DNA from: Omnitrophica bacterium GWA2_41_15
Lineage (GTDB): Bacteria; Omnitrophota; Gorgyraeia; Gygaellales; Profunditerraquicolaceae
Length of the DNA stretch: 38,260 bases
Reading direction: 5' to 3'
Assembly (NCBI GenBank): GCA_919902045.1
Contig: CAKKSP010000036.1
Location: 1 to 38,260 of the forward strand
The notes under the pieces are model-generated. The model worked only from the letters and a program-made list of their open reading frames with translations, was not told where the DNA came from and ran no database searches. The translations under genes and the position numbers were made by a program. Of this stretch, positions 1 through 38,260 are shown piece after piece. Positions within the stretch are counted from its first letter, which is position 1, and each line of letters opens with the position of its first letter.

Positions 1-1218
1 GCGCGCTCGGGTATTGCCTGCGCTAATTTGTTGTTTAGTCTTGGGGCTAAAGTAAAAGCTACTGATAATAATGACAGCGAAATTACCCGGCGTAACGCTG
101 TAAAGCTTTGTTCTGATTATATTGCGGTAGAGTTTGGCAAACATAGCTCTGATTTTATTGAAGGCAGTGACCTGGTAGTAGTTTCACCCGGCGTAAGTAA
201 TGACAGTTTTTCGATTCAGTTTGCCCAAAAAAACAATATTCCAATAGTAAGCGAAATTGAAATTGCAAGTATTTTGTGCCCGGCTCCGATTATTGCCGTT
301 ACTGGTTCGAATGGGAAAACTACCGTTACTACGTTAATTTCGCGCGTTATTAACGCAAGCGGAATGAAGGCTTATGCCTGCGGAAATATTGGAAACCCTT
401 TCTGCGGGGAGATCCAAAAATTATTAGCAAAAGATTATGTTGTGCTTGAAGTTAGTTCTTTTCAGCTTGAGCGCATAAAAAGTTTTAAGCCGAAAATAGC
501 AGTAATTTTAAATTTTAATCGTAATCATCTTGATCGTCACAAAGATATGGAGGAGTATTTAACTGCGAAAAAACGGATTTTTCTAAACCAGGACAAAAAT
601 GATTTTTTAGTCCTAAATGGGCTCGACCCCGCACTTAAAAATATTTCCTCTGAATCAAAAAGCAAAGTAATATTTTTTAACCAGCTGCCTGGCTTGAACC
701 CTAATCAGGCAGCGGTTTTTACGGTAGCTTCGATTTTGGGAATCAAGGATGATATAGTTTCTAAGACGTTCCAGGATTTCAAAGGCCTTGAACATCGAAT
801 GGAGTTTGTGGCTGAAATAAAAGAAGTAAGTTTTATTAATGATTCCAAAGCTACAACTGCGGATTCAGCTGCCTGGGCCTTAGAGAATATCAACCGGCCG
901 GTGTTTCTTATCGCAGGAGGAAAAGATAAGGGCGTTGATTATGCAAAAATTCTTGAATCCCGCCAAAAAATTAAAGAGGTTATTTTGATCGGTGAAGCAA
1001 AAAATAAAATAAGGCAGGCGCTTGGTGAAACTCTTTCTTTTAGGGAAGTCGATTCTCTTAGTAGCGCTGTAAGGCTTGCTTTTAGTAAAGCCAAAGCCGG
1101 AGATTGTGTTTTGTTGTCTCCGATGTGCGCTAGTTTTGATATGTTTAAGGATTACGAAGAAAGAGGCAGAATATTTAAAGAGGTAGTGGAGGCATTGAAA
1201 AAAGAAAATGGTACGTAA
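1..1218 (+). CDS. murD: UDP-N-acetylmuramoylalanine--D-glutamate ligase MurD (5' end outside window)
   Basis: Cytoplasmic ATP-dependent ligase that adds D-glutamate to UDP-MurNAc-L-Ala. The reading frame is open from base 1 and starts with ARSGIACANL, matching the N-terminal Rossmann region of MurD, so only about 10-15 residues seem to be missing; the TTG at 28 is not the real start. Visible Mur-ligase signatures are the P-loop GSNGKTT, EVSSFQLE, HLDRHKDMEEY (carbamylated-lysine/metal region follows), HRMEF, NDSKATT, GGKDKG and the C-terminal LLSPMCASFD. The length fits the usual ~440-residue enzyme. It overlaps ftsW by 11 nt, as expected in a dcw cluster. Identification is firm. Confidence 0.96.
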   Translation, partial: ARSGIACANLLFSLGAKVKATDNNDSEITRRNAVKLCSDYIAVEFGKHSSDFIEGSDLVVVSPGVSNDSFSIQFAQKNNIPIVSEIEIASILCPAPIIAVTGSNGKTTVTTLISRVINASGMKAYACGNIGNPFCGEIQKLLAKDYVVLEVSSFQLERIKSFKPKIAVILNFNRNHLDRHKDMEEYLTAKKRIFLNQDKNDFLVLNGLDPALKNISSESKSKVIFFNQLPGLNPNQAAVFTVASILGIKDDIVSKTFQDFKGLEHRMEFVAEIKEVSFINDSKATTADSAAWALENINRPVFLIAGGKDKGVDYAKILESRQKIKEVILIGEAKNKIRQALGETLSFREVDSLSSAVRLAFSKAKAGDCVLLSPMCASFDMFKDYEERGRIFKEVVEALKKENGT

Positions 1219-2302
1219 TTTAAGAATAAATATTTTTAGTATTACCGTCATACTTATTTGTATAGGTATTGTGATGATTTATAGCGCTTCCGGAATTTAT
1301 GCCGGAGAAAAGTACCATGACAGCCTGTTTTTTTTAAAACGTCATCTTATATTTCTGCTAATCGGATTTATTGCTACTTTTTTTCTGATGAGTTTTGATT
1401 ATCGGTCTTTACGTTATTTTGCAAAACCCGCGATAGTTTTGGCAGTAATTCTTTTGGTGCTTGTATTGATGCCGGGATTAGGAAGAGAGGTTTCCGGAGC
1501 CAAGCGTTGGTTTCGCTTTAAATTTATCAGTTTTCAGCCGTCGGAATTTGCTAATCTGGCGGTGATTATTTATATCGCGGATTTTATCAGTCGTAAGTCA
1601 GATTCCTTGCGTAATTTTAAAGAGGGATTTCTTCCTCCGGTTGCGGTTATGGGGTTAGTTTTGCTTCTTATACTGGTGCAGCCGGATTTAGGAAGCGTAG
1701 TAGCTTTATCGATGGTGGTTTTTATTATGCTGTTTGCCGCAGGAACGCGTTTTTCGTACTTAGTTTCTTTATTCTTGTTGAGCCTACCGGCATTATATTT
1801 TTTAGTTTTTAGTGTTCCTTATAGGCGGGCGAGAGTTTTGGCTTTTTTAAATCCCTGGCTTGATCCAAGAGGAAGCGGTTTTCAGGTGATCCAGTCGCAA
1901 GTAGCGCTGGGTTCAGGAGGGATCTTTGGAGTTGGCCTTGGGCAATCCAAACAAAAGCTTTTTTATCTTCCCGCAGCGCATACGGATTTCATTTTCTCTA
2001 TTATCGGAGAGGAGCTAGGGCTTATAGGCACACTTATAGTGGTTTGCTTGTTTATTTTTTTTCTGCGTGAAGGTTTTAAAATAATACGTAATACTGCTGA
2101 TAAATTTGGTTATTATCTGGGCCTTGGGCTTGTGCTTTTGGTCGCTTTTAAAGCGATAATCAATATCGGAGTTTCCTGCGGGATGTTTCCTACTAAGGGA
2201 TTACCTCTTCCTTTTATCAGTTATGGCGGCTCATCGCTTATCTTTGAAATGATGAGCGTAGGATTATTGATGAATATCGCCCGTACTGGTGATTATCCGT
2301 GA
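1208..2302 (+). CDS. ftsW: SEDS-family septal peptidoglycan glycosyltransferase FtsW
   Basis: Integral membrane lipid II polymerase of the divisome. The 364-residue product is almost entirely hydrophobic segments (about ten predicted helices). SEDS signatures are visible: PSEFANLAVI, PDLGS, GSGGIFGVGLGQSKQK, LPAAHTDFIFSIIGEELG and GLPLPFISYGGSS. FtsW rather than RodA is inferred from its position between murD and murG. The ATG at 1208 lies inside the end of murD (11-nt overlap), and its stop overlaps the murG GTG start. No strong Shine-Dalgarno is seen, so translational coupling is likely. Confidence 0.95.
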   Translation: MVRNLRINIFSITVILICIGIVMIYSASGIYAGEKYHDSLFFLKRHLIFLLIGFIATFFLMSFDYRSLRYFAKPAIVLAVILLVLVLMPGLGREVSGAKRWFRFKFISFQPSEFANLAVIIYIADFISRKSDSLRNFKEGFLPPVAVMGLVLLLILVQPDLGSVVALSMVVFIMLFAAGTRFSYLVSLFLLSLPALYFLVFSVPYRRARVLAFLNPWLDPRGSGFQVIQSQVALGSGGIFGVGLGQSKQKLFYLPAAHTDFIFSIIGEELGLIGTLIVVCLFIFFLREGFKIIRNTADKFGYYLGLGLVLLVAFKAIINIGVSCGMFPTKGLPLPFISYGGSSLIFEMMSVGLLMNIARTGDYP

Positions 2303-3396
2303 AAAAGAATAAGCGTATTTTGGTTGTATCCGGATCAAGCGGAGGCCATATATTTGCGGCAATGGCTTTTATTGAGGAATGGAAAAAAACTTATTTAGTC
2401 CAGGAAAATGATTTATTGCTTATCCTCCCGAAAAAATCTATCCGCGCACATTTAAAAGAAATACCGTGTGCTGTAAAATATATTGATGGGCGTTCTTTTA
2501 ATCTTAGTTTAGGGCTAAGGAATTTGTTTTGTTTCTGGTCATTTCTTAAAGCATTATTTGAAAGTTTTTTTATTCTGATTTTTTTTAAGCCGGAAATTGT
2601 GATAGCTTTTGGAAGCATTGTTTGTGTGCCTATTGTATGGTGGGGATGGTTTTTTAGGCGTAAGGTGGTTTTGCATGAGCAGAATGTGTTTCCGGGCAGG
2701 GCAAACCTTTTCTTAAGCTGGTTTGCGGATATTGCAGCGGTTTCTTTTGAGGAAACTATGCCTTACTTTAATAGCCTGGCAAAAGAGGTTAAGTTGACCG
2801 GGCTTCCCTTGCGCGAGACTCTTGTAAAAAAAGAAAGTTTTTTGGCGCGTAATTTTTTTGGATTTTCAAATGATAACTTTACATTATTGGCAATGGGAGG
2901 AAGTCAGGGAAGTAGCTCGGTAAATCATCTTGTAAGCAGCGCTTGTGTGCAACTTGAAAAAGAATACTTAAAAAAGCTTAATTTGATACATCTAAGCGCA
3001 GAATTTGATATGCCCTATCTTGTAGATGTGTATAAAAAATCAGGCATTAATGCAAGAGTTTTTGCATTTCTTGGCCAGATGTCCGATGCTTATTCTGCAG
3101 CGGATTTAGTGATTTCCCGGGCCGGTGCTTTAAGTATTGCTGAAATAGCGTTTTTTAAATTACCGGCTTTATTAATTCCGTATCCTTATGCATATCAACA
3201 TCAGCAGGTAAATGCCCGAGTGCTTGAAAAGAAGGGGGTTGCCGAGGTTCTAGAAGAGGCCTCGCTAAGCGTAAAAGAGCTTAGAGATAAGCTCAAAGAT
3301 TTTATGGACAACCCTTCCAGGCTTGCTATAATGCGCGATAATTACGGTGAATCAATTGATTCTTCTGCAGCAAAAAGGCTTGTCGAAATAATATGA
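2299..3396 (+). CDS. murG: UDP-GlcNAc--lipid I N-acetylglucosaminyltransferase MurG
   Basis: Peripheral inner-membrane GT28 enzyme that converts lipid I to lipid II. The 365-residue product has the N-terminal glycine-rich loop as GSSGGHIFAA (the family usually has GGTGGH), then HEQNVFPGRAN, LTGLPLR, MGGSQGSSSVNH and the UDP-GlcNAc-binding C-terminal segment SRAGALSIAEI with a QHQQVNA motif. It starts with GTG at 2299, overlapping the ftsW stop by 4 nt, and ends overlapping the following peptidase gene by 4 nt. The serine in place of threonine in the first loop is a mild divergence; the rest is canonical. Confidence 0.95.
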   Translation: MKKNKRILVVSGSSGGHIFAAMAFIEEWKKTYLVQENDLLLILPKKSIRAHLKEIPCAVKYIDGRSFNLSLGLRNLFCFWSFLKALFESFFILIFFKPEIVIAFGSIVCVPIVWWGWFFRRKVVLHEQNVFPGRANLFLSWFADIAAVSFEETMPYFNSLAKEVKLTGLPLRETLVKKESFLARNFFGFSNDNFTLLAMGGSQGSSSVNHLVSSACVQLEKEYLKKLNLIHLSAEFDMPYLVDVYKKSGINARVFAFLGQMSDAYSAADLVISRAGALSIAEIAFFKLPALLIPYPYAYQHQQVNARVLEKKGVAEVLEEASLSVKELRDKLKDFMDNPSRLAIMRDNYGESIDSSAAKRLVEII

Positions 3397-4172
3397 AGAG
3401 ATTGCTGAAATTATTTTTAATGGTTTTGTTTTGTTATCTAGCCATTGGCGCTAGTAGCGAAAAATGGAATATTTCTAAAAGCACGCATTTTATTGTGCAT
3501 TATAAAGCTGCAAAAGAAGATTTTGTTAATCAGGTAATTGATCAGGCAGAAAAACACTATGAAGGTATCGCCGAGGATTTAGGTTTCAGGCGTTATAATT
3601 TTTGGCTCTGGGATAACCGGGCAAAAATTTATATTTATAATGACGCAAAAGATTTCCAAGTTTCTACGGGCCAACCGGAATGGTCTTCCGGCTCTGCAAA
3701 CGTGCGGGATAAGGTTATTCAAACATATCCTTATGCGCGCAGTTTTTTTGATAGTGTCCTGCCGCATGAGATGGGGCATATTATATTCCGCGAGTTTATC
3801 AGTTTTGATAATCCAGCATCTCCCATCTGGCTAGATGAAGGAGTAGCTTCTTATCAGGAAAAAATTCGTTTAGTCTTTGCTAATCGAATGGTGCGCAAGT
3901 CAATTACCGATAAAAAGATGATCCCGCTTGATAAGCTTTCAGCTATTTCTCCGCAAGACCTTAAGGATAAGGATGAAGTGAGTTTGTTTTATTCAGAATC
4001 AGTAAGTGTGGTGAATTACCTGGTAAAAGAATTTGGCACGGATGATTTTGTAACTTTTTGCCAGAAGTTAAGGGATAAACGTGATTTTATCGAAGCCCTG
4101 AGCTCAGTCTACGGGTTTAAAAGTATGGAAGAGTTGAACAATCATTGGATTGATTATCTTGCCGGAAAGTAG
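3393..4172 (+). CDS. Secreted HExxH zinc peptidase (peptidase MA-like / gluzincin)
   Basis: The 259-residue protein begins with a basic, hydrophobic leader (MKRLLKLFLMVLFCYLAIGA), a likely signal peptide, so it probably acts in the periplasm. H125-EMG-H129 forms the HExxH zinc site. E149 in WLDEGVASYQE is placed as the third ligand, the pattern of gluzincins such as Peptidase_MA-like proteins. It overlaps murG by 4 nt and lies 24 nt before murC, so it is probably co-transcribed with the lipid II genes. No substrate can be named from sequence; a role in envelope remodelling is inference from context. This position is usually not occupied by a peptidase in textbook dcw clusters. Confidence 0.8.
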   Translation: MKRLLKLFLMVLFCYLAIGASSEKWNISKSTHFIVHYKAAKEDFVNQVIDQAEKHYEGIAEDLGFRRYNFWLWDNRAKIYIYNDAKDFQVSTGQPEWSSGSANVRDKVIQTYPYARSFFDSVLPHEMGHIIFREFISFDNPASPIWLDEGVASYQEKIRLVFANRMVRKSITDKKMIPLDKLSAISPQDLKDKDEVSLFYSESVSVVNYLVKEFGTDDFVTFCQKLRDKRDFIEALSSVYGFKSMEELNNHWIDYLAGK

Positions 4173-4196
4173 TCTCTGTTTTAGTTAAATTTTAAG

Positions 4197-5591
4197 ATGG
4201 ATAAAAATTCACACTATCATTTTATGGGTATTGGCGGCATAGGGATGAGCGCGATTGCCCGTCTTTATCTTCATAAAGGAATCAAAGTTAGCGGCTGCGA
4301 TGTAAAAGAAAACAGTATTATGCGGGAATTAAAAAATTCCGGTGCTCATATTTTTATAGGCCATAATCCGGCGCATCTTGATACGGACATAGATACTGTG
4401 GTTTATTCATCGGCAATCCGGCAAGACTGCCCTGAATTTTCCTGCGCTATCGCGAGAGCAAAATCAAAGGGCTTAAAGCTCTTACGCCGAGCTGAAGCTT
4501 TGGCAGAACTAATGGAAGGACAGGCGGTCATTACCGTGGCAGGAAGCCATGGTAAGACAACCACAAGCTCGCTTGTAAGTTTTCTTCTCTGTGAAGCAGG
4601 GCTTTCTCCGACTGCCGCTATCGGAGGAGTGGTGCATAATTTTAATACTAATTCTCTGGCGGGAGCAGGTAAATTTTTTATTGCAGAAGCAGATGAATCT
4701 GATGGTTCATTTCTTTGTTATAGGCCTAGTTATTCTATTATTACTAATATTGATCGCGAACACCTGGATTATTATAAGGATTTTTCTTCCGAAATAGAGG
4801 TATTTAAAAAATTTATTAACCAGACAGAAAAAAACGGTTGTGTTTTTGCCTGCTCAGATGATAAAATTCTTTTTGACCTGGCTAATACCTGGGAAGGAAG
4901 AAAAATATTTTTTGGTTTAAAGGAATCAGAAGGTTTTTATCCGCGAAATATAAAAATTAATGGTTTAAGTAGTAGTTTTGATTGTTACTGCGGGAAGCAA
5001 TTTATCGGCAGTTTTAATTTAAACCTTGGGGGGGCACATAACATCTCTAATGCATTGGCAGTAATCGCCCTGGGGGTAGAACTTAATATTAAACCGGATG
5101 TTATATTAAAGGCTTTGGCCGGATATCAGGGTGCAGGCCGCAGGCTTGAAGTGAAATTTAAAGATGACAACTACATATTTATCGATGATTATGCGCATCA
5201 TCCTACAGAAATTAGGGCGACTTTAGCAGCAGCCCGTAGTGTTTCAGGAGGCAGGTTGGTAGTTATCTTTCAGCCGCATCGTTATAGCCGCACAAAAATT
5301 TTAATGGATGAATTTGCCAAGAGTTTTTCCTTGGCGGATTATCTGGTATTGACAGATATCTACCCAGCTTCGGAGCTTCCCATGGAAGGGGTTAGCGGAG
5401 AAATTCTTTTTGAAAAGATTCGTTTAGAGAGAAACGATAAGCCGATAGTATTTTTACAAAAGGAAAAAATCGCAGGTCATATTTTAGAAATTTTAAAACC
5501 AAAAGATCTGGTGATTACGCTTGGAGCCGGAGATATAGTAAAGGTCTGTGATGAACTGGCAAAAAATTTACAAAATACCTGTACGGCATAA
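4197..5591 (+). CDS. murC: UDP-N-acetylmuramate--L-alanine ligase MurC
   Basis: First amino-acid-adding Mur ligase, joining L-Ala to UDP-MurNAc in the cytoplasm. The 464-residue length is typical. Signatures in order: GIGGIGMSAIA (residues 11-21), P-loop GSHGKTT (116-122), EADESDGSF (164-172), NIDREHLDYY, HNISNALA, YAHHPTEI and FQPHRYSRT, all diagnostic of MurC. The ATG at 4197 has little Shine-Dalgarno and follows a 24-nt gap; MDKNSHYHFM leads directly into the Rossmann loop, which supports this start. The 3' end overlaps murB by 44 nt. Confidence 0.96.
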   Translation: MDKNSHYHFMGIGGIGMSAIARLYLHKGIKVSGCDVKENSIMRELKNSGAHIFIGHNPAHLDTDIDTVVYSSAIRQDCPEFSCAIARAKSKGLKLLRRAEALAELMEGQAVITVAGSHGKTTTSSLVSFLLCEAGLSPTAAIGGVVHNFNTNSLAGAGKFFIAEADESDGSFLCYRPSYSIITNIDREHLDYYKDFSSEIEVFKKFINQTEKNGCVFACSDDKILFDLANTWEGRKIFFGLKESEGFYPRNIKINGLSSSFDCYCGKQFIGSFNLNLGGAHNISNALAVIALGVELNIKPDVILKALAGYQGAGRRLEVKFKDDNYIFIDDYAHHPTEIRATLAAARSVSGGRLVVIFQPHRYSRTKILMDEFAKSFSLADYLVLTDIYPASELPMEGVSGEILFEKIRLERNDKPIVFLQKEKIAGHILEILKPKDLVITLGAGDIVKVCDELAKNLQNTCTA

Positions 5592-6429
5592 TATTAAGCT
5601 TTCTGCCTATACTTCTTTTAAAATTGGAGGGCCGGCGCGATTTTTTTTACAGCCTAAAGATATCTGCCAGTTAAAAGCTGCGGTCAAGGCTTTAAAAAAT
5701 GAAAATATTTCTTTTAAGATTCTAGGAGCAGGAAGTAATCTTCTAATAAAAGACGGAGGTTTTGACGGGGCTGTAATCAGGCTGCGGGCTCCATATTTTT
5801 CCCGGATTAAATTTAGCGGAAAACATGCGCAGGCAGGTGCGGGATTATTAATATCTCAATTTATCGTTAAGGCTAAGGCGCGAGGTTTAGGGGGAGCAGA
5901 ATTTTTAAGCGGAATTCCCGGGACGTTGGGGGGCGCTTTGGTAATGAATGCCGGAGCTTGGCATGAGGATATTTCTAAGATAGTGGAAAAAATCACGGTT
6001 ATGGATTATAATGGAAAAGTCAAAATCATTGCGACAGGTTCTGCGGGGTTTAAATATCGCAGTTCAGGACTAAATAAATATATCGTGCTTTCGGTTAGTT
6101 TGCACATGGAAAAAAAGGCGTTAAGCGAAATTAATTCTGAAGTTTCCTATTACTTAAAAAAGCGCCAAGAAATGCAGGATTTAAAATATCCATCTGCAGG
6201 ATGCGTTTTTCGTAATCCTAAAAATGATTTTGCCGGGCGCTTGATTGATGCTTGCGGGCTTAAAGGAAAACAGTTTGGCCGGGCAATGATATCAAATCGC
6301 CATGCTAATTTTATCGTTAATAAAGGCGGGGCGCAGGCAGAGGATGTTTTAGGATTGATTGAGTTTGTTCGTAAAACTGTTAAAGATAAATATGAGATTA
6401 GCCTTGAGCCGGAGATTAAGATATGGTAG
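5548..6429 (+). CDS. murB: UDP-N-acetylenolpyruvoylglucosamine reductase MurB
   Basis: FAD/NADPH enzyme that reduces enolpyruvyl-UDP-GlcNAc to UDP-MurNAc. The 293-residue size fits the shorter type II MurB rather than the ~340-residue E. coli type. Visible motifs: YTSFKIGGPA, LGAGSNLL, SGIPGTLGGALVMNAGA (FAD-binding), YR at 160-161, the proton-donor serine in PSAGCVF (S216), and the C-terminal LEPEIKIW with catalytic-type E289. It overlaps murC by 44 nt, a longer overlap than the others here, but the MMNWQKIYKIPVRHN start matches the family N-terminus. It overlaps ddl by 7 nt. Confidence 0.95.
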   Translation: MMNWQKIYKIPVRHNIKLSAYTSFKIGGPARFFLQPKDICQLKAAVKALKNENISFKILGAGSNLLIKDGGFDGAVIRLRAPYFSRIKFSGKHAQAGAGLLISQFIVKAKARGLGGAEFLSGIPGTLGGALVMNAGAWHEDISKIVEKITVMDYNGKVKIIATGSAGFKYRSSGLNKYIVLSVSLHMEKKALSEINSEVSYYLKKRQEMQDLKYPSAGCVFRNPKNDFAGRLIDACGLKGKQFGRAMISNRHANFIVNKGGAQAEDVLGLIEFVRKTVKDKYEISLEPEIKIW

Positions 6430-7394
6430 AAGAAGCAAAGAATAAGTTTGGCCGTATAGGTGTTTTGATGGGAGGGCCTTCTTCAGAAAGAGAGATTTCC
6501 CTGAAATCCGGCAAAGGTGTATATGAGGCGTTTTTATCTAAAGATATCGAGGTTGTGGCGTTAGATATTAAAACCGATAATGCCACTGAAGTTATAAAGT
6601 TGTTGCGTGATGCGAAAATTGATTGTGCTTTTATTGCAATGCATGGCCGTTTCGGAGAAGATGGCCAGATACAACAGATACTGGATCAACTTTCTATACC
6701 TTATACAGGTTCGGGGGCCTTGGCTGCGAGCCTAGCTATGGATAAAATATCTGCGCGCAAAATATTTTCTTCCGATAAGCTTCCTTCTCCGCGTTATCTA
6801 GCGTTTGAGAGTAAAGAAAAAGCCGCAGAGCAAATTATAAAAAACCTGAAATTTCCGGTAGTAGTAAAGCCGGCTACGCAGGGCTCAAGTATCGGATTAA
6901 ATATCGCAGAGAATAATATCGATTTATTTGCGGCACTTGAGGAAGCGTTTCGTTACGATGAACGAGTGCTTGTTGAGGAGTTTATTTCTGGCAGAGAAAT
7001 CACTGTCGGTATTCTTGATGAATTGCCTTTGCCGGTTGTAGAGATTGTCACTAAGCGAAAATTTTTTGATTATACCGCTAAATATCAGGCGGGTTTTACT
7101 GAATATATCGTGCCGGCGCATATTGATAACAGCATTTCTGTGATGGTACAGGAATTGGCTTTGCGCGCGCACAAGCTTTTGGGTTGCAAAGGTTTCTCCA
7201 GGGTAGATTTTATTTTGGATGATTCCGGCGTTGCTTTTATTTTAGAGATTAATGCTATCCCGGGTTTAACGCCGTTTAGCCTTTTACCAAAAGCTGCGGC
7301 AGCCTGTGGGATTGATTTTACCAGCCTTTGCCTTAAACTTATTGAAATAGCGTATGCCGAAAATAAACGTCTTTCCTGCGCGTCAGCTTCTTAA
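6423..7394 (+). CDS. ddl: D-alanine--D-alanine ligase
   Basis: ATP-grasp ligase making the D-Ala-D-Ala dipeptide for MurF. The 323-residue product shows GGPSSEREISLKSG at the N-terminus, MHGRFGEDGQIQ, YTGSGALAASLAMDK, KPATQGSSIG, EEFISGREITVG and EINAIPGLTPFSLLP. The omega-loop segment FFDYTAKY retains the K-Y pair seen in D-Ala-D-Ala rather than D-Ala-D-Lac enzymes, so no vancomycin-type substrate change is suggested. A GGAG about 8 nt upstream supports the ATG at 6423. It overlaps murB (7 nt) and ftsQ (41 nt). Confidence 0.95.
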   Translation: MVEEAKNKFGRIGVLMGGPSSEREISLKSGKGVYEAFLSKDIEVVALDIKTDNATEVIKLLRDAKIDCAFIAMHGRFGEDGQIQQILDQLSIPYTGSGALAASLAMDKISARKIFSSDKLPSPRYLAFESKEKAAEQIIKNLKFPVVVKPATQGSSIGLNIAENNIDLFAALEEAFRYDERVLVEEFISGREITVGILDELPLPVVEIVTKRKFFDYTAKYQAGFTEYIVPAHIDNSISVMVQELALRAHKLLGCKGFSRVDFILDDSGVAFILEINAIPGLTPFSLLPKAAAACGIDFTSLCLKLIEIAYAENKRLSCASAS

Positions 7395-8115
7395 GCGTTT
7401 TTTTGACTATAAATTTTTTGTAGTTGTTTTTCTACTGGCAGCAGTAGGATTAGGATTTTTTGTTTTTTTAAATTATTTGAAAAAAACTCAGTATTTTTGC
7501 GTGCGACAGGTAATCGTTAAGCCGGCGCAAGAGTGCGATCTTTCATATTTAAATGGGCGTAATATTTTTTCGCTTTGTCCGGATATTGAAGTACAGAAGA
7601 TACTCCGCAACTTTCCCGTATATAAAAGAGTTAAAGTGGTAAAAGTATTTCCGGACCGGCTTTTTATTGAAATTGTAAGAAGAAAACCAGTCGCGCTTCT
7701 TAAGCTAAGAAAATATTATTGCATAGATGATGATATGGTGATTTTTGAAGCTACTGCAGCAGATGCAGGAAACAAGCTTCCACTTATAGAAGGTTTTGAA
7801 AACAGAATTAGCGGAGCCCAAGCGGGAAAGCGTTATAATCATAAATTATTGGCTTACGCGCTTCAGGTAATCAAAGAATTCAGAAGTAATCCGGGTTTAA
7901 AGGGTTGGCCGCTACGTTTAGTAAACGCTAAAAGCGCGGTTGATTTTTCACTCTGGCTTGAGCCGGCAGTAGAAATAAAGTTTGGTATCGGAGATACAGC
8001 TAGAAAATTTAAAACTCTTTCTAATTTGCTGCCGCAGATAAAAAAGGAATGGAAGCAGATTAAATATGTGGAATTACGGTTTCACGAACCGATAATTAAA
8101 TTAAAAAATGAATAA
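7354..8115 (+). CDS. ftsQ: Cell-division protein FtsQ/DivIB (POTRA domain)
   Basis: Bitopic inner-membrane divisome protein. The 253-residue product has a short cytoplasmic N-terminus, one membrane helix at about residues 22-42, then a POTRA-like region (FCVRQVIVKPA, NIFSLCPDIEVQKIL, FPVYKRVKVVKVFPDRLFIE) and the beta domain starting RRKPVALLKLRKYYCIDDD, ending near residue 250. This layout plus its place between ddl and ftsA identifies it; pairwise similarity in this family is always low. It overlaps ddl by 41 nt and ftsA by 8 nt. Confidence 0.9.
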   Translation: MPKINVFPARQLLKRFFDYKFFVVVFLLAAVGLGFFVFLNYLKKTQYFCVRQVIVKPAQECDLSYLNGRNIFSLCPDIEVQKILRNFPVYKRVKVVKVFPDRLFIEIVRRKPVALLKLRKYYCIDDDMVIFEATAADAGNKLPLIEGFENRISGAQAGKRYNHKLLAYALQVIKEFRSNPGLKGWPLRLVNAKSAVDFSLWLEPAVEIKFGIGDTARKFKTLSNLLPQIKKEWKQIKYVELRFHEPIIKLKNE

Positions 8116-9427
8116 TTGTTTATGCGCATTGGATATCGGATCAAGTAAGATCTCTGCGGTAGTTGCCCAGATTAAAGGGGGAAAGCTGCATTCACTTTTT
8201 TGTGAAACTGTCCCTTCGCACGGGATTAAAAAGGGTGTAGTAATAAATTCTATCGATGTGGTTGAGGCTTCAGGCAGGGTTTTAAAAAGCCTTAAGCTTA
8301 AATCGCACCTGCCGATTAAATCTGTATGTGTAAATATTTCAGGGCAGGATATCATTACTAAACACAGCCGTGCCGTGATTCCGCTTGCAGAAAGAAGCAA
8401 TAAAGTCATAACTTTATCTGATATTAGGCAGGTAAACGAGCAGGCGCGGATTCTTGGGGCAAATCTTGAAGAAGAGATCATCCATTCGCTTCCTGTAAAT
8501 TATGCCATTGATTCGCAAGATAATGTTTTAAGCCCGTTGGGATTATACAGCCATCGCCTGGAAGTGGATCTTTATTTAATTTGCGCGAAGGCTTCTTCGG
8601 TTGAGAGTTTGGGCAGGCTTTTAAATCAGGCAGGTTATGAAGTAAGAGAGCTTTTATTTTCCGGATTAGCTACGAGCAGGATTGCCCTTCTTCCTTTGGC
8701 AACTGATGCGGATGTTACAGCTGAAGGATTAGAGGTGCTTTGTGATATCGGAAGCGATATAACCGAAATAATTGTTTTTAAGGAAGGGTTTATCCGGGAT
8801 ATTAAGATAATCTATAAAGGTGCAGACGATATAACCCGTGAGTTAGCCGAGAACTTAAAAATTCCCTATGAATTGGCAGAAGAAGTAAAGATTTCTTATG
8901 CTAGTGTAAGCGATGCTGAGCGGTTAGGTTCTGACCGGGAGATCCTGGTAAAGCGGCACAATCTCTATAAACCTATTAAGCAGAAAGCAGTAGTTGAGAT
9001 TGCAACTACTTCAGCAAAAAATCTGTGTCAGGAAATAAAAGAGGCTATCGATGCCCTGGCAGCTTCTCACCGGGTAAAAAAAGTAGTTGCTTGCGGCCGA
9101 GGGGTGCTGCTTGAGGGTTTTTTAGAGACATTAGAAAATACACTTAGCCTTCCCTGCAGATTGGCGCGTATTCGCGAGCCCGGTTATTTTTACGAAAGAA
9201 AAACACATTATCCTTATCAGGAAAATTTAAACGAACTTTTTGCCTTAGTTAATAAAGACCCGGCATTCTCCGGGCAAAAATATCTTTCTTACCTCACGGC
9301 CTTAGGGATGTTAGCGGAATCGCTTTATCCGAGGCAACAGGCAGTAGTTGCGTTTTCTTCATTAAGTAACAATCCTCTGGTGCGCTTTTTGCACAAAGCA
9401 AAAGAAATCTACCGCGAATACTTTTAA
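8108..9427 (+). CDS. ftsA: Cell-division actin-like ATPase FtsA
   Basis: Actin-fold membrane tether that normally links FtsZ filaments to the divisome. The 439-residue product has the phosphate-1 loop ALDIGSSKISAVVA near residue 8, the 1C domain (SVCVNISG, LPVNYAID), phosphate-2 DIGSDITEIIVF, and a C-terminal amphipathic stretch (VRFLHKAKEIYREYF) typical of the FtsA membrane-targeting helix. It is divergent: the adenosine-region glycines usually written GGxxIT appear as GADDIT, and the usual LTGG loop reads ACGRG. A 14-bp hairpin starts 4 nt after its stop, and ftsZ does not follow. Confidence 0.9.
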   Translation: MNNCLCALDIGSSKISAVVAQIKGGKLHSLFCETVPSHGIKKGVVINSIDVVEASGRVLKSLKLKSHLPIKSVCVNISGQDIITKHSRAVIPLAERSNKVITLSDIRQVNEQARILGANLEEEIIHSLPVNYAIDSQDNVLSPLGLYSHRLEVDLYLICAKASSVESLGRLLNQAGYEVRELLFSGLATSRIALLPLATDADVTAEGLEVLCDIGSDITEIIVFKEGFIRDIKIIYKGADDITRELAENLKIPYELAEEVKISYASVSDAERLGSDREILVKRHNLYKPIKQKAVVEIATTSAKNLCQEIKEAIDALAASHRVKKVVACGRGVLLEGFLETLENTLSLPCRLARIREPGYFYERKTHYPYQENLNELFALVNKDPAFSGQKYLSYLTALGMLAESLYPRQQAVVAFSSLSNNPLVRFLHKAKEIYREYF

Positions 9428-9430
9428 CTT

Positions 9431-9468
9431 CAGGGACACTTCTCAACTCAATCGGAGAAGTGTCCCTG
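9431..9468. repeat. GGGACAC palindromic repeat, copy 1
   Basis: Perfect 14-bp inverted repeat: CAGGGACACTTCTC at 9431-9444 and its complement at 9455-9468, with a 10-nt loop. No T-run follows, so it is not a classic terminator. A further CCTGTCCCT lies at 9482-9490. The words AGGGACACTTCT, CAATCGGAGA, AGTGTCCCT and CCTGTCCCT all recur, in a different order, in the copy at 27283-27341. Confidence 0.85.
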
Positions 9469-9508
9469 ACTCAATCTCAAACCTGTCCCTCCGAAGCTTC
9501 TACCTTAC

Positions 9509-9540
9509 GCCTAAAACCATACGAAGATGGTTTTAAAGGC
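9509..9540. repeat. Short hairpin
   Basis: AAAACCAT (9513-9520) pairs with ATGGTTTT (9527-9534) around the loop ACGAAG. Outer GCCT and AGGC extend the stem with a two-base bulge. It is part of the chain of hairpins between ftsA and yggS; no function can be assigned. Confidence 0.6.
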
Positions 9541-9600
9541 GCATTTAGAAAAGAAGCGAGGACTCTGGCGAGGCTCTGACGAGCCAGAGCAGTATTCTTG

Positions 9601-9813
9601 CTACGTATGTATAATTCTGCTCGCTCTAGTAGATTTTACCCTTCGGGGCCGCCAATGGTCTTTCGCATCCCAAGATTGCCACTCCGTGGCCTTGGGATAC
9701 CCTCACTGTTCAAGCTGCTTAGGCACCTGAATCTAAATATTCAGTGCCACCCCTATAATTAAAGTTAGGGGTTGGCTAAAATCTAAATTCGCTCGCTAGA
9801 ATTACATACGCAG
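9601..9813. repeat. 213-bp fold-back element with internal hairpins (MITE-like or structured RNA)
   Basis: The left arm at 9601-9638 and the right arm at 9777-9813 are imperfect inverted copies of about 38 bp; when the right arm is complemented both contain CGTATG, TAATTCT and AGATTTTA. Between the arms are three more hairpins. ATCCCAAG (9667-9674) pairs with CTTGGGAT (9691-9698) and contains a nested GCCAC/GTGGC stem. GGCAC-TGAAT (9722-9732) pairs with ATTCA-GTGCC (9739-9748). ACCCCTA (9749-9755) pairs with TAGGGGT (9766-9772). No transposase is present. It could be a non-autonomous mobile element or a non-coding RNA; the sequence alone does not decide. Confidence 0.6.
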
Positions 9814-9835
9814 GTGGTTCAATCTTGAGATGTAA

Positions 9836-9897
9836 AACTAGGGGACGCTTCGGTGGTTTTAGAAAATAAAACTATAGAAGCGTCCCCTAGTTTTTTT
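9836..9897 (+). terminator. Strong intrinsic terminator, repeat-derived
   Basis: A perfect 16-bp stem (AACTAGGGGACGCTTC at 9836-9851 and its complement at 9877-9892) ends in seven consecutive T (9891-9897). The 25-nt loop itself contains a GTTTTA/TAAAAC stem. The stem and U-run make this a convincing rho-independent terminator closing the dcw transcription unit or an RNA from the preceding element. The core GGGGACGCTTC resembles the GGGACACTTC of the repeats at 9431 and 27283. Confidence 0.85.
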
Positions 9898-9996
9898 AGA
9901 TTTAGTTTATTGGTCAACGGGTGACGGACGAGCCAAGTTCCCTTTGAGCGAACGGAATTTGCAGGAGATTTTGCTATGAAAATTCAGGCGATATTG

Positions 9997-10002
9997 TATA
10001 AT
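9997..10002 (+). promoter_or_regulatory. Putative -10 box of a leaderless yggS promoter
   Basis: A perfect TATAAT ends 7 nt before the yggS ATG at 10010, so transcription would start at or next to the A of the start codon. No Shine-Dalgarno is present between them. The -35 match is poor: TTGCTA lies at 9971-9976 with a 20-nt spacer. Position after a strong terminator supports a new promoter here. Confidence 0.5.
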
Positions 10003-10009
10003 AAATCCC

Positions 10010-10756
10010 ATGATTGCAGCGAATATTGAACGTGTAAGAGAGCAGATTGTAAAAGCCTGCCATAGAGTAAATAGAGACCCTTCTGAAGTAACAATAGTAG
10101 CGGTAACTAAAGAGCGCTCGGTTTATCAGATCGATGAAGTAATTGCTTCTGGTTTAAGTGATATTGGTGAAAATAAAATACAGGAAGCGCAGATAAAATT
10201 TTGGGAGTTATGCGGCGAGGGGAGAGAGCGGTCGCATTTTCGCTGGCATATGATCGGCCATCTCCAAACCAATAAAGTAAAAGATGCTGTGCAGATTTTT
10301 GACCTTATACATTCAGTCGACAGCTTAAAACTGGCTAAGACTATCGATAATCAGGCCGCCAAGTATGGTAAGATCCAGGAAGTGCTTATCGAAGTGAATA
10401 CTTCAGGAGAAACTGAAAAATTCGGGTGCGCTCCGGAGGCCGTCGAAGGTTTAGTAAAAGAGGTCGCTACTTTTAAAAATATAAAATTGAACGGATTAAT
10501 GACCATGGCGCCTGAAGTCGCAAATCCCGAAGATGCGCGTCCTTACTTTAGGATGTTAAGAGAATTACGAGATACAATTTACGGGTTACCTGTTACCCTG
10601 CCTGCCAAAGGCAGGCCTGACCTGTCACCTGTTCTATCCATGGGCATGAGCAATGATTTTGAGGTGGCAGTTGAAGAGGGTGCTACAATGGTGCGTATCG
10701 GCAGGGCTATATTAGGAGATCAACAAAAGATATTAAAGTTACGGGAGAAAATATAG
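10010..10756 (+). CDS. yggS: PLP-homeostasis protein YggS/PROSC
   Basis: Cytoplasmic pyridoxal-phosphate-binding TIM-barrel protein (alanine-racemase fold, no known catalysis) that affects PLP and amino-acid homeostasis. The 248-residue product has the PLP lysine in VAVTK (K34), GENKIQEA, WHMIGHLQTNK, EVNTSGE, GLMTMAP, LSMGMSNDFEVAVEEGATMVRIG. Just before LSMGMS are about 17 extra residues (192-208, GLPVTLPAKGRPDLSPV) encoded by a repeat element; the family has no equivalent there. It has no leader or Shine-Dalgarno. proC follows with no gap, matching the common yggS-proC pairing. Confidence 0.93.
   Translation: MIAANIERVREQIVKACHRVNRDPSEVTIVAVTKERSVYQIDEVIASGLSDIGENKIQEAQIKFWELCGEGRERSHFRWHMIGHLQTNKVKDAVQIFDLIHSVDSLKLAKTIDNQAAKYGKIQEVLIEVNTSGETEKFGCAPEAVEGLVKEVATFKNIKLNGLMTMAPEVANPEDARPYFRMLRELRDTIYGLPVTLPAKGRPDLSPVLSMGMSNDFEVAVEEGATMVRIGRAILGDQQKILKLREKI
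10583..10633 (+). repeat. In-frame repeat insertion in yggS (TTACC/GTCACC type)
   Basis: 51 bp encoding residues 192-208 of YggS. It contains TTACC, GTTACC, TGACC and GTCACC words around a perfect 7-bp stem, GCCTGCC (10600-10606) and GGCAGGC (10610-10616), with an AAA loop. The insert sits between a helix and the conserved LSMGMS strand, where family members have no such segment. It keeps the frame open. Confidence 0.7.
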
Positions 10757-11569
10757 ATGGAACATGTAGGTATAATTGGCTTTGGTAATATGGGTTCGGT
10801 AATCGCAGAACAAATTAAAAATGAATATTCTGTTATAATATTTGATAAGGATAAAAGCAAGACAATTAATAGCAGATTAAAAGTTTTGGAAAACGTTGTT
10901 GATTTAGTTAATAATGTAGATGTTGTTATTTTGGCGGTAAAGCCTCAGGATTTTGCCCCTGTTTTAGAAGAGATAAAAAATTATATCGGTAAAAAAATAG
11001 TAATTTCCATAGCAGCCGGAATCACGACAACTTTTATTGAAAAAATTATAGGTGATGCTAAGATTATACGCACAATGCCTAACCTGGCAGCGCGATTTGG
11101 TAAAGGCATTACCTGGTTATGTCGAGGAAAAAACGCCACGGATGTTGATCTTAATATCTCGGAAGAAATTTTCAACTATTTAGGGAAAACTTTTATTATA
11201 GAAGAAGCGATGATGAACGCGGCGACTGCGGTTTCAGGAAGCGGCCCGGGTTTTTATTTTGCGCTTATCGAAAATAAACCGGAAAGTGAATGGGAGGTTA
11301 TAGGAGTAAAACGATTTATTCCCGAACTTACTTTTGCTGCAGAAGCTCTAGGTTTTGATAAAAAAACTTCCAATCTTGCCGCAGAGCTGACTTATGAAGG
11401 ATCATTTCTTACTGTTAAAACAGGCGGTTTATCTGCCGCTGAACTAAAAAAACAAGTTGCTTCAAAAGGTGGGACTACAGAGGCGGGGTTAGAAGTTTTA
11501 CTTAAAACTGGATCTTTGATCAAAGCAGTAGAAGTAGCGGCGAAAAGGGCGGAAGAATTATCAAGATAA
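10757..11569 (+). CDS. proC: Pyrroline-5-carboxylate reductase ProC
   Basis: NAD(P)H-dependent last step of proline synthesis. The 270-residue product has the Rossmann loop GFGNMG (8-13), VKPQDF, ISIAAGITT, RTMPNLAARFGKG, the substrate motif AVSGSGPGF, and the C-terminal signature GGLSAAELKKQVASKGGTTEAG. Compared with E. coli ProC there are about 17 extra residues after the SGSGPGFYFALIE motif (NKPESEWEVIGVKRFIP); unlike the yggS insert this carries no GTGAC repeat words and may be a lineage-specific insertion. The start codon directly follows the yggS stop. Confidence 0.92.
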   Translation: MEHVGIIGFGNMGSVIAEQIKNEYSVIIFDKDKSKTINSRLKVLENVVDLVNNVDVVILAVKPQDFAPVLEEIKNYIGKKIVISIAAGITTTFIEKIIGDAKIIRTMPNLAARFGKGITWLCRGKNATDVDLNISEEIFNYLGKTFIIEEAMMNAATAVSGSGPGFYFALIENKPESEWEVIGVKRFIPELTFAAEALGFDKKTSNLAAELTYEGSFLTVKTGGLSAAELKKQVASKGGTTEAGLEVLLKTGSLIKAVEVAAKRAEELSR

Positions 11570-11594
11570 AGGAGCACCCCTTGCCTAACCACTC

Positions 11595-11643
11595 GTAAAT
11601 TTTGTCGCCAGTCTGTCTATTGCCAGACGGCTCCAATATTTAC
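11595..11643. repeat. 49-bp imperfect palindrome between proC and mtnP
   Basis: The left arm 11595-11615 and right arm 11624-11643 pair as GTAAAT, TTG, GCC, GTCTG against CAGAC, GGC, CAA, ATTTAC, interrupted by one mismatch, a 2-nt internal loop and a bulged A. The loop is TCTATTGC. No T-run follows, so it is not a terminator. It lies in the 124-nt gap before mtnP and could be a small repeat element or a structured leader. Confidence 0.6.
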
Positions 11644-11693
11644 TTCGCAGGCTTCGGGGTTAATTTTCAGACAAGTAAAATGGGGGAAAATTT

Positions 11694-12554
11694 ATGGGAA
11701 AGATTGGTATCATCGGCGGAAGCGGTTTATATCAAATAGAAGGTTTAAAAAAGGTTAAAGCGGTTTCCGTAACTACTCCTTTTGGAAAGCCTTCAGATAA
11801 GTTAATCACTGGTATTTTACATAACAAGGAAGTAGTATTCTTGCCGCGCCACGGAGTAGGCCATAGGATAAATCCCTCTAAAATTAATTATCGCGCCAAT
11901 ATTTACGCGATGAAAAAATTTGGCGTTGATAGGATCATTTCTGTTACAGCCTGTGGAAGTTTGAAGGAGGAACTTAAGCCGCTAGATTTTGTCGTACCTG
12001 ATCAATTTGTAGACCGGACTAATCAGGCGCGTCCCATAACTTTTTTTGATGACGGTATAGTAGCACACATAGTTTTTGCGCATCCGGTATGCAAGGATCT
12101 TGCTAATGTAGTTTATACAAGTGCAAAAAATATAAGCCAAAGAGTTCACAAAGGCGGAATATATATTAATATGGAAGGCCCGGCGTTTTCTACGCTTGCA
12201 GAATCAAACCTTTACCGCAGTTGGGGAATGGATATTATTGGGATGACTAATATGTCAGAAGCAAAGCTTGCGCGCGAAGCGGAAATCTGTTATTCTACGC
12301 TGGCTGCGATTACTGATTATGATTGCTGGTATCCGGATCATGAGTCTGTTACGGTTGAAATGGTAATTCAGAATTTGAATAAGAATATTGATAATTCCAA
12401 AAAGATCATCGGAGAATTGATTAAGAATATGCCGCAAGAACGCAATTGTGCTTGTAAAGATGCGCTAAAATATGCAATTATGACTGATCCTAAACTAATT
12501 TCTAAAGAAAAGAAGATAAAATTATCAGTGTTGATCGGAAAATATATAAAATGA
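11694..12554 (+). CDS. mtnP: S-methyl-5'-thioadenosine phosphorylase MtnP
   Basis: Cleaves methylthioadenosine, the by-product of polyamine synthesis, to adenine and methylthioribose-1-phosphate. The 286-residue product closely follows the MTAP subfamily of PNPs: GGSGLYQIEG, LPRHGVGHRINPSKINYRAN, ACGSLKEEL, DQFVDRT, NMEGPAFSTLAES, GMTNMSEAKLAREAEICY and the MTAP-diagnostic TDYDCW. GGGGGA about 6 nt upstream supports the ATG. It overlaps the PfkB-family kinase by 4 nt, so the two are co-expressed. Confidence 0.92.
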   Translation: MGKIGIIGGSGLYQIEGLKKVKAVSVTTPFGKPSDKLITGILHNKEVVFLPRHGVGHRINPSKINYRANIYAMKKFGVDRIISVTACGSLKEELKPLDFVVPDQFVDRTNQARPITFFDDGIVAHIVFAHPVCKDLANVVYTSAKNISQRVHKGGIYINMEGPAFSTLAESNLYRSWGMDIIGMTNMSEAKLAREAEICYSTLAAITDYDCWYPDHESVTVEMVIQNLNKNIDNSKKIIGELIKNMPQERNCACKDALKYAIMTDPKLISKEKKIKLSVLIGKYIK

Positions 12555-13450
12555 GCATACTTGTTCTTGGAACTGTAGCCCTTGATACCGTTAAGACTCC
12601 ACATGGCCTGCGCCGTGATATTCTTGGCGGGTCCGCTGCACATTTTTCCATGGCAGCAAGGTTGTTTACTGATGTGCATCTGGTGGCGGTAGTGGGGGAG
12701 GATTTCCCTATTGCGCATATTGAATTTTTGCGAAAAAAAGGGGTTGAGCTTACTTCGCTTATCCGCGAAAAAGGCCCTTCTTTTAAATGGAGCGGTAAAT
12801 ATGAGGGAGATCTGAATTCCGCTATTACTTTAAGTACAGAGCTCGGAGTGTTAGCTTCTTTTAAACCAAGAGTGGGCGATCATCAGCGCGGTATTGCCAA
12901 TATTTTTCTGGCAAATATCGATCCGGATATCCAGCGGCATCTGCTTAATCATATGCATAAGCCAAAATTAGTCGGCTTAGATAGTATGAACTATTGGATC
13001 AATACTAAACGTAAGGCGCTTCTTCGGGTGCTTAAAATGGTAAATATTTACCTGGTAAACGATGCGGAAGCTCGTCAACTTTCCGGAGAGCATAGTTTGA
13101 TTAAAGCAGCTAAAGCTATACGCAAAATGGGCCCTGAAATTGTTGTATTAAAAAAGGGAGAGCACGGAGTATTACTTTATTGTGATAAATTCATTTTTTC
13201 GCTTCCTGCGTTTCCGGTAATGAAAGTTGTAGACCCGACAGGAGCAGGAGATACTTTTGCCGGCGGATTTATGGGGTATTTAAGCCGTGCAGGGAACACT
13301 AAAGAGTCGGAGCTCAGGAAAGCCATTGCTTACGGCGTGGCAGCTGCTTCCTATAATGTAGAAGATTTTGGCCTTAATCGTACAAGTAAACTAAAATATA
13401 ATGATCTTGTAATTCGCCTTAAGAGTCTTCGTAAGGTAATCAATTTTTAG
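12551..13450 (+). CDS. PfkB/ribokinase-family sugar or nucleoside kinase
   Basis: The 299-residue protein has both PfkB signatures: GGSAAHFSMAARLF near residues 27-40 and the anion-hole/catalytic-base motif DPTGAGDTFAGGFMGYL near residues 230-245, with VLKKGEHGVLLY preceding it. It should phosphorylate a sugar or nucleoside hydroxyl with ATP; the exact substrate cannot be read from sequence. The 4-nt overlap with mtnP suggests a role in salvage of MTA products (adenosine, methylthioribose or a ribose derivative); that is inference. The start ATG lies inside the mtnP stop. Confidence 0.88.
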   Translation: MSILVLGTVALDTVKTPHGLRRDILGGSAAHFSMAARLFTDVHLVAVVGEDFPIAHIEFLRKKGVELTSLIREKGPSFKWSGKYEGDLNSAITLSTELGVLASFKPRVGDHQRGIANIFLANIDPDIQRHLLNHMHKPKLVGLDSMNYWINTKRKALLRVLKMVNIYLVNDAEARQLSGEHSLIKAAKAIRKMGPEIVVLKKGEHGVLLYCDKFIFSLPAFPVMKVVDPTGAGDTFAGGFMGYLSRAGNTKESELRKAIAYGVAAASYNVEDFGLNRTSKLKYNDLVIRLKSLRKVINF

Positions 13451-13465
13451 CCCAGGGACTTACTT

Positions 13466-16261
13466 ATGGATTATAAAAGTACTTTAAACTTACCAAAAAC
13501 TGATTTTCCGATGAAGGCAGATTTGCCTAAGCGTGAGCCGCTTCTGCTTAAGCAGTGGGAGGATGCCGCGCTCTATGAACTCATCCGGGAAAAAGGAGCG
13601 GGGAAACCTAAATATGTCTTGCATGACGGCCCGCCTTACGCAAATGGCGATATCCATATCGGCCATGCGCTGAATAAAAATCTAAAAGATATAGTGATTA
13701 AGTTTAAGACAATGCGCGGGTTTGATTCACCTTATGTGCCGGGCTGGGATTGCCATGGCCTGCCGGTTGAGCACCAGTTATTCAAAGAATTAAAGATCAC
13801 AAAATACCAGATCGGACAGGTAGAATTCCGCCAAAAGGCGCATGATTATGCTCTTAAATATGTTTCTACGCAGAGAGAGCAGTTTAAGCGTTTAGGCGTG
13901 TTCGGCGATTGGCAGAATCCTTATTTAACTCTTGATCCTGTTTATGAAGAAGGAATAATCAGGTCATTCGGAACTTTGGTAGAAAAAGGCTACATCTACC
14001 GCGGCCTTAAACCGGTGAACTGGTGTTTTAAATGCGAAACTGCCCTTGCCGAGGCGGAAGTTGAGTATGGGGACCATGTTTCGCCGTCGGTGTTTGTGAA
14101 ATTTGAGATTGACCGTTCTAACGGGTTACCGGGTGACAAGGTTGCCACGTCACCATCGCACCTATTGATCTGGACTACGACACCCTGGACTCTCGTAGCT
14201 AATGTAGCGGTGGCAGTGCATCCGGAATTAAGCTATGTTTTAGTTGATACCGAAAAAGGCAAGATGATCATTGCTGAAAGCCTCTTGTCATCCGTGCTCA
14301 GCCGTGCAGGTATAGAAAAATATGAAATTTTAAATAAATATGAAGGCGCACAGCTCCAGGGCTTAGTTTACCAGCATCCTTTTCTTAATCGAAAAGGAAA
14401 AGTTGTGCTTGCCGATTATGTTTCTAAAGAAGAAGGAAGCGGCCTGGTGCATACTGCTCCTGGGCACGGAAGCGAAGATTATTTGACCGGATTAAAATAT
14501 AAGTTAGATATTATTATGCCGGTAGATAGTAAAGGTAAATTTGATGCTACGGCAGAGGACCTATCGGGGGTAAATGTTTTTGTAGCCAATGATCTTATTA
14601 TTGAAAAACTTCAAGGCAGCGGGGCGTTACTGCTTGTGGATAAGATTAACCATTCCTATCCTAAATGTTGGCGTTGTAAACAGCCGGTAATTTTTCGGGC
14701 GACAAAGCAGTGGTTTTTAAAAGTTGATCACAAGGATTTACGTAAGCAGTTAGTTAAAGCAATCAATGAGGAAGTGCGCTGGGTTCCGGAAAGCGGGAAA
14801 GAGCGCATCCTTGGAATGGTTGAGTTAAGGCCTGATTGGTGCCTTTCCCGTCAGCGTTATTGGGGGGTGCCGATACCGTCTTTGGTTTGTATTGATTGCC
14901 ATGAAGAATTTTTAGTTAAAGATGTAATTGATAAATTTGCTGGTTTTAGCGTTAAAGAAGGCTCAGACTCTTGGTTTAAGCGGGAGTTGGAAGATTTTCT
15001 TCCTGAAGGAATCACCTGTCCGCATTGTCATGGAAAGAATTTTACTAAAGGCCAGGATATTATGGATGTTTGGTTTGATTCCGGGGTTAGCCACCAGTCA
15101 GTATTAAAGAAGCGTAAAGATCTAGGGGGAGTGCCTTGTGCGCTTTACTTAGAAGGTTCAGATCAACATCGGGGATGGTTCCAATCTTCGATCATATCCG
15201 GAGTTTGTATAGACGGGCATCCTCCTTTTAAAACAGTCTTGACCCACGGTTTCGTAGTTGATGGTAAGGGGCAGAAAATGTCCAAATCTTTGGGCAATGT
15301 TATCTCTCCCCATGACATCATAAAAAATTACGGCGCGGATATTTTAAGGCTTTGGGTCGCTTCAAGTGATTATAACGAGGATATCCGAATTTCACCTGAG
15401 ATCTTAGCACGTTTGTCTGAGGCTTACCGGAAGATCCGTAATACCGCAAAGTTCATCTTAAGTAATCTCTATGATTTTGATCCGTTAAAAGATAAAGTTG
15501 CTTACGCCCAGCTTAAAATCATCGATAAGTGGGCGCTTTTTAAGCTTGAAGAAATAAAAAAATCAGTAACGTGCTCTTATGATAATTTTGAATTCTATAA
15601 AGCATATAAGGGTATCTATGATTTTTGTAATGAAACACTTTCTATGTATTACTTGGATATGGCAAAGGGTAGGCTCTATACTTATGCTTCAGGTTCTTTA
15701 AGCCGGCGCTCCGCCCAGACTGCTATGTATGAAATATTGTCTTGTCTTACGCGTTTGATGGCGCCGATCCTTGTGTTTACATCAGAGGAGCTTTATTCAT
15801 ACTTACCTAAAGATAAAGAAGGGCAGGAAAAAAGTATCCACCTCTGTCCTTGGCCTGAATATAACCCTGAATTTGCCCAGGAGAATGTTGACTCTAAAAA
15901 GCGCGTTGACCGGGCACTTGAAGGAGTTTTTGAAATTATGCCGCTTGTTACTAAATCACTTGAAGAAAAGAGGCAGGCCGGTATTATCGGCAGCCCTTTT
16001 GATGCCAAAATAAATCTCTTGACAAAAAGCGAAATCCGATATAATTACTTATCCGGTTTAAAGCAGGAATTGCCGGAGTTCTTTAAAGTTTCTCAGGTAG
16101 AGGTAGTTTTGTCTCCTGGTTCTTCCGACGCTGAATGCCTGGTGGCTAAAGCCGAAGGCCATAAATGCGGACGTTGCTGGAATTATTTTCCGGCCGCAGA
16201 AGGAAAAATTAGCGCAGAAGAATTCCTTTGTAAAAATTGCCTGGATGCTATAGGAGGATAA
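13466..16261 (+). CDS. ileS: Isoleucyl-tRNA synthetase
   Basis: Class Ia aminoacyl-tRNA synthetase, 931 residues, the usual size of the bacterial type. HIGH is at 64-67 ([10 protein letters not shown]), WDCHGLPVE follows, the editing-domain motif WTTTPWTL is near 235, KMSKS is at 604-608, and a C-terminal zinc finger (CGRCWNYFP ... CKNC) closes the protein. About 14 extra residues (219-232, [14 protein letters not shown]), encoded by a GTGAC repeat, precede WTTTPWTL in the editing domain. AGGGA about 8 nt upstream supports the ATG. It lies 15 nt after the PfkB gene; a zinc-finger regulator follows. Confidence 0.96.
14121..14154 (+). repeat. In-frame GTGAC/GTCAC repeat insertion in ileS
   Basis: GGTTACC (14124-14130) is followed by GGTGAC (14132-14137) and its complement GTCACC (14149-14154). 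The segment lies in frame in the editing domain just upstream of the WTTTPWTL motif, at a place where other IleRS proteins run straight from a beta strand into this motif. It shares words with the inserts in yggS, glgA and prmC and the element at the end of lgt. Confidence 0.65.
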
Positions 16262-16266
16262 CTAAA

Positions 16267-16650
16267 TTGAAAAAGAAATATATAAAGAAAGATCTAAATG
16301 AATTTAAGAAATTGATCTTAAAGCGGCGCGAAGAGATTATGGATGATATTAATAGCCTTTCCCGCGACACTTTAAAAAAATCGCAAAAAGATGCCTCTGG
16401 CGATACATCCGGTTATGCCTACCATATGGCAGATGTTGCTACAGATACTTATGATCGTGAGTTTTCTTTAAGCCTTGCTTCTGAAGAACGTAAGGAGCTT
16501 TATGAATTTGAAGATGCTCTTAAGCGTATAGAAGAAGGGAAGTTTGGAGTTTGCGAGATTTGTGAAGTGTTGATTTCTAAAACCCGCCTTAAAGCTTTAC
16601 CACAAGCACGTCTTTGTATTAAATGCCAGGTGAAACGCGAAAAAAAATAA
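16267..16650 (+). CDS. DksA/TraR-family zinc-finger protein
   Basis: The TTG at 16267 is chosen because AGGAGG lies 9 nt upstream; the frame is open back to 16237 but that start has no ribosome site and lies within ileS. The 127-residue product is a long coiled-coil N-terminus, MADVATDTYDREFSLSLASEERKEL at the acidic coil-tip region, then a C4 zinc finger (CEIC ... CIKC, 17-residue spacer). DksA/TraR proteins bind the RNA polymerase secondary channel. Many short homologues are of unknown target, so a role as transcription modulator is inference. It overlaps lspA by 28 nt, within the lipoprotein operon. Confidence 0.85.
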   Translation: MKKKYIKKDLNEFKKLILKRREEIMDDINSLSRDTLKKSQKDASGDTSGYAYHMADVATDTYDREFSLSLASEERKELYEFEDALKRIEEGKFGVCEICEVLISKTRLKALPQARLCIKCQVKREKK

Positions 16651-17120
16651 GTATTTTTGCTTGGTTTCCGATTCTGGTGGCTGTTTTAGTTTTTTTAACT
16701 GATCAAGCCACTAAGTTTTTTATTATCCGAAGCCTGGGCTTTAGTGAATCTATCCCGATTCTTAAGAATATTTTTCATCTGACTCTTGTGCATAATTACG
16801 GCGCGGCTTTCGGGATGCTAAAATACAAGTTGCCTGTTCTTGTCCTGGCTTCTCTTGTTGCGGCTTTTCTTATCGGGTTACATTTTAAAAAAAATTTTAA
16901 AAATCCGCTTACATTAAATGATATTGCTTTAAGTTTAATTTTAGGTGGGGCATTAGGTAATCTTCTTGACCGATTGCGCCTTGGTTATGTTGTAGATTTC
17001 CTAGATTTTCGGATTTGGCCGGTTTTTAATGTAGCTGATTCTGCAATCACTATCGGAGCAATTATTATTGCCTGGAGGGTATTATTATGTGGCCAAAAAT
17101 CTGCCAGATCGGCCCGTTAA
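16623..17120 (+). CDS. lspA: Lipoprotein signal peptidase II LspA
   Basis: Aspartic membrane peptidase that cuts the signal peptide from diacylated prolipoproteins. The 165-residue product has four hydrophobic helices and the conserved blocks DQATK, HNYGAAFG, GGALGNLLDRL and VVDFLDF ... FNVADSAI; the two catalytic aspartates lie in GNLLDR and NVADS. It starts inside the preceding zinc-finger gene (28-nt overlap) and overlaps lgt by 34 nt. Together with lgt it supplies two steps of lipoprotein maturation. Confidence 0.94.
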   Translation: MPGETRKKISIFAWFPILVAVLVFLTDQATKFFIIRSLGFSESIPILKNIFHLTLVHNYGAAFGMLKYKLPVLVLASLVAAFLIGLHFKKNFKNPLTLNDIALSLILGGALGNLLDRLRLGYVVDFLDFRIWPVFNVADSAITIGAIIIAWRVLLCGQKSARSAR

Positions 17121-17803
17121 CAATATATTCTTACGGATTGATGCTGGCTTTGGCATATTTTGTGGCAGCACACTTAAGCGCACAGGAAGCTAGCCGTCAG
17201 GGACTGCCTAAGGAAAAAGTTTTTAATTTCACGTTTCTTGTGTTTATTACAGGAATATTAGGCGCAAGAGCTTTTTATGTTATAAGTAATTTTTCCTATT
17301 ACGCAGGAGACCTGAAAGAGATCTTAATGTTTAATCACGGAGGATTATCCTGGTTTGGCGGTTTTTTTGTAGGTTTTGGATCTGGAATTTGGTATATCAA
17401 AAAAAATAAACTTCCTTTTTATAAGTTGATGGATTGCCTGATGCCGTATGTGGCTTTGGGGCAGGCGATAGGAAGGATCGGTTGTTATTTAAACGACTGT
17501 TGTTTTGGCAAAGCGGAGTTGTTGATTCCTACGCAAATATTATCTTCTATGACAGCGCTTTCAATCTTTATGATTTTAAGGATTACCCAAACTCGGCCGC
17601 ATAAGGTAGGGCAAATTTTGTATTTATATATGTTTTTATATTCTATCAAGCGTTTTTTTATTGAATTTGTCCGCATAGATAACCCGGATGTATTTTTGGG
17701 CCTAACTCTTTTTCAGCTAATCAGTATCGGGATGTTTGTTTTCGCTTCTTATAAGCTGCTGCGTTTAAAATTTAATAAGTTACCCGTGGCCAGTGACAAG
17801 TGA
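17087..17803 (+). CDS. lgt: Prolipoprotein diacylglyceryl transferase Lgt
   Basis: Inner-membrane enzyme that transfers diacylglycerol to the lipobox cysteine. The 238-residue product has about seven hydrophobic helices, the HGGLSWFGGF block, the Lgt signature as GRIGCYLNDCCFG (family GRxGNFxN or GRxGCF), and RFFIEFVR before the last helix. GGAGG 8 nt upstream fixes the ATG. It is at the short end for the family. Its last residues (LPVASDK) and the stop codon are encoded by a GTGAC repeat, so the original C-terminus may have been replaced, though all helices seem present. Confidence 0.93.
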   Translation: MWPKICQIGPLTIYSYGLMLALAYFVAAHLSAQEASRQGLPKEKVFNFTFLVFITGILGARAFYVISNFSYYAGDLKEILMFNHGGLSWFGGFFVGFGSGIWYIKKNKLPFYKLMDCLMPYVALGQAIGRIGCYLNDCCFGKAELLIPTQILSSMTALSIFMILRITQTRPHKVGQILYLYMFLYSIKRFFIEFVRIDNPDVFLGLTLFQLISIGMFVFASYKLLRLKFNKLPVASDK

Positions 17804-17804
17804 C
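17779..17804 (+). repeat. GTGAC repeat supplying the lgt stop codon
   Basis: GTTACC (17779-17784) is followed by GTGAC (17793-17797) and GTGAC (17800-17804) with an AA spacer. The TGA inside the second GTGAC is the lgt stop. Because the unit is 7 bp, each successive GTGAC shifts frame by one, and one of the three frames reads TGA. Confidence 0.7.
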
Positions 17805-17818
17805 CAATAATCTAAATC

Positions 17819-18715
17819 ATGCCTAACGTAAATTTTATTGTCCAATCTGAAGAAAAAGGAAAGCGTCTTGATGTGGTAATCGCAGATTTTGCGCGTAAGG
17901 AAAAATTAGGGCTTTCCCGCACTATTTTACAAAAATTAATTCATGATGGAAGCGTTCTTTGCGCAAAAGTAGCGGTTACAAAACCCCATTATAAAGTAAA
18001 AGAGGCAGAAGAAGTACAAATTGCCTGGGAAGAAAAGAAAAAAGTTATTCAGCAGCCGATAAAAGTTGATCTTGAGATTATATATCAAGATGATGATGTG
18101 GCAGTAATCAATAAGCCTGCAGGAATGGTGGTACATCCGGGTGCGGGAACTCATGCGTATACGTTAGTCAATGTGCTGCTCTATCATTTTAAAACATTAT
18201 CGGATATTAATTCGCAGAGGCCGGGGATAATGCATCGTTTAGATAAAGATACCTCCGGTATTATGGTAATTGCCAAAAATAATCAGGCGCATCTTTTACT
18301 TAGCAAACAGTTTTCCGAGCATACTATACGTAAAGTTTATATAGCGATAGTTAAAGGGAAAGTGGAATTTGATGAAGGGGAAATTGAAATTCCGATTGGC
18401 AGGCATCCGCTTAAGCGCAAACAAATGTCTGCGCAACATACGAAAGAGGCAAAATACGCTAAAACTAATTACCGTACTTTAAAACGCACCGATGATTATA
18501 GCTTACTTGAGTTATATCCGCAAACAGGCAGGACGCATCAATTACGCGTGCATCTTGCTTTTATTGGCCATCCTATATTAGGGGATAAGGTTTACGGAAA
18601 GTATAATGATTTTTCGCGCCTTGCTTTGCATGCAAAAAGCATTGGATTTATTCATCCGCGTACGGGAAAGTTTGTCGAATTTACTTCAGAGGTTCCTAAA
18701 GAGTTTGCTCAATAA
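17819..18715 (+). CDS. rluD: RluA/RluD-family 23S rRNA pseudouridine synthase
   Basis: The 298-residue protein has an N-terminal S4 RNA-binding domain (KRLDVVIADF through QIAWEEK) and an RluA-type catalytic domain with NKPAGMVVHPG, the catalytic-aspartate motif HRLDKDTSG, and TGRTHQLRVHLAFIGHPILGD. With an S4 domain and this size it best matches RluD, which modifies helix 69 of 23S rRNA; exact sites are not provable here. It starts 15 nt after the lgt stop with no clear Shine-Dalgarno. The stop lies inside a 14-bp tandem duplication. Confidence 0.88.
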   Translation: MPNVNFIVQSEEKGKRLDVVIADFARKEKLGLSRTILQKLIHDGSVLCAKVAVTKPHYKVKEAEEVQIAWEEKKKVIQQPIKVDLEIIYQDDDVAVINKPAGMVVHPGAGTHAYTLVNVLLYHFKTLSDINSQRPGIMHRLDKDTSGIMVIAKNNQAHLLLSKQFSEHTIRKVYIAIVKGKVEFDEGEIEIPIGRHPLKRKQMSAQHTKEAKYAKTNYRTLKRTDDYSLLELYPQTGRTHQLRVHLAFIGHPILGDKVYGKYNDFSRLALHAKSIGFIHPRTGKFVEFTSEVPKEFAQ

Positions 18716-18734
18716 AAAATGCTCAATAAAAAAT
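18707..18734 (+). repeat. Perfect 14-bp tandem duplication at the end of rluD
   Basis: GCTCAATAAAAAAT occurs twice without a gap (18707-18720 and 18721-18734). The rluD stop TAA lies in the first copy. The second copy ends 2 nt before the -35 box of the next promoter. It is probably replication slippage. Confidence 0.9.
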
Positions 18735-18736
18735 CC

Positions 18737-18764
18737 TTGACCTTTATTAAATTTAAGCTATATT
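18737..18764 (+). promoter_or_regulatory. Sigma-70-type promoter for the TPR gene
   Basis: TTGACC (18737-18742) and TATATT (18759-18764) are separated by 16 nt, close to the consensus. The predicted start point near 18771 leaves only about 6 nt before the ATG at 18777, giving a near-leaderless message. It begins a new unit after rluD. Confidence 0.65.
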
Positions 18765-18776
18765 AAAAGAAAGAGA

Positions 18777-19283
18777 ATGTCTAAATTCCCTGCAGGAATT
18801 TCCCCGTTAATAATCGCATTTTTTATTATTTGTGTTGGAAAACCTGTTTTTTGCGCACAGGAATTGCCCGCAGAAATTAAAGAACAAGCTCAAATTTACC
18901 GCCAAGAAGGTTACAAACTTCAAAAAGATGGAGATTTACAAGGGGCTTTTTCCTGTTATCAGAAAGCAACTCTCGTTGACCCTGATTACGCGGTTGCTTA
19001 TAACGATATGGGTGTCATTCTGGAGTCTGCGGGAGAGTTGAACGCAGCAAAAGAGATGTATCTTAAAGCCACTGTTGCTAATACTGATTATCCCAATAGT
19101 TATTCAAATCTGGCGCTTTTGTATGAAAAACAGAAAGATTATGCTAATGCCGTGTTATGTTGGATACGCCGGGCAATTTTAGGCGAGGAGTCTGATCCTT
19201 GGGCAAAGGCTGCGCGCAAGCGCCTGGAAGATATCGCGCGCATATATCCTCAGGCATTTAGTAAAATCGGAGAAAATAGATAA
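18777..19283 (+). CDS. Secreted tetratricopeptide-repeat protein
   Basis: The 168-residue protein has a hydrophobic leader (about residues 8-27, LIIAFFIICVGKPVFCAQ), likely a signal peptide cleaved near Ala27, and about three TPR units: YRQEGYKLQKDGDLQGAFSCY, YAVAYNDMGVILESAGELNA and YPNSYSNLALLYEKQKDYAN. TPRs mediate protein contacts; no partner is evident. It has its own promoter and sits between rluD and polA without overlap. Function is unknown; a periplasmic scaffold is a guess from location. Confidence 0.8.
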   Translation: MSKFPAGISPLIIAFFIICVGKPVFCAQELPAEIKEQAQIYRQEGYKLQKDGDLQGAFSCYQKATLVDPDYAVAYNDMGVILESAGELNAAKEMYLKATVANTDYPNSYSNLALLYEKQKDYANAVLCWIRRAILGEESDPWAKAARKRLEDIARIYPQAFSKIGENR

Positions 19284-19321
19284 TCCTCACTGTTTAAAAC
19301 AATTCCCATGCAGTATAATTA

Positions 19322-21892
19322 ATGGAAGATAAAAGGCTTTATTTAGTTGATGCTACGGCTCTATGCTATCGCGCTTTCTACGCTCTTAAGGTGCTTTCTG
19401 CTTCTTCGGGCCAGCAGACAAACGCGGTTTTCGGTTTTGTTAATATACTTAAAAAGATATTAAAAGAAGAAAATCCTAATTATTTAGCGATTTGTTTTGA
19501 TGTCTCCCGTCAGACCTTTCGCCAGAAAAAATTCACTGATTATAAAATCCAAAGGCCGCCGATGCCTGAAGGGCTTTCCGGCCAGATACCGGTTATCAAG
19601 GAGATTATTAGGGCATATGGTTTTGAGATTTTCGAAGAGGAAGGTTACGAAGCGGATGATATTATTGCAAGCCTTGTATTTGCTGCAAGAAAAAAGGCAA
19701 TACCTGTAACTGTGATCAGCCAGGATAAAGATATGTTGCAGTTAGTAGGAGAGGATGTTTGCGTGCTAAGCCCTCATGATGGAAAAATGGGGATCTACGG
19801 GGTTAAAGAAGTTAAAGAGCGTTTTGGCATTGAGCCTAGTCAGATTCCCGATGTGCTCGCTTTAATGGGCGATAAAGCGGATAATATCCCGGGTGTATCC
19901 GGAGTGGGAGAAAAAACCGCGATAAAGCTTATTCAGAAATTTCATTCCGTAGAAAACCTGTTTATAAAAATTAATGAGGTTACGCCGATAAAATTGCGAG
20001 AGGCACTTGTTGAAAATCTCGAACAGATAAAACTCAATAAGGAGTTGGTGGCTTTAGAGCCGATAGCTCAGGTCAAGCTTGATCCGGAGCGCCTTAAGGT
20101 AAAGGAGCCGAATTACAATGAGCTTTTTGCGATTTTTAAGCGGCTTGAATTTAAAAAATTCTTAAATGATTTACCGTTGGATACAGAATTAGATAAAATC
20201 CAGGGAAAAAATATTGAAGAGGTAAAAGAAGAAAGCCTTGCAGGGTTTATTGATGAAGGGCAGCCTATTTTTATTTTCGGACAAAATTTAGATGAATTAG
20301 TTATTGGGCAAAAAGGCAGGTTCTTCCATGTTTATGATAAAGGCGCGTATCTTAAAAAAATACTTATAAGCCATAAGATCAAAAAGATCGGCCATGACCT
20401 GAAAAAAATAAAGGTCAGCCTTTTACGAAATGAAGATGTTGAGCTTGAAGGTTTGTATTTTGACACTATGCTTGCAGCGCATTTGCTTAATCCTTCGCAT
20501 TCAGAATATAATATTACTGGCCTTGCCTGGGATTATCTTGGCATGGCGTTAAAGCCCGAACAGCTTGATATGAATAAAAAAGCCGCACTTATTGAAGAGT
20601 TGTATCATAAACTTTTAGATGAGCTTTGTAATAAGAAGCTTGATAAACTTTTTTTTGAAGTAGAGATGCCTTTAGCAAGTGTGCTTGCGCGCATGGAGTC
20701 AAATGGCATCAGTATCGATGAGTCGATGTTAAAAAAACTTTCACTTGAAGTTGGTAAAAAACTTGAAGAATTAACAAGAGAGATTTACCATTTGGCTCAG
20801 GCGGAGTTTAACTTAAATTCTCCTAAGCAGTTGGGTGAGGTACTTTTTGAAAAGCTTAAACTTCCGGTAATTAAGAGAACTAAGACAGGCCCTTCTACGG
20901 ACGAAGAGGTTTTACGTGCCTTAGCTAAAAAACATAAAATACCGGAACTTTTGCTCGAATACCGCCAGCTGACAAAACTTAAATCTACTTACATCGATCC
21001 ATTCCCGGAGTGGGTTGATAAAAAAAACGCTAAAGTTCATAGTTCTTTTAATCAGGCAGCCACAGAAACCGGCCGTCTTAGTTCAAGCGAGCCGAATCTG
21101 CAGAATATTCCGGTTAAAACTGAACTTGGCAGAATGATCCGTCAGGCAGTAATCGCAGGTTCAGAAGACAGCTTGCTTATTTCTTGCGATTATTCCCAGA
21201 TCGAATTACGTTTACTTGCGCATATGTGCCATGACGAAAATCTGCTAGAGGCTTTTGAGCACGATAAGGATATCCATCGTTTTACTGCCTCGCTTATCTA
21301 TGGAGTAGAAGAAACTGAAGTCACTGATAAAATGCGCGATACCGCAAAACGGGTTAATTTTGGAATAGTCTATGGCCTGACAAGTTATGGGCTTTCGAAA
21401 GATTTAGGGATTACGATAGAAGAAGCCCAGGGGTTTATTGATGCATATTTCACGCGCTATCCGCGCGTACGCGTTTATATTGATCAGCAGATAAAGAAGG
21501 CCGAAGATGAAGGGTTTGTGAGTACAATCCTTGGGCGCCGGCGATACCTGCCGGATATCCATGATAGGAATATGGGGATCCGCCAGTTTGCGCAGCGTAA
21601 AGCCAGTAATACGCCTTTGCAGGGTTCAGCAAGCGACCTGATAAAGTTAGCGATGATTGAGATTGACAAAGAGATTATAGATAAAAAATTACGGGCACAG
21701 ATGATTATTCAGGTTCATGATGAACTTATTTTTGACGTGCCAAAAGATGAATTCAATAGTTTTGCTACGCTAGTAAAACATAAAATGGAAACAGTGTTAA
21801 AATTAGATATTCCCCTTAAAGTTACTATGCAGGAAGGTAAAAATTGGAGCCAGATGCATGAACTAAATTCAAAGAAGGGAGAAGCAGCATGA
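19322..21892 (+). CDS. polA: DNA polymerase I (proofreading site degenerate)
   Basis: Repair and Okazaki-fragment polymerase, 856 residues. The N-terminal 5' nuclease (about 1-290) keeps its carboxylates (LVDATALCYRAF, YEADDIIAS, ISQDKDMLQLVG, GDKADNIPGVSGVGEKTA). The middle 3'-5' exonuclease region (about 300-450) lacks the metal-binding DxE motif (IFIFGQN instead), so proofreading is predicted absent, as in several bacterial Pol I. The polymerase domain has TETGRLSSSEPNLQNIP, motif A DYSQIE (D623), motif B RDTAKRVNFGIVYG and motif C VHDE (D800). No Shine-Dalgarno is visible; a TATAAT lies 2 nt before the ATG, too close to be this start's -10 box. It overlaps glgA by 4 nt. Confidence 0.95.
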   Translation: MEDKRLYLVDATALCYRAFYALKVLSASSGQQTNAVFGFVNILKKILKEENPNYLAICFDVSRQTFRQKKFTDYKIQRPPMPEGLSGQIPVIKEIIRAYGFEIFEEEGYEADDIIASLVFAARKKAIPVTVISQDKDMLQLVGEDVCVLSPHDGKMGIYGVKEVKERFGIEPSQIPDVLALMGDKADNIPGVSGVGEKTAIKLIQKFHSVENLFIKINEVTPIKLREALVENLEQIKLNKELVALEPIAQVKLDPERLKVKEPNYNELFAIFKRLEFKKFLNDLPLDTELDKIQGKNIEEVKEESLAGFIDEGQPIFIFGQNLDELVIGQKGRFFHVYDKGAYLKKILISHKIKKIGHDLKKIKVSLLRNEDVELEGLYFDTMLAAHLLNPSHSEYNITGLAWDYLGMALKPEQLDMNKKAALIEELYHKLLDELCNKKLDKLFFEVEMPLASVLARMESNGISIDESMLKKLSLEVGKKLEELTREIYHLAQAEFNLNSPKQLGEVLFEKLKLPVIKRTKTGPSTDEEVLRALAKKHKIPELLLEYRQLTKLKSTYIDPFPEWVDKKNAKVHSSFNQAATETGRLSSSEPNLQNIPVKTELGRMIRQAVIAGSEDSLLISCDYSQIELRLLAHMCHDENLLEAFEHDKDIHRFTASLIYGVEETEVTDKMRDTAKRVNFGIVYGLTSYGLSKDLGITIEEAQGFIDAYFTRYPRVRVYIDQQIKKAEDEGFVSTILGRRRYLPDIHDRNMGIRQFAQRKASNTPLQGSASDLIKLAMIEIDKEIIDKKLRAQMIIQVHDELIFDVPKDEFNSFATLVKHKMETVLKLDIPLKVTMQEGKNWSQMHELNSKKGEAA

Positions 21893-23268
21893 AAATCCTT
21901 CTAGCAGCAAGCGAAGCAGTTCCTTTTGCTAAGACAGGCGGCCTGGCTGACGTTGCAGGCGCGCTGACTTTAGCGCTTGAGAAACTGGGAAATGAAGTAA
22001 TCCTGGTGATGCCGCGGTATAAAATAGTGACAAGTGACAAGTCACAAGTCACAAGTCGAAAACCGTATTCAATTATCGGTAAGAATATTAAAGTTTATTT
22101 TATAGAAAACGATGCTTATTTTAACCGCGACGGACTATATGGTGATAAAGCCGGGGATTATCCGGATAATTTAGAGCGTTTTTCTTATTTTTCTAAACAA
22201 ACTTTAGCGCTCGTTAAAAAGATAAAATTTAAGCCCGATATTATTCATGTGCATGATTGGCAGGCAGCGCTTATCCCGGCTTACTTAAAACTCTTGTATA
22301 AAAACGATCCATTTTATAAAAAAACACGCACTCTGATTACCATACATAATTTAGGTTATCAGGGATTATTCCCGAAAGAAGAATTTCCTAAAGTCGGCAT
22401 TGACCCGAGTTATTTTGATATGGAACATTTCGAGTTTTACGGCCGGTTAAATATTTTAAAAGGTGGTTTAGTGTTTTCAGATATGATTAATACGGTAAGT
22501 GATACTTATAGTAAAGAAATCCAGGCTAGCAAATTTGGTTTTGGCCTTGAGGGGCTTTTAGAAAGAAGGAAAAAAGACCTTAGCGGGATCATTAATGGGA
22601 TAGATTATCAGATCTGGAGCCCGCAGGAAGATGCGTTTATTGCTAAGAAATTTTCTTTAAAGAGTATCGAAGATAAAAACGTAAATAAAGCAGATTTGCA
22701 AAAGCATTGCGGATTACCTATAAAAAAAGATACTCCTTTAATCGGGATAGTTTCGCGGCTTGCTGAGCCAAAAGGTTTTGATATTATTGCTGAGTTAATG
22801 GAGAAGTTTTGCGCTTTAGACCTGCAGTTAGTTATCCTGGGGACAGGAAATGCCGAATACCATGAATTGCTTTCTAATTTAGCTAAAAAATACCCGAAAG
22901 TGCTTTCTGTGAATTTGAGGTTTGATGATCCCCTGGCACATAAAATTTACGCAGGCTCGGATATTTTTCTTATGCCTTCAAAATATGAGCCTTGCGGGCT
23001 TGGGCAGATGATCAGCCTGCATTATGGGACAATCCCGGTAGTTTTCAAAACAGGAGGCCTGGCAGATACGGTTAATTCTTCAAATGGTTTTGTTTTTGAT
23101 CAATATTCAAAAGATGCTTTCTTATCCGTTGTTGTGGAAGCGCTGAATGCTTTTAAAAATAAGAAGGCCTGGAAAACCTTAGTTAGTAAAGCGATGTTAG
23201 GAAATTACTCTTGGGAAACATCGGCAAAAAAATACATTAAACTTTATGAGCGTTGCAGTAAAAAATAA
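21889..23268 (+). CDS. glgA: Glycogen (starch) synthase GlgA
   Basis: GT5 enzyme that adds glucose from ADP-glucose to glycogen. The 459-residue product has the ADP-Glc-binding KTGGLADV near residue 15, HVHDWQAALIP, TIHNLGYQGLF, NGIDYQIWSP, SRLAEPKGFD, and the C-terminal PSKYEPCGLGQ with KTGGLADTV. A GTGAC repeat encodes residues 47-57 (VTSDKSQVTSR) just after MPRYK in the N-terminal domain. GGGAG about 8 nt upstream and a 4-nt overlap with polA support the start. No other glycogen gene is in the window. Confidence 0.93.
   Translation: MKILLAASEAVPFAKTGGLADVAGALTLALEKLGNEVILVMPRYKIVTSDKSQVTSRKPYSIIGKNIKVYFIENDAYFNRDGLYGDKAGDYPDNLERFSYFSKQTLALVKKIKFKPDIIHVHDWQAALIPAYLKLLYKNDPFYKKTRTLITIHNLGYQGLFPKEEFPKVGIDPSYFDMEHFEFYGRLNILKGGLVFSDMINTVSDTYSKEIQASKFGFGLEGLLERRKKDLSGIINGIDYQIWSPQEDAFIAKKFSLKSIEDKNVNKADLQKHCGLPIKKDTPLIGIVSRLAEPKGFDIIAELMEKFCALDLQLVILGTGNAEYHELLSNLAKKYPKVLSVNLRFDDPLAHKIYAGSDIFLMPSKYEPCGLGQMISLHYGTIPVVFKTGGLADTVNSSNGFVFDQYSKDAFLSVVVEALNAFKNKKAWKTLVSKAMLGNYSWETSAKKYIKLYERCSKK
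22027..22057 (+). repeat. In-frame GTGAC/GTCAC repeat in glgA
   Basis: The order is GTGAC-AA-GTGAC-AA-GTCAC-AA-GTCAC-AA-GTC, a 7-bp period that inverts in the middle. It encodes residues 47-57. After two GTGAC units the third would read TGA in this frame; there the repeat changes to GTCAC, so the frame remains open. Confidence 0.85.
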
Positions 23269-23863
23269 AATCGTTATCGGGCTTACCGGAAGTTTTGGAA
23301 CAGGTAAATCTACTGTCGCAAAAATCTTTCAAAGCTTAGGCGCTAAAGTAATTGATGCTGATGAGATTTCCCATCAACTTATCCGACCGGGAAAAAGTTT
23401 ACATAAGCGGATTTTTCAAGAGTTCGGCAGAGAAGTTTTCTCTAGCGATGGTTCTGTAGACAGAAAAAAGCTCGGCGAATTAGTTTTTGCTAACCCTCGT
23501 ACCCGGATGCAGCTTGAGAAATTAATGCATCCTGAAATTATAAAAGAAATTAAGAAGCAGATCAGGATCTGCCGCAAAAGAATAGTAGTGCTTGATGCGC
23601 CTCTTTTAATTGAGGCAGGATTAACTAGCCTGGCCGATAAGCTGGTAGTTGTAGTAACAAGTGAATTAACGCAAAAACAAAGGTCATTGCGCAGGGACAG
23701 CAGTCTTACTAGTACTCAGATTAAAAATCGCCTTGATGCGCAGATACCTCTTATTAAGAAACTGCCGATGGCAGACTTTATCATAGATAACGATAAACAA
23801 TTATCCAAGACAAAACAAGAAGTGAGGAGAATATGGCAGATAATCAAGTGCAGGAAAAGTTAG
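23246..23863 (+). CDS. coaE: Dephospho-CoA kinase CoaE
   Basis: Last step of coenzyme A synthesis, phosphorylating the 3'-hydroxyl of dephospho-CoA. The 205-residue product has the Walker A loop GSFGTGKST near residues 15-23, then the CoaE-specific [41 protein letters not shown] and [10 protein letters not shown]. Length is typical. The ATG at 23246 overlaps glgA by 23 nt with no clear Shine-Dalgarno; rho starts inside its 3' end (31-nt overlap). Confidence 0.94.
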
Positions 23864-25107
23864 ACATTGGAAGTTTGAAGGATATGAAGATCACCGAGCT
23901 TAACAAGCTTGCAAAATCTCTTAATGTTAACGGGATGAGCGGGCTTAGAAAGCAGGATTTGATTTTCAAAATACTTCAGGGCCAAGCAGAGAAGGATGGC
24001 CTTATGTTCGGTGAGGGAGTACTTGAGATACTCTCGGAAGGATTTGGATTTTTACGTTCGCCAAAATATAATTATCTTCCCTGCCCGGATGATATTTATG
24101 TTTCGCCTTCCCAGATACGTAAATTTGATTTGCGTACGGGAGATACGGTAAGCGGCCAGATCCGTCCTCCGAAAGAGGGAGAAAAATATTTCGCCCTTTT
24201 AAAAGTAGAGGCGGTTAATTTTGAAAATCCCGAGGATGCAAAGGATAAAGTGCTTTTTGATAACCTCACCCCTGTGTATCCATTTCAGCAGTTCGTGCTT
24301 GAAACAACTCCTAATGATATTTCAACCCGGATAATGAATTTACTTACGCCTATTGGCAAAGGACAGCGCGGCTTAATCGTTGCCCAGCCTTATAGCGGTA
24401 AAACCGTGCTTCTGCAGAAAATCGCAAACGCCATTGTAGCAAATAACCCGGATGTTATGCTGATGGTGCTTTTGATTGATGAGCGTCCGGAAGAAGTTAC
24501 GGATATGCAGCGCCATGTTAAGGGTGAAGTAATTTCATCTACTTTTGATGAACCTCCGGAGCGTCATGTGCAGGTAGCAGAAATTGTGCTTGAAAGAGCA
24601 AGGCGCCTTGTAGAACATAAAAAAGATGTAGTGGTACTTTTAGATAGTATTACGCGCCTGGCACGAGCCTATAACTCAGTTGTTCCGCATAGCGGTAAGG
24701 TACTTTCAGGCGGTATTGATTCTAACGCCCTGCAAAAGCCAAAGCGTTTTTTTGGAGCTGCGCGCGCGATTGAAGAAGGCGGAAGTTTGACGATTCTTGC
24801 AACAGCATTAGTTGATACCGGAAGCCGTATGGACGATGTTATCTTTGAAGAGTTTAAAGGTACAGGCAATATGGAAATTCAGCTTGACCGTAACCTCTTT
24901 CAGCGTCGCATCTATCCGGCAATTGATATCAAACGTTCAAATACCCGTCATGAAGAGTTGTTGCTAAAGCCTGATGTTTTGCAACGTGTCTGGATTTTAC
25001 GTAAAGTCTTAAATGAGCTTAATAATGTCGAGGCAATGGAGCTTCTGATTGAAAAACTTTCTAAGACTAAAACAAATGCGGAGTTTTTAAATAGTATGAA
25101 CCAATAA
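23833..25107 (+). CDS. rho: Transcription termination factor Rho
   Basis: Hexameric RNA helicase, 424 residues. N-terminal Rho-N helical domain ([18 protein letters not shown]), cold-shock RNA-binding domain ([20 protein letters not shown] ... [18 protein letters not shown]), then the ATPase core with [15 protein letters not shown] (Walker B/Q-loop region), [13 protein letters not shown] and [17 protein letters not shown]. The Walker A loop is AQPYSGKT (184-191) instead of the usual APPKAGKT. AGGAG just upstream of the ATG supports this start within coaE. It is followed 14 nt later by rpmE, a common rho-rpmE pairing. Confidence 0.95.
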
Positions 25108-25121
25108 ACGGAGGAAATAAA

Positions 25122-25322
25122 ATGAAAGAAAAAATCCATCCCAAGTACCAGGAATGTGTGGTTGTTTGCGCGTGTGGAAATACTATTCATACTCGCTCTA
25201 CAAAGCCTAATATCCGCGTGGATGTTTGTTCAGGGTGCCATCCTTTTTTTAGCGGAAAACAAAAATTACTGGATTCTGCAGGCAGAGTTGAAAAGTTTGT
25301 GAAAAAGTATGCAAAAAAATAA
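25122..25322 (+). CDS. rpmE: Ribosomal protein bL31 (zinc-binding type)
   Basis: 66-residue large-subunit protein. The zinc-type C+ paralogue is indicated by cysteines at 16, 18, 36 and 39 (CACGN ... CSGCHPFF), with an additional C12. [21 protein letters not shown] matches the family C-terminus. A strong GGAGG precedes the ATG. Zinc-type L31 is often replaced by a C- paralogue on zinc starvation; no such paralogue is in this window. Confidence 0.95.
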
Positions 25323-25330
25323 TGATCATA

Positions 25331-25419
25331 GTCATTGCGATCCCGAGCAAAGCGAGGGAGAAGCAATCTTAAAACTTGATTGCTTCGTCGTCTGCCTGCG
25401 GCAGTCTCCTCGCAATGAC
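25331..25419. repeat. 89-bp nested palindromic repeat between rpmE and prfA
   Basis: Outer arms GTCATTGCGA (25331-25340) and TCGCAATGAC (25410-25419) are perfect 10-bp complements. Inner arms GAAGCAATC (25360-25368) and GATTGCTTC (25378-25386) are perfect 9-bp complements around a 9-nt loop. A CTGCC/GGCAG stem lies in the right half. GTCATTGCGA with GAAGCAATC is, from memory, a wording common in intergenic palindromes of many unrelated bacteria; not verified. No transposase is nearby. Confidence 0.8.
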
Positions 25420-25437
25420 AATATTACTAATTCTTAA

Positions 25438-26502
25438 ATGTTTGATGAGCTTAAAAAAATAAAAGCCCGCTCTGAAGAGTTGGAACAGCTTCTGGCTTCC
25501 GGGGAAGTTTTGGCGAATATGGAACTTTGTAATAAATACGCCAAGGAACTTTCGAATATTCGGGATATGGTAACACTCTATGCGCAATATGAAAAAGTGG
25601 CGCAGGAGATCCCCGAGCTTGAGCATCTTTTGACCGGGCAACATGACGTGCAATTTATAGAGCTTGCGCGTAAGGAGCTTCAAGATTTAAGCGCCCGGAA
25701 AGTTAAGCTTGAAGCAGATCTGACTGCGGCGCTTGCTCCTAAAGAAGATAAGGAAGATAGCGATGTAATTATGGAAGTACGCCAGGGCACAGGCGGCAGG
25801 GAAGCAGCATTATTTGCAGCGGATCTTTATCGGATGTATTCAAGATATGCCGTGCGCCATAACTGGAAAGTGGAGCTTATGTCCGGGCATGAAACCGAGC
25901 TCGATGGTTATAAAGAAGTAGTTTTTAGCGTGCGGGGAAGAGGCGCTTACAGGCATCTTAGGTTTGAAAGCGGGGTGCATCGTGTGCAGAGGGTGCCTGA
26001 CACTGAAGCGCAGGGGAGAATCCATACTTCAACTGCAACTGTAGCAGTGCTTGCTGAACCGGAAGATGTCGATCTTGTTATTACCCCTAACGATTTAAAG
26101 ATCGAAACTTATCGTTCCTCCGGCGCAGGTGGCCAGCATATGCAAAAAACAGATTCCGCGGTACGCATTACTCATATTGCTACCGGCCTTGTGGTAGCAT
26201 GCCAGGATGAGCGTTCGCAGTTAAAAAATAAGACTAAGGCGATGAGAATATTGCGCGCGCGATTACTTGATGCTAAACAGCAGGCAGAGATCAATAAAAT
26301 TTCTAAAGAGCGCAAGCTGCAGGTTGGTTCAGGAGACCGCAGCGAGAAAATCCGTACTTATAATTTTCCTGACCGTCGGATAACTGACCACCGGATTAAT
26401 TTGACAGTGCATCAGTTAGATGCGATAATGGATGGCGATTTGGATGAACTTATAGATGCTTTGATCAAGGCTGCTAAAGACAGGCTAAATGAACGAGGCT
26501 GA
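25438..26502 (+). CDS. prfA: Peptide chain release factor 1
   Basis: Recognises UAA/UAG and triggers peptide release. The 354-residue product carries the catalytic GGQ (231-233, SSGAGGQHMQKTDSAVRITH; bacterial RF1 usually has GGQHVN) and the anticodon-like PxT tripeptide as P187-D-T189 (usual PAT/PVT), followed by EAQGRIHTSTATVAV. No Shine-Dalgarno is visible before the ATG (ACTAATTCTTAAATG), which sits 18 nt after a palindromic repeat. prmC, which methylates the GGQ glutamine, overlaps the 3' end by 14 nt. Confidence 0.95.
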   Translation: MFDELKKIKARSEELEQLLASGEVLANMELCNKYAKELSNIRDMVTLYAQYEKVAQEIPELEHLLTGQHDVQFIELARKELQDLSARKVKLEADLTAALAPKEDKEDSDVIMEVRQGTGGREAALFAADLYRMYSRYAVRHNWKVELMSGHETELDGYKEVVFSVRGRGAYRHLRFESGVHRVQRVPDTEAQGRIHTSTATVAVLAEPEDVDLVITPNDLKIETYRSSGAGGQHMQKTDSAVRITHIATGLVVACQDERSQLKNKTKAMRILRARLLDAKQQAEINKISKERKLQVGSGDRSEKIRTYNFPDRRITDHRINLTVHQLDAIMDGDLDELIDALIKAAKDRLNERG

Positions 26503-27325
26503 AACAGTATTAAGTTATCTGTATAATTGCAGGCGTACGGATTTATATTTACGCCGGCATGATAAATTAGGTAAAGATAAGGCTGCCATTTTATGCGGAA
26601 TTTTTAAGCGCCGCTTAAAAGGAGAGCCTTTAGGATATCTGCTGGGCCAGACTGAATTCATGGGGTTAAATTTTAAAATAACAGCTGACGTGCTCCTGCC
26701 GCGCCAGGATACAGAGATACTCGTTGAAACTGCTTTAGAAAAAATCAAGTCTCTAAAAAAAGAGATCAAAGTTTTAGATATCGGCACCGGCTCAGGTTGT
26801 GTCGCGATATCTTTGGTAAAATTTACCCCTCATATTAAAGTAACCGCAACAGATATTTCCCTCAAAGCAATAGAATTAGCAAAACAAAATGCAGTCTTAA
26901 ATTTAGTTAAAGAAAAGATAGAATTTATTTGTTGTGATTTGTTTCCTGGCCACCCGTCACCAGTGACCAGTGACCAAAATTTCGATGTAATTGTTTCCAA
27001 CCCCCCGTACATTCCTTCTAAAGAGATCAATTTATTACAGGAAGAAGTGCAACACGAGCCGCGTATTGCCTTAGATGGCGGAAAAGACGGGTTAGATTAT
27101 TATCGTCGGATTATTAAGGAAGCGCCAAGATTTCTTAAAGATAATGGCCACCTTTTGTTTGAAATCGGCATAGGGCAAGCTGCCGGAGTGAGAAAAATAA
27201 CAGAAGATTCGGGGAATTTTATGGTAGAGGAAGTAGTAAGGGATTATAGTGGGATAGAGCGGGTACTCATTTTAAAAAACTTAGGGACACTTCTGAAGCC
27301 AATCGGAGACCTGTCCCTGGCTTAG
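26489..27325 (+). CDS. prmC: Release-factor glutamine methyltransferase PrmC
   Basis: SAM-dependent enzyme that methylates the glutamine of the GGQ loop in RF1/RF2. The 278-residue product has an N-terminal helical domain (YLLGQTEFMGL ... PRQDTE), the SAM-binding DIGTGSGCVAIS and the catalytic NPPY loop (VSNPPYIPSKEI). Two repeat insertions touch it: residues 155-163 (HPSPVTSDQ) are a GTGAC repeat just before FDVIVSNPPY, and the last ~14 residues (LGTLLKPIGDLSLA) with the stop lie in a GGGACAC palindrome. It overlaps prfA by 14 nt, the usual pairing. Confidence 0.94.
   Translation: MNEAETVLSYLYNCRRTDLYLRRHDKLGKDKAAILCGIFKRRLKGEPLGYLLGQTEFMGLNFKITADVLLPRQDTEILVETALEKIKSLKKEIKVLDIGTGSGCVAISLVKFTPHIKVTATDISLKAIELAKQNAVLNLVKEKIEFICCDLFPGHPSPVTSDQNFDVIVSNPPYIPSKEINLLQEEVQHEPRIALDGGKDGLDYYRRIIKEAPRFLKDNGHLLFEIGIGQAAGVRKITEDSGNFMVEEVVRDYSGIERVLILKNLGTLLKPIGDLSLA
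26951..26975 (+). repeat. In-frame GTGAC/GTCAC repeat in prmC
   Basis: GTCAC (26956-26960), GTGAC (26963-26967) and GTGAC (26970-26974) are spaced by CA with a 7-bp period. The segment encodes HPSPVTSDQ (residues 155-163) immediately upstream of FDVIVSNPPY, where typical PrmC has a two-to-five-residue turn. The reading VTSD is the same as in the glgA copy. Confidence 0.8.
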
Positions 27326-27341
27326 CTTCAGAAGTGTCCCT
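27283..27341. repeat. GGGACAC palindromic repeat, copy 2, at the prmC/murA junction
   Basis: Perfect 17-bp arms: AGGGACACTTCTGAAGC at 27283-27299 and its complement at 27325-27341. The loop carries CAATCGGAGA and CCTGTCCCT, the same words seen at 9431-9490. The prmC stop (27323-27325) lies in the element and the murA ribosome site (AGGAAA) directly follows it, so the element has reshaped the gene junction. Confidence 0.85.
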
Positions 27342-27353
27342 CTCAGGAAAATT

Positions 27354-28619
27354 ATGGATAAATTTGTTATTGAAGGCGGGAAAAGATTAAAGGGTGAAGT
27401 AACTGTATCCGGTTCAAAGAATTCGTGTTTACCTATCTTTGCAGCTACGTTATTGACCGATGATGCCTGTATAATTAGAGATGTGCCTAATCTGCGCGAC
27501 ACCAATACCATGTTTAAAATTCTGCGCTCCTTAGGTAAGAATGTAGAATTTGAAAAAGGCAAAGTTAGGGTTACTTCGACTAAAAATCCCATAAATTGTA
27601 TAGCAGATTACAAGTTGGTTTCTACCATGCGGGCATCGTTTTGTGTGCTTGGACCGCTTTTAGGCCGTTATAAAATTGCAAAAGTTTCTTTGCCAGGAGG
27701 CTGTATTATAGGCTTAAGGCCGGTGGATTTGCATATGAAAGGTTTTAAAGCCTTGGGTGCTAGTATTTTAATGGAGTCTGGTTATGTGGTGGCAAAGGCT
27801 CCGCGTTTAAAAGGAAACCATATTTATTTAGGCGGAGTATTCGGGTCTTCAGTACTTGCCACAGATAACGTAATGATGGCAGCAGCCTTAGCCAAAGGTA
27901 AGAGTATAATTGAAGCAGCTGCGTGTGAGCCGGAAGTAGCAGATTTGGCAGAATTTTTGATTAAGATGGGCGCAAAGATAAAGGGGCACGGAACGCCGGT
28001 AATAGAAATAGAAGGGGTAAAACATTTACACGCAGTAGATCATACTATAATTCCTGATCGTATTGAAGCAGGGACTTTACTTTTGGCTTCCCTTATTACT
28101 GGGGGAGATATCTTAGTAAGAAATGCTTTTTCGCATCATATGGGCGCTTTTATAGATAAAATGCAGGAAGCAGGCGTTAATGTTATTAAAACCGAAAAAA
28201 CCATGCGCTTGCAACCTAAAAAAACTCTACGTCCGGTAAACATTACTACCCTCCCTTATCCGGGTTTTCCGACGGATATGCAGGCTCAGATGATGGCGCT
28301 GATGAGTGTTACTCCCGGAATAAGCGTAATTACCGAGAAGATTTTTCCGGATCGTTTCATGCATGTTGCCGAGCTTAATCGTATGGGAGCGCACATTCAG
28401 CGCGAAGGCCCGCATGCGATTGTAGAAGGCATGTCGAAGCTTCTTGGTGCTCCGGTAATGGCTTCTGATTTGCGCGCTTCCGCTTGCCTTGTGCTTGCAG
28501 GCCTTGCAGCTAAAGGAAAAACTTCTATATCGCGTATATATCATCTTGAGCGCGGATATGAAAATTTTGATTTAAAATTACAGGCGTTGGGCGCAAGGGT
28601 TTGGAGAGAGAAGGAATAA
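27354..28619 (+). CDS. murA: UDP-N-acetylglucosamine 1-carboxyvinyltransferase MurA
   Basis: First committed step of peptidoglycan synthesis: adds enolpyruvate from PEP to UDP-GlcNAc. The 421-residue product has SGSKNSCLPIFAATLLTD, the catalytic-cysteine motif GGCIIGLRPVDLH (C117), RIEAGT, and a C-terminal domain ending RGYENFDLKLQALGA. Because the cysteine is present rather than aspartate, the target form is the fosfomycin-sensitive type. AGGAAA about 6 nt upstream supports the ATG. It is separated from the dcw cluster by 18 kb. Confidence 0.96.
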   Translation: MDKFVIEGGKRLKGEVTVSGSKNSCLPIFAATLLTDDACIIRDVPNLRDTNTMFKILRSLGKNVEFEKGKVRVTSTKNPINCIADYKLVSTMRASFCVLGPLLGRYKIAKVSLPGGCIIGLRPVDLHMKGFKALGASILMESGYVVAKAPRLKGNHIYLGGVFGSSVLATDNVMMAAALAKGKSIIEAAACEPEVADLAEFLIKMGAKIKGHGTPVIEIEGVKHLHAVDHTIIPDRIEAGTLLLASLITGGDILVRNAFSHHMGAFIDKMQEAGVNVIKTEKTMRLQPKKTLRPVNITTLPYPGFPTDMQAQMMALMSVTPGISVITEKIFPDRFMHVAELNRMGAHIQREGPHAIVEGMSKLLGAPVMASDLRASACLVLAGLAAKGKTSISRIYHLERGYENFDLKLQALGARVWREKE

Positions 28620-28622
28620 TTT

Positions 28623-29186
28623 ATGTTATTAATGATTGATAATTATGATTCTTTTACCTATAATTTAGTACAATACTTAGGGGAACTTAAGCAGCAAGTT
28701 AAGGTTATCCGTAACGATAAAATTACCCTTGATGGGATAAAACGGCTCAAGCCAAAACGAATTGTGATTTCTCCCGGGCCGGGAAGGCCGGAAGATGCCG
28801 GAATTTCCTGTTCGGTGATTAAGGAATTTGCCGGTAAAATTCCCATGCTTGGGGTTTGCCTTGGGCATCAGTGTTTGGGTTATATCTTTAACGGCCGGAT
28901 TGTCGGAGCCAGGCGCCTGATGCACGGAAAGACTTCTTTAATTTATCATAATAAAAAAGAGATTTTTAAAAATATTCCTAATCCTTTTGAAGCTACGCGG
29001 TATCATTCTTTGATTGTAGAAAAAAAATCCCTGCCAAAATGTTTTGAGGTTACTGCTTGGACAAAAGAAAATGAGATCATGGGGTTAAAGCATAAAGAGT
29101 ATCCTTTGTGGGGGGTACAGTTTCATCCGGAATCAGTGATGACTTTATCTGGGAAAAAGATTTTAGAAAATTTTCTTAAACTATGA
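28623..29186 (+). CDS. trpG: Anthranilate/aminodeoxychorismate synthase glutaminase subunit
   Basis: Class I glutamine amidotransferase that supplies ammonia to TrpE (or PabB). The 187-residue product has [16 protein letters not shown] at the N-terminus, [13 protein letters not shown], the catalytic nucleophile GVCLGHQ (C79), and the HPES triad end (H168, E170). It is first in the trp operon and overlaps trpD by 4 nt, which favours TrpG, though such a subunit often serves both TrpE and PabB. AAGGAA upstream supports the ATG. No trpE or pabB is in the window. Confidence 0.92.
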
Positions 29187-30196
29187 TCAAAGAATTAAGC
29201 CAGATCTTGCTTAATAAACGTGATTTATCTTCCAAGCAGATGCGTAAAGCTATGGAAGAGATTATATCGGGTGACACCGAGACAGAAGATATTGTTAATT
29301 TTCTTGAAGCGCTCTGCCAAAAGGGAGAATCCATAAATGAAGTGGCGGAAGCTGCAAGGGTGATGCGTGAGCATGCAGTAAAAATTCATGCAAAAGAGCA
29401 GGTAATCCTGGATACCTGCGGCACTGGCGGAGATAAAAAAGGGAGCTTTAATATTTCTACCGCAGTTGCTTTGGTAGTAAGCGCCTGTGGTGTTATGGTT
29501 GCTAAACATGGGAATCGCTCTGTTTCAAGCCAAAGCGGAAGTGCAGATGTTCTTGAGGCATTAGGAGTAAATATTACCATGACTCCGCAACAGATAGAAC
29601 GCTGTTTGAGGGATGTAGGGATTGCATTTTTATTTGCTCCCGGGTTACATCCGGCGATGAAGCATGCAATGCCTGCGCGCAAGCTGATTAATCACCGCAC
29701 GATTTTTAATATCTTAGGGCCATTATGCAATCCTGCTCAGGCAACGCATCAGTTGATCGGCGTTTATGACGAGAAGTTAGTTTTACTTTTAGCAGGAGTG
29801 CTTAATGCTTTAGGCAGCCATCATGCTTTAGTAGTACATGGTGATGATGGCCTTGATGAAATTACAACTACTACTTCTACTTTTATTGCGGAAGTTAAAC
29901 TTGGTAAGGTAAGTAATTTTCGGATTAACCCGGAAGAATTTGGGTTAACTTTGGTAACGGAGGCGGATTTACGCGGCGGAAGCGCAAAAGATAATGCCGC
30001 AATTATCCAAGGGATTCTTGAGGGCCATTCCGGGCCAAAACGTGATATTGTGATTTTAAATGCTGCGGCCAGCCTGTATGCGGCAGGTAAAGTTAAATCG
30101 ATAAAAGAAGGAATACCACTTGCAAAGGCCGTAATTGATAGCCAAGAGGCTTTGCATAAACTTGAAGCGCTTCAGGAGGCGTCTCTTAAACCGTGA
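29183..30196 (+). CDS. trpD: Anthranilate phosphoribosyltransferase
   Basis: Transfers phosphoribosyl from PRPP to anthranilate. The 337-residue product shows the PRPP-binding [82 protein letters not shown], and a helical N-terminal domain. Length is the family norm. Start ATG is in the trpG stop (ATGA) and the 3' end overlaps the trpC GTG by 4 nt, so translation is probably coupled. Confidence 0.95.
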
Positions 30197-30981
30197 AAAA
30201 AACCGATACTTTAAAAGATATCATTACTAAAAAAAAAGAGCGATTACTAGCGGTAAAACAGATACTTACCGAGGATGAGTTAAAAAGTAAAATACAAGGT
30301 TTACCTGTTCCGCGGCCGTTTATATCTGCTATTAATAAGCCCCGGCAGATTTCTTTGATTGCCGAAATTAAAATGCGTTCTCCGTCACGCGGAGGGATCC
30401 GTGAAAATTTTAATCTTCGGGAGATCGCGCAAATTTATCAGGACGCTGGAGTGCAGGCAGTATCTGTGCTTACAGAGGAAGATTATTTTGGCGGTGATAT
30501 CACCTTTATCAATCAGGTAAAAGAAATTGTAACTGTTCCGGTATTACGTAAGGATTTTATTTTTGAGCCGTATCAGGTGTATGAGTCACGTTTTTATGGA
30601 GCAGATGCAATTTTGCTGATTGCAGAGCTGTTTTCTAAAGAGTCGCTTAGCCAGCTGTTAGAATTAGCAGGCTCTTTAGGTATGGCTTGTCTTGTTGAAA
30701 CACATAATGAAAAAGACATAAAAAAAGCCCTGAGCCTTAAGGCAGAAATTATCGGGATTAATAATCGGGATTTGCATACGCTTGAAGTTGACCTTAAAAA
30801 TACAGAACGGTTTTTTCCATTGATTCCAAAAGATAAGATTGTGGTGGTTGAAAGCGGCCTTAAGAAACGCGCTGATGTTAGTTTCTTAAAGATTTTAGGC
30901 GCGCAGGCAGTGCTTATTGGTGAAGCATTTATGGAAGCTTCGGATATTAGGATGAAGGTAGAAGAGTTAATGGGGTGGTAA
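30193..30981 (+). CDS. trpC: Indole-3-glycerol-phosphate synthase
   Basis: TIM-barrel enzyme that closes the indole ring from CdRP. The 262-residue product has AEIKMRSPSRGGI (the catalytic lysine region), VLTEEDYFGGD, PVLRKDFIFEPYQVYESRFYGADAILLI, IGINNRDLHTLEVDL and VVESGLKKR, all diagnostic of TrpC. It starts with GTG in the trpD stop; AGGAGG lies at a long 12-nt spacing upstream. It is monofunctional: trpF is a separate gene 1 nt downstream. Confidence 0.95.
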   Translation: MKKTDTLKDIITKKKERLLAVKQILTEDELKSKIQGLPVPRPFISAINKPRQISLIAEIKMRSPSRGGIRENFNLREIAQIYQDAGVQAVSVLTEEDYFGGDITFINQVKEIVTVPVLRKDFIFEPYQVYESRFYGADAILLIAELFSKESLSQLLELAGSLGMACLVETHNEKDIKKALSLKAEIIGINNRDLHTLEVDLKNTERFFPLIPKDKIVVVESGLKKRADVSFLKILGAQAVLIGEAFMEASDIRMKVEELMGW

Positions 30982-30982
30982 T

Positions 30983-31600
30983 ATGATAAAAGTAAAAATT
31001 TGCGGAATAACTAATCTCGAAGATGCTTTAGCATCAGTTGAAGCCGGTTGCCAGGCGATTGGTTTTGTTTTTTACCGCGGCAGCTGCCGTTATATCGATC
31101 CTCGAAAAGCAGCTGCTATAAGCCGTAATTTGCCTAAATATGTCAGTAAGATCGGTGTTTTTGTAAACGCTCCTAAGCGGAGAGTTGAGCATATTGCTAA
31201 GTTTTGCGGGCTTGATATATTACAGTTTCACGGAGAAGAAACCCCGAAATATTGCAGTAGTTTTAAAAAATACAAAATCGTTAAATCTTTTCGCATAAAA
31301 GATGGTATAAGTAAGGAAGATTTGTTAAAATATAAGCCGTTTGCATATCTTTTTGATTCTTTTACTCATAATCAAGTTGGCGGATCAGGGAAAAAATTTG
31401 ATTGGAAACTCATTCGTCATTTAAGCGGCCTTAGTCAGCCGATTTTTCTTGCAGGCGGGCTTAATGCCCAAAATGTTAAGGAAGCGATCAGAGTTGTGCA
31501 TCCTGCCTGGGTAGATGCCTGTAGTTCGATTGAGGTTTCACCGGGTAAAAAAGATCACGCTAAAATTAGGGAATTTATCAGGGCGGTGCGGAAGAGTTAA
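30983..31600 (+). CDS. trpF: Phosphoribosylanthranilate isomerase
   Basis: TIM-barrel isomerase between TrpD and TrpC steps. The 205-residue product has the catalytic cysteine in MIKVKICGITNLEDAL (C7), GFVFYRGSCRYI, LQFHGEE, the catalytic aspartate in AYLFDSF, and FLAGGLNAQNVKEAI with a phosphate site VDACSSIEVSPGKKD (family usually VDVSSGVE). A GGGGTGG precedes the ATG. It is last of the first trp block before an unrelated secreted-protein gene. Confidence 0.94.
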   Translation: MIKVKICGITNLEDALASVEAGCQAIGFVFYRGSCRYIDPRKAAAISRNLPKYVSKIGVFVNAPKRRVEHIAKFCGLDILQFHGEETPKYCSSFKKYKIVKSFRIKDGISKEDLLKYKPFAYLFDSFTHNQVGGSGKKFDWKLIRHLSGLSQPIFLAGGLNAQNVKEAIRVVHPAWVDACSSIEVSPGKKDHAKIREFIRAVRKS

Positions 31601-31623
31601 AATACAACAGAAAGGGGAGTAAA

Positions 31624-32628
31624 ATGGCAAAGAAAATGTGGCTTGTGTTAATCTGTACCTGCGTATTGGTTTTTGGTTCTTATTCTTTTCTTTTAGCGCA
31701 AGAGAGTCAGGTAGAAGCTATTGCTGTAGAAAATGATGATGACGCTTATAATCAGGAGCGCGTAGCCGAAGTAGATGCAAATCAGGATGGCGTAATTGAT
31801 GAACAAGAGATAGCTGTAAAACCCGATAAAATGGAGTTTTTAAAGGATAAAGAAAAATTTAAAAAAATAGATGCTAATGGCGATGGTAAAATTGAACCGA
31901 TAGAATTAAAACATTCCCGACAGATGGAAAAAGAATTTCTTAGCCAGCATCCAGAAATTGCCGAGCGTATAAAAGCGCATCGCCAGGAAGTTAAGAGCAG
32001 GATTCAGGCTATGAAAGAACGTAGGCAAGCCATGATGGAACAGGGGCAAATACAGCCTCCGTCGGAAGGGCAGCTTCCTCCGCCTCCTCCCGGAATGCGT
32101 GATCACATGGAAGATATCCGCGATCGCCGGGAAGATATTAAGGATCGGCGTGAGGATATAAAAGATCACCGCGAAGATATTCGTGACCGCGCAGAAGATA
32201 TCGCTGACAGGAAAGAAGACATTTGGGATGCAACGCATAATTATCCTGTAGGCAGTGAAGCTTGGAAAAGAGACAGGATGGAAGATATTGCCGATCGCAA
32301 GGAAGATGTCCGCGATAAGAAAGAAGACGTGTTTGATAGGCGCGAAGACGTAAAAGACCGTAGAGAAGATGTTAGAGATCGCCGTGAAGATGTGCGCGAT
32401 CACAAACAAGGTTTACCCGGGCAAGGATTACCCGGACAGGGGTTGCACCGCGGCCAGGATATGGGAGTGCGTGATCATGGCCAGGGTGTAGGCGCAGGAA
32501 AAGGCCAAGGCGGGATGAATCGTCAGGAAAGACGTCCCGGTGGTGGGCAGCCAGGAGGAATGAGCAAGCCGCAACATCCGGCTGGCGGCGGCGGTAAAAG
32601 CGCTGGTGGTGGAAATCGTAAGAGGTAA
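31624..32628 (+). CDS. Secreted EF-hand protein with charged heptad repeats and Gly-rich tail
   Basis: The 334-residue protein starts with a signal peptide (about residues 1-26, hydrophobic core WLVLICTCVLVFG). Two EF-hand loops with canonical D-x-N-x-D-G spacing are at 51-62 (DANQDGVIDEQE) and 83-94 (DANGDGKIEPIE). About residues 159-260 are heptads of the type DRREDIK/DRREDVR, broken once by DATHNYPVGSEAWKR; the tail is rich in Gly, Pro, Gln and Arg. It is calcium-binding by prediction; no enzyme motif is seen. It lies between trpF and trpB with its own GGGGAG ribosome site, although it has no obvious tryptophan role. Confidence 0.78.
   Translation: MAKKMWLVLICTCVLVFGSYSFLLAQESQVEAIAVENDDDAYNQERVAEVDANQDGVIDEQEIAVKPDKMEFLKDKEKFKKIDANGDGKIEPIELKHSRQMEKEFLSQHPEIAERIKAHRQEVKSRIQAMKERRQAMMEQGQIQPPSEGQLPPPPPGMRDHMEDIRDRREDIKDRREDIKDHREDIRDRAEDIADRKEDIWDATHNYPVGSEAWKRDRMEDIADRKEDVRDKKEDVFDRREDVKDRREDVRDRREDVRDHKQGLPGQGLPGQGLHRGQDMGVRDHGQGVGAGKGQGGMNRQERRPGGGQPGGMSKPQHPAGGGGKSAGGGNRKR
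32098..32403 (+). repeat. Degenerate 21-bp tandem repeat encoding DRREDxx heptads
   Basis: The DNA repeats as 21-bp units of the type GAT-CGC-CGG-GAA-GAT-ATT-AAG with varied third bases, in two blocks separated by about 13 non-repeat codons. Variation is mostly synonymous or conservative (I/V, R/K), suggesting selection on the protein and not recent slippage alone. Confidence 0.75.
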
Positions 32629-32634
32629 TTAATA

Positions 32635-33804
32635 GTGAAAAAAGGTTATTTCGGCGAATTTGGCGGCAGGTACGTTCCGGAAACTTTGGTTTTTGCTTTA
32701 GATGAGCTAACGCGAATTTATGCTCAAGCAAAACGCGATCCAAATTTTCGTAGTAAGTTACGATATTATCTCAACGAGTATGCCGGTCGCCCAACGCCTT
32801 TATATTTTGCTGAGAATTTAAGCAAATTGACCGGGCTAAAAGTCTATCTTAAGCGCGAAGACCTATTGCATACAGGAGCGCATAAGATCAATAATGCTTT
32901 AGGCCAGGGATTGTTGACTTTACGCATGAAAAAACGCCGGATCATTGCTGAAACTGGTGCTGGCCAGCACGGAGTAGCAACAGCAACGGTTGCTGCGATG
33001 TTTGGCTTGGATTGCGATGTTTATATGGGTAGTGAAGATATCCGGCGTCAAAGCCTCAATGTTTTTCGCATGAAGCTTTTAGGCACCCGCGTTGTGCCGG
33101 TTAATAGCGGCTCATGTACTTTAAAAGATGCGATTAACGAAGCAATGCGGGATTGGGTAACAAATGTAGGAGACACTCATTATATTATTGGTTCGGTTGT
33201 TGGGCCGCGCCCTTTTCCGGAGATCGTGCGGGATTTTCAGTCGGTTTTAGGCAAGGAGGCAAGGCGGCAGATTTTAATTAAGGAAAAACGTCTTCCGGAT
33301 TACCTGGTTGCTTGCGTTGGCGGCGGCAGTAATGCCATGGGCTTATTCCATCCGTTTTATAAAGATAAAAAAGTAAAATTTATCGGCGTTGAAGCAGCAG
33401 GTTACGGATTGTCAAGTGGCCATCATTCTGCTACGCTTGCGCAGGGTAAAACCGGGATATTACACGGTACTAAAACGAAAGTACTTGAAAATTCCGACGG
33501 CCAGATTAATGAAGCTCATTCTCTTGCTCCGGGGCTTGATTATCCCGGAGTAGGGCCGGAACATTCTTTTTACCAAAAGAGTGGCCGTGCCGAATATGTT
33601 TCTATAAATGATGAAGAAGCGCTTGCCGGATTTAAACTTTTGTCAAGAAGCGAAGGAATAATTCCTGCGCTTGAATCTTCCCACGCCGTAGCTTATTTAT
33701 CCAAGCTTGCAAAAAAAGCTAAGAAAAACAGCGTAGTTATCGTTTGTGTTTCAGGCCGTGGCGATAAAGATTTAGGTATTGTTACTGAAAAACTTAAAAT
33801 ATGA
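32635..33804 (+). CDS. trpB: Tryptophan synthase beta chain
   Basis: PLP enzyme that joins indole and serine. The 389-residue product starts [15 protein letters not shown], has the PLP lysine in HTGAHKINN (K84), [14 protein letters not shown], the phosphate-binding [28 protein letters not shown] and SGRGDKD near the end, so it is the TrpB1 type working with TrpA. GTG start 6 nt after the preceding stop with GAGG upstream. It overlaps trpA by 4 nt. Confidence 0.95.
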
Positions 33805-34601
33805 GCCGGGTATCGCAAACCTTTAAAAGATTAAAAAATGAAAAGCGTAAAGCGTTTATCGCTTTTTTGACCGCAGGCTATCCTGATCTTAAAACCACGG
33901 GAGAGTTCGTCAGCGCTTTTGCTGATGCGGGAGTGGATATTATTGAATTAGGCGTGCCGTTTTCTGATCCGATGGCAGACGGCCCTGTAATACAGGAATC
34001 TTCACAGGAAGCGCTTAAAAAAGGCGTAACGCTTAAAAAAATCATTTCCTTAGTAAAAGAGATACGTTCTAAGACTCAAATCCCCATTTGCTTAATGAGC
34101 TATTACAATCCGATTTTTTGTTTTGGCCAGGAAAAATTTATGAAGCTCGCAGCTGTTTGCGGCGTGGACGGGATAATTATCCCGGATCTTCCTCCGGATG
34201 AGGCAGATACTTTTATCAAAGCCGGAAGAAAAAATAAAATTGATACGGTTTTTTTTCTTTCTCCGACTTCAAGCAAAGAGAGGGTTAAAATAGTTTCAAA
34301 AGCATCAACCGGTTTTATTTATTATGTGTCTATTGCCGGAGTTACCGGAGAGCGTAAGGTGTTGTCAAAAGATATTTCAAGCCATGTAAATTTGATCAAG
34401 CAGCAGACAGATAAGCCGGTATGCGTCGGATTCGGAATCTCGGATAACAAGCAGGTAGCAGAAATATATAAATTTGCCGACGGCGTGATTGTTGGAAGCG
34501 CTATTGTTAAAAAAATCAAAGAATCAATTAACCGTAAAGGCCTGGTAGCGCATGTTACTGCATATGTTGCCAGTTTGAAGAATGCCAAAAAAAGAGTTTG
34601 A
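33801..34601 (+). CDS. trpA: Tryptophan synthase alpha chain
   Basis: TIM-barrel subunit that cleaves indole-3-glycerol phosphate and channels indole to TrpB. The 266-residue product has FLTAGYPDL, catalytic E49 in [11 protein letters not shown] and D60 in [10 protein letters not shown] (matching Salmonella numbering), [29 protein letters not shown] and VGFGISD. It overlaps trpB by 4 nt; the following peptidase gene starts inside its 3' end (20 nt). Confidence 0.95.
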
Positions 34602-35862
34602 GAAGACAAAACTTGCAAACGGGGTAGAAGTTGTTACTAATGCCATGTCAGGGCGCGCTTCGGTAGCTATAGGAATTTGGGTACGTTCCGGAGGCCGATA
34701 TGAAAACTTGCAGAACAAAGGTATCGCGCATTTTTTAGAGCACCTGCTTTTTAAAGGTAGTAAAAAATACTCTTGTCGTCAGCTTAAAGAAGCTATTGAA
34801 GGGAGGGGCGGCTCTCTTAACGGATTTACTGCCGAAGAGATGACTTGCTACTTGACAAAGATTCCCAGCCGTTATCTTGACTTGGGGCTTGATGTTTTGT
34901 CGGATATGGTACTCAATCCTTTATTAGAAGATGAAGAGATCGCAAAAGAGAAAACCGTTATTATAGAAGAGATCAAGATGTATAAAGACCTTCCGCAAAG
35001 CCACGTGCATGAGCTTTTGGATGAATTGCTTTGGCCGGGGCAGCCTTTGGGAGTATCTTTGGCAGGAAGCGTTGAAACGGTAAGCGCTATAAATCAGGAA
35101 GCGCTTAGTAAGTTTCAAAAAGAGTTTTATACCTGTTCTAATATTGTGGTAAGCGTTGCCGGAGCTTTAAAACATAAAGATGTGGTAAAAAAAGCAAAAG
35201 AAGCGTTTGGAGCTTTAAAAAAATCAAAACGGAATAGTTTTGTTCCGGCTACTGTCGATCAAAAAGAACCGCAGCTTAAAATTCTGAATAAAGATACAGA
35301 GCAGACGCATCTTGCGATGGGATATCACGCAATCGCGCGGGAACATCCTTTGCGCCATGCAGCTACTTTGCTTAATATTGTCTTAGGCGGAAATATGTCC
35401 AGCCGTCTATTTGATGAAATGCGCGAGAAGCGCGGTCTGGCTTATGAAATCGGCGCAGGCATTAGGCGTTTTTATGATACAGGAGTTTTTATAGTACACG
35501 CTGGTATTGATAATTCTAAGGTGGAAGAAGCGCTTGAAATAATTCTAACTGAACTTTCCAAGATAAAAAAAGAGTTGGTTAGCGAAGGAGAGTTCAAGCG
35601 CGCCAAAGATTTTTACCTAGGCCAGCTTGCCTTGGCGCTTGAAGACACATCGGATAATATGCTTTTATTGGGGGAAGCGCTTACTGCCGGAGAAAAAATT
35701 CATACTTACCGCAATCTTTGTTCTCAGGTTAACCGCGTGCGTCGTCCGGATATCTGCGAGGCAGCAAAACTTTTCTTTAAAGAAGAAAAACTCAATCTTG
35801 CCTTAATCGGGCCGCTTGCTGAAAAAGAAACCCGCATTAAGAGTTGCCTTAAGCTAAGCTAA
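34582..35862 (+). CDS. M16-family zinc peptidase (processing-peptidase-like)
   Basis: The 426-residue protein has the inverted zinc motif HFLEH (H50, E53, H54) in GIAHFLEHLLFKG, with the downstream glutamate ligand near E129-E130 (VIIEEIKMYKD). The C-terminal half has the M16 substrate/dimer motif MREKRGLAYEIGAGIRRF. This is the one-domain, PqqL/MPP-like size, typically a homodimer or a heterodimer with an inactive partner; no partner gene is here. No signal peptide is seen, so it is probably cytoplasmic. It overlaps trpA by 20 nt. Substrate unknown. Confidence 0.9.
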   Translation: MPKKEFEKTKLANGVEVVTNAMSGRASVAIGIWVRSGGRYENLQNKGIAHFLEHLLFKGSKKYSCRQLKEAIEGRGGSLNGFTAEEMTCYLTKIPSRYLDLGLDVLSDMVLNPLLEDEEIAKEKTVIIEEIKMYKDLPQSHVHELLDELLWPGQPLGVSLAGSVETVSAINQEALSKFQKEFYTCSNIVVSVAGALKHKDVVKKAKEAFGALKKSKRNSFVPATVDQKEPQLKILNKDTEQTHLAMGYHAIAREHPLRHAATLLNIVLGGNMSSRLFDEMREKRGLAYEIGAGIRRFYDTGVFIVHAGIDNSKVEEALEIILTELSKIKKELVSEGEFKRAKDFYLGQLALALEDTSDNMLLLGEALTAGEKIHTYRNLCSQVNRVRRPDICEAAKLFFKEEKLNLALIGPLAEKETRIKSCLKLS

Positions 35863-35863
35863 T

Positions 35864-36880
35864 ATGGAAAATTTTTTTTCAGCCTGGATAATTTTAATCA
35901 CGCTTTTTGTTTTGGCGGTGATTTCATTTTTCTTTTCCGCTTCTGAAACTGCTATTATCGGATTAAGTAAGATCCGGCTGCATCATTTGGTAAATAACGG
36001 GGTTAAGCATGCGCAATCCGTACAGCGGATTGTTACAAAGCTTGATAAATTTATTACCGCGATTCTCGTGGGAAATAATTTTGTAAATATTGCCGTATCA
36101 AGTATTATCACTGTGATTTTTGTGCAGTTTTTTGGCTATCGCTGGGGTGTTGTGCTGGCAACGTTTGTTACTGCTTTTTTTATCCTGATTTTATGCGAAG
36201 TTACCCCGAAGATTTTGGCGATTAAGCACGCGGAAAAAATAGCGCTTCTTATCAGCCCTTTTATGGAGCTGATCCTAAAAATATTTGACCCGGTTTTTCA
36301 TATTTTTACAACTATTAGTAATTCTATCCTGCGTATTTTTGGTATTGAAGCCTCAAAGAGGGCAGCGCTAATTACCGAAGAAGAGTTGCGCACAATGATT
36401 GAAATCGGTAAAGAGGAGGGGGTACTGACTGATCAGGAGCGCAAAATGCTTCATCGTATCTTTGAGTTTGGTGATACTCGGGTAAGTGAGGTCATGGCCC
36501 CAAAAGATAAAATCGTGGCAGTTAATGTAAACGCTTCTGCTGAAGAGGTGCTTGATATATTTTCTGAAGAGGGGCATGCACGTCTTCCGGTATATGAGGG
36601 AAGTAGCGATAATATGATCGGAATAATTTATGCCCGCGATTTAGTTTATATTTTAAGGGATAAAGGATTATTCCTTATACGCGATCTTCTGCGTGATGCT
36701 TATTTTGTGCCTGGATCATGCAGAGTAAATGAGCTGCTTAAAGCTTTTCAGGCAAAAAAACTCCAGATTGCTATTGTGGTTGATGAAAATAAAAAGACTC
36801 TCGGCCTTGTGACCCTTGAGGACCTGCTTGAGGAAATTGTCGGTGAAATCGAAGCCGAACCCCGTCTTGCTAATATTTGA
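35864..36880 (+). CDS. CNNM/CorC-type membrane protein with CBS pair, short form
   Basis: The 338-residue protein has a DUF21/CNNM transmembrane domain (about 1-170; FFFSASETAIIGLSKIRL and GNNFVNIAVSSI are the signature stretches) and two CBS domains (VSEVMAPKDKIVAVNVNASAEEVLDIF ... HARLPVYE and KKTLGLVTLEDLLEEIVGEI). It stops shortly after the second CBS, without the CorC_HlyC domain found in many relatives of ~420 residues. Such proteins are thought to move Mg2+ or other cations, or detect nucleotide; not provable here. It begins 1 nt after the M16 stop and has no visible Shine-Dalgarno. Confidence 0.87.
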   Translation: MENFFSAWIILITLFVLAVISFFFSASETAIIGLSKIRLHHLVNNGVKHAQSVQRIVTKLDKFITAILVGNNFVNIAVSSIITVIFVQFFGYRWGVVLATFVTAFFILILCEVTPKILAIKHAEKIALLISPFMELILKIFDPVFHIFTTISNSILRIFGIEASKRAALITEEELRTMIEIGKEEGVLTDQERKMLHRIFEFGDTRVSEVMAPKDKIVAVNVNASAEEVLDIFSEEGHARLPVYEGSSDNMIGIIYARDLVYILRDKGLFLIRDLLRDAYFVPGSCRVNELLKAFQAKKLQIAIVVDENKKTLGLVTLEDLLEEIVGEIEAEPRLANI

Positions 36881-36896
36881 AAATACATTAACTATT

Positions 36897-36942
36897 ACAC
36901 CCGGCGCAATCGGAAGGTGCGCCGGTGTGCCCTAACTGGGCA
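36897..36942 (+). promoter_or_regulatory. Two-hairpin leader upstream of the receiver gene
   Basis: An 11-bp GC-rich stem with one bulged C joins 36897-36908 to 36918-36928 (core CCGGCGCA/TGCGCCGG, 9-nt loop). It abuts a second stem, TGCCC (36928-36932) with GGGCA (36938-36942). No T-run follows. It lies 31 nt before the ATG of the receiver gene. It may be a transcript-processing site or a regulatory leader; no known riboswitch class is matched. Confidence 0.5.
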
Positions 36943-36973
36943 AGTGTCACTAAAACTGGTAAAGGGGAGTAAA

Positions 36974-37351
36974 ATGATAAAAATTCTATTGGTAGAAGAT
37001 GAGAAACAATTAGTAGAGTGTTTGGTTTCATCATTAACTAGGCGCGGTTATGATGTTTATTCAGCAAGCAATGGTAAAGAAGCGCTTGAGATTGAAAAAA
37101 ATAATAATCCGGATTTGGTTTTTCTTGACCTGGGCTTGCCTGATATGGACGGACGCGAAGTGTTGAAGGGGATTAGGCTTTCTAATCCTACGCGTAAAAT
37201 AGTAGTTTTAAGCGGCTACAGTGATCCAAGCACGCAAAAAGAGCTTAAGGAGCTTGGAGCGGATTATTTTGTAAATAAGCCGATTGTCCCTGCAGTCTTG
37301 TATAAATTTATTGAGGATACTTTAGCCGCTGTTTCTTATCCAGAAGGATAG
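36974..37351 (+). CDS. Stand-alone response-regulator receiver domain
   Basis: ATG at 36974 chosen because GGGGAG precedes it; the frame is open upstream to 36917 through the leader hairpin, but that part is not receiver-like. The 125-residue product is a single CheY-like domain with acidic pocket VEDEKQ (E8, D9), phosphoacceptor D52 (FLDLGLPDMDG), S80 (VVLSGYSD) in the T/S position, and K102 (VNKP). There is no output domain, so it should signal through a protein partner. The next gene 42 nt downstream encodes a small H-box protein, and a coiled-coil membrane protein follows. Confidence 0.92.
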   Translation: MIKILLVEDEKQLVECLVSSLTRRGYDVYSASNGKEALEIEKNNNPDLVFLDLGLPDMDGREVLKGIRLSNPTRKIVVLSGYSDPSTQKELKELGADYFVNKPIVPAVLYKFIEDTLAAVSYPEG

Positions 37352-37352
37352 A

Positions 37353-37371
37353 CCTTCCTGTTAAAGGAAGG
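37353..37371 (+). other. Short hairpin between the receiver and H-box genes
   Basis: CCTTCCT (37353-37359) pairs perfectly with AGGAAGG (37365-37371) around GTTAA. It is followed by GGGAGGAG, the ribosome site of the next gene, not a T-run, so it is not a full terminator. It may modulate the relative expression of the two genes. Confidence 0.5.
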
Positions 37372-37393
37372 GCCTTGAGGGAGGAGATTTTTT

Positions 37394-37636
37394 ATGTCAA
37401 CGTTGCGCGAGCTTTTCCATGGTATCGGTAATAATTATAATTTAGTCTTAATAAGCGCAGGCGTAAGCGAAGAGTTGGTTGATTTGTGTCTTATCGAAAA
37501 AGACCCTGAAAAATTAAAAGTCACACTTGGGGAAATAAAAAGTAATTTAGCAAAAATTAGCAGTTCTGTGTTGGCAGCAGATGAGAAGCTGCGCCAGATC
37601 CACGAGCAGGTGCGTAAAGAAGATATAATTAAATAA
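37394..37636 (+). CDS. Small H-box protein, possible histidine phosphotransferase (DHp-like)
   Basis: The 80-residue product is predicted all-helical. Near the N-terminus it has LFHGIGNNYNLV: H9 followed by N13 four residues later, the H-x-I-x-N pattern of the HisKA H-box (as in HEIRN). A second helix of about 40 residues (DPEKLKVTLGEIKSNL through LRQIHEQV) would complete a two-helix DHp hairpin. There is no ATP-binding domain. A strong GGAGG upstream supports the ATG. With the receiver 42 nt upstream it could be a Spo0B/ChpT-like phosphotransfer partner; that is inference. An alternative is a docking protein with a chance H-box. Confidence 0.65.
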   Translation: MSTLRELFHGIGNNYNLVLISAGVSEELVDLCLIEKDPEKLKVTLGEIKSNLAKISSSVLAADEKLRQIHEQVRKEDIIK

Positions 37637-38260
37637 TGGATAGCGGGATCATATTAATTGGTTTATCGATGGCAGCAGAGATAATTGCTGCTATGTTTAT
37701 TTTGGCTGAAATTAAAACACAGCCCAAAGAAACTAAAGTCGGCCCTAAAATTTCCTTCCCGGAAGTTCAGATTTCTTCCCTTAAAAAAGAATTAGAAAAA
37801 ATAAATAAGGCTAAAACAGGTTTAGAGGAAGAGCTTAGCAGGCAAAAAGCAATTTCCGGGGCTGATTATACAGAAATAAACCGTCTAAAAAAAGAATGCC
37901 TTGAGACAAAAACAAACCTAGTTGGTAAAGAGCAAGAGTTGCAGAAAATATCTGCACAAAATAAAACATTAGAGATTCAGTTTAATGAGAAACAAATTGC
38001 GCTACAGTCCGCAGAAAAAGCTCAAGAGCCAAAGATTGAAAAATTAAATGCCGAATACTCGGAACTTAAAAATAAGCTGGTAATCAAAGAGCAGGAATTA
38101 AGCCAAAAGCAAAATTTACTGCAGGCGCTGGAAAAAGAGAATAATGATTTAAAAAATAAAGAAGCAGAAGTTACGCATGTTGTAACGGCAAAAAGGGCCA
38201 GTGAAGAAAGTAATATCCAGTCAATCAGAAAGAAAAATAAACGTAAAATTGGCGAGATAC
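37636..38260 (+). CDS. Membrane-anchored coiled-coil protein (3' end outside window)
   Basis: The ATG at 37636 overlaps the previous stop by 1 nt (TAATG); the frame is open to the end of the window, 208 complete codons. It starts with one hydrophobic segment (about residues 4-25, IILIGLSMAAEIIAAMFILA), then about 180 residues of charged, heptad-like coiled coil (LKKELEKINKAKTGLEEEL, LKNKLVIKEQELSQKQ). No domain is recognisable yet. Its junction with the H-box and receiver genes suggests a shared signalling complex. It could be the sensor or scaffold, or continue into a kinase or other domain beyond the window. Confidence 0.7.
   Translation, partial: MDSGIILIGLSMAAEIIAAMFILAEIKTQPKETKVGPKISFPEVQISSLKKELEKINKAKTGLEEELSRQKAISGADYTEINRLKKECLETKTNLVGKEQELQKISAQNKTLEIQFNEKQIALQSAEKAQEPKIEKLNAEYSELKNKLVIKEQELSQKQNLLQALEKENNDLKNKEAEVTHVVTAKRASEESNIQSIRKKNKRKIGEI

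Follow-up and report, generated by a model that had tools for sequence, protein, structure and literature searches.

A free-standing DHp-like protein next to a lone receiver in Omnitrophota: a candidate histidine phosphotransferase

Histidine phosphotransferases in described phosphorelays

The literature searched describes histidine phosphotransferases of the HPt and the degenerate-kinase types (PMC9981736). HPt proteins like YPD1 or the ArcB HPt act as histidine phosphotransfer intermediates, the role proposed here for an 80-aa protein from Omnitrophota. In contrast to the latter, an HPt is a monomeric four-helix bundle made of one chain. The 80-aa protein has only two helices and no match to HPt (PF01627), which was not found among the listed matches of its family either.

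Spo0B (about 190 aa) passes phosphate in Bacillus subtilis sporulation from a lone receiver (Spo0F) to another one or back, in the order kinase - receiver - DHp - receiver, and the DHp-type hairpins of its two subunits form a bundle. The 80-aa protein would be similar in these respects, but lacks the degenerate ATPase-like C-terminal domain of Spo0B. A further difference is that the genes form one operon in the Omnitrophota relatives. Caulobacter ChpT, likewise a dimeric phosphotransferase, carries its His on a 64-residue hairpin (aa 20-83) that forms the bundle bearing phospho-His (PMC3433190). However, ChpT has retained a degenerate CA domain with a part in the binding of receivers, and its donor is the receiver of a hybrid kinase, whereas the donor here would be a free receiver. 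PhyT/PhyP-type degenerate kinases of Sphingomonas, which are thought to be kinase-derived, mediate phosphotransfer from the single-domain receiver SdrG to PhyR (PMC5898713). These are full-length membrane kinases with a decayed catalytic domain and not bare DHp domains. For archaeal 'HisKA, no HATPase' proteins, a phosphotransfer or phosphatase role has been proposed; some of them carry PAS, GAF or REC domains, and a conserved kinase-receiver operon is not described in the available part of the source (PMC5847659). A bare DHp relay protein was not found in the open-access literature searched, and an earlier description elsewhere is possible.

The locus and the 80-aa protein

The window, i.e. 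the whole 38,260-nt stretch of DNA analysed, represents an entire contig of a 1.14-Mb genome that is 82% complete. Those upstream genes that were checked are housekeeping genes. At the contig end, a gene for a CNNM/CBS protein (35864-36880) precedes three genes on the plus strand. The first one (36974..37351, ATG at 36974) follows an RBS-like AGGGGAG (36963..36969) and encodes a single-domain receiver of 125 aa. This receiver was predicted to be complete and devoid of an output domain, which is borne out by a Pfam Response_reg match (E=3.7e-26, profile positions 1-110 of 111) and by the presence of all PF00072 residues: the acidic pair E8/D9, the phospho-acceptor D52, the S/T within SGY at beta4, and the Lys. 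The second gene (37394..37636, ATG at 37394), preceded by an RBS-like GGAGGAG (37380..37386), encodes the 80-aa protein. The third gene (37636..38260) codes for a membrane-anchored coiled-coil protein and is incomplete at the contig end; as noted before, there is a one-base overlap between its ATG at 37636 and the small gene's stop codon. A 7-bp inverted repeat (CCTTCCT / AGGAAGG) with a 5-base loop is located at 37353-37371 between the receiver gene and the 80-aa gene. No T run follows it. It may have an effect on the mRNA of the gene pair.

In another part of the window, ftsA (8108-9427) is followed by a 582-base gap without a good ORF (9428-10009) and an alanine-racemase-like gene. ftsZ is often found at this position. 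No tubulin/FtsZ match was obtained anywhere in the 82% complete genome, and loss, misassembly or incompleteness could be the reason.

The 80-aa protein reads H9-G-I-G-N13 and thus contains the H-x-I-x-N of the original prediction, which had also assumed two helices and no ATPase domain. AlphaFold2 yields a two-helix hairpin (aa 4-34 and 38-79, mean pLDDT 95.5) with H9, N13 and N16 on helix 1. A two-helix hairpin with the H-box His on helix 1 is a feature of the DHp domain of HisKA-type kinases. A Pfam HATPase match was not obtained, and the chain stops after helix 2. This means, both the HATPase_c domain needed for a histidine kinase and a C-terminal degenerate CA domain of the Spo0B/ChpT type are absent. 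The protein neither matches the Spo0E profile nor contains the SQELD motif of Spo0E-like phosphatases.

Searches in Pfam, NCBIfam and the PDB sequences did not reveal a family covering the 80-aa protein; matches in Pfam and NCBIfam were scattered and weak. PDB fold searches with the hairpin and with a tandem relative returned generic helical matches only. When a contig collection was scanned with the single sequence, nothing was found, while a six-sequence alignment retrieved relatives in Candidatus Omnitrophota. Among 98 relatives, the single-sequence search detected five places in four other genomes (G001, G018, G038 and, with two copies, G063). A six-sequence profile matched 31 of the 384 genomes of the class. 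About 26 of these 31 encode a small or a receiver-fused member; the remaining matches are kinases or due to chance. Since no copy was detected in most Omnitrophota genomes (by this profile, about 26 of 384 have one), the family is accessory. The 80-aa protein is a member of a conserved, unnamed DHp-only family found across Omnitrophota. Other stand-alone members comprise about 65-109 aa, apart from one 160-aa protein (L086), which by reading looks like a tandem whose second half is devoid of the His. This form is consistent with hairpin pairing.

In an alignment of 31 homologues, H9 is the sole invariant column, N13 is found in 30 and N16 in 29 rows, although the number of independent lines is below 31 because some rows are closely related (L052 and L053 are from one genome; L071, L073 and L075 from one genus). 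The family signature is R/K-x3-H-x-[LIV]-x-N-x2-N; the residue preceding the His is mostly F or Y. An H-x3-N motif by itself is expected by chance; judged from the aligned sequences, the strict conservation of H9, matched by no other column in the 31 relatives, is not. The original prediction had made its survival dependent on the conservation of H9 and N13 in orthologues and on a predicted two-helix dimer with a receiver interface; the alignment shows the conservation, and the AlphaFold2 model shows the hairpin.

Profile comparisons show that the 80-aa protein is homologous to the DHp domain of histidine kinases. In hhalign, the small-protein profile was aligned to the DHp domains of neighbouring kinases with a probability of 96.4 and a score of 53.2; the alignment spans 67 columns and places H on H and N on N. 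The best of 200 column shuffles scored 17.5, the best of 200 heptad-preserving shuffles 16.9 and reversed alignments 23-24. When the kinases already matched by the earlier profile were taken out, the probability was still 93.9. In addition, when the small-protein profile was run against all six reading frames of 285 Omnitrophota genomes, about 40 long ORFs were detected, nearly all of them matching from column 9 on. All 20 long ORFs that were fetched contain kinase DHp segments (SHQINNRF and similar) with His on His. In 19 of them a HATPase is located directly downstream, and the twentieth has none within the fetched stretch.

Operons in relatives, the coiled-coil protein and tandem hairpins

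At 20 of the 31 small-gene loci, the directly upstream gene on the same strand encodes a receiver, and in 16 of these 20 cases, the gene before it codes for a HATPase kinase. The downstream gene encodes a receiver or a double receiver at 16 of the 31 loci. For comparison, 30 receiver matches were counted in the entire 1.14-Mb genome to which the window belongs. The only kinase scanned in full, that of L051, comprises an N-terminal HisKA_7TM and a GAF region. Putative outputs in relatives include HTH_17-REC and REC-pseudoREC-GAF-HD proteins. Five family members are natural fusions with a receiver and have no ATPase domain (L065:7431-8078, L066:8302-8991, L067:3900-4568, L068:8758-9408 and L079:8640-9452).

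In the window, no kinase gene adjoins the small gene. The genome contains 11 HATPase matches elsewhere, some of which may be the donor kinase. The window receiver is most similar to receivers beside orthologous small genes (55% to that of L050, 47-49% to those of L052/L053). By this resemblance, the pair of receiver and small gene appears to have been inherited together, with the kinase gene missing from the window locus. Receivers upstream of the small gene carry the motif [ST]G[YF] more often (12/18 vs 21/66, Fisher p=0.013), an enrichment that is merely suggestive because the receiver sequences are related to each other. The motif resembles the FATGUY motif of relay receivers (PMC9981736).

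Two small His proteins, L072:8405-8674 (HDLNNLLNKI) and L078:8961-9173 (HTINNLLNKI), are encoded without an adjoining receiver or kinase gene. At two other loci, genes 5' of the kinase gene encode a FadL-like porin, an AMP-binding enzyme and an aminotransferase-fold enzyme (L073:1868-6183) or a carrier-protein-like ORF, a reductase and an FAD oxidoreductase (L055:4544-7315). From these genes, the relay may control lipid chemistry.

The last of the three genes fared differently. By eye, the coiled-coil protein has one hydrophobic N-terminal segment (about residues 5-26). Among 79 genomes of the family, only two weak coiled-coil matches and no specific relative were obtained, and none of the other small-gene copies has its gene as a neighbour. 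A conserved role as scaffold or sensor was therefore rejected, and the membrane protein probably does not belong to the core of the system. From the proposed minimal three-gene phosphorelay, the DHp-type two-helix protein with its conserved His and the lone receiver remain and recur together in relatives, whereas the coiled-coil partner is not supported. Moreover, the set is not complete: In relatives, the pair belongs to a longer operon of the order kinase - receiver - DHp - receiver(s), and the kinase is encoded elsewhere here.

A second type of small His protein (MANPLPNEKELY...HHIGND) is encoded in several of these or similar operons; its length is about 85 aa or, in a tandem form, about 160 aa. 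Tandem two-hairpin genes are L080:8040-8525, L081:8823-9320, L083:8301-8810, L085:2352-2981, L084:7789-8349 and the A2-type genes of L065-L068. The His is gone from the first repeat in all nine tandems, and the second repeat keeps it in eight; L084 has lost both. For a tandem, AlphaFold2 predicts two hairpins and a short N-terminal helix (pLDDT 85), and a single-site covalent bundle is possible. The second family (A2/A4, HHIGND) was aligned with DHp domains or the first family in the right register, with probabilities of 19-24 and scores like those of reversed controls.

A proposed relay and its alternatives

We propose that the 80-aa protein represents a DHp domain on its own, which acts as histidine phosphotransferase in a His-Asp-His-Asp phosphorelay, and estimate the probability of this reading at about 0.7. 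For this protein, we infer dimerization, receiver docking, phosphorylation of H9 and the direction of the flow. Two copies would pair via their hairpins to a four-helix bundle. A histidine kinase would phosphorylate the lone receiver at D52, and this receiver would dock on the bundle and hand the phosphoryl group to H9. From there, a second receiver would take it to generate the output; in relatives, this could be REC-pseudoREC, in some cases fused to a GAF and an HD c-di-GMP-phosphodiesterase-like domain, or HTH-REC. The order would be that of KinA-Spo0F-Spo0B-Spo0A, composed of separate small proteins with the 80-aa protein in the place of Spo0B. It is the gene order that points to a passage from receiver to receiver. 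An 80-residue form is physically plausible, because the ChpT hairpin forms a bundle (PMC3433190) and the isolated DHp domain of the kinase HK853 is a homodimer that binds its receiver (PMC5727384). With its length, the 80-aa protein is probably among the smallest phosphorelay go-betweens known.

The main rival is a DHp-derived receiver phosphatase, in which N13 would position a water molecule, H9 would assist and phosphate would be drained from the lone receiver. N13, conserved in 30 of 31 homologues, is located at H+4 and aligns with the T/N of the E/DxxT/N motif in HisKA phosphatases, so that the 80-aa protein might dephosphorylate receivers. Isolated HK853 DHp has phosphatase activity, which is reduced by H260A (PMC5727384), and such a role is among those proposed for the archaeal proteins (PMC5847659). 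However, the small proteins do not conserve the acidic residue of this motif: H+1 is D/E in 12 of 31 small proteins vs E/D/Q in 24 of 24 neighbouring kinases. A relaxed H+1 along with a retained His fits a lost need for autophosphorylation. In addition, the conservation of H9 is no less strict than that of N13, and further receivers are usually encoded downstream in the operons, as expected for a relay. Altogether, we consider a mere phosphatase unlikely; the counterpoints may be compatible with a bifunctional protein.

Less probable still is a kinase regulator that carries no phosphate and, like Sda or RetS, pairs with the DHp bundle of a kinase or, as decoy or antikinase, competes for the receiver. 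This would agree with the homology to DHp domains and with operons in which the closest relative is the DHp domain of the kinase. Nevertheless, a mere binder would not be expected to keep one invariant His while its surroundings vary. The window copy and several others lack a neighbouring kinase, and the fusions are to receivers, not to kinases. A small coiled-coil protein with a coincidental HxxxN motif, to which the scattered, weak Pfam/NCBIfam matches and the generic hairpins from the fold search might point, is highly improbable in view of the invariant H9, the retrieval of kinase DHp domains H on H, the shuffle controls and the receiver neighbourhood.

If the phosphotransferase reading is right, it has consequences beyond this locus. 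An ATPase-like domain is retained in the well-studied dimeric phosphotransferases; a natural and conserved protein consisting of DHp only would demonstrate that no more than the hairpin is needed in vivo for docking of the receiver and for the relay. It would also provide a very small module for phosphorelay engineering. More tentatively, and with odds somewhat below even, bare DHp dimers might be a third kind of histidine phosphotransferase in Omnitrophota, with tandems that lost one His as single-site covalent bundles. If true, the tandems would illustrate a route from a DHp dimer to a monomeric HPt-like protein, and a DHp-only phosphotransferase would make the emergence of HPt-like proteins from DHp dimers testable. 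A role is also suggested for this protein family, which is unannotated and belongs to an uncultured phylum.
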